Below are positions 1-64,000 of a stretch of 64,000 nucleotides of DNA, piece after piece. The notes under the pieces are model-generated. The model saw only the letters and a program-made list of their open reading frames with translations, searched no databases and was not told the DNA's origin. Within the stretch, counting starts at the first letter, position 1. Each line of letters starts with the position of its first letter. The stretch is from Arbacia lixula (lineage: Eukaryota; Echinodermata; Echinoidea; Arbacioida; Arbaciidae), in NCBI GenBank assembly GCA_963669155.1, contig OZ022580.1:18358090-18422089 (forward strand), written 5' to 3'. The position numbers and the translations under genes were made by a program.

Positions 1-582
1 TCCTAGGTCAAGCCAGGGGTCAGGCAGAAGATGCAATCACATACCCATGGGGAGAGGCGGGCCCACATGGCCAATGCCATATTCAGCACAGGAGCTAACA
101 AGGTGAGACAAACATAAGGGATGCTGACAGCATTGATCAGATTCTGGGGGGACATTTTTGACTTAATAACGACACAAGTTTGTCTTCCCTTGAACTTATC
201 ACAGCAACTTGTAGTCCATACCACAGTGATAATGGTTGCATTTTCTGTTATTGTGTATGATTCGATTGGCAAAATGACAGTGTCAGCAAATTCAGACAGC
301 ATTTCTAACTACCATATTTCACTGTGATTGGACCTTTTTTACACATGAATTAGAAAAATCTCATGCATATAAACATGTAAGTTTCTAGTAAAGTTTCCCA
401 TAATGTAACTCCAAAAAAGTTCTCCCATATATAGGAGTTGTTCACAATGTCTTCAACAATACCTGTTCATACACAATCTTACTCCACATGGTAGCATCAC
501 ATTCACACCAGTGGTCAAGGGTTTTGAATGTGGTCCATGTGTTAATACGTATTGTACTGGTACAGCGCAATTTTATAAAATG
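1..582. other. Unique AT-rich non-coding DNA
   Basis: Both strands carry only short open frames (under 100 codons) with no domain, no splice-site pattern and no low-complexity array. The two overlapping frames here run antisense to each other and look like chance frames. I see no promoter or RNA gene. Confidence 0.6.
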
Positions 583-957
583 CTATCAATGCGAACGAGC
601 CCACGACTGACACTCGGTTTCTACACCCCTCACAGCACAGCCTATTCACACTGACTCCCTGACACCTCCTGGGAGCACACACTCGCATCCCATCATCTAG
701 ATTTCATCAATGGCATTCAATGTGAATGAGCCCATGACTGACAATCAGTTACAACACCCCTCACAGCGCAGCCTATTCACACTGACTCCCTGATGCCTCC
801 TGGGAGCACACGCTCGCATCCCATCATCTAGATTTCATTAATGGCATTCAATGTGAACGAGCCCATGACTGACAATCAGTTACAACACCCCTCACAGCGC
901 AGCCTATTCACACTGACTCCCTGACGCCTCCTGGGAGCACACGCTAGCATCCCAGCA
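583..957. repeat. 131-bp tandem repeat, about 2.9 copies
   Basis: Three successive copies share the landmarks gagcccatgactgac, cctattcacactgactccct, cctcctgggagcacac and catctagatttcat. The word tgYgaaYgag starts at 590, 721 and 852, giving an exact period of 131 bp. Copies 2 and 3 are much closer to each other than to copy 1, which has several substitutions near its start. This suggests stepwise unequal exchange. No open frame spans the unit. It could be part of a larger dispersed repeat that amplified locally. Confidence 0.9.
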
Positions 958-1409
958 TCCACGGTGTGAGGTGTAGGGCATCGGAAGTCTTGTAATTGCA
1001 CCTTGGCAGCATCACCTGTCTACTCAAGCTGAGAGGGATACAGGTGACAAACTCACCAAAAACATCCGCATTTTAGCAGCTTCCATCAAGATTACAATGA
1101 AATGTGGATATAATGTAATTGGTTTCCTCCTCTGTCAAAGTACAGTTCTTTAATGCATGCGACAGAGAGAAAATTACTGTCACATATTTCAGGAACTCTT
1201 ATCCAAATTAAATTCAGTAATGGGGAAAGTGCAGATTTGTCTTCCTACAACATTACATGGTACAGTTTTCTCCCAACCTATATTTACTTGACAAAATCAA
1301 TGTGAAGTTTTTTTCAAAGGGCTTGTATGGCAAGAGGATGTGTGTTAATAATGGCGCATGATATTCACGGTATACCCCAGCAAACCTGCCAAGTATTAAA
1401 TGAGGAAGA
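958..1409. other. Unique spacer
   Basis: Plain AT-rich sequence between the 131-bp repeat and the GA tract. I see no gene or repeat in it. Confidence 0.55.
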
Positions 1410-1453
1410 TGGGAGAGAAAGAAAGGGTAGGAGAGAGAATACGAGAGAAAGAG

Positions 1454-1498
<45 letters not shown>

Positions 1499-1650
1499 CA
1501 GCGAGAGAGAGAAAAAGAGAAAAAGAGAGAAAGAGAGACAGAGAAAGAGAGACAGAGAAAGAGAGACAGAGAGAAAGAGAGACAGAGAAAGAGAGACAGA
1601 GAGAGAGAGAGACAGAGAGAAAGAGAGAATGAGAGACAGAGAGACAGAGG

Positions 1651-1692
<42 letters not shown>

Positions 1693-1695
1693 GAG
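1410..1695 (+). repeat. GA-rich simple-sequence tract
   Basis: The + strand is almost purely purine: (GA)n interrupted by AAAGAGAGACA-type units in which a single C appears about every 10-12 bases. Pure (GA)n blocks sit at about 1459-1490 and 1661-1686. Open frames on both strands through it encode only Arg/Glu or Leu/Ser runs and are not genes. Confidence 0.95.
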
Positions 1696-3163
1696 GGGGG
1701 AATCCAGGAAACAGACCATTTTGTTTGCATGCCTGACTTAGCACTCACTATAGCATGGAATACGTGAGGAAGTTTCTGCAGAAAACATTACAGATATTCT
1801 CAGCGACCTGAAATAACACAATCACATTTCACTAAATAAGAAGTCTTCAGCCGCTGATCTATGACTTGATTGGCAGGGGAAGCAAGTGAAACATTTTTTT
1901 TTTTTTTTTGAGACAGGAACAATTGTGCGGTTTGTAATTCAATGGTCTGAACCTTGGGTGAATAGTGTCTGATGCCCCGTGTACATCTTCTTTTAATTTT
2001 AAACTGCTACTGAGCCATTTAAACATTGATATAGGCTAGTGCAGTAGTGTCATCACATCCATTTTTCCACTGGCTTTTGGTTCTAAACATCACCTAACAT
2101 CCGCTTACAACAAAGAACAATATGTACTTTAAAAATTCACTCTACCAAGGTGATCTGTTGTGGATATTCCTCAATGCCCTACCTCAAATTACAAGCTCAC
2201 AGATATTCATTGAGGTGGGGTTTTTTTTACAGAATTTTCCATTGTAGCTTGTTGTCCAAAACTTCTGATAACATTGTTCATTGTACCTTCAAAGTGAACA
2301 AATTGTGATGTTTCCTCCTCTGATTTCATGCTGAGAATGTTGCGTGCCAAGCTCAAAACACACCGAGAAGGGTCATCATATCAGCCATTCAATGTCATGT
2401 TCAATACAGCCGGCAAGCGCTTTCCAGTCCCTCGCACTTAGATCTACTGAAAATAGATTGCTGGCAAATCCATCTATATTCAGCAAGTTCAAGTGCCAAT
2501 CACCCGCTAAAAGTGATTTGGGCTTTAGATCTTTTTTCATAATCCATAAATCACTTTGGGGACAGGTTTTCTAAGCAGAAAGTATGCCAGAGCTTGAACT
2601 CGTCACTGGTAATTCCATTTTGAAAGAGATGAGGAGGAAGATAAGAAACGATAACAGGGAACAATAGAGGAGGCGTGAAATGGGCAAGGAACAGAAACGC
2701 TTCATCAAACTTGTCATTGGAATGATTGAAAATGAGAAAAATTTAAATATAGTATTATAGTAGTTACCAATATTTAGATAAAGCGTACCTTAATGGCACG
2801 TTTATATTAATATGAGGGCCTGTCAAAATGGGGGGAAATATTCTTGGTTTTCATCCTAAACATCCTAAATGTAAATGATATTCTTGCACAATGCTTTAAA
2901 AGTAAAGAGAGACAAGTAAGGACATGAATGGAAAATGCATGTTTAAAAGGGACAAGAGAGGGGACACACATGTACATATGTAAACAAAAAGATAGAGAAA
3001 GAGTGTGTAAGATAAGATATGGAAAGGGAAAGTCAGTGATCTATAGTGAGAGATCTAAAGAGAGGCGAGAAGAGATACCCATGTAGATAGAGAGAGATGG
3101 GGAGCAATGGATCCATAAGCAGAAAGAGGGGAAAATAAAAGGAAAGAAAAGCAGCTTAAGCAT

Positions 3164-3166
<3 letters not shown>
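1696..3166. other. Unique AT-rich DNA with short homopolymers
   Basis: No coding signal. Includes a 16-bp poly-T (1894-1909) and an 8-bp poly-T near 2221. From about 2620 to 3160 the + strand becomes mildly purine-rich and grades into the GA array that follows. Confidence 0.55.
1894..1909. repeat. Poly-T tract, 16 bp
   Basis: Sixteen uninterrupted T in otherwise mixed sequence. No retroposon body or target duplication is evident beside it. Confidence 0.9.

Positions 3167-3209
<43 letters not shown>
3167..3209 (+). repeat. (AG)n microsatellite
   Basis: About 21 uninterrupted AG units. Confidence 0.95.
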
Positions 3210-3211
<2 letters not shown>

Positions 3212-3914
3212 CAAGGATGTGAACGATGCTCTTGAAAGGCGAGACACAGGAAGCATGATAAGGCTCAGGGGACCGTCTCAAATGGAAGATGCTAAAGATC
3301 TCCTCCACTGATGTCGCCAGTGCCCATGGTAACCCCTCCACTCCTCCACTCCTCCAGGGCTCTGTTTTTCACTCCCTCGTTCCTGTAGCATCATCAGGCC
3401 TCTACTTACAGCCATGTCTCATTACATACTTGAATGTTGCATGGCCATGTTTTCCAAGTTGAGATGAGAATCTATTGCTTCCTCTTCTTTTGTAAAAATA
3501 TAAGGGCAGAGCCTAGTATAGATTACAAAAGGATGCTACCTTCTTTTCTCAGAAGCTATACATCGGGACGCCACAAGAGGGGGGTGGGGAACGAAAATAT
3601 GTAATACCTTAATACCTTACCACAACAATAATACAGTCAATTCATAGCACAATGTTCCAAGGTTAGCGCAATCCATGTAAAATTGGAATATGTTGCAGAG
3701 CAATAAATATCACAAGTGTATGGTACATGTGAGTCTCTTATTGTGCGTTGTATAGTTGCCCTCCAAAAGGCAATATCTGCCTTTGCCTTTTCCCTGAAGA
3801 GAGCCCAGGAGGCAATATGCCAGTCTGAGAGGCGATGAACATTTATGAATTCATGAGACGTTGTTAGATTGAGAATTCTCGGGGTACTTCCAGACCCTTG
3901 AAGTTAAAGGAAGA

Positions 3915-3918
<4 letters not shown>
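3210..3918. other. Unique spacer
   Basis: Mixed-composition DNA between two dinucleotide arrays. It contains a small doubled word (ctccactcctccact) near 3337 but no gene-like feature. Confidence 0.5.

Positions 3919-3957
<39 letters not shown>
3919..3957 (+). repeat. (TC)n microsatellite
   Basis: About 19 uninterrupted TC units. Confidence 0.95.
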
Positions 3958-3961
<4 letters not shown>

Positions 3962-4073
3962 TGCGCTACGATGAAAAAAGAAAATCTGGAGTTTCCATGA
4001 TAGTGGAATTTCTCCTGTGAGCCATATCATTTGGACATATAGCTACCTTGTGTGTTGCCCTTTTTGTCTTATG

Positions 4074-4410
4074 ATGTGTGGGTGTGTGGGTGTGTAGATA
4101 TATGGGTGAATAGATGTATGGTGGTCTGGGTACATGTGGGGTGTGTATGCATGTGTACTTGGATGTGTATATAAAAAAAAAATGTGTGCGAATGCAATCT
4201 ATACCATTTCATGCGTGACAGTATTTTTGTTTGTCCTATATTTTTTTTCTCCTAGTGTGTGCGTATATGTGTGTTTGTTGTGTCTGTTTGTGCGTGTGCA
4301 TGTGCGTATGTGTCTTGTGTATGTCTGTGTGTATGTGTGTGTGCTTGTGTGCACTGCATATATGCGTGTGTGGGTACATAAATGTGTGTGTGTGTGTGTG
4401 TGTGTGTCTT
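4074..4410 (+). repeat. Imperfect (TG)n array
   Basis: Degenerate TG-rich DNA (gtgtgggtgtgtgggtgtg, tgtgcgtgtgcatgtgcg) leads into a pure (GT)n core at 4383-4408. Alternating purine-pyrimidine DNA of this kind is Z-DNA prone. Overlapping frames rich in Cys/Val or His/Thr are artefacts of the repeat. Confidence 0.9.
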
Positions 4411-4450
4411 TCACACATTGACTGCTTCTTGAGGTGCATAAGAGGTGAGA

Positions 4451-4477
4451 GGGGATAGGGGGGTTTGGGGGGGTGGG
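4451..4477 (+). other. G-quadruplex motif
   Basis: Four G runs of 4, 6, 7 and 3 are separated by loops ata, ttt and t. This fits the canonical G3+N1-7 pattern on the + strand. It lies just downstream of the TG array. Confidence 0.7.
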
Positions 4478-7400
4478 TATATTTTGGTAGGCATTCTTGG
4501 CCGGGCCGCGGGGTAAGAATAACATACCGGGCGCTCATGCAGGGACCTGGCTATGCACTCATCTCTCCCTTGAGACAAACCCACCAACCCACAGGCATGC
4601 ATCAGGGATGGCCCAAGACCCTCTCGTCTACAGTAGATAGTAAACTACCACAGCTAGAAATGTGGCTAGAGAAACAGCGCTGAGTGCATGCGTAAATCAC
4701 CCTCATACATGAACAGACATTTATTTCTTCCTCTAGGTCAAGTCAGAGGCATGATAATTCATTTTGGCTACTTGTCTAAGTTTGCTCCTAGCTATAATGT
4801 TCAAGAGTTTTACCCTTAACTTTATCATTAATATTGGCATGAAGATGTGCATATACTAAGCCAATGGGTTTCCCAAGGCTCAATAATGCAAGGGTTAAAA
4901 GCTGTTGTTATTTTTTTTAATGTGAGCTACGTGAATGAAATCTAAATAGAAGCAGATAGGTAAATTTAAGGAACAGTTTGAAGTAGTCAGACTGATAATA
5001 TGAAAGTTATTCATGATTGAAAATTCAGTTCACTGTACTAAACCGTGAAGGGTCATACTGACTATCTCACTTGTCCCTGAGTCTGATAGATGTGCTAGGC
5101 ATTGTCTTGTGAATGCATTGTGGTTTGAATGATTACCATTTCCACACACTTGAGACTTTCTAAATGTTTATCTGAATTTCCTTGGGGGGTAGCTGGTGGT
5201 GATCTGAAGCACACTAGCAACATTCATTCCAGAGTGCGAGATTCGTCCGATTATGGAAATTCGCTCGACAACTTCACAATTGCGGTTCGCCATATCCTTC
5301 GCTAACGCTTTCTAGCTCCTCATGCTTCCATTCCTATTAGGACTCTTTCATCTGCCCCTCCCCCTCCCATCCTACTGTTGATTCAGCAACAGACACAATT
5401 CACAAAAAGTCATTACAAGCCCTTGAAACTTTTTGTTGGGGCGGACAAAGGCCCCCCTTTTCCTTCCTGAGCTACCCCCAGACATGCTCCAGAGTGGGCT
5501 GGGGTAGGTCAAAAGAAATGACAAGCGAGTTGCATTCTTGGGCAGATCAGCTGCATGTCTTAAGCCCACTTGAGCACCGCACTCCAAGACAGGAGACTAA
5601 AGCACTTTCACTTTAACCTAATTCTTTGGGTTTCCCTTCACCTGGACGGTAAGTCCTCTGTCCCCGCAGTAGCTGGAACATTGAGAAGAAGAGAGAGAGA
5701 GCTTCACTGCAAACATTCAACATTCAACATGAGCAAATAGTCAATGTGGCCATGAATGCTTCTGTGTGTGCCAAAAGGATGTAAACTCCATTTTCTTCTT
5801 TTGGGGGGGTTACTGGTAAATAGAAAATTGCATTGATAGACCAGAACTGATCGATATTCAATGATTGAATCTGCATCAAGCGCAGTGGCTGTACAAGTAA
5901 GGACAAATGATTTGAGTATAATCTTTCATTTGTTTGAGAAAATGATGTGTAATTCACTCTTTGCATTGATAGGATTTATCCATAAATAAATGTGTGCATA
6001 TTATCTCCATAACTCTAAAAATGTTGTTAATGACCTTTTGGCACAGACCTCAGACAATGGGTGCTGCTTCCGCTGGGGGACAAGATACATTTTTGGGATG
6101 AGTTTCTTTATCGTTATCTTACGTAATCTTTGTTTGATTTTTCAGGACAATGCAAAGTGATTCATGACTTAATAGCATTGCATTCTCCCATAAGCACTAT
6201 TGATGATAGACAGGTGATTCATTGTATTTTTCTTTCTTAAATGTGATTTTCGTAGAATTGTGATGAAATCAAGACCGTCATAAAACATATCATGATGCAG
6301 TGCATGATGTATGAGCACGTTTCTGAGTGAAAAGCATGACTGAAATATGTTGGTCACGACCTCCTATTTGCGGTTCCATTCAGCAGTTTCCTAGATGGCC
6401 GCTTGAATAATTCATCAATGCCTCTAAGTCTTATTCGAGTCAGTCTATCCGTCTGTTTGTATGTCTGCATACATGTGTGTGTATGTCTCGCTGGAGAGAT
6501 GAATTACTCTCCAGAAACTTTCATTCAGTTCCTTATGCAGCATTTGTCAAAACTCTAAATAATGCAAGTTGCACAGCAGGCTTTCCAATATCTCAATCTG
6601 ATGTTTTTACACTATCACACATCAGTGTTCGTGCCCTCTGGTGTTTATTCGTAGTCTCTATTTGTAGCCATTCTCTCAGCGCGATGAAGTAATTATGAAT
6701 ATTTTAATGAATAATCACTATCGTCTCATCCATTTCTAATCAAAGCAGCATCCATGCAGTAGCGATGTCTTATCTTGTTTTTAAGACAGAAGAATTGCTA
6801 GAGCTTTTCATTTGTGAAAACTGCATTTCAATGGGTGCCTGTAATGCATGGACATTACTATTGGCTCAATCTATGTTAGGTGGCATGCTGCTATATTGGC
6901 ACAATGTGTACTAATTGTGCCAATATGCACCAATGGTTCAGATGCATCTCACTCCATAAGTAACCCCAATATCCCCTTGATTAATATTGAAATGTCATGA
7001 GGTATGTACAAAACAGGTCTCTCAGAATCCAGAATCCTGACAGATTTGGGGTTTACAACAAACAAGAGTTTCGTCACGTTTTCCAGTATTATTTCTTGAC
7101 TGGCTGGCAAGTGTCTGTGGCTGTGCCTGTTCCGTGAATAATGCATGCGTGAGAACAGACACTGAGCTTTCGGTTTGGGCCTAGACGGTTTACACCTCGG
7201 CCTGTTCACACTGTTAAGCCTCTCCTCCAGTGTAAAGAGGTGTTCAGTACTAGTACATGACCCTGTTTACACAAACTACAGCTCCGAACACAACAATCCT
7301 TTGAATTGCCACACAATCACTACATTATGAGCAACCTTTCCTCATCTAGTTTCACTTTTATGAACGTAATTCTACTTTTCAGAGCTTTACATTCAGTATT

Positions 7401-7592
7401 TTGTGTTTAAACTGAATCTACAATTGATATCTGAGATTTGGTTCATATTTTAATCCAAACACGACGTAAATGTTGGTCTTGGAATTGACAATAAAAATTG
7501 CAGTGGAAACAGGGAAATGCCACCGCATCCATCCCTCGGATATTTACCCGGCGTATGTGAACTTCACGCCATGGAGCGGGCGAGGTGGTGGT
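4478..7592. other. Unique DNA without recognisable genes
   Basis: About 3.1 kb with only chance-length open frames (up to 86 codons). Positions 5235-5320 are locally richer in CpG. A 13-bp-stem hairpin at 6893-6926 is listed separately. I see no promoter, splice-bounded frame or RNA gene. Confidence 0.5.
6893..6926. repeat. Perfect inverted repeat, 13-bp arms
   Basis: Arm atattggcacaat (6893-6905) is exactly complementary to 6914-6926, with an 8-nt loop. No T-run follows, so it is not terminator-like. It may be the core of a decayed MITE. Confidence 0.8.
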
Positions 7593-7613
7593 GGGGGGGG
7601 GGGGGGGGGGGGG
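7593..7613 (+). repeat. Poly-G tract, 21 bp
   Basis: Twenty-one uninterrupted G preceded by ggtggtggt. Such runs form G-quadruplexes and are prone to length errors in sequencing. Confidence 0.9.
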
Positions 7614-9489
7614 AGCCAACAGGGATGGCGTTTTACACGTCGACTCCGAACGAGTGCAAGACAAGGACCCATGTTAATGAGGGCAGAAGCCCCAGGGGGA
7701 AAGCAGGCAAAAGGCAGAGAATCACGTTGGGGATATTTCCTCTCCCCTTTCGTCTTAATAATGATTTTCCTAGTTTGCATCATGTGTTAATGATCATAAA
7801 TGGCATGATGTGACAGGTTTTTCTTCCCTTTTTGAAACACTTTCTTGATATTTGATTTTGTCATGTATTAACTCCTTCTCTGCCAGACTTCCCATAGCCC
7901 TATGGGAAAGGTGTGCAAAAATGCCTCAATGGCGCATTAAGAGTTAATGAGCATAAATGTTGTGTGATGATGTAGCGGATTTAACCTACAGTATACTATT
8001 CCTAGTTCAACAAAGGAGTATGGTGTCCCCTATTTCTTTCCTTCTTTAATGATCTCCTTGTGTATTTCTCATATTAACGAACATAAATGACACTAGGTGA
8101 CAGGACCAATGTATTTAATGTATGGCATCCATCATTCTATGAGGGAGATATCAACCACACATTATTACTATCAAAGCAAGAGAATCTTGTTTTGTTTTTT
8201 TCCCTCTGTTTTCCTTCGTTCATAATGATCTCCTCAAGTGTTTCTAATGTTTTCTTGAACTCACATGGAGCGTGGTGACAGGATGGATTCACTGCAGCGC
8301 GGAGCAGGAGAGACACTAACAACAATACAGCTGATTGATTTTATCGGGCAAAAGATGAGAGGTTCGGGCAAATGGCAGATAAAGCTCTGCTGGCCATTTC
8401 CATTAATGGCTATTATGTCTATGAATAGCTCATGCACCATGGTTGCCATCTCGGATTGTTTTTTTTTTCTGCGTAACCTTTAGATATGAGCATAATCATG
8501 ATTTTTCTCCTCAACTCACATTGTGCATCATTGCTCCATTTGTTTTATAACATGAGGTTGAAAAGCACTCACAAATGTCTCTCTTTTTCTCCTCTGTTTC
8601 AGGAGTATGATGTTGAAACATACATACATGTAGAACAGAATAACTTGAGCTTTGTTTCTTTATGTGATAAAAATTATCATTTATAACCATACTGACCTAC
8701 CAGTAAGATGATAATGGAGTTAGATAAACTGGTGCATCAAGCATGACTTGGACTCTAACTGAGATTTGTAGAGAATGGATCCTTTATAGCAGCCATCAAC
8801 CTCTCTCTTCCTTCTCATCTCTCTCATTCCTTCCATTGCCATGCATCTCAGTCGCTCGGGTAATGAGGGATTTGCAGGTAAAGTTTTGTTTTTGTATCGG
8901 GCAGCCGATGAAAAGCGGGCGACGAGTGACTACCTACTGGATACAGACTTGCGCTCCCAAAAAATATTTGCTCTGAAAATAGGGTAGCTTTCATTGGCTA
9001 GACATCCACCATAAGCTGTTTTCACACAAATCTCTCTCCATCTCTGCTCTTTCGATCCAAATAGAGTTGCTCTTTTTTTTTCTTCCTCCTGAGTCCTCGC
9101 ATCTTTGAAACTCCCATTAGAACTTTACCCCGAGCCATCTATTTTCTCCATCAATAATCTCAAGTCTAATCACTTCCTATGCTATTATCATTCAGTATTT
9201 TCATCCATAGTTTCCATCATCTTCAGTTCTATCTGACACACTTTTCTCCATTTCCTGCAGGCTTAGATTGATTTTCTCTATTGATAGATATCTGCCAATC
9301 CATCTTCATGTAGATCTACCTTCCTACCTGCGTGAGATTCGTGTCTTGATCGCTCACTCTATCTGCTGACCCATCTTCCTAGATACGTAGTGTACATCTA
9401 AAACAGAGATGCACTCTTCTATCTTGAAACATGAGACTAAGTTCAGATGTTAGCCTACTACACTCCATTTTAATCTCTCTTTCTCTGTA
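7614..9489. other. Unique DNA, gradually pyrimidine-rich at the 3' end
   Basis: No gene-like frame. A splice-acceptor-like stretch (pyrimidine tract then cag) occurs near 8585-8602, but no donor or convincing exon follows. From about 9000 the + strand becomes C/T-rich toward the TC array at 9500. Confidence 0.5.
7868..7951. repeat. Small palindromic element, possible MITE remnant
   Basis: Ends read attaactcctt and, on the other strand, cattaactcttaa, giving imperfect inverted ends over about 10 bp. A near-perfect inner palindrome, cccatagccctatggg, lies between them. I cannot assign target duplications. Confidence 0.35.
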
Positions 9490-9496
9490 TCTCTTA

Positions 9497-9499
<3 letters not shown>

Positions 9500-9554
<55 letters not shown>
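9500..9554 (+). repeat. (TC)n microsatellite
   Basis: About 27 uninterrupted CT/TC units at the start of a compound microsatellite cluster running to 9862. Confidence 0.95.
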
Positions 9555-9557
<3 letters not shown>

Positions 9558-9666
9558 TTCCCTGTATATAAATAGATAATGCATGTCTTTCCTTCTGTCT
9601 GTCCCTACTCTTTCTCGCTTTCCCTCATTACCTCTCCACCTTCCCCTTGATTTTTTCCTGTATGTG

Positions 9667-9823
<157 letters not shown>

Positions 9824-9846
9824 ACTCCCCCCTTCTACTTCGACAT

Positions 9847-9862
9847 CCCCCCCCCCCCCCCC
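9847..9862 (+). repeat. Poly-C tract, 16 bp
   Basis: Sixteen uninterrupted C about 24 bp after the CTGT array. Confidence 0.9.
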
Positions 9863-12538
9863 TCTCCATCATTCCTTCCTTCTTTTGTTCCTTTTCACCA
9901 TTTTAAAGGTAAACAGAGGGGCAGAACAGGTGTGACATTCGGGAAGCCACCCTGGTCAAACAGTTCGGGAGGGCCCCCTGGTACACATACACATACTATC
10001 CTACTCTGAGCAGGGGTGCATGAACGGGCACCAAGGGAAACCACCGAACCAGGTCGAAGGCAAAAGGTGAAGGTGACGGTGATGGTGGAAGTGGTGGCGG
10101 GGCGGTGGTGGCGGTAGAAAGAGTGGGAGGGTGCAAGGAAGCAGAGCTGGGTACACTTTACACACCTCTGCACACAGACGTGTGCAAATAGTGGCAAACA
10201 TTTCGCACATCCCGTACACGCATCAACGCATAACAGATAGCAAATGGAGAACAAACACAGGCCTGCGGCAAATGCAGTCATCTCTCCTCGGCCTAAATAA
10301 AATCTGTAAAATATCCTTGATTTCACAGAAATTGTGGATCAGTGACTTGTTAGAGAGCAAGTGATCCATAATTCTCAGCACAAAAATTGTCACATGATGT
10401 GTCAATTAAAGGTAAATGCATGTTGAAAAGGAACAAACATATAATCTCACTTTAGTTTGAAAGTTGTGCTAGTTTCTCAGGAACACAGTTTGAGTCTCTG
10501 AGATATAGATAAATAACGATCCTTTGACAGATGCAGAATGCACAAGTTTATATGCACTCTCAATGAGAGTGATTGACACTTAAATCTAAAACAAATGACC
10601 GAAATCTGGCATTTGTTTGATATTCATTGGTTTATTTCTAAAAAAAAACACTCGCCCTTATTGCTTATTGATTCAGTTCACATTTTACAGCAGTTGATCT
10701 AACTGATTGTTATCAAACAAATAAATTTCACTGATTAGATCCTATCATATGTCGATAACCACATTAAAATGTCAGTCATAACAGTGGTTCCTTTCTTTCT
10801 TTTCTTTCACGGATGGCACCATAAATCCACAGAATCTCCCATTCATATCCGGCTCTTTTTAGAATCCCTCTATTAAAGCCAACAGCAGAGCCAGTCAGTG
10901 CCATGCCCACGGACAGACAAACATACATACAGACAGACATACTCATGGTTTGATGGCTTCATTCCAGCCGTCAACACACACTGATGAATGGAACCAGAGA
11001 GAGACATCATTGTTGCGCTCTCCTATTTCTCAATGGATGGGTGGAAAAAATAAAAATTTGTCACAATGGACAATCTCGAGCCTGTGACCCCAACCAACTT
11101 GTGAAACTCATGCATAACAAATCACACCACCAACTCACCCATCCACACACATTCAAACACACCCAACGTGCTCGTGGAGGATCATAAACGGGATGGTATT
11201 TGTTCCCTGTAATAGCTTTATGGCACTTCAAAATAAATATGAAGAAGTGGATTGTGCCGAGGGATGGCTGCTATTTTTAGTCAATAAATCACAACATGGT
11301 CTTCATATGCACCTAGCCATCCACACAAATGTGTACACATGGCATCATTAGACATGGAAACTCTACTTACGCTCATAATATAGTTCACAATATGACACCT
11401 ATGCCTATTTTCATCACTGGCGAATACATAGCCTTCTATTCCACACCCCTATGTTTAATTTTCGCCACTGGCGAATACATAGCCTTCTATTCCAGACCCC
11501 ATTCAGTTGCAGCGCGCTTCTAACATCTACAAACCTGTGTTTGAGTCTCGCATCTCTCTTTCCACACTAAATGTTCACACATATGAACTTAGTGCCTACC
11601 CTGTTACCACCTCATCTTCATTTCTACTTTCTCTTTCTTTCTCTGCCTCTACTGGAATCTGGACCAGAGGGTGTAAACTTGCAGTGGAAAAAGGCCGAGA
11701 AGGATATAAAACGTGATGAGATTTTTATGCCGTGCGGAGGACAATGAATGAATGTGAAAACAAGCCGTACAGGCAGACCTAGTGCTGACTGCCAAGGGTG
11801 TACCATTACCACCCCAAGTATTTTTGCAGGTTAAGATAAGTTTACACTGGCATTACACCTTTAGTCTCATTTCAAGGGAATTTGCTTTTTCCTGCTTCAA
11901 TCATGAGGGAAGCAAGATTATACATACTGCACATGTACAGTAAATAAGATGATGAGCTTAATCATTCCATGTTTGAATGCATTTACTTCTTTAATACACA
12001 ATTGTTTCGAATATTTTCTTCGTTGGATTTTTACCAATTTTTTTACAAAGATATTTGGCAATGTGCTCTTCCATATCTCCTGAATAATATATATATATAT
12101 ATTGTCTTCATTCATTTTGAAAACCAGTATTAGCTGTCTTAGCTCCAAATCAAGGGATGTGCAGAAGGAACAATTGACTTTATGGCACAAAATGGGCTGA
12201 TTCACATTTGCTTGTCCACAATGTAAACAGACTGGTCTACAAAGTCAGGTTGTCAAAAAGTTCCACATAAGTTGTTTTTTTCCTTCTGTTAGAGGGCAAA
12301 TAGTTTGTGTATGCCGCATAATATGTGCAATAGTCACTAGTATGCACTCCATGTATATAAGTAACAAGTGCAGCTGGCTGGGTAGGAGACTAGTCTACAT
12401 CTGGAGAAGATTTAAATGTCAGATCAGTTAACCCATTTAGGTCACATGATCAAGAGCTTGGAGGTAAGGTGTACACTTGACCCTCTGCCCATGGGGTCAC
12501 TGGCAGCACTGGACAATGGAATGTCAGAGCAGGCTAGC
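9863..12538. other. Mostly unique DNA with a few small repeats
   Basis: Contains a GGT/GGC-rich stretch (about 10063-10118), a 51-bp tandem duplication (listed separately) and an (AT)n of about 19 bp at 12085-12103. No supported gene. Confidence 0.5.
11404..11505. repeat. 51-bp tandem duplication
   Basis: Words cactggcgaatacatagc and cttctattccaSac start at 11415 and again 51 bp later at 11466, with few differences. Because 51 is a multiple of three, one frame shows a repeated peptide, but that frame has no other coding support. Confidence 0.85.
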
Positions 12539-12640
12539 TGGACCAGGACGGAGAGGCACGGTGGGGGAGAGAGAGGGGAAGAGAGGTGGGGATAGAGGGA
12601 AGGGGTGGATGAAGGAGAGAAGGGGTGTGTGAGAAAGAGG

Positions 12641-12685
<45 letters not shown>

Positions 12686-12860
12686 AGAGAGGGGGGAGAA
12701 AGAGAGAGGGGGATATAGAAGAGGACAGGATGATAGAGTTTAGAGAGCAGGTAGAGATAAGAATAGAACGTAAAATAGTAAAAGTGGAGAGCAGCGAAGA
12801 TAAGAGATGAAAAGAGGAGAGCACAGAGGAGAAGGGAAGCAAAGGAAAGAGAAAAGATAA
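12539..12860 (+). repeat. Purine-rich tract with (GA)n core
   Basis: The + strand is nearly all purine, with a pure (GA)n at about 12645-12678 followed by G-runs (ggggggagag). The tract decays into looser A/G-rich sequence to about 12860. Triplex-prone. Confidence 0.85.
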
Positions 12861-14904
12861 GAACTTTGGCGAGGGTAAGACAAGAATAGTGAGAGGAAGA
12901 TGCAGCATACTACAATATCACAACATCAAGCAGTCAACCACCATTACCAATACAGCCAACCTCTAAAAGTACATGTATACATCAACTATTAAAATGTACT
13001 TGACATTCCTTTACAAATCCCCAGAGGTAAGCAAAATTTGGCAAACATTTCAATAAATGCTACATGTTTTGCAAATACACATGTTTTTCATGCTTCCAAA
13101 CCATTTCAAACAAGCCTTTCCCCTTCTTTTCCTGAGCGACCAGCCTACATCCACAATGCCAAGTTCCCACTTCCCAGATTTATGCACAGTGTCCGGTGGC
13201 GTTCGCATTTGTAACGTGATGTGGCACTCTTAATTGCCAAGAAAAATACAGGACTTGAAGCAGCAAGCGTACTCTCTTACCGCCGGAGCATGAAACCCCA
13301 AAATAGCCTTTGAAGAGAGGCTTCAACTGTAATGACCTGGGCACGAAGGGCAGGGATGTGCCTCGCTTTTGTACTTTTATCCTTTTTACTTCATTCCATA
13401 GCATCAAAAAAAATTGCTGTACATCACATGCAGGAAAAGAAGTACCTGGGGCTGAGGGTGATTTAGCCCACGCATTGTGGAAAAGTGCCCCCCCCCCCCC
13501 CCCCCCCCATAAGTAAGAAAAGAGCACATGTGGGGAAAAGATTACTGTTCCTTATAAGGTGCAATGCACAACATGGCTCAGGCTTTTGGTTCCATGAAAA
13601 CCTTGAAAAGGCTTTAAAATTAGGCCCAACAAATATTAATATTGTTTATCATTAAGATTATCATTCATCACTTCATTGATTTGTACAAAATAACATTGAA
13701 GTTTTATTTCTATGGCCAGATTTATTTCCCCATTTCTAAATGAAAAGGCTTTCATTCCATATTTTACACTTCATTTTCCTCCCAAGAGGTGTATAAAAAA
13801 TCATTTACTTGAAACCAAACTTTAAAAATTGTACTCAATAATGATTCCAAAATGGAGAAAGAGGAAAGGACACATTGCTCCTTATTTCCACAAGTTTCTG
13901 AATGACAAGCAACAATATCAGGTGAAGATATCAATCAAGGCTCTCAAATTGACACAAGGCAACCAGCTGATCAGCAATGTACCCAGAATAAATCAGATAA
14001 ATTGATGGAAAAGACAGAGCAATCCCTATTCAACAAGCCCTAATCATTCCAAACAAAGATAACAAAAGAGAACATCGAAGGAGAAGGGGAGGAAGTGTGC
14101 AGGGGGCCAGCGAACTAAGAACAAAATGTCACACCGTTCGCAAGAGGCACGATCCTTGCCAGTCGGACTTATGAATACGGAGTGCGGGGATAATGCGATC
14201 AGACAGCTCTGAAAGTGGGTGAAGTGCATCCTGGGTATTTTCGGCGGTGCTGCGGTACTTGGGAAGCTTGTCTGAGGCGGTGGTTTGGAGAGGTCTTTAA
14301 AGGGGTGCAGAGTTTTGCTGAGAAATCCTCTGGGACAGGCAGGTGTCTGCCGTGTCTGCCGTGTCTTTGCGAAGGCAAAGTACAGATGAACGCACCTCTT
14401 GCAACTTGTTTCTCCTGATCAACAACTGGAAAAAGCAGCAATAAAGGTTAATATGAACATTCATGTTGTTCACTTACAAGAGCTATTGACAATAACATAT
14501 TTATATTGCCATGAGGTACCTCATTTAGGTCTGGCAGATGGACTCCTATTAACTTTATAATAGGCTTTTCAGAACTCATTGACTTGCATTGAATGTCCCT
14601 CCCGTTACTAGCCTGGCTTACACGCTAATAGACATTTCTACGACATCCAATTCCTACAATAAATTGGTATGACTTGAAGAACAACTTTCTGCTTTCTACA
14701 TGTTCTCTGGCTAGTTCAAGCAAAGTGGAGGATGTATTGTTAGTACGAGACCTGAATAAACTTGTGACGATAGTTCGGATTAGAAATGTTCAACAGCCTG
14801 GAAACCAGGCTATCAAAATAATACATGTAGTTTCTACAGCAGCGAGCACTAGTGGGATACTATAGAAATGTTGACAAACAAGTTGAACATTCATTTTTTT
14901 TTCC
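12861..14904. other. Unique AT-rich DNA
   Basis: Only short chance frames. Includes the 21-bp poly-C listed separately and a short doubled word (gtgtctgcc) near 14343. No gene, RNA or mobile element is recognised. Confidence 0.5.
13488..13508 (+). repeat. Poly-C tract, 21 bp
   Basis: Twenty-one uninterrupted C. Equal in length to the poly-G at 7593 and similarly G4-prone on the other strand. Confidence 0.9.
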
Positions 14905-15030
14905 AAGAAAAAGATATTCAATAGATGACTAAGGGATTATTTTCCATGAAATCTTGGGTGGTATTTAAAAAAAAAAAGATATTCCATAGATGACTAAAAG
15001 ATTATTTTTCATGAAATCTTGGGTGGTATC
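14905..15030. repeat. 65-bp tandem duplication
   Basis: aagatattcMatagatgact starts at 14911 and again at 14976, and the copies share catgaaatcttgggtggtat further on. They differ at about five positions, and the junction carries an 11-bp A run. This is a recent local duplication. Confidence 0.9.
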
Positions 15031-16043
15031 AGTATGTCAACATATTCCATGAACACTGGTCTAACCTCCAGGAATCAACATGGACAAAATATTTGTGAAA
15101 GTTGTCAATGCACATGACAACAGAATTGAAAACTGCTTCTCAACACATCTGACAATAATCACCATAAGGGAAAATTGTTCAATCTCTCTTGCGAAAAAGC
15201 AAAAAATTGTTTTTCTGGGCACAAAACAGACACAAACATGTGAATTCTATCTTATACTTTGGCTGGAAACAATCCATCTTCTCTAGCGGTAAGCACACAT
15301 GGGCCATCGTCCGTGTGTTTGGAGGAAGGGAAAACTGCTTGGTGTGCGGAGTTCGGAGGATACCAGGTTAAACATGTTCATCACAGACCACTCGAGGGCG
15401 ACAGGGATTGATTAGAGATGGGTCAGAGAACCGCCACAGCGGAAAATAGAATAAATTTGGGAGGTACTGGGAAAGGAACGAGGGTGGCGGCGGCGGCAGC
15501 AAGGACGGCGATTGAATCAAGGAGAAGGACTTTTTCTTCTCTCTGCTTGTGAACTGAAGATCCTACCCTCATTCAAGGAACCAGTCTATAAATCTGTGTC
15601 CACCACTCCATGAGATGTTATGGAGCTGGGTACGGAAAATGGAATTGTGACGAAAGATAAATGGGATTAGACAATGTCTGAAATTAAACTAACTGTACAT
15701 GTGTAAGGCAGTTTGCTCTAAAGTTTCCATCAAATAGGAGAGGACTTAATATGAATTCATGTCAGCACTGCAACTATTCCTTTTCTACATGCATTTCTTT
15801 GTATTTTTGGCCAAAACAAAATGGTCTTGCTGGCATATTGTGCTCCACAGCACAGGCAAATATCATTCAAATGTGCATGATGATTTGTCCACTATCTGTT
15901 TAATCCTTTCTTTTCATGTCATCTTTGCATACGTCTTGACCTTTGAATGAGAGCTAAGAATATGTCACGTTAGCGTACACTGGAGAGAAGGTACACTCTC
16001 CCTGTCACTTTATATCATCACCTTCATGAAAAGCTTTACAGAC
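15031..16043. other. Unique spacer
   Basis: No gene signal. A short GGC-repeat (ggtggcggcggcggcagc) lies near 15484-15501. Confidence 0.5.
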
Positions 16044-16503
16044 TCTATCCCTGTTCATATACCATAGTGCTACTATTACCGATGCACGTCGGTAAGCAAG
16101 TTCCCAGCGAGCCGCCAAAGCACCATTCATATACTCCCCAAAAGCCGTAATGTTGTGGTGTTTTAGAAAGCTGAACTCTCTCCAAGGCAAGGATGACATG
16201 TTCCGCTCAGTCATGTGAGCAATGGGATAAGTGGCCCACATGCCAGAATGCCATGCACAAGGCGCAACATATACGGCTATTTTGCGGACGCAATTTATAG
16301 GATTCGCTTACCGTAATATTGCGGTATTACCACTAGGTCTCGATCCGCAAAAAAAGCCGCAAAATAAACGCAAAAAAGGAGGAAGCAAATACCGCATTAT
16401 ATGAGTGATTCCCGTTCATATACGCAGCTACCAATAATGCATCAGCAAAATTGCTGCAAATGTTGCGCCTTTTTTGCGGATGTGCGGTGTATATGAACGG
16501 GGC
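16044..16503. mobile_element. Non-autonomous DNA element with iterated TTCATATAC modules
   Basis: The left end reads tatccctgttcatatac. The right end, read on the other strand, is tagccccgttcatatac, a terminal inverted repeat of about 17 bp with two mismatches. TTCATATAC recurs inside at about 16129 and 16413. The interior is CpG-rich, with many ttgcgg/ccgcaa words in both orientations, unlike the flanks. No transposase frame is present. Target duplications are unclear (cta on both sides at best), so the superfamily is unassigned and the ends may be off by a few bases. Confidence 0.6.
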
Positions 16504-19500
16504 TACAGTGTAAACTATCACGATGTAAGTCACAACCCGTCAGCGACATCCGACATCCCAGTCTCTGGTTTCCCCGCTTCCCAAGAAAGAGATTTAGAAA
16601 TAAATGACGGAGGGGTAACTAAAGCCAAAGTGTGACACATGTTACAGAAGGAGAGCAGAGTGGAAATGACTTGTGTCAGTTGTTAGAGAGCAATCCTGTC
16701 TCCGTGGTGCAGGTATTCTCACTGGACGAATTCAGGCCATCAAGACGAAGCTCCATGGAGGACGAATCATGGAAACCAGGTCTCATCGTACTCCTAGGAG
16801 CCCTACTGGGTTTCTACAGGAGTCAAGCGAGTAAATCCGAACATTTGTGATACAAAACAAAATCTCTGAAGCCTGGTTTGGTGCAAGGGTAGGTCATGCT
16901 CAATCATCCTCTGAAAACCACATAATGTTAAGCACTTACTTTGAATTGTGATTAAATCAAGTTTTATTTCAATTGCACATTAACGATAAGTGACCTCACA
17001 TATTTTAGTGGAGGGGGGCAGGGGGGGGGGTACCAAAAAATTCTGAAATAGTCTTCCTGGACATGAATCTTTTTCAAAAACCAAGTCCAAACAAGCCGAA
17101 GATATATATGGAGAATAAAAAAGGTGACCTCAATCAAGGTGTCCTCCACTGATAACATTCTTGGCATTTTCAAATGTAGTAGCCCTTCTGAAATGAGCTC
17201 AAATTATGGAAAGAATTTCAAGGGTGCATATACTATGGGGTTGGGGGGAACCACAACACAGAGGCAAATCTGGAAATCAGATATTACCACACAGCCACAC
17301 AGGGGCAGTGATGACAACATAGACGATGAACAAATGTGCAGTATTTATATGCTTTCGTTTCTGTATGTTTCGGTATGGGAGGACAATTGGTTCATGCAAT
17401 AAAATCAATATCAAATACGGAAAATCTGAAGCGTATGTTCATGTTCACTTTAGAAGGGGAGGAAGGGTGCATAAGGGAAAACACAAGAATGCCAAGGAGA
17501 ATGGTACTTAACACTTGTTCAAACAATAGGCAAATGACATTCTATATCAAATATTTAAATATAAAATATAAAAAATAATGAAATATTTCTCCCACCATTA
17601 AGTGCATATCTGAGCTCTCTCTGCAGTGGCAATGAAAGCAAACTAGTTTTCAACATCTTCCGTCTGAAAGTATTCCATATTTTCCCCCTCAAAAAAAAAA
17701 GAAATCTCACGTTTTCGCATCATTCATCAAACTTGCCAATCTTGAAATGTGGCTACTTCATGCCCCAGTTTTCTCACTCTCTTTGTGAACTGGAGTATAG
17801 CTCATCTTTTTCTGACTCACTCACACATACATACCTATATAGGGGCACAACCTACATTATTAAACAGATGCCGAAGATTGACGAAAATGGCTTCCAGGCA
17901 AGTCAAGAGGTGAGAGACAGAGCTCCAAAAACAAACACAAGATAGTAGAAGAGTAGTCTTAAATACTTTAGGTATATATACTTTATCATCCTTGCTCTCT
18001 TTATCCCCGCTATTATCACTTTTTCTTTCTCATCTTTTATCGTTGTGAAGGGGAAACCGTTTGAAATGTCAATCAGAAAAGGACTACATGTATGCAACAA
18101 TAACAAATCTTTTTGGGAACTTTGGTAACCCTCTTTTGTCTGTTATTCTTTCTTTTTTTCTTATTGTCTATTGAAAAGCAAAACAACATGGATATTTCAT
18201 CATCAATGATAAGACAATATATGTCGTCCATCCTTCTTAGAAACCTGAGAAGGGATTGTATCTGTCACACTGCAAACCAGTACAAAGCCTTGTGAATAAA
18301 ACTATGAATCATATCTTTTCTGTATAGACACCATGTTCACTCTGAGCGAACGTGGGCCACAAACTGTCATGAACCTTCTCCCAACCGCATCCCTCAGCAG
18401 TATTTCCTTGAATTCCCAGCAATGGTGGCGACGGAGGAAGGGACGGTTCAAAAAACAATTTTGTGGCAACGAGTCTAAAAGCAACTCAAGCATGATCACA
18501 ATGAAGCTTGTGAATAAAAAAGAAGCTTCAGTGAAGCTCTTACTCAACATAAATACCCAATACATGGACAAATAGGTACAGGGCAGGTGCGTTAAGGTGA
18601 ATGGGACGAGTATGTGGAGGGGAAGTCAAGATGGCACTAAAGAAAATGCACAAAAAAAACTTGCAAATATCTGTAGTCACATTATTAATGGGCTTTTGTA
18701 ATTATTGTACTATTTTTAGGGTTGATGCCACTTATAATAACAAAAATATACCAAAAAAGGTGTTCTTTCTGCAATATACATTATTTGAATTAATGTGTTG
18801 AACTTTATTCATAGTTTTAACTAATGAAAGGCAGTCACATGTGGAAGTATTCTTTTTATGTATGTGTCCCATCCTTTAAATGTCAACTATATGATATTGT
18901 GAATCATTACTTTATAAGAAGAATAACACTGTGTGTAATGGTTTGATTAAATCTTTATCCTGAAATCCTTTTCACCATGTTATTGTGCCTAAGGTGAATT
19001 ACTCAATCCTCAACTAAATTCTTCATTGAATCAATGATTCAAGCAGGAACAAAGGTTCAAAAACCTTCACGGCTCGTGCGTGCACCTTAATCCAATTACT
19101 TTATTCATGGTAAAAGGAGAGAGATTGAAAGATGGGGTACATCATGCGAATCATACTCTTTATCTAAAAACCAATGCCAATTCAATCATTATCAGGACAA
19201 ATAGACTCTAGGAAAGGATTCATAGTCTCATCTCTGTTGAATGGAAGAAGCGGCCATTTTGTAAGAAGATTCTTTAAAAAGTTCAGCAACTGGACCGCAA
19301 AATCTAATACTATTACCCGACATACTGCGGAACGATACACCCCAAAGGGACCCCAATGTAAATCCCTATTCCCTTTGCCAATTTTAACAACATGCACTTT
19401 AAGCTGATAATTCTTTTAGTCTGAGCAGCTTGCCCTTTGAAACGTATTCAAAGCTGCCCACTTTCAGCTGCGACAAGTACAACTTGATATTTCATTTCTA

Positions 19501-20338
19501 GAACAGATGAATACAGACGCACAAAGAAAAGAAGATTTCCATCTGTATATTTTGGATTGTACAAGAAAGGGGCAAGAGGAGGTGACAAAAACAAATAATT
19601 CAAAAAAATCACTGTATTCTTAAGTTAAGCTTTGGAGGATTGTGACTTCAGGTGAGTGCATTGGAAAGATTGCCTGTGAGTCCTATAGAATTTCTCTATA
19701 AAAAAATCATACAAATGCTGATTTGATGCTTGTGACCTACCCCCTACCAGAGAGTAAATACTTTGTAAGAAGATTATAAAATAAGCTGATGAAAGGAGAA
19801 ATGGTAACACTGACCTCCATATAAAGCCAAGCTTTATGAAATAGCCTAATAACATGATGCAACAAATCAGAAAGAGGCACTTAATTTGGTCTTAATTAGC
19901 AAGGTAACTGTATATATCTTGTACAATCTATGTCCTTTTGTCGTAAGATATTTAATTTCAAAAGAAATTAAGTTTAAAAGTAGGTTTGCAACATGACGTA
20001 AATGATTCTTCTTCTCTCTGTTCATTATTTTTTTCCAAAACCAGAATACCTCAGGAATAAAAAACATCTTCAGCATTCTTTGCTTTAGAGAAACACATTC
20101 TTTTAGGATTGATGAGTATTTTGCATGTTGTTCAAAGAAAGATCGGCATGGTATCAGTAGGGATAAGCAGAGAAAAAGAACAAAGAGTTGAAATAATACT
20201 CCTTTAAAAAAAAAGCTTACTTGACAATTTCATAATTGCTTTTAAATCGGTATATGTTTCAGCCTGGCATTGGTCCATAACTCATCCTGTTCATGTTAAC
20301 TCCTTAAGGAGTCCATTTACAATGGTTTATGTTTGCAT
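16504..20338. other. Repeat-poor AT-rich DNA
   Basis: About 3.8 kb with no tandem arrays except a G-rich stretch at 17010-17030 and short A runs. Open frames are all below 95 codons with no family resemblance. A 14-bp perfect palindrome, actccttaaggagt, sits at 20299-20312. Confidence 0.5.
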
Positions 20339-20353
20339 GTTGCCCATAGCAAC
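20339..20353. promoter_or_regulatory. RFX X-box-like inverted repeat
   Basis: GTTGCC and AGCAAC half-sites are separated by cat, forming the inverted repeat gttgc...gcaac. Known RFX factors bind X-boxes of this shape, often at ciliary genes in animals. No gene is visible nearby, so function is only a possibility, and a 15-mer of this form can arise by chance. Confidence 0.3.
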
Positions 20354-23300
20354 GGTCCATTTGATGATGAATTGGGTGCAAACAGGACAAGAATGTTAAG
20401 GGTAAATAAATTTGGTTTCCATAACATTGCGTAAAGTTGTCAAATAAACTGAGCCATTTAATAACAAGCTGACATGCCCCCTTTTCATGTATTGCACACA
20501 GAAACACATGTATATACTTGTAACTCTAAATGGGTAATATTGATTACCAAGCAGTGCAAACAGTGTATGTTTGACAGCTATTTTGCATGAATGCAATTAT
20601 TCATTGCAGAAATGGAATTTGTGTCTTAAGAGGAAGCAAAATATTTGTTCAAAGGTGGATTTTATATGGGTTAACACATATGTAGATGAGTACTCTGCTA
20701 CATGTCAAATACACTTAGAAGCACAAATATGCTACTGGTCTTGACTGGAATTGAGTCAAATCACTATTTTAGAAATGATATTCCAGTGTGATAATTTACA
20801 AAAGATGCGATACTCATCTTCAGAATAAGAGTAAGAAATAAGTCTTTGGTTGCCCACTTCCAATCACAAAAGGATATTCTTCTGTTCTTGCTATTATTCA
20901 TTTTTTTCTTTCAACAGCTTTTTGTAAATGTTATCTTGAAAATCTTCAAACATAAAAAAATCAAAAGAAATGAAAAGCAAGTTGCCTGTTCCAAAAGATA
21001 ATCAAGGAGACCTTTTTCATTTTTACTGCCTTTGTTAACAGTTGGTTGGCAGAATAAATGATTGCTCCCTTTTGTGAGATAATCCTTGCCTAAACAAATA
21101 TTTTAAAAAGATGGGATAATTCAAACATCCTTGGATTAACAGATAACTAGTGTGAAGCTTAAATGTGTCAGCCTTGGACTTTTGATACGTGTATTATTCA
21201 AAAAGAGGTGGCTGTCTGATAAACAGTTTCCAATCTTTTCTACCTGAGTGCAATCAAGAAGTACTTAATCATGCGCCCACGATGACAGCTGTTATCTGAT
21301 GACAAAATAAACACCCCAACTCCCATCTTCTCCTCTTCGTCAAATACGCTGATACCAATACTCCGTAACAGTTCACGTCTGACAATATATTCAGATTTCG
21401 ATGATATGTTTTCAAAACTTTAAGGGGTAGAGTCCACATTTAGATTACAACTATATTCCTTCAGCTTCCATGATCTCTTGGGTGATAACAAAGTACAAAA
21501 GCACAGATATAGGCCTGAGATTTGTTCCAATGCCAGAGTCTAAATATAAAAAGTAGGAGAGGCTAGGAACGAGCATGGACTGCTTCTTCAGTCGGGCACC
21601 AGAGCAAATAAAATCATAGGGTACCTCACAAATTGACATTCCACACTACTGACTCATTACATATAATGACGTCTATATGACAAGATAAACAAATACAAGG
21701 TGATAAGAGATGGCACGGAGCAGGCAAACCCGGCTCCTGCATTTCAAATGCCGGGCGCAAGACGTGAAGTTCTGCACGCAAACACTAAAAAAGTTTGCAC
21801 TGAAATAACCGTCTCAAACACTTGAGCCTTTGAAAATCGACAAGGTGTTTATTTTCAGCATCTAGAAGGAACACAGTCTTAGTTCTTCAGTTGACTTTCA
21901 GAAGAAGAAATATTATCACATGATTTACAACTGCAATCTCATCATTTTCCCATCAGAGATGACCAAGTGGGAGTATATTTTATTTATTCTTTTCTACCCT
22001 CTTATGTACATTACACTACATTTTAATTCACCTATACATGAGATATTTTAGCAACTTTGGGCAAACAGGGACATGTAAGCTGTCCAAGCAGTAGACACAA
22101 TACAATAAACATTTACCCCACTATTATTTAGGGGTAACAATTAAACTCGCTGCTAAAACAAGTACAAACCTGAATATATGTATACAGACAAACAGTTTAA
22201 TTAAACATAAAACAAGAAAAATCAATATTATACCATCTACTTCTTGTACAATTTGGGGTATTTTTTGGTTGCATTGTATGTTTGCTTGATGGTATATATT
22301 GCGAGACCTTCCTCATTCTTCAATGCATGAACAACTTGTAGGCAACTATTCCCATTCTCTCCTTACTGATCACGTATTCTCCTTTCCCAACTTGATCCCA
22401 TTTAATAAAAGTCGGAATCAATCACATACATTCATGTACATGCTTTCAAGAAATTACGAGAGGATAGCCAACCAGCATCAAGCATTTTGGGACCTGAGCA
22501 GTCCAAAAAATTTTTTTTAATATTTCTTCTCACAATAGAAGACACTGATGGTTGCTTGGGTGGGCGTAGAATCATGTTTTTGGATGCATCTAGAGAACTC
22601 TTCCAATGTCAAAAGATCTCTAAAAGTTGTAAAATCCCCCCAACAACTAACAGTCCTGCATAATTCATATGGCAATATATAGCCTTGACATGGTTGAGGT
22701 GGGACTCCGCAGGGCGGTTCATGAAGGCTTTCTTTTGAGACGTCACATAGCTACAATCCCCGTCTTCCATCTCTCGCTCTCATCCCATACCCCTCGAAGC
22801 AGAAACTGCACTCATATGATACAGGTCTATGTCAATGAGCAGTGACGTCTGGTTTCAGCCATTGAATGGTGGGAGCAGGGGGGGGGGCAGCTCTCTGCTG
22901 ACTGTATCATCCACTTTGGGGGAAAATTGTAGAGTTGCTCAGGGGGAGCAAAAAATATGACTATTCTTTGTATATTGTATGTGATCTGGGCTGAACAACG
23001 CTGGCTGTTGTGAAGGATTCCCTTGGAAGCTGTACGGGTAAGCAGCTTTTGGCCCGAGGTAGATTATTCCGATCTCTCACAAGTAATCATACAAGGTGCA
23101 TGTCATATGCTATTGTGTAGCGTTCCCTTTAAAATTTGAACTCGCCACGGGCACGATGGGGGGAATCTTTGACTATGTATTTCATGTCAGTAAACAAGAT
23201 ATGTATGGATTGAGTATTGCAGTAACATCACCTCAGAAAATATGTTTTTTAGGTCAGTTTGTATGAGAGAGCACTTTACACTATCCCATTCTATAACCAA

Positions 23301-23549
23301 GTCTCTTTTTTTGTTGCTGTGCTGGGGACTTATCAAAAATCTACTGTGTGGAAAACAGAACAAACCTAAAGACAGAAACTATTGAGTGGGTGTCACCATA
23401 ACAGGACAACCCATGTCATCACCAAATCAAAAACCATTATCTCATCAAGTACATGTATACCTAACCCAAGCCTTTCCCTTTGTTCCCCCAAATCAAAAGC
23501 AGTATGACAACCAAAGATGAAATTTCAGACAGGAGTTGAAGGACTATGT
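20354..23549. other. Repeat-poor AT-rich DNA
   Basis: About 3.2 kb without arrays or recognisable elements. All frames are short. A run of 9 G lies near 22879. Confidence 0.5.
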
Positions 23550-23571
23550 AAAAAAAAAAAAAAAAAAAAAA
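23550..23571 (+). repeat. Poly-A tract, about 22 bp
   Basis: A run of about 22 A. It could be the tail of a retroposed sequence, but I found no SINE body or matching target duplication next to it. Confidence 0.85.
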
Positions 23572-24601
23572 CCAGCGCATCTCCCACCATTCATCCCTCT
23601 CTGTATTAAAGTGTCCTTGGCTTCCTGGGGCAGTTTATTAGATCGAGTTCTGAGTCCGTCTTTCTCATCTATCACAACCCACTTCCCTCGGTCTGTCCTC
23701 ACTCATTTGTTCCTACACGGTATCATCCTCCGCACACCTGGATAAACTTAAGGCCTATTATTTACCCTGACGACCCCTCGTCAGTCTCCCCTGATTAGAG
23801 ATCATGTGACCTCTCCTCGGTTTATTCATCTGCGGAAAACTAACACAAAACATACAAATCACACAGATGGAGTTCTACAGCTTCGCCCATGATTTTTTTC
23901 CCAAGGTAGAGAGAAGATCTGTAGGAAAGTAATCTCCTGAAACTAACGCTGATAATCCCCCTCTGTTTTTAGTTTATATACACTTTCAGCACCCTGCTTT
24001 GATTTCTTCAATTGGTAAAGTTTACAATCTCCCATAGCAACGGCGATGATCACATGGCACAGACTATTTACATTGAGGTTTAGCATCTACTCTTTGCAGT
24101 CTGTGTGAAAGTACTGTATGTGATGTTACCCAGAGTTCTATAATAAAAGGAATAAAGTTATTAACTTATTAACCCTCTCAGTCCCACAGGCAGTAAAATG
24201 TGTTGTTCAGAGCAATCACAACTCTTTATAAAACGGGGCCCATATTTGCAAGTGAACTTATCATAACCAAATCAGACACTCTTCTCTCTCCTCACTCTCA
24301 TTCATTATGAAATCATTTTGGTCATTCCATTCCTATTTCTGGCAATATTTCGGTGGATTTGCATTCATAGAAGAACATTTTGCTTTGAGTTTTCAAACAA
24401 TGAAAATCTCAACTCTAAAGGGGGAACAGCTTTGGGAAGAACTGATGGTCTGTTGACAGTTGGCATAGGTTTGCCAGTTTGGTATTTGGGCGTGAGCAGT
24501 CTCTGGTGATACCACAGCAAACAAGACACCGATCTCTCGGTCAATTATCACTTGTTGTGTTCACATGCAACATTTACCCTAGTTCTCTACCTCTCTTTCC
24601 T
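23572..24601. other. Unique spacer
   Basis: No arrays or gene-like frames. The word cccatagcaacgg at about 24031 repeats half of the X-box-like site at 20339. Confidence 0.45.
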
Positions 24602-24608
24602 CTCCCTC

Positions 24609-24667
<59 letters not shown>

Positions 24668-24740
24668 GTCTGTCTCTCTTGCTCTCCATGTCTCTACATC
24701 TCTCACCCAGCCCTCTTTATTTCTCTCCATATTCTCTCAT
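24602..24740 (+). repeat. (TC)n-rich tract
   Basis: Pure (TC)n at about 24621-24655, flanked by looser pyrimidine-rich DNA with ctgtctgtc. Confidence 0.9.
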
Positions 24741-27700
24741 TCTCCCGTTCCCCCTATGTGTATCATACGATAGTTCTTTCTGTGTAACAATCTTCAATTA
24801 CTGTATGATCTCAAGAAATGTGAATGGTATTAAAACAACAATTGGATTATCAAGTATTTCAGATATTCAAGGAAAGTTACTGGAAATCAAGGGAGGTACC
24901 TGTATATAACATTCATAATACTTGACTAACGATCTTATTGTCCAGTCACACATTAAACAGAATTAATGAGGTATTCTGATAAGCACAATATTATCTGTGA
25001 TAGCTTATGTTCAAATGTTGATGAGTTTTAACAAATGCAAATCATAATTTCCTTTATAATCTTATTTGAATTAAATCTTTAAACTTAGATCTGTCTTTTT
25101 TGTTTTAGTACACATTGCCAGACAGAGAGGTATGAAGGTGAGTAAAAACGTAAACCCAAAAGAATGCAGATGTCTGAAAGTAGAAAACGGGGGTGCATGG
25201 GATAAAATGCTTGTGAATGAAACTACACGCCCATATATGTTGGTCAAAGAGGAGGCCATATTGACATACTGCATCAGGGATGCTCTTCAGTAACACAAAT
25301 ACAAATGGAAACTCCATCAGAATGCTATCCCTACATCCCAACTCTCCTTTCATAAGGAGGCATGCGACAACTTTTGAAAACTGAGCTATTGGTGCTTTAA
25401 GTTGCCATCAGTTTTTCCCAACCCAAATACAGATTACAGTCAAAATACCATTCTACTGCAACGATGCAAATGAAAGTTGTGGTCAGGTACACCTGAGGGC
25501 TGAGGCGTGTGAATAATTCTCTAAATACAGTTATTAATGTCTTCATAAGACTACAAATTGTCTTTTACACATATCCAAGTCTTAGTGTTACATGATAGCA
25601 GCCATAATCCTGTAAATGGCTACTTTATTGATGTACATATAGCAAAAGCATGTTTTGTGACTTGCGTCCTTTTGTCACAATTGGGGCCAGGAAAGGTGAG
25701 TTGATGAGAGGTCTTAATTGGGGCCCTGGTATCATCCCTCGCTAGACTCGGCTGGCCAGCTGCGCAGGATCAGGCAGTAGAATTGGCTAAATCTGTCACC
25801 CAATTTAAAGCATTTACCCAAAGGTGCGTCCAATTGAAAGCCATCGTCGGGCCTGTCAGCCCGTTTGTTTGACGCTTTAAAAACATGTCAGATGTGCAGC
25901 CCCTTAAAGGAGACATTCCATGGGAGTCCCTGTCACACTTCAGACATTAATACAAGAACCATTAGTTTAAGTTATTGTCCCACTCATCTTGCTTGTCTTC
26001 ATCAGCCATAGGTCGGCAAAATATAGTGATATTTCTGATCCAGGAACTAAGCCCAATCCTATATCAATATAACGCAACTTTCATCAGGAAAACTTAGCTT
26101 GATGAATCTTCCCACGGAAATGTTGAGCTTTTTTGCAAAATATCCCACTTTTTATCTCGATCTATTCATCAACTTGCATACACTTGGGAATAACTTCCAG
26201 ATGCTACAATATGAGCATGGATTTCAAAAATCTTTTATTCAGTTTGTTACCCTCTCATCCTTTACATTGAAATATTTATGTACTTTCTTATACTAGTATT
26301 ACACATTCCTGACTTTGTTTGAGTGGGCTCAACCATCCAGTGTTTGAAGATGACACTCAGCATCATTCATGACCACATTTTAGCATAAATGGACTGTTTT
26401 ATTTGTTCAGAGCGAAAACCACACTTTTGAGAGATCTGATGCTGATTGAGAGATACCGTCCATATTCATAACTCCAATTCAAATTCACAGACAATGGCTA
26501 AAATGGTAGCGTTTTGGCCCCAAGAAATAACGACCTCAAATGGAGGGATAAGTGCAGTCAAAACAAATGTAAATACTATTCCATAAACAATTGAGATTCT
26601 TTTCTCAGTCTCTGGTTTCGTATGAGTTTCACATTGGTTTCAATGCCGACAGACATGAGTCAGAATCTCCCAAGGCTATGCAAATATCGTGAAAAAAGGG
26701 GTAGAAAGGGAGAAATTGTATGAAATCAGAAGAAAAATAACTCCTCTCTACGGAGTTGCAACTCATCAAAACTGCTCTATTTATTAAACACACCTGGAAA
26801 ATGGCGCAACTGACAAGATATTTTAGCCCGCGCACTAATTTGTTTATTTTAAAATTCTTCCAGTATGGTGTTATATGGAAAGTCAGTTTTCTTGAGAAAA
26901 TCAATATTGCGAGAGTAAGTGGGTAGGTCAAAAGGTCGGCTATCTGATGTGAAGCAAGGCAGGTTAGCTTTCCCAGCACTGCGCAATAATTAGGCTATCT
27001 TCCAGGCTGTTTGGCATTTCTCATCTAAACTACTCAATAAAGGGGTCTGGCTGTAGTAGACTAATCATCCTGAATTCCTTCTCCCCCTCAAACCTATAAA
27101 GAAAAGAGGAGAATTGAAAAGTGTCTAGTCTAATGAGAACTAGACTCTAATTTCCAGGATGGATTTAAAATGTTTCACGGTCTGGAAACCAGACTGATGA
27201 GAATTGACAGGGCAGAAGACAAGCTGGTTGGTGTCCGTGTATTTCTCGCACTCGTCACTTTTGACGCTGGATGTGTTAGCTGTGCCCAAACCTCAGTTTG
27301 AGCTACACAATATCTGAGATATGGTGTCCTAGCTTTGTTATTCTACACAATACTGTTTATGAATTTATACATGTAGCTTAAATACATGTAGTCTTCAAAT
27401 CCAGACTTGGTTCTGAACTATAGTCTTAAATCAAATAATTTTGTTCCTAGGATTCGAAGTTATCTGGCAAGGCATAATTCATGTACACAAATAAACGGTT
27501 CTTTTTAATTCTCATGTCTACTCCAACCCAAATCTTATACTCGGCCAAAGCAATGGTATCTGGCTAATGGAAGAAGTCTTTAAACAAAAATCATATTCTT
27601 TTGAAGATGGTACAGGTTAAGACATAACTTAACCAATTGCATCTACATTTGTAAGCGAGTATGTGCAACACAGAGCCAACCCTGTTCCCACGAACACAGG

Positions 27701-28115
27701 GTTACACATGAGAGAATGAGAACTACAGTGTCACAACTATGTCTAAAACATAGACTAAGCAATCTTCCCTGCCTGCTTCTCTACGCTTAGTCTATCTTCC
27801 CAGACTTTGTTGTTTCCACACTTCATTGCAAAGCAGTGGTTAGTCTATACATGTATGTCCAAAGGCACAGCAAGATACATACATTGCAGATGATTGGCAG
27901 TTGATGCTGCTAGTCCAAAGGTAGGTGTGTGGGTGTGAGCGGACAAAATATGTCCTTCGTTTCAATGTGTGAACTCAACCCCATAATTGTTTGACGGCCT
28001 GGTCGTTGCGGGCGATTCGGCCCCTTAATTGACAAGGTGGAAGACGTCTTTGATTGAAGGTGTGCGTTTGTTTGATAGCTGCAGTCTAGGGGCACCCAGG
28101 GTCGACACCCTCTCT
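24741..28115. other. Unique AT-rich DNA
   Basis: About 3.4 kb with no arrays. The stretch 25640-25920 is more GC-balanced than its surroundings and dense in CAATTG/TTAAT-type words, but I cannot show it is regulatory. A 12-bp palindrome, gagttgcaactc, lies at 26753-26764. No gene is supported. Confidence 0.45.
27750..27795. repeat. Small inverted repeat, 11-bp arms
   Basis: atagactaagc at 27750-27760 is the exact reverse complement of 27785-27795, with a 24-nt spacer. Origin unknown. Confidence 0.7.
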
Positions 28116-28120
28116 CTAGG
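28116..28120. other. Target site duplication of outer element (left)
   Basis: CTAGG immediately before the element end ACCCC. The same five bases follow the opposite end at 29075-29079. Confidence 0.85.
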
Positions 28121-28281
28121 ACCCCATTTACACTCAAGAAAATTGCGTGGCCAGGCCGGGCCGGGCCGGGCCGGGCTAGGCCAGGCCGCGCAATTTCTGT
28201 AGTGTAAACACAAAAAAATGCGAAAAGGCCAGGCCGGGCCGGGCCGGGCCGGGCCGTACTGAGACCAGCTCAGGAGGTAGT

Positions 28282-28286
28282 CTGAG
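28282..28286. other. Target site duplication of inner element (left)
   Basis: CTGAG directly before the inner ACCCC end. It is repeated at 28751-28755 directly after the inner GGGGT end. The uninterrupted site can be read inside the inner copy itself as the same junction without insertion. Confidence 0.85.
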
Positions 28287-28750
28287 ACCCCATTTACACT
28301 CAAGAAAATTGCGTGGCCAGGCCGGGCTGGGCCAGGCCGCGCATTTCCCCGCTGTGGGTGGTAGCGTGGCCTGGCCGCGCAATTTGTGCGTTCACACTAT
28401 ACAGCGAAAATGCGTGGCCAGGCCACTGACATCAACCCACCGTGCGAGGCGCACTGCACGTAAACAAAAGGTTGAGCATAATGACGTCATCTGACATCAG
28501 CGGAATTTGCATAACCGGCCGCGCTTTCGGCCCGGCCTGGCCTCGTTTGTGTTCATACTACGAAAATTGCGTGGCCGGGCCGTACTCAGACTACCTCCTG
28601 AGCTGGTCTCAGTACGGCCCGGCCCGGCCCGGCCCGGCCTGGCCTTTTCGCATTTTTTTGTGTTTACACTACAGAAATTGCGCGGCCTGGCCTAGCCTAG
28701 CCCGGCCCGGCCCGGCCTGGCCACGCAATTTTCTTGAGTGTAAATGGGGT
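28287..28750 (+). mobile_element. Inner copy of the same transposon, inverted, inserted into the outer copy
   Basis: 464 bp with the same accccatttacactcaag ends as the outer copy. Read in reverse, it matches the outer copy's two halves joined together. The main difference is about 20 extra bases in the outer copy near 28876-28910. The inner copy's own counterpart of the insertion point (about 28575-28600) is intact, which shows which copy was the target. High similarity between copies suggests the events were close in time. Confidence 0.88.
28482..28512. promoter_or_regulatory. CRE palindrome and POU octamer in the inner transposon
   Basis: TGACGTCA at 28482-28489 is followed by ATTTGCAT at 28505-28512 (ATGCAAAT on the other strand). 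These match the consensus sites of CREB/ATF and octamer (POU) factors. Binding is inferred from motif identity only. Confidence 0.4.
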
Positions 28751-28827
28751 CTGAGTACGGCCCGGCCACGCAATTTTCGTAGTATGAACACAAACGAGGC
28801 CAGGCCGGGCCGAAAGCGCGGCCGGTT

Positions 28828-28858
28828 ATGCAAATTCCGCTGATGTCAGATGACGTCA
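28828..28858. promoter_or_regulatory. POU octamer and CRE palindrome in the outer transposon
   Basis: The same pair in opposite orientation: ATGCAAAT at 28828-28835 and TGACGTCA at 28851-28858, with the same 15-bp spacing as in the inner copy. Confidence 0.4.
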
Positions 28859-29074
28859 TAATGCTCAACCTTTTGCCTGCACGTTGTTTGTCTCCTGCGC
28901 TGTGTGTGCGCCTCGCACGGTGGGTTGATGTCAGTGGCCTGGCCACGCATTTTTCGCTGTATAGTGTGAACGCACAAATTGCGCGGCCAGGCCACGCTAC
29001 CACCCACAGCGGGGAAATGCGCGGCCTGGCCCGGCCCGGCCTGGCCACGCAATTTTCTTGAGTGTAAATGGGGT

Positions 29075-29079
29075 CTAGG
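29075..29079. other. Target site duplication of outer element (right)
   Basis: CTAGG directly after the terminal GGGGT, matching 28116-28120. Confidence 0.85.
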
Positions 29080-29305
29080 GCTATCTGTCATTGGACGAAG
29101 GTTTGCGGAAACAGCACTGTTTCTCTTCTAAGATTTTACCAAAGTTACATACTGCACTTTCTGCATTACTGCACTATTCAGCTTACACTAACATGCTATT
29201 GGCTTCTATCAGGCCAATGCAGCTGCAATATAAAACTAACTATCTTCCCGAAGACATACATCTGGTTATTTTAAAGCTTCGGTCCAATAAGACCCTCTCA
29301 CCTGA

Positions 29306-29307
<2 letters not shown>
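29080..29307. other. Unique spacer
   Basis: Short unique stretch between the nested transposons and the TC array. No feature seen. Confidence 0.45.
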
Positions 29308-29388
<81 letters not shown>

Positions 29389-29397
29389 CTCTCTCTA
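29308..29397 (+). repeat. Compound (TC)n-(ATCT)n microsatellite
   Basis: About 31 TC units, then five ATCT units (29370-29390), then a short TC tail. Confidence 0.95.
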
Positions 29398-29398
29398 C

Positions 29399-29561
29399 CG
29401 TCAGCTTCATTCGCTCTGCTCTTTGATTTTTTAATTCCCAGGCTGGGAAAGTCTACATATTTGATCCTCTCTCTTTGGACCGTGAACGCATCAGCGTCAT
29501 TCGCACTGCTCTTTGATTTTTTAATTCCCAGATGCTGGGAAAGTCTACAAATTTGATCCCG
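29399..29561. repeat. 90-bp-period tandem duplication
   Basis: gctctttgattttttaattc begins at 29418 and 29508, and both copies continue ccag...gctgggaaagtctaca. The segment lies directly after the compound microsatellite. Confidence 0.88.
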
Positions 29562-29997
29562 CTCCATGCTGTGCCCTCATGATTCTGGCGATGACTCACT
29601 ATATATACACAAATCAATGCTCGCATTTTGGCAGACGACGTCGTCTTCGTCGGCAGAGGTGTCAGGCTTGCCTTATCGTATGACACAAGTGCTGTTATTT
29701 CACAATGTTGCGGTATCATCACCAGTGCAGATTGTCTTTCAATACACTACCATCATCACTGTAGTAATCATCGCAATAATCATTATCAAATGCAGTCAAA
29801 GCATAAATACCTTTCAGAGAAGCCATTAAATGTCCTAAATTACCTTCATAACAACACACAGTATATTTAGATTACTTCCATGTTGGTGTATCATGAATAT
29901 AGACAGTATCATTGTAATCATGAGCTTTATTCATTACAAGTCATTACCATTGCAGCAAAAATACCATAAATATGAACCATCACACAACCTATGTTTA
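29562..29997. other. Unique spacer
   Basis: No gene. A frame here contains Ala-Asp-Asp-Val-Val, superficially like a reverse-transcriptase active site, but nothing around it matches that family. Confidence 0.45.
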
Positions 29998-30052
29998 TAT
30001 TTGTCACACAGTACTATTTAGTGTGAATGCTGTTCAAGCATCATCATCCCCG

Positions 30053-30100
<48 letters not shown>

Positions 30101-30301
30101 CTATCATCACTGTCATCATCATCATCGCACTCATAAGTTCTTACACCTTCATCATAATACCGGCACCAATCTAATCCTTCATTTAAGCTATATTCATATT
30201 TGCCACACAACACTGTTTGGTGTCCATGCTACTGAGTCGTCATCCTTCTCCTCCTCCTCCTCCTCCTCCTCATCATCATCATCATCATCCTCATCATCAA
30301 C
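29998..30301. repeat. Diverged 199-bp duplication, each copy ending in a trinucleotide array
   Basis: tatttgtcacacagtact...tgtgaatgct (from 29998) and tatttgccacacaacact...tgtccatgct (from 30197) are diverged copies offset by 199 bp. Copy 1 leads into (CAT)n at 30039-30128. Copy 2 leads into (TCC)n then (ATC)n at 30244-30301. Poly-His and poly-Ser frames are artefacts of the arrays. Confidence 0.8.
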
Positions 30302-32075
30302 CCACTCATCATACAACTCACATTCACCATCGTCACAGTTGTGGTGTACTTACTCATAGTTGCTGTTGCATCTTGAATGTAGGCAAGACCGACGATGACC
30401 ACAACCACTGTACTCGCTAGCCTCCTCAGCTCCATGGTTCAATGCTGGGTCACGCAGCTCATTGCAATCTGGAAGAACTCAGTTCAATCTCTACTCATCC
30501 CTGCAATACACAAAAAGAAAAGAGGGGAAGATAAAATAATAAGCATGGATGGACCTTTGCTACAGTAGACAAAACCAGAGGAGGGAGTGAGCAAGCTATT
30601 TTGCTGGAACTCCTCAAGAAGTTGTCTTCTAATGGGAAGAGACTGGATGAATAAGCTATTCTGCTTTGAACCTTAGGATCATTCTTTGAGAGCAGTTGTT
30701 GTCGTGGTAGTCAGTGATAGTCAGACGGTGTGATTTAAGCCCCACACAACATCAAACCTTTACTGCAAGCAAAGAAGCGCTTATAAGCACTTTTCACACA
30801 AAAACAAATGGCAGCCAAGTGTATGCGACAACCAATATTGATAGCATTTGTCTGATATATATGGCAGGTGGCAAAGAAATACTGCCCAGGAAGTGGAGAT
30901 GGTGCACACAACAGAGCAGACGATCACAAGTGCGTCAAGCAGTACTACACCATTTGAATCCTTAGTCAACTACTTGGAGAGATTAAATCAGTCATAGTCC
31001 TGGCTGAGATAGGTACTGTATGCACTTTACAACAGAGCCAAGTGACATGAGAAACACCATGTAATAAGTACGGATCGGCATAAAGAATTCATCAAATCCT
31101 GACTTGAGATTCTGCTTACTGCCTCTCAAACATTGCAGACAATAACTTCCCTTTGCATCACAAATACACAGAGTTCAAAATTGAATTCAATGGTGCATTA
31201 CATCGAATATAAAACATATATGGCTTCCTCTTCAAAGTCACTGCGCTTGCATGGCATCTTCTCTCGCACAAAGTAGCAAAACGACACCAACATCGATTTA
31301 CAAGAATAGATTAAACAATATCAACGTGACAGAAATGAGACAGAATATGATCCATTGTGGGGTTTACAGATTCAAAATGGAAATTCAAGATAAAAAATGC
31401 ACATTTTAAAATTCTTATGCCCAGAAGCAATTCAATATACCCACTCAGCAATTTCGACGGATAAAAAAACAGGACACAATTAATTCATATATACAGTAAA
31501 AATACTACTACCCTCATGCAATATTGCTTGTCACTGACCTGTGGGCAAGCCTGTGTGTGAGACCTTATTCTTATATATTCCTCAACTATTTAATATCCCA
31601 TGGATTCAGAGGATTAATCACATAATCCAGTCACTAATAAAAAGAGAACAAATCCCGCTAAGTCGCAACAGTTCCTCTCATTCTTTCTCCACTGTTGATG
31701 AAAAGTCCCATGAAATCACACAGCACATAAAGTTCCACAGAGAAATATAAATCCTGGTAGTATGTCCGAAGCATTCAAAGTGCTGCAATTGAATCAGACG
31801 TCCTTAAGTGACTTGATCTGCAGACTGCCGCTACCTTCCAGTAGCCGGCGACCGATCAATGAGTCCAGCGCTATGCAAGGGACGGTTGTTATCGCTTGCA
31901 CTGCCGGGAGTGTAAATGAACAGAGCAAGATAGTGACGGCTCTTAAAATAAGGTTATCCAAACAGATCTCGGCTCAGAGCAACCAACAAAAAAAAAGCTG
32001 GGGGAAAAAAGACCCAGCAACCACAAAAATACAATCTATTACTGCGACATGTACCAAAACAGTATGAACTTTTCC
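30302..32075. other. Unique DNA without recognisable genes
   Basis: The longest frame is about 101 codons (31762-32067, +) and has no recognisable domain or coding texture. I see no RNA gene. Confidence 0.45.
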
Positions 32076-32153
32076 TCACTCTCAGCTCTCTCCTCCTCTC
32101 TCTCTCTCTCTTTCTCTCTCCCTCTCTCTCTCTCTCTTTCTCTTTCTTTCTTT
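32076..32153 (+). repeat. Interrupted (TC)n tract
   Basis: Pyrimidine-only DNA with several short (TC)n runs broken by ttt and ccc, ending ctttctttctttacag. Confidence 0.9.
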
Positions 32154-35100
32154 ACAGACGATTGAAATGACAGCTATTTTATCTCCTCAACTCAACTGCT
32201 TTCTCATCAATCAGACCTGAGCTATGTGTGGAATTCTGTGGGCCTATTGTTGTGGCGTGGGGCTGTGTGTCCTGGCTGTGGGTTGAATGGGACTGGGCCT
32301 ATTGTCATCGCGCTACTCCACAGGGGAATGGTGTGCACACAATGCCAACACACACAGCCTCATGAAACCACACACAAAAATGAAAATGACGATGGATGCC
32401 GACTCATCAGAGAGAGGAGAGAACAGGATGCCTGATAGACCTGACCGGCTTGGCTCGCACACACCGCCCTCTATTGGGCACATTTATGTTATCCCTTTTT
32501 TTGAAGGATCAAATCCCTTCCCCGAGCTTGACTCCTGTAGAGATAGCGATGACACTTCATATCTACCAGTCAAACAAAAATGTAATCAATTGCTCAAGAA
32601 GATGACAGTCAATACTCACATTGTGGGCTTATACACAAGCTGGAGCCATTGTAATATGTACCAAACCAGACAATACTTTACACCATGTTTGTAAAATGTG
32701 TGGTAAATAAAGACTTAGAAATTGATATTTCAATTTATTGTCCAATTGGAAATTTCATTTTCACTGTTTAACAAAGATGACACATTAATACAAATAAGGA
32801 GTGTGACATCAAACAAGTTACATATAAACAGACAAACATATATACAATTATTAGACCATAATAAAGTAGAAAAATTGGACTTACACAACTTTTACACTGT
32901 AAATATTCATGTTTTAAAGGTGTCTTCAAAGCTTTTGACAAAAAGTTGAGTGGAAAATACAGGAAACTATTGTGCTTTTTCCTCACAAACAGAAACACAA
33001 TTAAAGGTAAGAGATAGGAGTGGAAGTGATTACAAGCCAATACCAGGGCAGAACTGCAAAGGCATCATCACCAATATCAATACATCAATAGTTTTATCAT
33101 TTTAAAATCACTCTCTCTTGGTCACATGAAATCAAGCAAAAATTGGAACAATGGACATGGCAGAACTGCATTCCTTCGATAAAGGTTTTGTATTCTTTAC
33201 CACTACTTTCAAGAATGTTTTTCAAAACTCTATGTCAATTCTAAAGGAGTTTCAATAGCTCTAGTGAAGTACATGTATGTACTTCCCAAGCCAAGAACAA
33301 TAGAAGTTATTTTTTCATACACCTTGTCTTGTGTTTGGTCATATAGAAATAAAGTTATTAATATCAATCACTCCCAAGATTAAACTTTCAAAGTCTCTCT
33401 CTCTCTCTCTCTACCTTCAAATTGAAATGGAAAGCATTTAACGGACAGCCTTTTAAGGGAATTCAAAGGGCAAGCTTTTAGTTTAAGCAATAGTGGGGCG
33501 GATACATTGAAGGGTAAAAAACAGCCTTGCAGAGAGAGTCAAACAAGTGGGACGTCTGAAAGATTCAATTTCAATAAACATCCCTCGTCCTGCACGCTCA
33601 CTACTTGGGGAAAACAAAACTATATAAGGCAGTAGTTCCCAGAAATCAAATCTAATCAAATCTTCTGGACATTTTACATTGATTCTGGCGGAACTTAACC
33701 CATTTCAAGCGCGTCTGCCATATCATCTGACTGCTCACTCAACCAATAAACAAATCAAGCCAGCCATAGGCAGAGAATTACATCTCGAGATGTATTTTTC
33801 ACACTCCCAGTCTCCTAATAAGTCTGGAAGGAAGGAGAGGGGGTCGAGAAAGAGAGCATGAGCCATCTTGAAAATAAATCCACCTCACTCCGATCAAGGT
33901 AAGAGAACTTTATCAAATATGATATCAGACCCATCTGGTTTGGGGAACATGGGGGAAAATTTGGGGGTCTTTTTTTCCGGGATCTGCTACAATTTTCTGC
34001 TTGGAGGGAGCCGTTTAAGTCTGTCTGATCACTTTTCCACCTGAATGTTTTTTCAGGGATGTTGTTGGCGCTGGGTCCGTTCTCACTGCTGTGTTATTCA
34101 TGGTTCATGATCACATATTGTAATGTGATTGCAAAAGTTAAATGGAGCATTCTCATTTTACATTTCATGATCATTTATGTCTAAGATTTGGTGGACTACA
34201 GTGGGGAGAAAACAATGACAAGAAAAAAGAAAGAAAGATGGACAGACAGACATACATGGGCAAACCAAAATATAATGGATTGGAAATGAATCAGACGGAT
34301 GTTAAAAAACAAGTCGATATCTGAGACCCGAAACAGGTGAAAAAGCAGACTTGAAGTGAAGATATAAAGCTCATAATTGAGAATGCAAAATTGCCTATAT
34401 CTCTCATCTCTATCAACACTTCTGTCTCCCCATTTCATCTTCAAAAATATGTAATTTCATACTTTTGCTAGAACTGAACTGAAAGAAAGGAGGTGTCAAG
34501 AAAAGTAGGCAAGAATGGTTGATAAGAAGTGATAAGACACATTCACGACAGATCTTCACACTCCGAGAGATGAGAAATAAACCAACAAAAGAAGATGAAG
34601 CTGCCTCAAGGGCTCCTTAAAGCGCGATATGTCTATGCATTACACATGTATCCAGGGGAAAAAACAGCCATTACAAATGCATGAAAAGGCAAAGCCTTGT
34701 TGATGAATGGTCATTTTGTAAGCTACTCATCTGCTTAAAAGATTATGAATATAGGGATAGCGACTGGGGTATATGGACTTAATATATTATTTTGGCCTTC
34801 GAACTGCAAAGCTAGCACTGATTTCCAATGAATGAATTTGTACAGATTTTGTTTCTGTTCAATTCTTTGATAAGCATGACATATCCTCATTTTACAACAA
34901 CACAGCATTTTCTATTATCTCCTTATCCCATTATCTAGAATGTGACGTACTCTCAAGAAAGAATATATATTTTTTTTATGTTTCTTTCTGTAGTACTCTA
35001 TGAACTGTTTTTGCACAAGAATTTTATATGCACAAATTTCTCAAAATGTCTAAGTACTTAAACAAATCACCATATCCAAAATACTGGTTCATATCTTTAA

Positions 35101-35460
35101 AAGAAAAGAAGCAAAGCAATATTGAACAGCATCATGTTTTAACAAGTTGAGACTCTACACTACCAAAAAAAATCATACTGAAACTTGCGGAAAAAGAAAT
35201 ATGAAACAGATCATGAGAGATCAAATCCATCAACAACTGACAAAAAATGGGCATAACAGTAGAGTACCTGGGAAGTTAGACTGATATCAAATAACTCATA
35301 ACCTGTTCAATGATTACATTTTTCGCCTTTTTTATGATCGCCGGGCACAGATAGATACACCCACGTATCCTAATGCCCAGAAGTGATACATTACCCTGAT
35401 TGACGTGGCTCTGCAGGGCCAGTTTTGATTATCGCGAAGTTTCAAAATACCACGCTAATT
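32154..35460. other. Unique AT-rich DNA
   Basis: About 3.3 kb. Contains a short (TC)n at about 33397-33412 and an 18-bp near-palindrome, aagtacatgtatgtactt, at 33267-33284. A 135-codon frame at 32287-32694 shows no domain. No gene is supported. Confidence 0.45.
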
Positions 35461-35815
35461 TCTGTTCGGGTTAGCTAGCCTGATCAGAGAGTGGCCTGCT
35501 ATGTGTGTCTTCAGAAGATCAAAGTGGCTAGATACTACACTATCTTGACTGGATCCCATCTCATAACGTATTGTGATTGATCGCAACTCCACTTGCAATT
35601 GATATCAATAGTACTTCTGTTCATTAGGAGATAGGAGATTGGACTTGTGATCAAATCAGATCAATCAGAATTCTTCATAAGACAGTGCCAGGAGGCCGAA
35701 CAACAAAAAAGAGGGAACACAGCCAGAAATTCACAACAGTCGCTTGTTTCGGTCGAGTAAAGATGTGATTTCAACTTTGGGCTTATTTCCCTGATCAGGG
35801 AATAGCGTGCTGTTT
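35461..35815. mobile_element. Diverged fragment related to the element at 39.3 kb
   Basis: ggttagctagcctgatca (35469) parallels ggttagctagccagatca near 39328, and gtgtgtcttcag (about 35502) parallels the recurring tcttcattag module. In addition, gatttcaactttgggcttatttccctgatcag (35767 onward) aligns with the stretch gattgcaacttcaggctag...ccggatcag near 39694. The order is conserved but identity is low and the ends are lost, so this is a decayed copy or relative. Confidence 0.45.
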
Positions 35816-36841
35816 TATCAGCTTCCAGCTTATACAGACCCACCTCATCTCTTAATCTCCCTGCCAGTAACATTCATGAAAACCTGCCACAAAATCTCAG
35901 ATTACACACAATAAAACTTCATCTCACTATCAGACGTCAAGCAGTGAGGTGAATTGGTTTAAAATTTCACATCATCTTGATTTCTCTGCCCTATGTTGGA
36001 TATTTGCCAACATGAAATGTAGTTTCAGAAGTACATGTACAGTACATGGATAGGTATGAATCTTTAAGCAACAATGCCTCATATAAAAGATTAATTTGCC
36101 TCTTTTTTGACAGTAGAAGTTAATTGAACATGCTATACATGGTGGTGCAGAATTCAAGTAATATTAATGAGAAATACAGATCATACGCCTGTTTCAAACA
36201 GACAAAACTTCCTATGTATGGTTTTATCTCCCTTAAATGGCTTACATGTAGGTAATCCCTTGTGAACTGCAGATCTTAGTATGTACGCAATAGATTAATA
36301 CAGAGACCACAGTTAACCTATATAGACCTATGGACAAACACACATGTACGAATATGAGTAAATGCAATCATAATTTAAATCAGATACTTAGGGCGAAGCT
36401 AAAAAAAATATTCTGTATCAAAGTTTTCTAAGTGCATTGATGTCAAAACAACATGACACACAAAAAGTACAGCTCCTACTCCTACCTATTTCACTAGAGA
36501 CATAATCATGACATAAATGACCCACTTTAAGGTGTTGAAATGATAAATGCCTTTCAAATTCCAGCAGGTGCAAACCCAACAGAGAGACAAAAGCACCCAA
36601 ACAGAGAAGACAATTTCTTTCATGAAGTGTCGTCACCTCTCCACAAGGAACAACTTGAGGAGTCTCTGGACGCGATAACGAGCAATAATATTTGAGCAGA
36701 AAGTCTTTCTCTCGCAGTATTTAACCACCAATTATGAAACTATCATGTTGTGATTCCTCGGTCAACATTGGCTGTTTGCAGTTACACCCAATTGACAATT
36801 GTGAATGAAGCCTGTCAGTTACAAGAGGAAGGAGACAGGTG
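35816..36841. other. Unique spacer
   Basis: AT-rich, with no arrays and no gene-like frames. Confidence 0.45.
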
Positions 36842-36909
36842 AGAGGGAGGGAGAGAGAGTAAGAAAGAGTGAGACAGGTAGAGACAGGGAGAGACAGTGA
36901 GGGAGGGAG

Positions 36910-36973
<64 letters not shown>

Positions 36974-37443
36974 GGAGAGAGGGAGAGAGAGGAAGAGAGA
37001 GGGAGAGAGAGGGAGAGAGAGGGAGAGAGAGAGGGAGAGAGAGAGGGAGAGAGAGAGGGAGAGAGAGAGGGAGAGAGCAAGGGAGAGCGAGGGAGAGCGA
37101 GGGAGAGAGAGGGAGAGGGAGAGAGAGGGAGAGGGAGGGAGAGGGAGGGAGAGGGAGGGAGAGGGAGGGAGAGGGAGGGAGAGGGAGGGAGAGCGAGGGA
37201 GAGCGAGGGAGAGCGAGGGAGAGCGAGGGAGAGCGAGGGAGAGAGAGGGAGAGCAAGGGGGAGTGAGGGAGAGAGAACGAGGGAGAAGAGGGAGAGGAAG
37301 AGGGAAAGGGAGACAGACAAGCATACGGAGACAGAGGAGAAGGGAAGGAGAATGAGGCGGTGAGACAGAGACAGAAAGAGAGAGAGGGAGAGGAAAGAGA
37401 ACAAGATAACTGGAGGGATAGAAAAAGAAAGAGAGAGGGGGGA
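36842..37443 (+). repeat. GA-type homopurine satellite, about 0.6 kb
   Basis: Nearly pure purine on the + strand, with sub-blocks. (GA)n spans about 36910-36964, then gggagaga units to about 37075, then gagggaggga units (about 37125-37190), then gggagagcga units (about 37190-37240) with one C per 10 bp. Open frames of 150-240 codons on both strands are repeat artefacts (Arg/Glu/Gly or Ser/Leu/Pro). Triplex and G4 formation are plausible in the G-rich part. Confidence 0.93.
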
Positions 37444-39275
37444 GGCTGGTATTTTATCAATACAATAAAGTTCACATTCCTATACATGTACATTGACTCA
37501 CATTCTGGTATCAATGATGAGTTGGCACTATCACTGGTCATGCAGGTTTAAAGGTACATGGACATCTATTCGCCCATTCGCAGATGATGACATAAACAAA
37601 ATTAAAACGATTTCCACACAGAGTACTATCACGTGATGATTTACTATACCTACAAATGTGCAATGGAGGCATTCTGAAGAAACGCAGTATACCGCTTCAT
37701 CATAAATTAAATGTTTTACAAGACCCCATGAATGTAGGCTTTACTCTCTCTTCAAGCTAATGTTAGACTCTGTATTAAATAATACCTGTATGAAGGCTAC
37801 AGTAGAAGGGGTCTGGGGATACCAAAGTAGACTAGGCTGAAAGGGAGGCAGCAGAAAATAACAGAATGTGTATGTTTACTCAAAGAGACCTGCGGTTCTT
37901 GGGATCTAGTTCAAGCGTGGTGTTTCATCTTCTACTCAGGGCTCACACCAGCGACCACATTTCTACTACCTGGGGTGAATTTCTGCGTATGATTCTATAT
38001 CTGGCATTGGACAGAGCAGGGATTCATTTCCAATGTGATCACATGGTCTGGCAGGTGTTGATCACTTCAAAAACAAAAGACTGGTTTCCAAGAATTGATT
38101 CCGATTGTAAGACATGCTCATTATTAGGCTCTTAAAAGCTCTTCATTTTATGTGGTATGAACATTATATGTAAGCTATTTTGGCAAGTTTAAGTTCATGT
38201 GTTATTTTTCATCAAGATAAAAAAATATGTATCACTGTTTCCTTCAATTTATAACAGCACAAGGCTTCAGAAGTTAGGAGGCACCTAAATACAGAGTGAC
38301 AGAAATATCTACAACTGATAATACAAATAATGTATAATTATGACAGGTCAGTATACAAAGCAATACCATGCACAAACAAAGTTCCTTAGCAATATTCATT
38401 TGTATCGCAACATCACATGCAAGCATCTGCAATTCATCCCTTCAAATGTCAAGAAGCCAGTTTTATTCATGTGCAAAAACAATCCTGATAGGAGCCCTAA
38501 TCAGATGAAATAAAGGAAAACTACATGTACCCTCAAACTACACAAGAACATACTAGAAAATATAATCAGTGTAGTGTAGAAAGCATAAAAACTAATTCTT
38601 TTTACATTGTACATATGGGTATTTCGTCATTACAGACAATGAAAAACAAAGATCTCAAAAAATAACAAGAAGAAAAGGTTTGGAAGGTGCCTCATTAAAA
38701 ACACAAAATTCACATTTTCCCACACATTTGGTTGCTACGCCCTGTTTTTGAACACACAACAAATAAAATAATACTAATGATATTTTTCTGGGATCTTGCA
38801 AAGAAATTTGTGACTTTTATGTTTGCACTATGGTGATGAAAAGAAAATGTTCCACCTGAGTGGAAAATTTTGTAATAGGTGTACAATCATGGTACGTCTC
38901 ATCACATTTGATATTTTCTGCACAACAAAAGCATAAAAGCGCTTGTTCGCCCACACACACTTATCACAATACCAGCAATAGTTAAAGAGTTTGTCAAACA
39001 GAATTTCAATCAACTTATTACCCTCTGTAAGCAAATAATGTTGTAATGGATACCAATAAGGCACAAACTGAAAAACACTGGAAAAAACAAGTGTTAATGT
39101 GTTTTCTTGATCTGTCTTTCTTTGTATTTGTCTACTACATCTAGCTATCTATCCTAAGCTTTTCTTGTGCATGTGAACATAGACATGGTCCTTAATTCCT
39201 TGTGTGCAATGAGGGGATTTCTATTCATATATCATGTACACAAATCTAATAGAGCTTTTTTATTTTTTTTCGTTA
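37444..39275. other. Unique AT-rich DNA
   Basis: About 1.8 kb with only short frames and no arrays. Confidence 0.45.
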
Positions 39276-39772
39276 AGTGCATCTTCAGTAGCTCGATGTT
39301 GGCGAAATAGCGAGCTTGTTCTGATCAGGTTAGCTAGCCAGATCACGAAATAGCTAGCTATTTGCGTCTTCATTAGCCAGATCAGGCAAAATAGCTCGCT
39401 ATTTGGTCAAGAAAATTTCCCAAGAAATCTTGGGCTAGATGGAGCTAGCTCAAGCTAGTTCGCAAACTAGCTCGAGCTAGCTCGGAGCGTCTTCATTAGC
39501 CTGAAAATTTCTCGATCCCGGCATGCATCTGCGCCCACGAGGCATTGTTTACGTAATAGGTTTTCATATACGTGCGTGAATGCGAGCTCACAACCAAAGC
39601 CATGCGGTCGTGGCCTATTTCCGTCGCACACTGCTGGTATGTGCGAAACTCAGGATAATTTATGCATCCCGAGTTTCGAGCTAATGAAGACGCGATTGCA
39701 ACTTCAGGCTAGTTCCCCGGATCAGCAAACGAGCTCGCTATTTCGTCTGATCGGGCTAATGAAGACACATCT
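39276..39772. mobile_element. TIR element built from tcttcattagcc modules
   Basis: The left end tgcatcttcagtagctcg...gcgaaatagcgagct matches the reverse complement of the right end, tgtgtcttcattagcccg...acgaaatagcgagct, over about 50 bp with mismatches. The module gcgtcttcattagcc recurs at 39364 and 39487, and in reverse at about 39680 and 39754. The centre holds dense gagctagctc palindromes. It is about 0.5 kb with no transposase frame. Exact ends and target duplication are not clear. It is a non-autonomous foldback-like element of unassigned superfamily. Confidence 0.7.
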
Positions 39773-41179
39773 ACTTAGAACAGGAAGAGTTTTTATCCCT
39801 GATCTCCTGTACTATCTCCCTCCTCTTATGTTCGCTCTAACATGGCATTTGAATGAATATCATTTGAAAAATGTCTCCAAAGAACTTTAACTTTAACTTT
39901 TAAAACAGTTATAACAATGCTAAAAGTTTTGTACACACACACTAAGGGTGGTAGACTGGTGATTACCACACCTACATGCATCATCCATTTGATTGATCAC
40001 AAATTCATTCTTTCCCTTGTTAAATACCGACATATTCTTGGTATCAAAAGCCCTTTTGTCCACCATAGTCCGGAGTCATCATTTACTCCTACATACTTGC
40101 CATTTTCTTTATTTGCATAATATTGCAACAAACAAGTTTTTGTGGCTTTGCAGTTATCTGTCATATTCAGTCAATCTATCTAAACAAGTGAATCCAAGGG
40201 AAGAGACAAATACATCAAATTAGGTTTTCCACATGCATGGTCACACATAAAGGAAACTCAAAAGGTCTTTGGAAAATGAGCTACTAAATGAAATATGTGT
40301 ATTGTTCCCCAGCAAAGTGTCATGACACAATCATGCATATTAATACACTTGCTTCCTGTTTTAAATTGCTCTCTGGGGTATGTTTCTGATGTCATCATTT
40401 CACCGAATTGATCACACACTACTGGTTTAAGGCCATTTAACATTCCATGATCCATCTTTCCACTCGCATTGTTTATCATTTATCAATTGAACTAATCCTT
40501 AGAATATCTAATGAAAGAGGCATACAAAGTCTGCATTGAAATGTAAAAAATAGGACCATCTTCATAAGCCTGTTAATGCAACATTTTGAGCATTTCTGAT
40601 CATCAAAATTAGGAAAATGTAAGCTAAATATCTTGGGATATTGTCCAGATCGTCTTTCATGCAATGGCCTTCACTCTCTGTGATATTTCTTCATCAACCT
40701 ACATACACTGTACTTGCAAATATTTCCAAAGTCTAAACTATTGTGTAGTAGACATACTACCGGTATATATGTTTCATGGGTAATATGTGAAAATATTCAT
40801 CAATGGCAGATAAATCATTAAACAATATACACAACAGCAGCAATCTTATAAGCAGTTTCTAGCTCACTCAGTCATAGTCTTGCAACTTGAGATAATTTTC
40901 CTGAAAACATGTGATTAAGTTATTTTGTGACATCTGTGGGATCACATTGTTCTTCATGGTTTCCATAATATAAGAAAAAAAGTTAGTTGTATCGAGTTCC
41001 TCCTGATTTATTGGGCACTGCATATCAGCAGGTTATTCAGGATCACTGACTTGGATAGAGTCTGCTAGAGATTTATGTTGGTGTCACGTGACGTGAATAC
41101 TGAGAGGTTGGCAAGGAGGTAAGGGTAACAATAGTCTAGAGAAAGTATGAAATAATGTAGGTGGATAGAGAGAAGAGAT
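39773..41179. other. Unique AT-rich DNA
   Basis: No arrays or recognisable genes. Confidence 0.45.
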
Positions 41180-41345
41180 AAGACAGAGAGACAGACAGAT
41201 AGATAATACATTATGTACAAACATGCATACATATGCACATACGCACATACATAAACAAACATACATAAATACATATACACAAACATACATACATACATAC
41301 ATGTACATACATACGTACATACATACATGTTCATAAACACATACA
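41180..41345 (-). repeat. (ACAT)n-like array
   Basis: A short agacagacagat-type start leads into imperfect ACAT/GTAC tetranucleotides, with the purest part near 41283-41331. The Met/Tyr/Cys/Val-rich frames on the minus strand follow the repeat. Confidence 0.88.
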
Positions 41346-41614
41346 TGAATAGACAGAAAAGAGGGATGAACTACAGTCTCCAAAATACTTGTGCTCTTTC
41401 AGAATTGTGTATGTACAAATGTAGGTTTCCCTTCACGACACCAGTGAAATAAAAACTCAGAAACAACACTATAGCATTCTGGTACATGTATATCAACTCC
41501 ATCATCAGTTCATGGGACATCAATTACATAAAATCAAAGTAAATTGAAGAACTCAGGAGAAGTGAGGAGAACCATTCAGTGCCCCTGGAAGGGAAGGGTA
41601 GAGTTCACCATGCT

Positions 41615-41690
41615 GTAGAGGATTTGAACCCTGAAGCCTTGTATTGACCCCGCTAACCTGAGCATCTCATGCTGCTAGCCTGGTTTCAAT
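41615..41690 (-). mobile_element. Possible tRNA-derived SINE head
   Basis: On the minus strand, a D-arm-like gctcaggttagcgg is followed about 30 nt later by ggttcaaatcc, a good match to the pol III B box. The surrounding sequence does not fold as a proper cloverleaf (the T-stem has mismatches), so it is not a functional tRNA. A decayed SINE or a tRNA pseudogene fits. No tail or target duplication was found. Confidence 0.4.
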
Positions 41691-42053
41691 GACACTTCAA
41701 TATTTTTTTTTTTCGATACACGGTGGGGGCCTGAAGAAATATGAATACCATTTATATCAATACTTCACTATCAATCAGCTCCCATTTTTTATTTTGAATG
41801 GTTTATTTATAGAGGTTGCATCAAAAAAGATGCAATCCACAACAACTGGCTAGCTTTTTGTTTATGTTTTTCAATCATCTGTAAACAAGAAAGATGAATT
41901 GATGAATTCTAAAGACTCAATTATCATATAGGTAGTTTTAAAATATGTGCCTGATTAAGCCAAACCTTTGCCTAATCTGTGTGCTAGTTGTGTTCCAATA
42001 CATAGCCACGATACACTACATATGTCCATGTCTGGTCTAAAAATACTCAAACT

Positions 42054-42056
<3 letters not shown>
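41691..42056. other. Unique spacer
   Basis: Contains a poly-T of about 11 bp (41703-41713). No gene. Confidence 0.45.

Positions 42057-42092
<36 letters not shown>
42057..42092 (+). repeat. (AG)n microsatellite
   Basis: About 18 uninterrupted units. Confidence 0.95.
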
Positions 42093-42096
<4 letters not shown>

Positions 42097-42838
42097 GCAT
42101 CAAATATACCCTGAGACAAATCACTAGACAATTTGAGCTGAAAACAGACTACTGCCATTATCAAAGTCTAATGCCTGACAAATCTTCAATACCTGGGGAT
42201 TCTTTCCCTCTTGCTTTCAACACAGATCACCTTTCCTTCACGTCTTGAAACTGCTGCAACTGTAGCATCAGTCGCTCCTTTTCCCCCATCCTTCTCTCCA
42301 TCTTCCCGTTATTTTCTTCGTGTAAATTATAGCACAACCGAATCTCGTAGAAGTACCATGTCTCTTCACTCCCACTCGTTTCATTTCCCTCCGCTTTCGC
42401 ACATCTCTCCTCCGTAGAATTCTCCTCTCGCATCTTTTATTCACTAGAGAACCTGGATAAGAAGGGGCTTACACTATATCTTTCTCTCAAAGCCACCACT
42501 AGAATACATTTTCAGATCGTTAATGCCCTCCGTCATCTCATTACAGCAAGGAGGATAAGAGCGAGATCTCTTTGTCTCGCATAATGCGCCAAGATTTTTC
42601 ATTTAGAAGCCGTGATTGTTTCAGAAGCAGAGAAGTAGGCCGCTGCTTGCCTTAGTCCCACACGCAGCCAGCTGAAATAAATCTGCATGCTTCACGGCTG
42701 CTATCCTCTAAAGCCCTCCCTCGCCTGGTTCGCAGGGTGACAGACAACGTGGCTGGCCTAGATTTGATTCCAACATCCATTAGTTTGCATTACACCTGAC
42801 TCTATCCCGAAGGCAAATTGCATACCAAGTAAGCCTAC
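42093..42838. other. Unique spacer, partly pyrimidine-rich
   Basis: The + strand is C/T-biased between about 42190 and 42440. No gene or repeat family is recognised. Confidence 0.45.
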
Positions 42839-42950
42839 ACCCACACACACACACACATCCATACACACACAAATTCACACACATACACATACATACACAC
42901 ACCCACACACAAATACACATACACAAACACACATACACATACAGGTAGAC
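42839..42950 (-). repeat. Imperfect (CA)n array
   Basis: acacacacac blocks are broken by tcc, aaatt and cat. It is the mirror case of the TG array at 4074. Cys/Val-rich frames on the minus strand are artefacts. Confidence 0.9.
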
Positions 42951-45842
42951 ATAACAAACAAACAAAATAATGTAAAAGCTCACATACATACTGTACCACT
43001 CTACATTACAATTTGAAATACTAGCATGAAAGCTCCCTAGCTGTCATTTCATATTTTCCTGAATACCATTTCAGGATAAGGCCCTCTGCAAAAGGCGAAA
43101 TCTAAAAGGTCAAAAATATATATTTTCATTTAAAGCTTCTGAGATAGAGTCCTGGGTAATGCTGAGCTAAGGCACTGTTCAAAGCAAATCCAAAACCAAA
43201 TAAAAACCAATTGATAATGAAGAGTATAATAATAAAAACATGCCACATTTAATAAAAAAACACAAATAATTCTGAATGACAAATGTAATGATTGTGGTGA
43301 TTTGCTTCCTCTTGTCCACTCTTTCAGGTGAGTCTCTTACCAGACCCATGTTGCAAATAGCCAGATGTTATAACCTGATATTATAATACAAACATCTGCA
43401 GAGAAATCCAAGCAACACCATAGATCAGATACAGGTGAGTTAAACCAACAACTAGAAGGTATGTCTTGATAAAATGGTTTAAACTCTGAATCAAATGCAT
43501 TAAACGAATCATATTACATGAATCACACGTCATATTGATCCTAAAGCACCTGTCTTCAATGAAATGTTACACCGTAATATAATCCATCACTTACAGCATA
43601 TCCCCATCTCCTCACATACATGTAATGATAGAGCTTTCCACGCTAGAGGGTGGTCTTAATCAGCCTTCAGTTCTAAAAATAACCCGATACAACCGATTTC
43701 TCAATGAAATCTATCATAATACAAACACCTCCAGAGAAATATCAACAACACATTCATATTATTAGTGCGATCAGGCCCGAGCAGTGCAAAAAGCACGATA
43801 TTTTGTCAGCCCTCATCACAGCTGTTATAAGCCTCCAGATATTGCTCATGCACCATGCAGTGCGCAGTGTTGTGTTCAAACTGAATGTGTGCATATTAAA
43901 AGAGTATGGGATACTAAGAAATGATTCATCTAGGAGTTCACACAGGCAATTGATAGACACAGAAAAGTGCTTTGGGGGCAAAATGGCACAGCATTTGGGG
44001 CATAAGTGGCCAAATAGTGATCTTTGATTATCGGGATCATTTCATGGACCAGAAATAACGCTGTTCCGATACAACTTGACTCTGATGTAAACTCACCTCT
44101 ATGTAATGAGTGCGTGGGCAAAGATGCTGCAGGTCTAATTGAAGTGTGCACATGAAGTTACCTTTAAAAATTGATGGAAGTTTAGGCTCCCCCTCCATTT
44201 CTATGCCTCAAAGATCTTTGCCCTAATTAATCCTGACAGCTAAAGTGCACAGGTAATATCATATCTAAAGGGATCTTAAAGGACCCCAGTAGGCTGGGAA
44301 GATGATACAGGTACTTTATACCATTATTAGGTGAAATGATACTTGAGAAAAAGGGTCAGAATATTATGCTCAGCACACATGTTCCTGCAATTAAACATTT
44401 ATTTTTTCCATTCAACTGAAATGCTAATAAGTCATTTGTGAACTGCTATTCAACCTCAAATCAACATTTTCATATCTAAATTCTGACACCTTTTGACGCA
44501 TTTATAATCACAATCACAAGTCATGAGTCTCCAACAGGATGCCATGAAGTACAGTCCCTCTGATACTATGACAATACTCTCACATGTAGATACAATGTTC
44601 TGATACAAACTGCTGACTAAAAAGCACTGAACTCAAACAAAAAGAAGGAAATGATTCAATAAATAAAAAAAATTACAAATATGATTCTCAATGACAGTTA
44701 CTTTCCATTCCATGGCAGATACAAAGACAATATTGTTCCATCCTGCAAGAACCACCCTGCTAGGAGTTTAATTAGTAATGTGATGCCCCTATCTCCTCGG
44801 ACAAGCCTTTCCTATCTTGTCTCTTCAGAGCTATCATCCATCATCACTGGCCCTTGATGAGCGAGGGAGGGCATACCTGGGGGGTCCTACACACTTGACC
44901 GTTTCCCCCCAACAGACAGTCAAGCACTGGCCAGATGGTCGCAAATTTACCCTGCCATTAATCTTTGATGTAACGGTTCATATGTAAGTGGATTAGAGTC
45001 CAGCAGACTGCCCTTGGTTGAACTAGAGATACTTTGATAGTGATCTGTTTATTGATAGCCTTGTATGTAACAGTTGTTCTTTCTTCCAAACTTTCAGACT
45101 CCATCAATCATATCATATCATCAATTATATTGCAGAATATAAAAACGAGCAATGAAAGAATGATAACAAAGAAACAACAAAATGGGCCCTCCTCTTGAAC
45201 CCAGGATTCTTGAGAAGTCTGACTCTGAAAAGTTGATATCATCTTTTGTTACGAACTTACTACAATCATATTTTACCACTAACAATTAGAAAATTGTCAT
45301 TAAAGTAGAATGCAGAAGTTGGAAGGGAACATTCTTGCAAGCAATCTCTACATCTTCAACAAAAGACATGTTATTTACAACCTTCAAAACCATTATTATC
45401 AGGTTTTTGTCTGAATGGATAGCAGATATCTCATTTCCTGTTGGAATACGTTGAAGCGCGATTATCTATACATATTTAAAAGGCATGTTACACACAACCT
45501 TAAAAAGCATATTGTCCTCTATTTTCCCCCATTTTCAAGGCCATCAATATAAAGTGGTAATTACCCACGCTGGGCAAATAATTGCGATATTAATCATTCA
45601 GAAAGGACACTGTGCAGTAAAAGGCACGAACTTGAGATAGGGAACGTTACATGATAATCTCAATTGTTCTGGTCACAGTGGGGGTTTGTGATGGCACAAT
45701 GTCATTTGATATGACAATGGGGAGAGCAGGATATAAATCTGTCATTATTGCCACATCAGCAGACATAATTGTCCGTTTTGTGCTGGTACACTGCACTTGT
45801 ATGCATGTAATCTGTACATGTTATCTCTTTCTCTGTATACAT
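42951..45842. other. Unique AT-rich DNA with one weak dispersed pair
   Basis: About 2.9 kb. ataatacaaacatctgcaga...gcaacacc at about 43383 recurs as ataatacaaacacctccaga...caacaca at about 43716, a diverged pair 333 bp apart. Otherwise I see no arrays and no supported gene (longest frame 107 codons). Confidence 0.45.
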
Positions 45843-45870
45843 GTACCTCTCTCTTTCTGACTCCCACACT

Positions 45871-45914
<44 letters not shown>

Positions 45915-46016
45915 ACCTTCCCTTCCATTTTTCTTTGTTTTACAGTTACATTTCTTCCTCTTTCTCTTTGCTTCAGTTTCCATCATTTATCTATTGTTTT
46001 TAATCTCCATATTTCC

Positions 46017-46076
<60 letters not shown>

Positions 46077-46126
46077 CTCCCTCTCTATCTCTCTATTTAT
46101 GTTTATATTTTGTTCAGTTTATTTCC

Positions 46127-46193
<67 letters not shown>

Positions 46194-46220
46194 TCGCTCC
46201 ACTCCCCCCCCCCCCACCCC
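45843..46220 (+). repeat. Cluster of (TC)n arrays ending in (CA)n and poly-C
   Basis: Three long (TC)n arrays (about 45875-45912, 46020-46073, 46130-46172) are joined by pyrimidine-rich DNA. The third runs directly into (AC)n (46172-46193) and then a 12-bp C run (46204-46215). Long Ser/Leu frames reflect the repeat. Confidence 0.93.
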
Positions 46221-46355
46221 CACTCTAGTCATGAAAAGCTGCAATGACGGTTGAATAACACTCCTCTGCATCTTGCAGCCATTTTTTTCACACTTCTTGC
46301 AATATCCCATCAGAGTGAGTGCAACATCAGGGACAGCTTCATCCAAGCAGTAGTA

Positions 46356-46477
46356 CAGTAGAGCCTGAGATCAACGTCACAGCTGATTGCAATCAAATGC
46401 ATTCATCTCCATACATTGACTGCAGTCTGATTGCAATAGACTGCAATCAGCTGTGACGTTGATCTCAGGCCCAACTG
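46356..46477. mobile_element. 122-bp Tc1/mariner-type MITE
   Basis: The ends read CAGT...ACTG and are flanked by TA on both sides (46354-46355 and 46478-46479). Inside the ends, a perfect 29-bp inverted repeat pairs 46363-46391 with 46442-46470 (arm starts gcctgagatcaacgtcac). Terminal CAGT plus TA target duplication is the known signature of Tc1/mariner elements. At 122 bp it cannot encode a transposase, so it depends on an autonomous relative elsewhere. The near-perfect arms imply recent insertion. Confidence 0.85.
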
Positions 46478-48911
46478 TATCCGTTCCTCTCTCTCTCTCT
46501 CTCTCAAAGGACATTCCCATTTCATCTCTTAAAGAGTGTGTCCAACCTAAAGTGAAATTGCTCTTAATCGCAACAGAAATATCAAAGCAGCACATTGGTG
46601 AAGGCTTGACAAAAATCCGTCTTAGGAAAAGACAGTTGTGACTTTTGAGATCTAAATTTTGTGACTTCAATTGCAAGATGCACTTCCATATGTTCTGTGC
46701 TGTATCATTCTATACATTGCTCCTTTTTTGCTTTTGATGAAGAAAAAAATCTTTTTCAGATAGGTATGTGTGTAAAAACATACAGGGGTATAATGATATA
46801 TCAAATGCATAGGTAAAAAAATACATCCTTTTGAGGAAATTGACATTTTCCAAAAATTAGTTCACACCATATGGGACAGCATATCACATCTGACCTTACA
46901 AAATAAAAACATAAAGTAAGCAGAACTTAGTTATCCTTTGACAGATTTGCATATATGTTTCTTTTCTGTTCCTGCTTTTATTAAAACCAACCTTACTTCA
47001 GGGTTAAGTTTCCCTTCAAGGAATTGTGCACCTTTGTCTACAGGACATCCATTTGAAACCTCTCATGAAGATTACATTGAGCTCCATTGGATTGTTCAGT
47101 GTTCAGATCCTTGCAATATCACTTTAAGAAATAGTACATATTCAGTTCATTAATCCGTTGATAGTGCGACAGTGCAACAGTGAGCGAAGACAGCACTAAT
47201 GGAACCAAAAAGTTTTGTCTCCATCTGCAATCCATGAGCAATTTCACCTCTCTTTTAAATGGAGGAGTTTGTGAAGATTTATGTGTCTATAAGGTCAAGA
47301 GGATCAGACTGCTGACAGCTTAATACCTTTCAATGTTTAATAAATAGACAAACCCTGTATAGTCTTGTTCTGCAGAAAAGGAAATCATAAAAAAAGTACT
47401 TCCCCAGTTCATATTCTATGTCATTGCTGATACAGACCTGCTGGTATGACACATTGTTTCTAAAATATGCGAGATGAACTTCATGATTTTGGAGAAAAAA
47501 ATAAAGCCTATATGACATTGACATCAGAACATATAGTATCTATTCTAGCAAGTTTCATTTCAGTTACATCTTCACTGAATATCAAGCTTCAAGATATGGT
47601 CATACCCATTACTTCATTTTATCAGAGAAAGTGGTGGAACAGATTCTGGAAATACCTTCATCGTGTACAAACTGCTTCACAGGGGACTTCATCCAATCAG
47701 GGGTCTCCCGATTGAATGAAAGGCACTTTAAGTTCAACCAACTTTATTACACATAGAGGGCAGCATAATCTTACAGCAGGGAGAACCCAAGTGTACCTCA
47801 AAAGCAATTACACCAGTTCCAGATGGATAGCTTTCCATTTACTCAGCAATACCTCATTGCTCAATCAACACTTCTGGACTCCTACCCATATGATATTCAT
47901 TGATACAAGTATATGGGAAAGCATGTAGGTAGATGAAAGGTTATTTACAAGCCATGTGTTAACAACAAATAGTGAAGTTGGGGATCAGGATTCGGATGTG
48001 TGGAAATCCAATGGATTTTTCTGTAAATCAAACACGCCGGTTACAACGTCTGACCACATGCAGATTGGGGTTTTAAAAAGGGCAGAAAAGCTAAAAATAT
48101 GAAGCAAAAAGAGTGGGGTGGTGAAAACTAGAAACATACAAAAGATAAACTCTGTAGATGAGTTAAGCACGATATTGTACTCACCCACAGACTAACAAAT
48201 TTCCCCATTTTCATGTACCGTAACTATGAAAATAGAACATTAGGAAATCTTTACAGCAGCATGAACAAATGAAAAACATAACAATGGAGAAGATGGTGCA
48301 CATTATTAAGGACACAGAGTTCATTTCATTGCCCCCTTCACCATGCCCCTAATCCCCTGAGAGAAACTAGAATATCATATGCTTCTAATGCAGTTTAATG
48401 ATACAGACTTTAAAAACAACTGTATGCAGCTCATAAAAAAACATATGAAGGATATGAAGTTCATTTCCAAGTTGGATGTGAATGTGCAGGGCAATGAAAG
48501 AAATAGAGGACAGGGGAGGGGGGGTGTCAGCCAATTTCACAGTCATTTACATGAAGTCTCCCTCTTCAAACATCTAGAACAGTTCTTCAAATAAAGGGGC
48601 AGGGAATGTAGGTTTACAGGAACATCGGCAGGAGTGAAAAGTAGGTAAGGCTCAAGTGGCGGGGGGCCACTAACGCAAACACGGTGAGGGCCCTTCTGCT
48701 TGCTCGGCCCTTCATGGGGGGAGAGGCGGGCTCTGTTTTCAGAGTTCTTCCAGGAGTTCCCTCTCGGATTGCAGGGGGACTGGATGGGGTGGGGGCGGAC
48801 AGAGACGACAGCAAGGTTGGCTGAAGGAGCTTAGGATGAAGTTACCTATCTTTAAACATGCAGGATCAATCAGGCTCGCCTTACAGAACATGCTCTCCAG
48901 TTTTCTCTGTC

Positions 48912-48916
<5 letters not shown>
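46478..48916. other. Unique DNA, short TC run near its start
   Basis: Has a (TC)n of about 18 bp at 46486-46504. The rest is unique AT-rich DNA, becoming G-rich at about 48650-48800. No gene is supported. Confidence 0.45.
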
Positions 48917-48980
<64 letters not shown>

Positions 48981-49007
48981 ATCTCTCTCTCTGTCTCTAT
49001 CTATCTA

Positions 49008-49051
<44 letters not shown>

Positions 49052-49129
49052 AATGTACCTCTCTTATCTCTCTTTTGTCACCCTCTATCATTCTCTCTCA
49101 TTTTTCTTACTCTTCCATCTCTCCCATGT

Positions 49130-49160
<31 letters not shown>

Positions 49161-49191
49161 TATCTCACACCTCTCTCACATCCCCTCCCCC

Positions 49192-49269
<78 letters not shown>

Positions 49270-49276
49270 CCCCCAC

Positions 49277-49348
<72 letters not shown>
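48917..49348 (+). repeat. Compound TC / CTGT / ATCT microsatellite cluster
   Basis: (TC)n blocks at 48917-48977, 49013-49047, 49130-49155 and 49279-49348 flank a (CTGT)n array of about 17 units at 49191-49260 with a short ATCT tail. The order TC-CTGT-TC resembles the cluster at 9500-9862. Frames of around 200 codons through it are artefacts. Confidence 0.95.
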
Positions 49349-50871
49349 GAACCCAAGCTCTCCTCCTTATTCCAAGTCCAATGTCAAGGGTCCCACAAAC
49401 AAACCTTACATGATCTCATCAATTCAGGTGACTAAGAGTTCAGTGCTCTACAATTCCCACCAGGCCACTGATGATATCTCCATCCATGATTTCCAAAGCA
49501 TCTCATGGCATTAGTCACGCAAAACAATATTTTCTTTTCCAGATCAATACTAGAGTAAAAACAAACACCACATGTAAAATGTTGATGGGTCGACCACGTT
49601 ATCAGAAGATCCAGACCAGTATTTAAATGAAAACATTGCTCAGCAGTCATCACACACTTAAACCCTCACATAGGAATGACTTACCCTGAGATTTTGCATA
49701 TTTCTCACTGTCATTTAATCAAAATGTATGTTTTACTATATTGAAGCCAATTATAAAGAAAATGTTCTTAGAGTATGTTTATAGCGAGGGTATACTTATA
49801 CAAACTGTTCAGAGAATATTCAGTTTTAGTGACACCATGTGATTGAATTCTTTTTATAATTCTTTCAAATAACAATGTGCTTTCATGTTCCAGAACATGT
49901 ACCTGAAATCGAAATGATACAGCTCGTGCAGTACCCTGGAGTTTCTTCAAAGAAATGCCACAAGCAAAAACAGAGTGGTTTCCTATTTCTTGAGAAGACA
50001 TGTTTTGTTAAGCTCCTGCATATACTCCCTTATGTTGTCAAACCGCAACATTTGTGGGTTTAGCTTTACGCACCAGACAGCAGGCAATAATTTCTCGCAG
50101 CCATCCATTCATGCATTCGATAGAAAGAAATACAGGATTCTCCTTAGATCTGGCTTGACGTGAGTCACACAGATATATAAAACAAATAACAAACCCGCAG
50201 CGGAGAGCGAGAGATTGTCCAAATAAGCGGACGGAAGGAAGGAATAAAGAAAATGGTAGAAGAGAGACGCAGAAGTCTAAGGGCCAATCGGCACGGCAAC
50301 GGGGGAGCCCAGAAATGGGAAATTAATGTCGGGGAGAGTGATCAGGTGTAAGCTACACTGTCAAATCCCATTGCCTACCAGCTGACTGGACTCCCTTCTC
50401 AGGGCTGGTTTGGGGCATGATTGAATGGAGAAACAGCCCTAAGGGAGGGTACCATTCTGGGAGAGTGAAGATCACATGCAGGAGGGCATTCTCTCATATC
50501 TGTTGGAACTCTGCAGTATTTTATTTATTTTTGTTTATGCTGCTGCTGACTGCGAGGAGGAAGGGGGGGGGGGGGGTGAGCGGTTGGGAAGATATTAACC
50601 TGAGATGAACATGAGTCAGGGCAGTCTAAATTCGCTGATTTGGGTTACCGTAAGTAAATAATACAGGGGATCACTTTACTTAAGCCATTAACTGAGTTTC
50701 TGGATCACTGTGATGTATTGCAGGCATATTGCAGTATCCATGTCAGAAAAAGGCTTTTATTATTAATGGAAACTCACTTCTAGGAGGAAACAGAGGGATA
50801 TGAATAAGATCTAAAAATTCTTTCTTGTTTTTTTTACTTCTGTCTTTCCAATCTCTTAGAAGTACACTCTC
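49349..50871. other. Unique DNA with a 14-bp poly-G
   Basis: Poly-G at 50563-50576. No gene, RNA or element is recognised in the remainder. Confidence 0.45.
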
Positions 50872-51180
50872 TTTGCTTATAAATAATACATTTCTTCTGC
50901 TTGGCTGGCAGTTCTACTTGAAAAGAAATTACTTTATTTCAGAAGTCGATAAGATTTTACAAGTACTGGGAAACTGTCTTGCTTGTAAACAATACATTTC
51001 CTCTACTTGGCTGGCAGCTCTACTTGAAAAGAAATGACTTTATTTCAGAAGTCGGTAAGATTCTACAATAGTATACTAGTACTGGGAAACTGTCTTGCTT
51101 GTAAACAATACAATATTTCCTCTGCTTTCCTTACAACTTTACTTGAAATGTAATGACATTTATATCAAAGTTGATAAAAT
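50872..51180. repeat. Degenerate tandem repeat, three copies of 106-119 bp
   Basis: ggctggcagYtctacttgaa occurs at 50903 and 51009 (period 106). A diverged third copy (ctttccttacaactttacttgaaa) begins about 119 bp later, the extra length being an insertion near 51065-51080. Shared words include tacatttcYtct, tttatttcagaagtcg and ctgggaaactgtcttgcttg. Confidence 0.85.
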
Positions 51181-51276
51181 TCAGATCTGGTATCACTATA
51201 CATCTGAAGTAGGCAAAGAACTCTCACACGACTCACACACACAGCCTGGAGCTACGAAATGTGCTAACGGCATAGG

Positions 51277-51810
51277 ATGAAAATCAGCACAGAAATTCAT
51301 CTCCACGAATCAATAGACTTATCCAATGATCAAACAATATTGATCATGAAGCGCCTAAACACAACCCGTAAAATCACACGTTGTATCGATCCAATGTATT
51401 CCGTTCCCCTTCTGATATGTTTACAACTCACGGCGCTACCCACAAAGCAAACTGTGCGATCAATGTGGCTTCAGACGCGACATATCACAAGCTGGCTCGG
51501 CATACTCCATCATCCCAGCCATTCTATATTGATTACATCCTCGCACCCCACATCAAATCTCCGATATATAGGTGATATAAACTGCAAATCTCACAGCTTC
51601 CCGTACGCAATCATACTGCCAAATCGATACATCAACACAGACAAGAACATCACCACAAAGTCATTGCGGCGAATCAATATCCGTAAAACACTGACCCCCA
51701 AATCTGAAATGAATAATATTGATCATGACATATCCGAACACACTACAACAATTCCTATCTATCAGTGGGGAGTGACCACTGATGTCCCTAATGATAGATT
51801 GGACACATAG
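51277..51810 (+). other. Unassigned 177-codon open frame, probably non-coding
   Basis: This is the longest frame in the window that is not low-complexity. It starts with Met-Lys-Ile-Ser-Thr and is rich in Ile, Thr, Ser, Asn and His. I recognise no domain, signal peptide or membrane segment, and I see no splice context, promoter or poly-A signal that fits. The frame exists partly because the local sequence is C/A-rich and T-poor, so stop codons are rare. Repeated words (gaatcaata, aatattgatcatga) within it suggest a repetitive rather than coding origin. A single-exon gene cannot be excluded. Confidence 0.25.
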
Positions 51811-51900
51811 TGGTCCCATTAAAACGGGAAATAAACTAGTGTAAGGGGGCGAAAGACGTTTGCATCATTCATTACCATGGATCAATGTTTTACAACAAAG

Positions 51901-52038
51901 ACTGATCTCATGATCAAATTTAATAGATTCCAAGTGTACCGCATCGATTTCTTGCCTTCTCCAATTCAGCACTTTGCTTACAACTCATTAAAAGGCATCA
52001 ATGTAGTAAGGAAAAATACTGATCTCATGATCAAATTT
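51901..52038. repeat. Short direct repeat, 117-bp offset
   Basis: A 21-bp identical word beginning actgatctcatgatcaa occurs at 51901 and 52018. The sequence between is only weakly similar, so this may be an old tandem duplication. Confidence 0.6.
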
Positions 52039-53144
52039 CGAAAGCTATTGAAGCAAATACAGTGGAAATTTCACACTATAGTGTGTGCAATCAGCCCTTT
52101 CTGTACCAAGGGGACTTATTCATCACTGGAAGAACCAACCCTGGTGAGAGATCTGTGTACCACATCAATTCTCCAGTTGTCCCAAATTAAAATACATGAA
52201 TGCTGGAGTTAAGAGCGTGTTATGGGATCGTTAGGCGGGACTGCGTGTGACAGTGACATCGCTGACCACGCTCCCAAGTCAAGAGCCAATCCATTAATCC
52301 ATTCCCCAGTGCTGAGCACTTTGGCATCTGAACAGGTCTTCAGTGGTGTGAACACAACCATCTCAAACCAGCTTTCACAGTGATGTTACCACGAGAGGTT
52401 TCATACGCGGCAAAGCAACAACTCGACTTTCTATGTGTGCTCTCAGTATTGTTGAATATGAACACATTGTGTGAACATTTCCTTAATCAATTGCTTTCAG
52501 TTATGTTACTACGTAACTACTGACACTAACAGGGCTAATAAAGGGAAATAGAGCCAGAGGAAGACAACAGACTATCTCAAGAGACTTGCAGAGCTGGAAG
52601 TCCACTCTGGAACTAATGAATCACATACACAACAAAAATAATTGGCAAAAAATGGTTGCCTAGAATAATGAGCAGGCCTCTACTATCTACGCAGTGCGAT
52701 TTCTATGCACAATACTTCACCTTCCCTGGTATGGTTACATCAGGACTTATAACTAGCATCTGTGTTTAAAAGACAAGATAGGCCGCAGACAAAATAATGC
52801 AAGAATTTATTTTTTTTTTAATTATACATCGTTTAATATTTGAGAGAATATTCAACATCTCTTTTCTTAATTACGGCAAGACGCCTATAAACAGTGTACA
52901 GTGTATCAGTGTAAATATGAAAAATTTAACAAGCCAATTCTTTGAAAATTATTTGAGTCAAGACAGATGTTGGACTGTGTAAGATTGATAAATCAGTGTT
53001 ATGGCAATAGTATGAGCACATCTCATGATGGACAGATTACTGTGGAGTGCTTTGGATTTCACCCCTGAAAACCACATGGCGTAAGTGAGCTCAGAATCTT
53101 TGGCATCTGTCGCTGGAGCCACACCGCACACATCAGGAGTAAGA
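52039..53144. other. Unique spacer
   Basis: AT-rich, with no arrays or gene-like frames. Confidence 0.45.
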
Positions 53145-53161
53145 CTTCTTCTTCTTCTCTC

Positions 53162-53203
<42 letters not shown>
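53145..53203 (+). repeat. (CTT)n-(TC)n tract
   Basis: cttcttcttcttct grades into ctctttctctctttctc and a pure (TC)n of about 30 bp. Confidence 0.92.
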
Positions 53204-53204
<1 letters not shown>

Positions 53205-53237
53205 CTGCCAGCATGAAGTTCTATTATTTGGTGACTC

Positions 53238-53527
53238 ACCCATCCATCTCATCTAATCTCATCAAATGGGAGGAGGGATATAAAAAACATGAAACCACCC
53301 CATTGTACCTTCCTCTCATCTCAGGAAGATGACTTGCCTAGCAACACATTGCAGCATCCGGATTGCATCCCACCCATCCATCTCAACTGGACTCGTCAAA
53401 CAGGAGGAGAGAAATGAAAACAGAGCACAGACAAAAGGGGAACATGAAGCCCTCCCATTGTATCTTCATTTCGTTTCAAGGAGATACCTTGCTTAGCAAC
53501 ACACTACAGCATCCGGACCGCATCCCA
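53238..53527. repeat. Diverged tandem duplication (about 134 and 156 bp)
   Basis: Both copies begin acccatccatctca and end gcatccgga-Y-gcatccc (copy 1 from 53238, copy 2 from 53372). Copy 2 has about 22 extra bases in the middle. Both keep ttgcYtagcaacacaYt. Confidence 0.85.
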
Positions 53528-54628
53528 CTGCGATGCAGCCGCGCCGCTGTGTACGTCTGGCACCCTGTGAGGAGGCAGTTTATGCAAGGAATGAGGAAAT
53601 CTGATTTGCAGTTGGGGAAAGTCTGTGCCTTCGCATCAAACTTGCGTCAAAAGGAGTGTACCAGTGTTGATATCCAAGAACATGTGTTCAACACTCAAAC
53701 ATAAAGCACCATGCATACCATTTCGTCTAATTCGCGTTTGGTATCGCTTCAATTCCTTCAGTTATGCAAGATCTTTTCGCTAGTTATTAAGAAGTTCTTG
53801 ATCCCATCGGTTTAAGAAACAGAAAGATTCATTGGGCTGACATAATCATTTAAACTCATTAATTTGCCACATGTTACATTCACATACCTCTACATGGAGA
53901 GCTGAGAGGCCACAATTTCCATACACACAATGAGCTCAGTTCAGTTCTTGCCACAATCAGGATGGGGAACAGGTTAACCCACACATTACCAGTGGTACAC
54001 AGATGTGTCCTAACTAAATGGTGTTGTTATACCTTGGTCTTAAGAGGTTTAACCCGTTGCTCATGGTTAGATTATCAAGCTTCAGGAACCCTGGTCCAGT
54101 TAGGATGTCAAAATTTGCCACAGAACTGCAGGAACCAAAGTGGTGTGGCTTAATTGATCCCTATAAGGAATTTGAAAAGCCAGTTGCCTAATGTCCATAC
54201 ACCAGATTATGCGGGAGTCACGCTGCACAGTATCTGAGGGGAGAAAAGCCAGCCCGCAAATACACGGAATGAGTGTAAAGAATGGGTTAAAAGAAAAGTG
54301 AGTGATGGCTCACACACAGGAGGGGTGCATGGAGTCGGGTTAAACATTTGATCTGTGACAAATCCGTATGCATGTGTCAAGGAAGCGGGTTGACTTCACG
54401 ACTTCACGGGCCAAGAGATTGAGGCCTCACGTTGCTGTCTCCTGTCAACTCCACTCATTGCATATTCACCCCATGTGGTTGATTAAACCATGGCTGAGCA
54501 GTCAGTCAGCCGGTGAGCCAGCGGTCAGGCTGAGTTCTGGAGGCTGGGTGTGGGATGTTATATCTATCTACAGTGCAACTCTGTCTTTCAAGTCTTTCAA
54601 GTCTGGATAACCATACCAGCTGGGGGAG
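53528..54628. other. Unique spacer
   Basis: No arrays, elements or supported genes. Confidence 0.45.
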
Positions 54629-54760
54629 CCCCCCCCCCCTCCCCCCCCCCCAAAAAAAAAAAAAAATGAATAATAATAATAATAAAAAACATTAAAAAAA
54701 ATAAAGAAAGAAAGAAATATAATAATAATAATAACAATAATTATAATAAGAAGAAATAAT
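54629..54760 (+). repeat. C-run, A-run and (AAT)n low-complexity block
   Basis: Eleven C, one T, eleven C, then about 15 A (to 54666), followed by imperfect AAT repeats mixed with aaag units to about 54760. Confidence 0.92.
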
Positions 54761-55098
54761 TTGTCTTACTTCTTTCTTGACCAAAGACCAGAACAGACAA
54801 ACTAACCAAGGTCCTTTACCAAACTAAATTTATTTCAAATACAAGCAGAACAATCAGAGAAGCAGAGCAAATCAAGTTTTGAGGAAAATCGGACAAGTAC
54901 ATGTAATTAGAAAGTTGAATTTTTGTTGTAATGATATGAACATGGATGTTTGGGGGAGGCAAACAAGCAACTGAGTGGTGATGAGGTAATGTCAAAAAAT
55001 GTGTGCTTCTATCAATGTGAAACTTTTGAGAGCTAATCCTCCCCCCCCCCCCAACACACACAGTCAGCACGAATCTATACTGATCTCTTTCAGTAAGA
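54761..55098. other. Unique spacer with a 12-bp C run
   Basis: C run at 55041-55052. No gene. Confidence 0.45.
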
Positions 55099-56127
55099 GG
55101 GGGAAGAAGTTAAGACTTAACATAGATGGTTTAGCCCATGCAAAGCAAATGAGAGCCCTTGGAAGTAACAAAACCTGAAGAATTAAATTTCAAAAACACA
55201 TGGTTCAGGGTATCCATTTAATCAGTCTTGAAAAGATCCTCCACCATCAAGTTAGCATTTTCCCCCTTGCTTCTATCCATTCAATCTTGACCAAAGTCTT
55301 CCTTTAAGTCGCATGACAACATCTCTTTCATCCGTCCTTTGTGTGGGAAGGGGATGAGAGAAAAGAGGGATGATACACATCGATGTGATGCTATCTCCAA
55401 TAGAGGCGGAAAATACCAAAATGGTGAGCTCACCAGAGACTGGCTATCTATGGCTGGAGAGAGATGGGGGCTGGAATTTGGAAATGAAATTACCATGCGG
55501 CCTCCCCCAACATACCCTAGACTGGCCACCTAATCGTATTAGTGCCTCTCCTGCATAAAATAAAGAGCTTGTTTCAAAAAGGTGGTAACTCCATTTTCGC
55601 TGACTGTTATTCGAAGTGGGACTGTTCATAAAGGTGAGATGACTAAGGAAATAGAGGCGGAATGCACAATATTTTGTGCCTGTCTGTCTAATCTTGATTT
55701 TACCCTCTTAGTACTACGCAAAAACTCAGTAGGCATTTCATGGCTTGATACTGAGAGGGTAAAGCTTCAAAGCTTTCGAAATGTACATTTTGGAACACAC
55801 CCCTTGGAGAGGATCTGGCAGCGAGTGTGTACACAAACCAAAACAAAGTGGTCTGAAGCGTGCTCGAAAGTGTATCTCTGAACAAGTTCCATACACCTCT
55901 TCACGGGTTGTTTTGGGCGGACTTGAGCATTTTTGCTGTTCTAAAACCAGGAATGAGCTGCAACGGCGCACAATATTATAAAAAAGGTACCATTTTGATC
56001 GTTCTTATTCATACCTCTGCTCAGAGGCTACTTTGAACCACTTTGCTGATTAAAGAGTGAAATCACACTCAAGTAACCCAAAGCATTCTATAAGCTGTAT
56101 TAGACTGCTTGTATGAAAGTCAGTAAT
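55099..56127. repeat. Duplicated 1-kb segment, copy 1 (left of assembly gap)
   Basis: Aligns collinearly with 56647-57645, offset about 1547 bp at its start. Between about 55240 and 55610 the copies differ at only a few positions. From about 55610 to 55880 there are many substitutions and 1-4-bp indels. Copy 1 also has about 35 bp near 56011-56050 that copy 2 lacks. Several overlapping open frames are shared, including 55281-55529 on the minus strand, but none has a recognisable domain. The simplest reading is two alleles placed in series. A real tandem duplication is the alternative. Confidence 0.9.
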
Positions 56128-56446
56128 AGGGACTTTTCGATTTGGACGTGCCGCCAGGCGTCACCGTGAATGACGTCACTTTTACGCACCGCGCATGCGT
56201 TCACGTCGACACCTCGGCTCAACACCCCTCGGCTCAACGCGTTTACTCCCTACGTTGAGCCGCTCCTGAAATGCGTTTCGATTTTGGGCGTCACGTCTAG
56301 TCAACGTAGTGACGTCATGGCCCCTGTGGCCCGCGTGGCAATCACTGATCTCCCCACTGGTTGCAATACGTATACGGGCGCGGTTAAAATGTATATGTGG
56401 GACTGTAGTGTGCATTTGCAACTTGCTAGACGACAGAGCAAACAGG
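56128..56446. mobile_element. GC/CpG-rich insertion absent from the other copy, truncated by the gap
   Basis: Similarity to copy 2 stops at gtcagta and sequence of very different composition begins (gggacttttcgatttgg). Internal modules repeat: tttcgatttggacgt near 56139 and tttcgattttgggcgt near 56276, each followed by a perfect TGACGTCA (56171-56178 and 56310-56317). The arrangement of CpG-rich, iterated modules resembles the other non-autonomous elements in the window. The right end lies in the N gap, so terminal repeats cannot be checked. Confidence 0.55.
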
Positions 56447-56646
56447 NNNNNNNNNNNNNNNNNNNNNNNNNNNNNNNNNNNNNNNNNNNNNNNNNNNNNN
56501 NNNNNNNNNNNNNNNNNNNNNNNNNNNNNNNNNNNNNNNNNNNNNNNNNNNNNNNNNNNNNNNNNNNNNNNNNNNNNNNNNNNNNNNNNNNNNNNNNNNN
56601 NNNNNNNNNNNNNNNNNNNNNNNNNNNNNNNNNNNNNNNNNNNNNN
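56447..56646. other. Assembly gap, 200 N
   Basis: Exactly 200 N, which suggests a placeholder of fixed size rather than a measured length. Open frames drawn across it are meaningless. Confidence 0.99.
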
Positions 56647-57645
56647 GGGTAAGAAGTGAAGACTCAACATAGATGGTTTAGCCCATGCAAAGCAAGAAAG
56701 AGCCCTTGGAAGTAACAAAACCTGAAGAATTGAATTTCAAAAACACATGGTTCAGGGTATCCATTTAATCAGTCTTGAAAAGATCCTCCACCATCAAGTT
56801 AGCATTTTTCCCCCTTGCTTCTATCCATTCCATCTTGACCAAAGTCTTCCTTTAAGTCGCATGACAACATCTCTTTCATCCGTCCTTTGTGTGGGAAGGG
56901 GATGAGAGAAAAGAGGGATGATACACATCGATGTGATGCTATCTCCAATAGAGGCGGAAAATACCAAAATGGTGAGATCACCAGAGACTGGCTATCTATG
57001 GCTGGAGAGAGATGGGGGCTGGAATTTGGAAATGAAATTACCATGCGGCCTCCCCCAACATACCCTAGACTGGCCACCTAATCGTATTAGTGCCTCTCCT
57101 GCATAAAATAAAGAGCTTGTTTCAAAAAGGTGGTAACTCCATTTTCGCTGACTGTTGTGTGAAGTGGGACTGTTCATGAAGGTGAGATGACTTTTAGGAA
57201 ATAAAGGCGGAATGCACAATATTATGTGCTCGTCTCTCTTATCTTGATTTTTACCCTCTCAGTACTGCGCAAGAACTCAGTACGCATTTCATCGCTTGAT
57301 ACTGAGAGGGGAAAGCTTCAAAGCTTTCCAAATGTACACTTTGGGACACACCCCATGGGGTGGATCTGGCAGCGAGTATGTACACAAATAAATATAAAGT
57401 GGTCTGAAGCGTGCTCGAAAGTGTATCTCTGAACAAGTTCCATACATCTCCTCACAGGATGTTTTGGGGCGGACTTGAGCATTTTTGCTGTTCTAAAACC
57501 AGGAATGAGCTACAACGTCGCACAATATTATCAAAAAGGTACCATTATGATCATTCTTATTCATGATTGAAGAGTGAAAGCACACTCAAGTATCCCAAAG
57601 CATTCTATAAGCTGTACTTAGACTGCTTGTATTAAAGTCAGTATT
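56647..57645. repeat. Duplicated 1-kb segment, copy 2 (right of assembly gap)
   Basis: Starts immediately after the last N inside the homologous region and ends at gtcagta, where copy 1 switches into the CpG-rich insertion. Beyond 57645 it continues into unique DNA (gatggagaatggacttgg). It has the uninterrupted allele at the insertion point. The minus-strand frame 56799-57077 corresponds to the one in copy 1 but has no known function. Confidence 0.9.
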
Positions 57646-57752
57646 GATGGAGAATGGACTTGGCACCTTTTGCAAGTGGGCTCTAGAAAATAGAGAGTAC
57701 AGTGTATCTGAGTGTGATATTGTGTTTCACTCTGGCTATGCGCATACACATA
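57646..57752. other. Unique spacer
   Basis: About 100 bp between the duplicated segment and the satellite. No feature seen. Confidence 0.45.
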
Positions 57753-59125
57753 TGAGAAGAGGAAAGGAGAGGGGAGAGAGGGGAGAGAGGGGAGAGTGGG
57801 GAGGGAGAGGGGAGGAAGAGGGGAGGGAGAGGAGAGGGAGAGGAGAGGGAAGGGAGAGGGAAGGGAGAGGGGAGGGAGAGGAGAGGGAAGGGAGAGGGGA
57901 GGGAGAGGGGAGGGAGAGGGGAGGGAGAGGGGAGGGAGAGGGAGGGAGCGGGGAGGGAGAGGGGAGGGAGAGGGGAGGGGAGGGAGAGGGGAGGGAGAGG
58001 AGAGGGAGAGGGGAGGGAGAGGGAGGGAGCGGGGAGGGAGAGGGGAGGGAGAGGGGAGGGGAGGGAGAGGGGAGGGAGAGGGGAGGGAGAGGGGAGGGAG
58101 AGGGAGGGAGAGGGAGGGAGAGGGGAGGGAGAGGGGAGGGAGAGGGGAGGGGAGGGAGAGGGGAGGGAGAGGAGAGGGAAGGGAGAGGGGAGGGAGAGGG
58201 GAGGGAGAGGGGACGGAGAGGGGACGGAGAGGGAGGGAGCGGGGAGGGAGAGGGGAGGGAGAGGGGAGGGGAGGGAGAGGGGAGGGAGAGGGGAGGGAGA
58301 GGGGAGGGAGAGGGAGGGAGAGGGGAGGGAGAGGGGAGGGAGAGGGGAGGGAGAGGGGAGGGAGAGGGAGGGAGAGGGAGGGAGAGGGGAGGGAGAGGGG
58401 AGGGAGAGGGGAGGGAGAGGGAGGGAGAGGGGAGGGAGAGGGAGGGAGCGGGGAGGGAGAGGGGAGGGAGAGGGGAGGGGAGGGAGAGGGGAGGGAGAGG
58501 TGAGGGAGAGGGGAGGGAGAGGGGAGGGAGAGGGGAGGGAGAGGGGAGGGAGAGGGAGGGAGAGGGAGGGAGAGGGGAGGGAGAGGGGAGGGAGAGGGGA
58601 GGGAGAGGGAGGGAGAGGGAGGGAGAGGGGAGGGAGAGGGGAGGGAGAGGGGAGGGAGAGGGGAGGGAGAGGGGAGGGAGAGGGGAGGGGAGGGAGAGGA
58701 GAGTGGAGGGAGAGGAGAGGGAAGGGAGAGGGAGGGAGAGGGGAGGGAGAGGGGAGGGAGAGGGGAGGAGAGGGAGAGGGAGGGAGAGGGAGGGAGAGGG
58801 GAGGGAGAGGGGAGGGAGAGGGGAGGGAGAGGGAGGGAGAGGGGAGGGAGAGGGAAGGGAGAGGGGAGGGAGAGGGAGGGAGAGGGAGGGAGAGGGGAGG
58901 GAGAGGGAGGGAGAGGGGAGGGAGAGGGGAGGGAGAGGGGAGGGAGAGGGGAGGGAGAGGAGAGGAGAGGAGAGGAGAGGAGAGGAGAGGAGAGGGGAGG
59001 GAGAGGGGAGGGAGAGGGGAGGGAGAGGGGAGGGAGAGGGGAGGGAGAGGGGAGGGAGAGGGGAGGGAGAGGGGAGGGAGAGGGGAGGGAGAGGAGAGGG
59101 AGAGGAGAGGAGGGGGGAGGGAGCA
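57753..59125 (+). repeat. G-rich homopurine satellite, about 1.37 kb
   Basis: The + strand is almost entirely G and A, with only a few C or T in more than 1.3 kb. The basic unit is agaggggaggg (11 bp), with 10-bp (agagggaggg) and 16-bp (extra ggggaggg) variants arranged in higher-order patterns. A pure agagg pentamer run lies at about 58957-58990. GGG runs every 4-7 bases satisfy the G4 rule almost throughout, and the mirror symmetry suits H-DNA. Open frames up to 511 codons on both strands (Pro/Ser/Leu or Gly/Arg/Glu) exist only because purine-only DNA has few stops. Confidence 0.97.
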
Positions 59126-59767
59126 AGGGATGCGTGATGAAGGATGGGGGCACCGTGTATAGCGATCAAGGGAAAGGGGAAATTTGGGGAGGGGCAACAC
59201 AGCATGAGATACAGAGTATGGTATACTGGACTAAAGAATGAACAGATAGCGATTCACTGATGGATAAATGGAGCATCAGAGAATAGGATAGATAAAAGAA
59301 TATACAACAAATAAAACACTTGATAAGGAAGTTAACATTTATCTAAACCTTTGGATTATCGTATAAAGGGAAACTGAAAATCAATACAAAAAAGGGGAAA
59401 GAATCCTTTTCTGTAGTTTGAAGAATTCATAAATAAACCAAAACTAACAAAAGGAACAGCATTTGTAACAAAAACACAAACCAGTATGAAGGCAGCATGA
59501 TGGACACTTTGGAGATAAAAACTGACAGAACAGAAACTGTAAATATTTCCGCGTTCCAAAACAGAAACTGTAAACATTTCCTCAATACAAACTACATGTA
59601 AACAAAAAGTTAGGGAAAAAAACAAATGAAAGAAGAAAGAAAGTGGATCACAAGAAAGGGGGAGGAGGAGGAGGGCTTGAAATATATCAGACAGACAGCA
59701 TAGATAACAGCGAACGCCGGATCAATAAGTTTACGATCCCTCAAGGAGACACTTGGTCGGGCGCGTG
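59126..59767. other. Unique spacer with a short 31-bp-period repeat
   Basis: cagaaactgtaaaYatttcc occurs at 59531 and 59562. A purine-rich patch (gggggaggaggaggaggg) lies at about 59659-59675. No gene. Confidence 0.5.
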
Positions 59768-59850
59768 TGTCGGAAAGTGACTCACAACACAGCTCTGCTC
59801 TGCGCTTCGGTCCCGGCCACGGGCTCTTACCGCTGAGCTACAGACAATAA
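59768..59850 (-). mobile_element. Possible tRNA-derived SINE head (A-box match)
   Basis: On the minus strand, tgtagctcagcggtaagagc is a near-perfect tRNA D-arm and contains tagctcagcgg (59830-59840), an excellent pol III A box. The GCTC/GAGC D-stem pairs. The expected anticodon and T arms do not fold, and I find no good B box downstream. It is therefore a SINE head or tRNA relic rather than a working tRNA. Confidence 0.45.
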
Positions 59851-61843
59851 GACTCCAATAAATGGGGAGGGAGCCCTCTCAAGTCATGCATTCTTTCTTT
59901 GGGGGATGTATACGCCTGTGATGCAGTATGCCACGCCAGGAGGGCAGAGTACATCGAGGAAATCAACATCGGAAGAGGAAATCCTCTTTGAATCCAGCTG
60001 CCATTCTCTCTCCACGTTCCTCCTCCAAACAGTGAAAGTTGGGGGAGTTCATTCTGATTGGTGTTCAGGCTAGTGATGAAACATATCACACGAGGGCCTC
60101 CTTCAACACCAAAATCACAAAAAAATAGCACGAAATCAGATCAGAAATGAAAGAAGGCAGTGCACTCCATTACCATATGCTTATAAAGCCATGAAAAACA
60201 TTCTTGGACCACTCCAAGTACTGAATAAGAGTAGTCTGAACTTTTATGCCCATGACTGTATTTTGATGTATTTTCAGAGTGAATTTGAATTTTGAATTGA
60301 AACCCCTATTAATTTATAATGGAGAGAATCATTTGTTACGGATTTTCAGTCCAATTCTATTCATTTTGATACTATCACTGCAATTATAAACACTCCTGCC
60401 AGGGCAACAATCATAAAATATTACTATGCCACATATTCATTTTGCAGTAGTAAAACACACAAATCCCACAGAGCAGGGGGTCATCTGGTGCACAGGGAAT
60501 TAAATATGTATGATAAAATATATTCTTATCCAACAGTTTGACCTTTTAAACTATGCTCACCATTTTTCACTTTGCATTAATATGTCTATCATCAATTAAT
60601 AAACCTCCTAACCACATACTTCAAGGGCAATCGGTGTGCCATTGGTGAGTGATGTAATTATAAATTCATCATAAAGTGATTATACCTGGTACCAGCTAAT
60701 AATTAGCACCTAATTTGCAACCAGTTTCCATACATATTAATCAATTAGGCAAAGTCTGCAATGCTTTCATCCAAAGAATTTGCCTGTTTTGAGTCAAGAG
60801 GGAAAAGTAAAGCTTGCTTTGAAATCTGCATTAGTGCGTAAGAAGTTAAGAAAATAGGGAATGTGCAAGAAAATCATTGTGTTCGAACAGGAATCATATA
60901 CATAAATGTACAAACAAGGAAACAAGGTTATCTTATCCTCCTTAATGTTGACTTACTCAAAAGATATACAGGTACACAATATGGATTGCTGTTAATATTA
61001 GTGTCCAATATGTGATCTTTCCAGCTAACTCGATATTTATGAAAAACACACATAAGCTTTGCAATCAAACTGTATGATGACTAATTCATATTCACCCTGC
61101 AACAGGAGCATGATAACTTGAGAATACTGATGATGGCTTCAACATTTTTTTTATTGCTCATCAGCCATGTCATATCTCAGCCTTGGGACACCATGGGACA
61201 CAGTCTCCATCCAATTAAAATGATACGGTCTGGCTGAATGTCAAGTGCTCTTCTGCAGAGCCATTTTCGTATTAGCAGTAAAATAACATCATGATAATGA
61301 ATCATGCTGCTACCAAGATTATTCCCAATTAATTCAATATTAATTGACATGATCGAGCATGCAATATGTATTACTGGGTTTAAGACCAAATCTATTAGCT
61401 AATGGAAATGCACCCAGAAAGCTCCTTTATCGAATGTAATTAATCATGAAATATATATTTTTTAATTCGTTTCAGGCTGGCTCGATTCTTTAATAGCAAA
61501 TAAGGGGATACCATTGCACAAATTGAGTAGCATGTCATTTATCATAATGAACATTCAGACCTAGGTGAACTAACAAATATTATTGACTACACGGCAGAGC
61601 CTGAGACCACTTATAATGAAACAGTTCACAAAAATGGAGGACATACATTAACCATTTGAGCACCAGAAAAACTGATACTCTATGGAATTAATGTACATAT
61701 TGATTGTGCAAAAACAAAACCAAAGCACACAAGTTAAGGGGGAAAAGAGGGCAGAGAACATGATGTTTCCTGAAACTGGTCATCCTTCAGCCACATTATG
61801 GGGAAGTATCTACATTGTTTTATTACATTATGTATGTATAGTA
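59851..61843. other. AT-rich unique DNA, dense in ATTA words
   Basis: About 2 kb with no arrays and no gene-like frames. The stretches 60585-60740 and 61310-61460 are rich in TAATTA, ATTAAT and CAATTA, which are typical homeodomain core sites. In AT-rich DNA these are also expected by chance. Confidence 0.45.
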
Positions 61844-62070
61844 CAGCTCAAAGGAATTGGCATCGGGTAAAGGGAAAGAGAAGAAAGGGAAGGAGACGCA
61901 GTTTTGAACCGTGGCATATTTTGTCCAGTTCAGCATGGAACATGATGCTTTGTAGACTAAAGCATCGTGTTCCATGCTGAACTGGACAAAATATGCCTCA
62001 GTTTAAAACTGTGGCTCCTTCCCTTTCTTCCCTTTCCCTTTACCCGATGCCAATCAATTCCTTTGAGTTG
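61844..62070. mobile_element. 227-bp hairpin element (MITE)
   Basis: Two arms of about 107 bp (61844-61950 and 61960-62070) are nearly perfect reverse complements around a 9-nt loop. The arm starts cagctcaaaggaatt on the left and caactcaaaggaatt from the right. Differences are a four-base gatt present only in the right arm and about ten substitutions clustered near the gcagttttgaacc stretch. TA precedes the left end but the right flank reads TT, so a Tc1/mariner-like origin is possible but unproven. No coding capacity. Confidence 0.8.
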
Positions 62071-62984
62071 TTGTGTATGTACATGTAGCTGGCCAGCATG
62101 TCAACTGCATCACATCTCATTCAGAGCACAGCACAGAATGCAGGAGATATGTATAGCCCAACACAGCCCTCTTCATGAATATCATCACGTGTCCAGTCCG
62201 ACAGGCATGAGACGTGACCGTGAAAGTCTCCTTTATTTCTCTTTATATCCTGCGCTTCTGCCACGCATGCCCGGGCGCTGGAGTCTGGGGGCGCCATGCG
62301 TGTAATGCAACCGGGCAGTAAAGGACAGCGTAATGAGACCGTGATATGGGCGAGAGGTGAGAAAGAGGAAAAACAAGCTACACCATCAAGCTTTCTGTCC
62401 TTCTACCGTTGCAGTTGATTAGAGTTTATTGAGGAGGAATGTGAGCTTTTACTTCTGTCTTTTAAATGAAGAGCACAGATGCATACATCATGTGGTCCAT
62501 CCAAGAAGGCAAGAATTAATGACCTAAATGTCCTTTCCTCTGATCTTAAAAGGTCCACTTATACAAAACAACCCAGTTGCAATGAACTTTGCCAAATGTA
62601 CAAATGCATGCTTCATTTGTTCATGCAGGAGGATAGAAATAATGTTTATCCACATCACTCTTCATAGCCTTGGCTCTCTGGTTGGTGTGTTACTATTACC
62701 CAGGAATCAAAACTTGGTTTGGATACACATAATAGCCTTTAGTCTCTTCATGCTTAGACTCTCTGTTATGCCTCAGTTATGACTGCCACAGTATTCATGA
62801 GAAAGAAGCAGACTTCGGAGCCAGGCACCTAGGCTATATTCTACTCTGGCTGGACAGGGCAATTTAGTCCCAACATTTAAAAAAAGATAGCCCCTAACAA
62901 CAAGAGAGCCCCTGTGAAAAATGACTTTTCATCACAGGGCATAAAGCAAAACAAAGGTACTCACTTCATGACTTTTTAAAGCAT
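62071..62984. other. Unique spacer
   Basis: No arrays or supported genes. GC content is higher around 62190-62330. Confidence 0.45.
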
Positions 62985-63125
62985 GTGTTTTTGGCGACAA
63001 GGCCGGTTTTCGACTTTAGCGATCGAGTTGATAAACGCACCATTTTTTTAAAACGTGTTTGGAAACGCGTTCGTAAGGGCCTTTGGAAACACGTTTAAAT
63101 TTCTGAAAAGTTGATAAACACGGCC
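62985..63125. mobile_element. CpG-rich fragment with small internal repeats, likely element relic
   Basis: gttgataaacRc occurs at 63028 and 63110, and ggaaacRcgtt at 63061 and about 63085. aaacgtgttt (63051-63060) is the reverse complement of 63087-63096. CpG density contrasts with the AT-rich flanks. The ends are undefined. Confidence 0.4.
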
Positions 63126-63570
63126 AAAGAGATCAAGAGTTATGATGCAACAGGACAGCTTTTCAAGATCAGTCCTGATGCTATAATGACACCAGAAGAA
63201 TGCAGCAAATGACAACTGTAAAATGTGAATTCCAATGTGGTTTCTGGTGATATATCCCATCCTTATTTCTTCTTCTTTACATGCAAGGGGGAGCAAAAAT
63301 GGGGAATCTATTTCTGTATGTCATCTCCTTGGATTAAGCCTCTCAAGAGGGAAAGCAGAAGCACACACTTGATTCAGCATGGCACATAATTGAAATCACA
63401 TATCAAGTCTGGTGTCATGGTGTGTGGAGGGGATTATCTTACCCCTAAGCGCAAAGCAGCCTAGCATTGTGGGATTAAGAAAGATTGACAAGTTCCAGTA
63501 GGCAGGGTTCTCACTTGCCTCCCAATACATCAGGGTGACCTCTGCACTGGATCAATATCAGTAATTTCTA
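63126..63570. other. Unique spacer
   Basis: No feature seen. Confidence 0.45.
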
Positions 63571-63652
63571 CCACTCTCCCCCTCTCTTGCGTTCTCTCTC
63601 TCTCTATCTCTCTCTCTCTCTTTCCCTCCATCTCTCTCATTTTCTATTTACT

Positions 63653-63716
<64 letters not shown>

Positions 63717-63735
63717 CTCTCTCCCTCTCGTAATT
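63571..63735 (+). repeat. (TC)n-rich tract
   Basis: Interrupted pyrimidine tract with a short ctgtctgtctgtc and a long pure (TC)n at about 63667-63712. Confidence 0.95.
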
Positions 63736-64000
63736 GCCCATATGAAGTGCAGGCAGGGCTTTTACCATAAAGTGGAGAGAGTGAGGGAAAGGGAGTGGAC
63801 AGAAAGAGAGAGAAGAGGCCTTGTCACTGCACAAACATTTGCAGAGCGCATCAATTGTCAGCTCGGCTGAATTAGCAGGGTTATTCAATAATGTAATCTT
63901 TGACTTCGCCTCAGTGGACAGGCGCTGGCATGGGTGTATAGGCATGTGGGAAGACATTGCAGAATAACAACATTCAATTGTGCAAGGCCTGTGTACTGAA
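63736..64000. other. Unique end of window
   Basis: Purine-rich at 63776-63818 (opposite polarity to the TC tract just before it), then unique DNA. No gene. Confidence 0.45.

Follow-up and report, generated by a model that had tools for sequence, protein, structure and literature searches.

The NuwaII group of the PIF/Harbinger superfamily (PHIS) is described, in the portions of PMC4482050 that treat it, as having a C|TNA|G target and a two-gene parent, with most of its ends beginning in GG. Section 8 of that paper reports that the NuwaII empty sites left the choice between a 3-bp and a 5-bp duplication undecided, with 3 bp judged the most likely. In rice, two PIF/Harbinger proteins mobilise the MITE of the mPing/Ping system; PMC2836001 gives for it a preferred target extended to 9 bp in plants, and both PMC2836001 and PMC4561436 give a 3-bp duplication.

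Here we describe a locus in a 64,000-nt window of Arbacia lixula DNA (the window being the whole stretch that was analyzed) where an element at 28120-29075 is interrupted by an inverted relative. We are highly confident that this is a nested pair of PIF/Harbinger-type MITEs formed by sequential insertion. The two elements would be non-autonomous and would descend from a single parent with a transposase, each through an internal deletion of its own. A 487-bp copy inserted first, into C|TAG|G with duplication of TAG. A 466-bp copy in the opposite orientation later entered its centre, at C|TGA|G, with duplication of TGA. Mobilisation would have taken place in trans, by the HTH/DDE transposase of the parent and its Myb/SANT partner.

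Layout of the nested locus

All features are given on the + strand of the window. The outer element is flanked by TAG on its left (28117..28119, following the 3-bp parse obtained from 84 copies) and again on its right (29076..29078). Its first part (28120..28285) is the right arm, which starts with GACCCC and includes, at 28283-28285, the left TGA that flanks the inner element. The inner element (28286..28751) is 466 bp long, belongs to the 464 size class (named for its ACCCC-to-GGGGT span of 464) and is inverted relative to the outer one; its right TGA follows at 28752..28754. The second part of the outer element (28755..29075) ends with GGGGTC and belongs to the 485 size class, the whole outer element measuring 487 bp with both end bases.

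The inverted arms of this arrangement pair 28120-28286 with 28585-28751 (167 nt, 99%), 28465-28591 with 28749-28875 (127 nt, 99%) and 28275-28410 with 28951-29086 (136 nt, 96%). When the insert is removed by a scripted excision, the outer copy and the reverse-complemented inner copy align over their full length. They differ by a single internal block and by a small number of one-base changes, and a 2-base gap in the alignment stems from the point chosen for the cut. Removal of the insert together with one TGA leaves a 485-base span that carries the majority base of six 485-class copies at 485/485 positions. The inner copy departs from the 464-class majority only at the neighbouring positions 412 and 413 of the 464 span, and these two changes are absent from all others of the 41 464-class copies compared. 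Scans of the window with Rfam (gathering threshold) and for tRNAs returned zero matches.

The inverted arms and the alignment after excision bear out the original prediction that a transposon lies within a relative of opposite orientation. Its claim that the target and the order of events can be read directly also holds: the junction is intact in the inner copy, whose centre has the target once, and the outer copy now has it twice. The description of the insert as the outer element's own twin needs modification: it is a relative in opposite orientation, but one from a sister subfamily, the 464 and 485 classes having different internal deletion points.

Two other repeats were observed in the window. 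Positions 57754-59123 hold a 1.4-kb, almost purine-only tract with a GGAGAGGGGAG unit in ~127 copies and a strong strand skew, and a 131-base unit is present in 2.9 tandem copies at 586-959.

Family copies, element ends and the length of the duplication

The assembly searched comprises 607 Mb in 590 contigs. A 27-base end, allowing up to 2 mismatches, matched the genome 92 times forward and 91 times in reverse, while the reversed-pattern control gave 0 and 0, so the nest is not a chance pattern. For the census we used the left arm as a probe with at most 3 mismatches, and it thus covers copies that have this arm, leaving out 70- and 80-base versions and right-arm-only copies such as L073. It found 88 copies in the assembly, 85 of them exact to the probe. 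The family is homogeneous, with 30/44 copies of the 464 size class identical. Two pairs of left-arm copies lie less than 20 kb apart. One is the window locus (657 bp, opposite orientation); the other, on C13, is a same-orientation pair at 320 bp. The third-closest pair among the 88 is separated by 193 kb. The C13 locus (L077) is an independent second nest.

To score ends and flanks, 110 loci were reduced to 90 by setting aside 20 repeat views or follow-up slices. Of these 90 loci, 7 were one-ended or odd, and the others yielded 85 two-ended elements, two loci contributing a pair each; L099 was left out because its flank was too short, which gives 84 scored copies. Several unusual copies were seen along the way. 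L019, L061 and L064 are 70-, 70- and 80-base versions that consist of little beyond both inverted ends and keep target-like flanking bases. By eye, L104, L106 and L108 each have one end without its outermost 7-8 bases and the other end intact. Three of the 84 (L015, L041 and L109) directly abut a related GACCCC end of another element, sharing the 3 bases between. A BLAST of the flanks for diverged relatives gave no matches, and this search missed the related ends adjoining these three copies.

G precedes ACCCC in 83/84 copies and C follows GGGGT in 83/84, the exceptions at the terminal bases being L006 and the truncated L104. Beyond them, the next-outer base is C in 73/84 copies and G in 63/84. 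Flanks of 3 bp are equal in 64/84 copies and flanks of 5 bp in 44/84; where 3 bp agree and 5 bp do not, the odd base is on the flank in 20/20 copies and never beside ACCCC or GGGGT. The C13 nest adds an empty site, since the uninterrupted centre of its inner copy is the empty site for the outer copy. The resident sequence ACCAGCT became CCAG|GACCCC...GGGGTC|CAGC on filling, which indicates that the added G and C were brought by the element. Together, the flank-side discordances and this empty site establish a target duplication of 3 bp, which at the window locus reads as TAG outside and TGA inside.

One alternative, which we find very improbable, is that the duplications are 5 bp long (CTNAG) and the element is not of PIF/Harbinger type. 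The identical 5-bp flanks of 44 copies agree with it, and both window duplications fit: CTAGG (outer) and CTGAG (inner) do adjoin the ACCCC/GGGGT ends, as first reported. It is refuted by the placement of the differing base on the outer flank in every copy sharing 3 but not 5 bp, and the C13 empty and filled sites also speak against it. The 5-bp duplications of the original prediction are therefore replaced by TAG and TGA, the outermost G and C belonging to the element. On the evidence of the 84 scored copies and the C13 nest, its ACCCC/GGGGT ends become GACCCC...GGGGTC, and the check that it proposed, whether 5-bp duplications always accompany ACCCC ends, fails in the copies without equal 5-bp flanks.

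Local inverted duplication or template switching within one element, with no second transposition, would explain why long arms with 96-99% identity are common to both partners. It is contradicted by the data and we regard it as exceedingly unlikely, given that the inner and outer copies are different deletion classes, that the inner copy has complete ends and lies between two TGAs where the uninterrupted copy has one, and that the nest at C13 has the other relative orientation. That the A-B-A'-B' block is one composite mobile unit is equally hard to credit: its outer ends are complete and its outer duplication is present, but an opposite-orientation pair less than 20 kb apart occurs only once, at the window locus, among the 88 left-arm copies, which means that the block does not form a composite unit, and its 954-bp span is found in no other of the 85 two-ended elements. 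Recurrence of the full block, named at the outset as what would count against nesting, was seen nowhere among these 88 copies, the sole other close pair being the same-orientation C13 nest; the block is unique among copies with the left arm. Sequential insertion of two MITEs remains the reading that we adopt below.

Target preference and self-insertion

The target profile, from 53 symmetrised sites, is (A/T)C-TWA-G(A/T) with weaker G/C shoulders, or loosely GACTWAGTC; its core has C in 85%, T in 71%, A or T, A in 71% and G in 85%. A target matrix was built from 62 sites with the two nested sites excluded. The top two sites that it finds in the 464 element, a CTG site (11-mer at 313) and a TCA site (11-mer at 296), are those used by the self-insertions at C13 and in the window, respectively. 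By the same matrix, the element overall is a poor target, at 0.12 per base vs. 0.81 for the rest of the window.

Nested MITEs have been the subject of earlier work in plants. For the 88 copies here, the expected number of self-hits is 0.003 under uniform insertion and 0.0004 when scaled by the matrix, and two nests were observed. With n = 2, the excess of self-nests over chance is no more than suggestive. Local hopping may contribute to it, as may weak selection within MITEs.

The second self-nest, in the same orientation, occupies 1000-2081 of L077 (C13:8209834-8212913). This locus also has an extra 149-base half copy, joined via TAA at a site whose empty sequence is CAG.

Unequal 3-bp flanks are present in 20/84 copies, one of them (L104) owing to a truncated end, a higher share than one would expect of elements so nearly identical. 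Such flanks could result from exchange between copies, from carried donor bases or from joins made in the assembly. The idea that most unequal flanks are a single base apart, which an annealing model predicts, was not supported: among the first 67 copies, 9/14 differ by one base vs. 47% expected for random pairs, and this test gave no separation between copy exchange, carried donor bases and assembly joins. A more far-reaching reading, which on balance we think improbable, is that these elements enter their own kind far more often than sequence preference allows, for example because transposase on a resident copy attracts the incomer or because hops go to a sister or homologous copy. In that reading the many unequal flanks would come from donor flanking bases that travel with the excised element and are at times joined at the new site; the TAA junction at the CAG site of L077 hints at such carried bases.

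A candidate parent element and relation to known systems

Internal deletion of a coding parent is a usual origin of such MITEs. One copy, on C11 (L086+L072), has the same left arm, ending GGGGTC and then TAAG, together with part of the right arm, the outer ~210 bases of which are missing. Between its arms are a Myb_DNA-bind_4 gene (1.6e-16 at L086:1880-2374) and, on the opposite strand, a two-piece transposase. Exon 2 of the latter matches DDE_Tnp_4 at 6.6e-21, above cut-off, and exon 1 matches DDE_Tnp_4 at 7.4e-4 and HTH_Tnp_4 at 1.3e-4, both below Pfam's cut-offs. Among the 150 places scored of 272 DDE_Tnp_4 candidates, only the C11 place is less than 15 kb from a left-arm copy. A protein search found exon 1 at full length in the C11 copy. 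Six further census copies, on C14, C8, C21, C10, C13 and C16, hold 5' pieces of this exon that are 91-97% identical, and the next relatives are 66% identical. Graded derivatives of the parent keep pieces of the transposase.

Measured against the C11 left arm and the C12 (L073) right arm, the 464 class consists of 182 + 286 bases of the two arms, which share 4 bases where they join; for the 485 class the figures are 169 + 317 bases. Since the arm lengths kept differ between them, the two classes seem to have arisen from one parent by separate deletions. No copy that combines both ends with both genes was found in the assembly, an intact source being either absent or missed. The sequences show the nesting, its order, the 3-bp duplications, the target preference, the homogeneity of the family and the arms shared with a transposase-bearing copy; we infer that the C11 transposase moved these copies, that it did so by cut-and-paste and that the movement was recent.

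In a 1296-base copy (L054), a block of ~620 bases at ~5223-5842 that is unlike the C11/C12 slices lies between two parent-derived pieces. It has inverted GCGTGCTTTCGATC ends and is possibly another inserted element.

The elements are short and non-coding, derive from a coding parent by internal deletion and occur in many homogeneous copies, as is characteristic of MITEs. The superfamily features of PHIS are also present, namely a 3-bp duplication, an HTH and DDE_Tnp_4 transposase in the parent, and a second, Myb/SANT gene. PIF/Harbinger elements and Tourist-type MITEs, as covered in the pertinent parts of PMC4482050, likewise have a 3-bp duplication with TTA and TAA as the commonest two, a G-initial end, a DDE_Tnp_4 transposase with a separate Myb/SANT protein, and internal-deletion derivatives. 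The TWA rule of the PIF/Harbinger group sensu stricto is loose in this family, where TTA or TAA accounts for 29/64 equal duplications, the remainder being TAT, ATA, CTA, AAA and others. With NuwaII, as that source presents it, the family shares the conserved C and G around the 3-bp duplication (C outside in 73/84 copies, G outside in 63/84) and the two-gene parent. It differs in having ends that begin with GA rather than GG, and the TNA target of NuwaII is found in only 30/64 of the equal duplications.

In a homogeneous family, self-insertions supply their own empty sites, by which element and target bases can be separated and the duplication read as 3 bp. This bears on a point that the empty sites in the paper defining C|TNA|G could not settle (PMC4482050, section 8). 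The present sequence data agree with 3 bp for this family, a candidate member of NuwaII. The locus also shows which of a 485-class and a 464-class insertion came first, and it indicates a candidate pair of parent genes.

The likeness to mPing/Ping is that of a MITE moved by two proteins, with a 3-bp duplication and an extended target, the movement in the Arbacia family being deduced from sequence. The rice system is from a different organism, and we take its element to be unrelated to this family. Placed beside these systems, the locus is real and of a known kind: an ordinary nested pair of young MITEs of PIF/Harbinger type.
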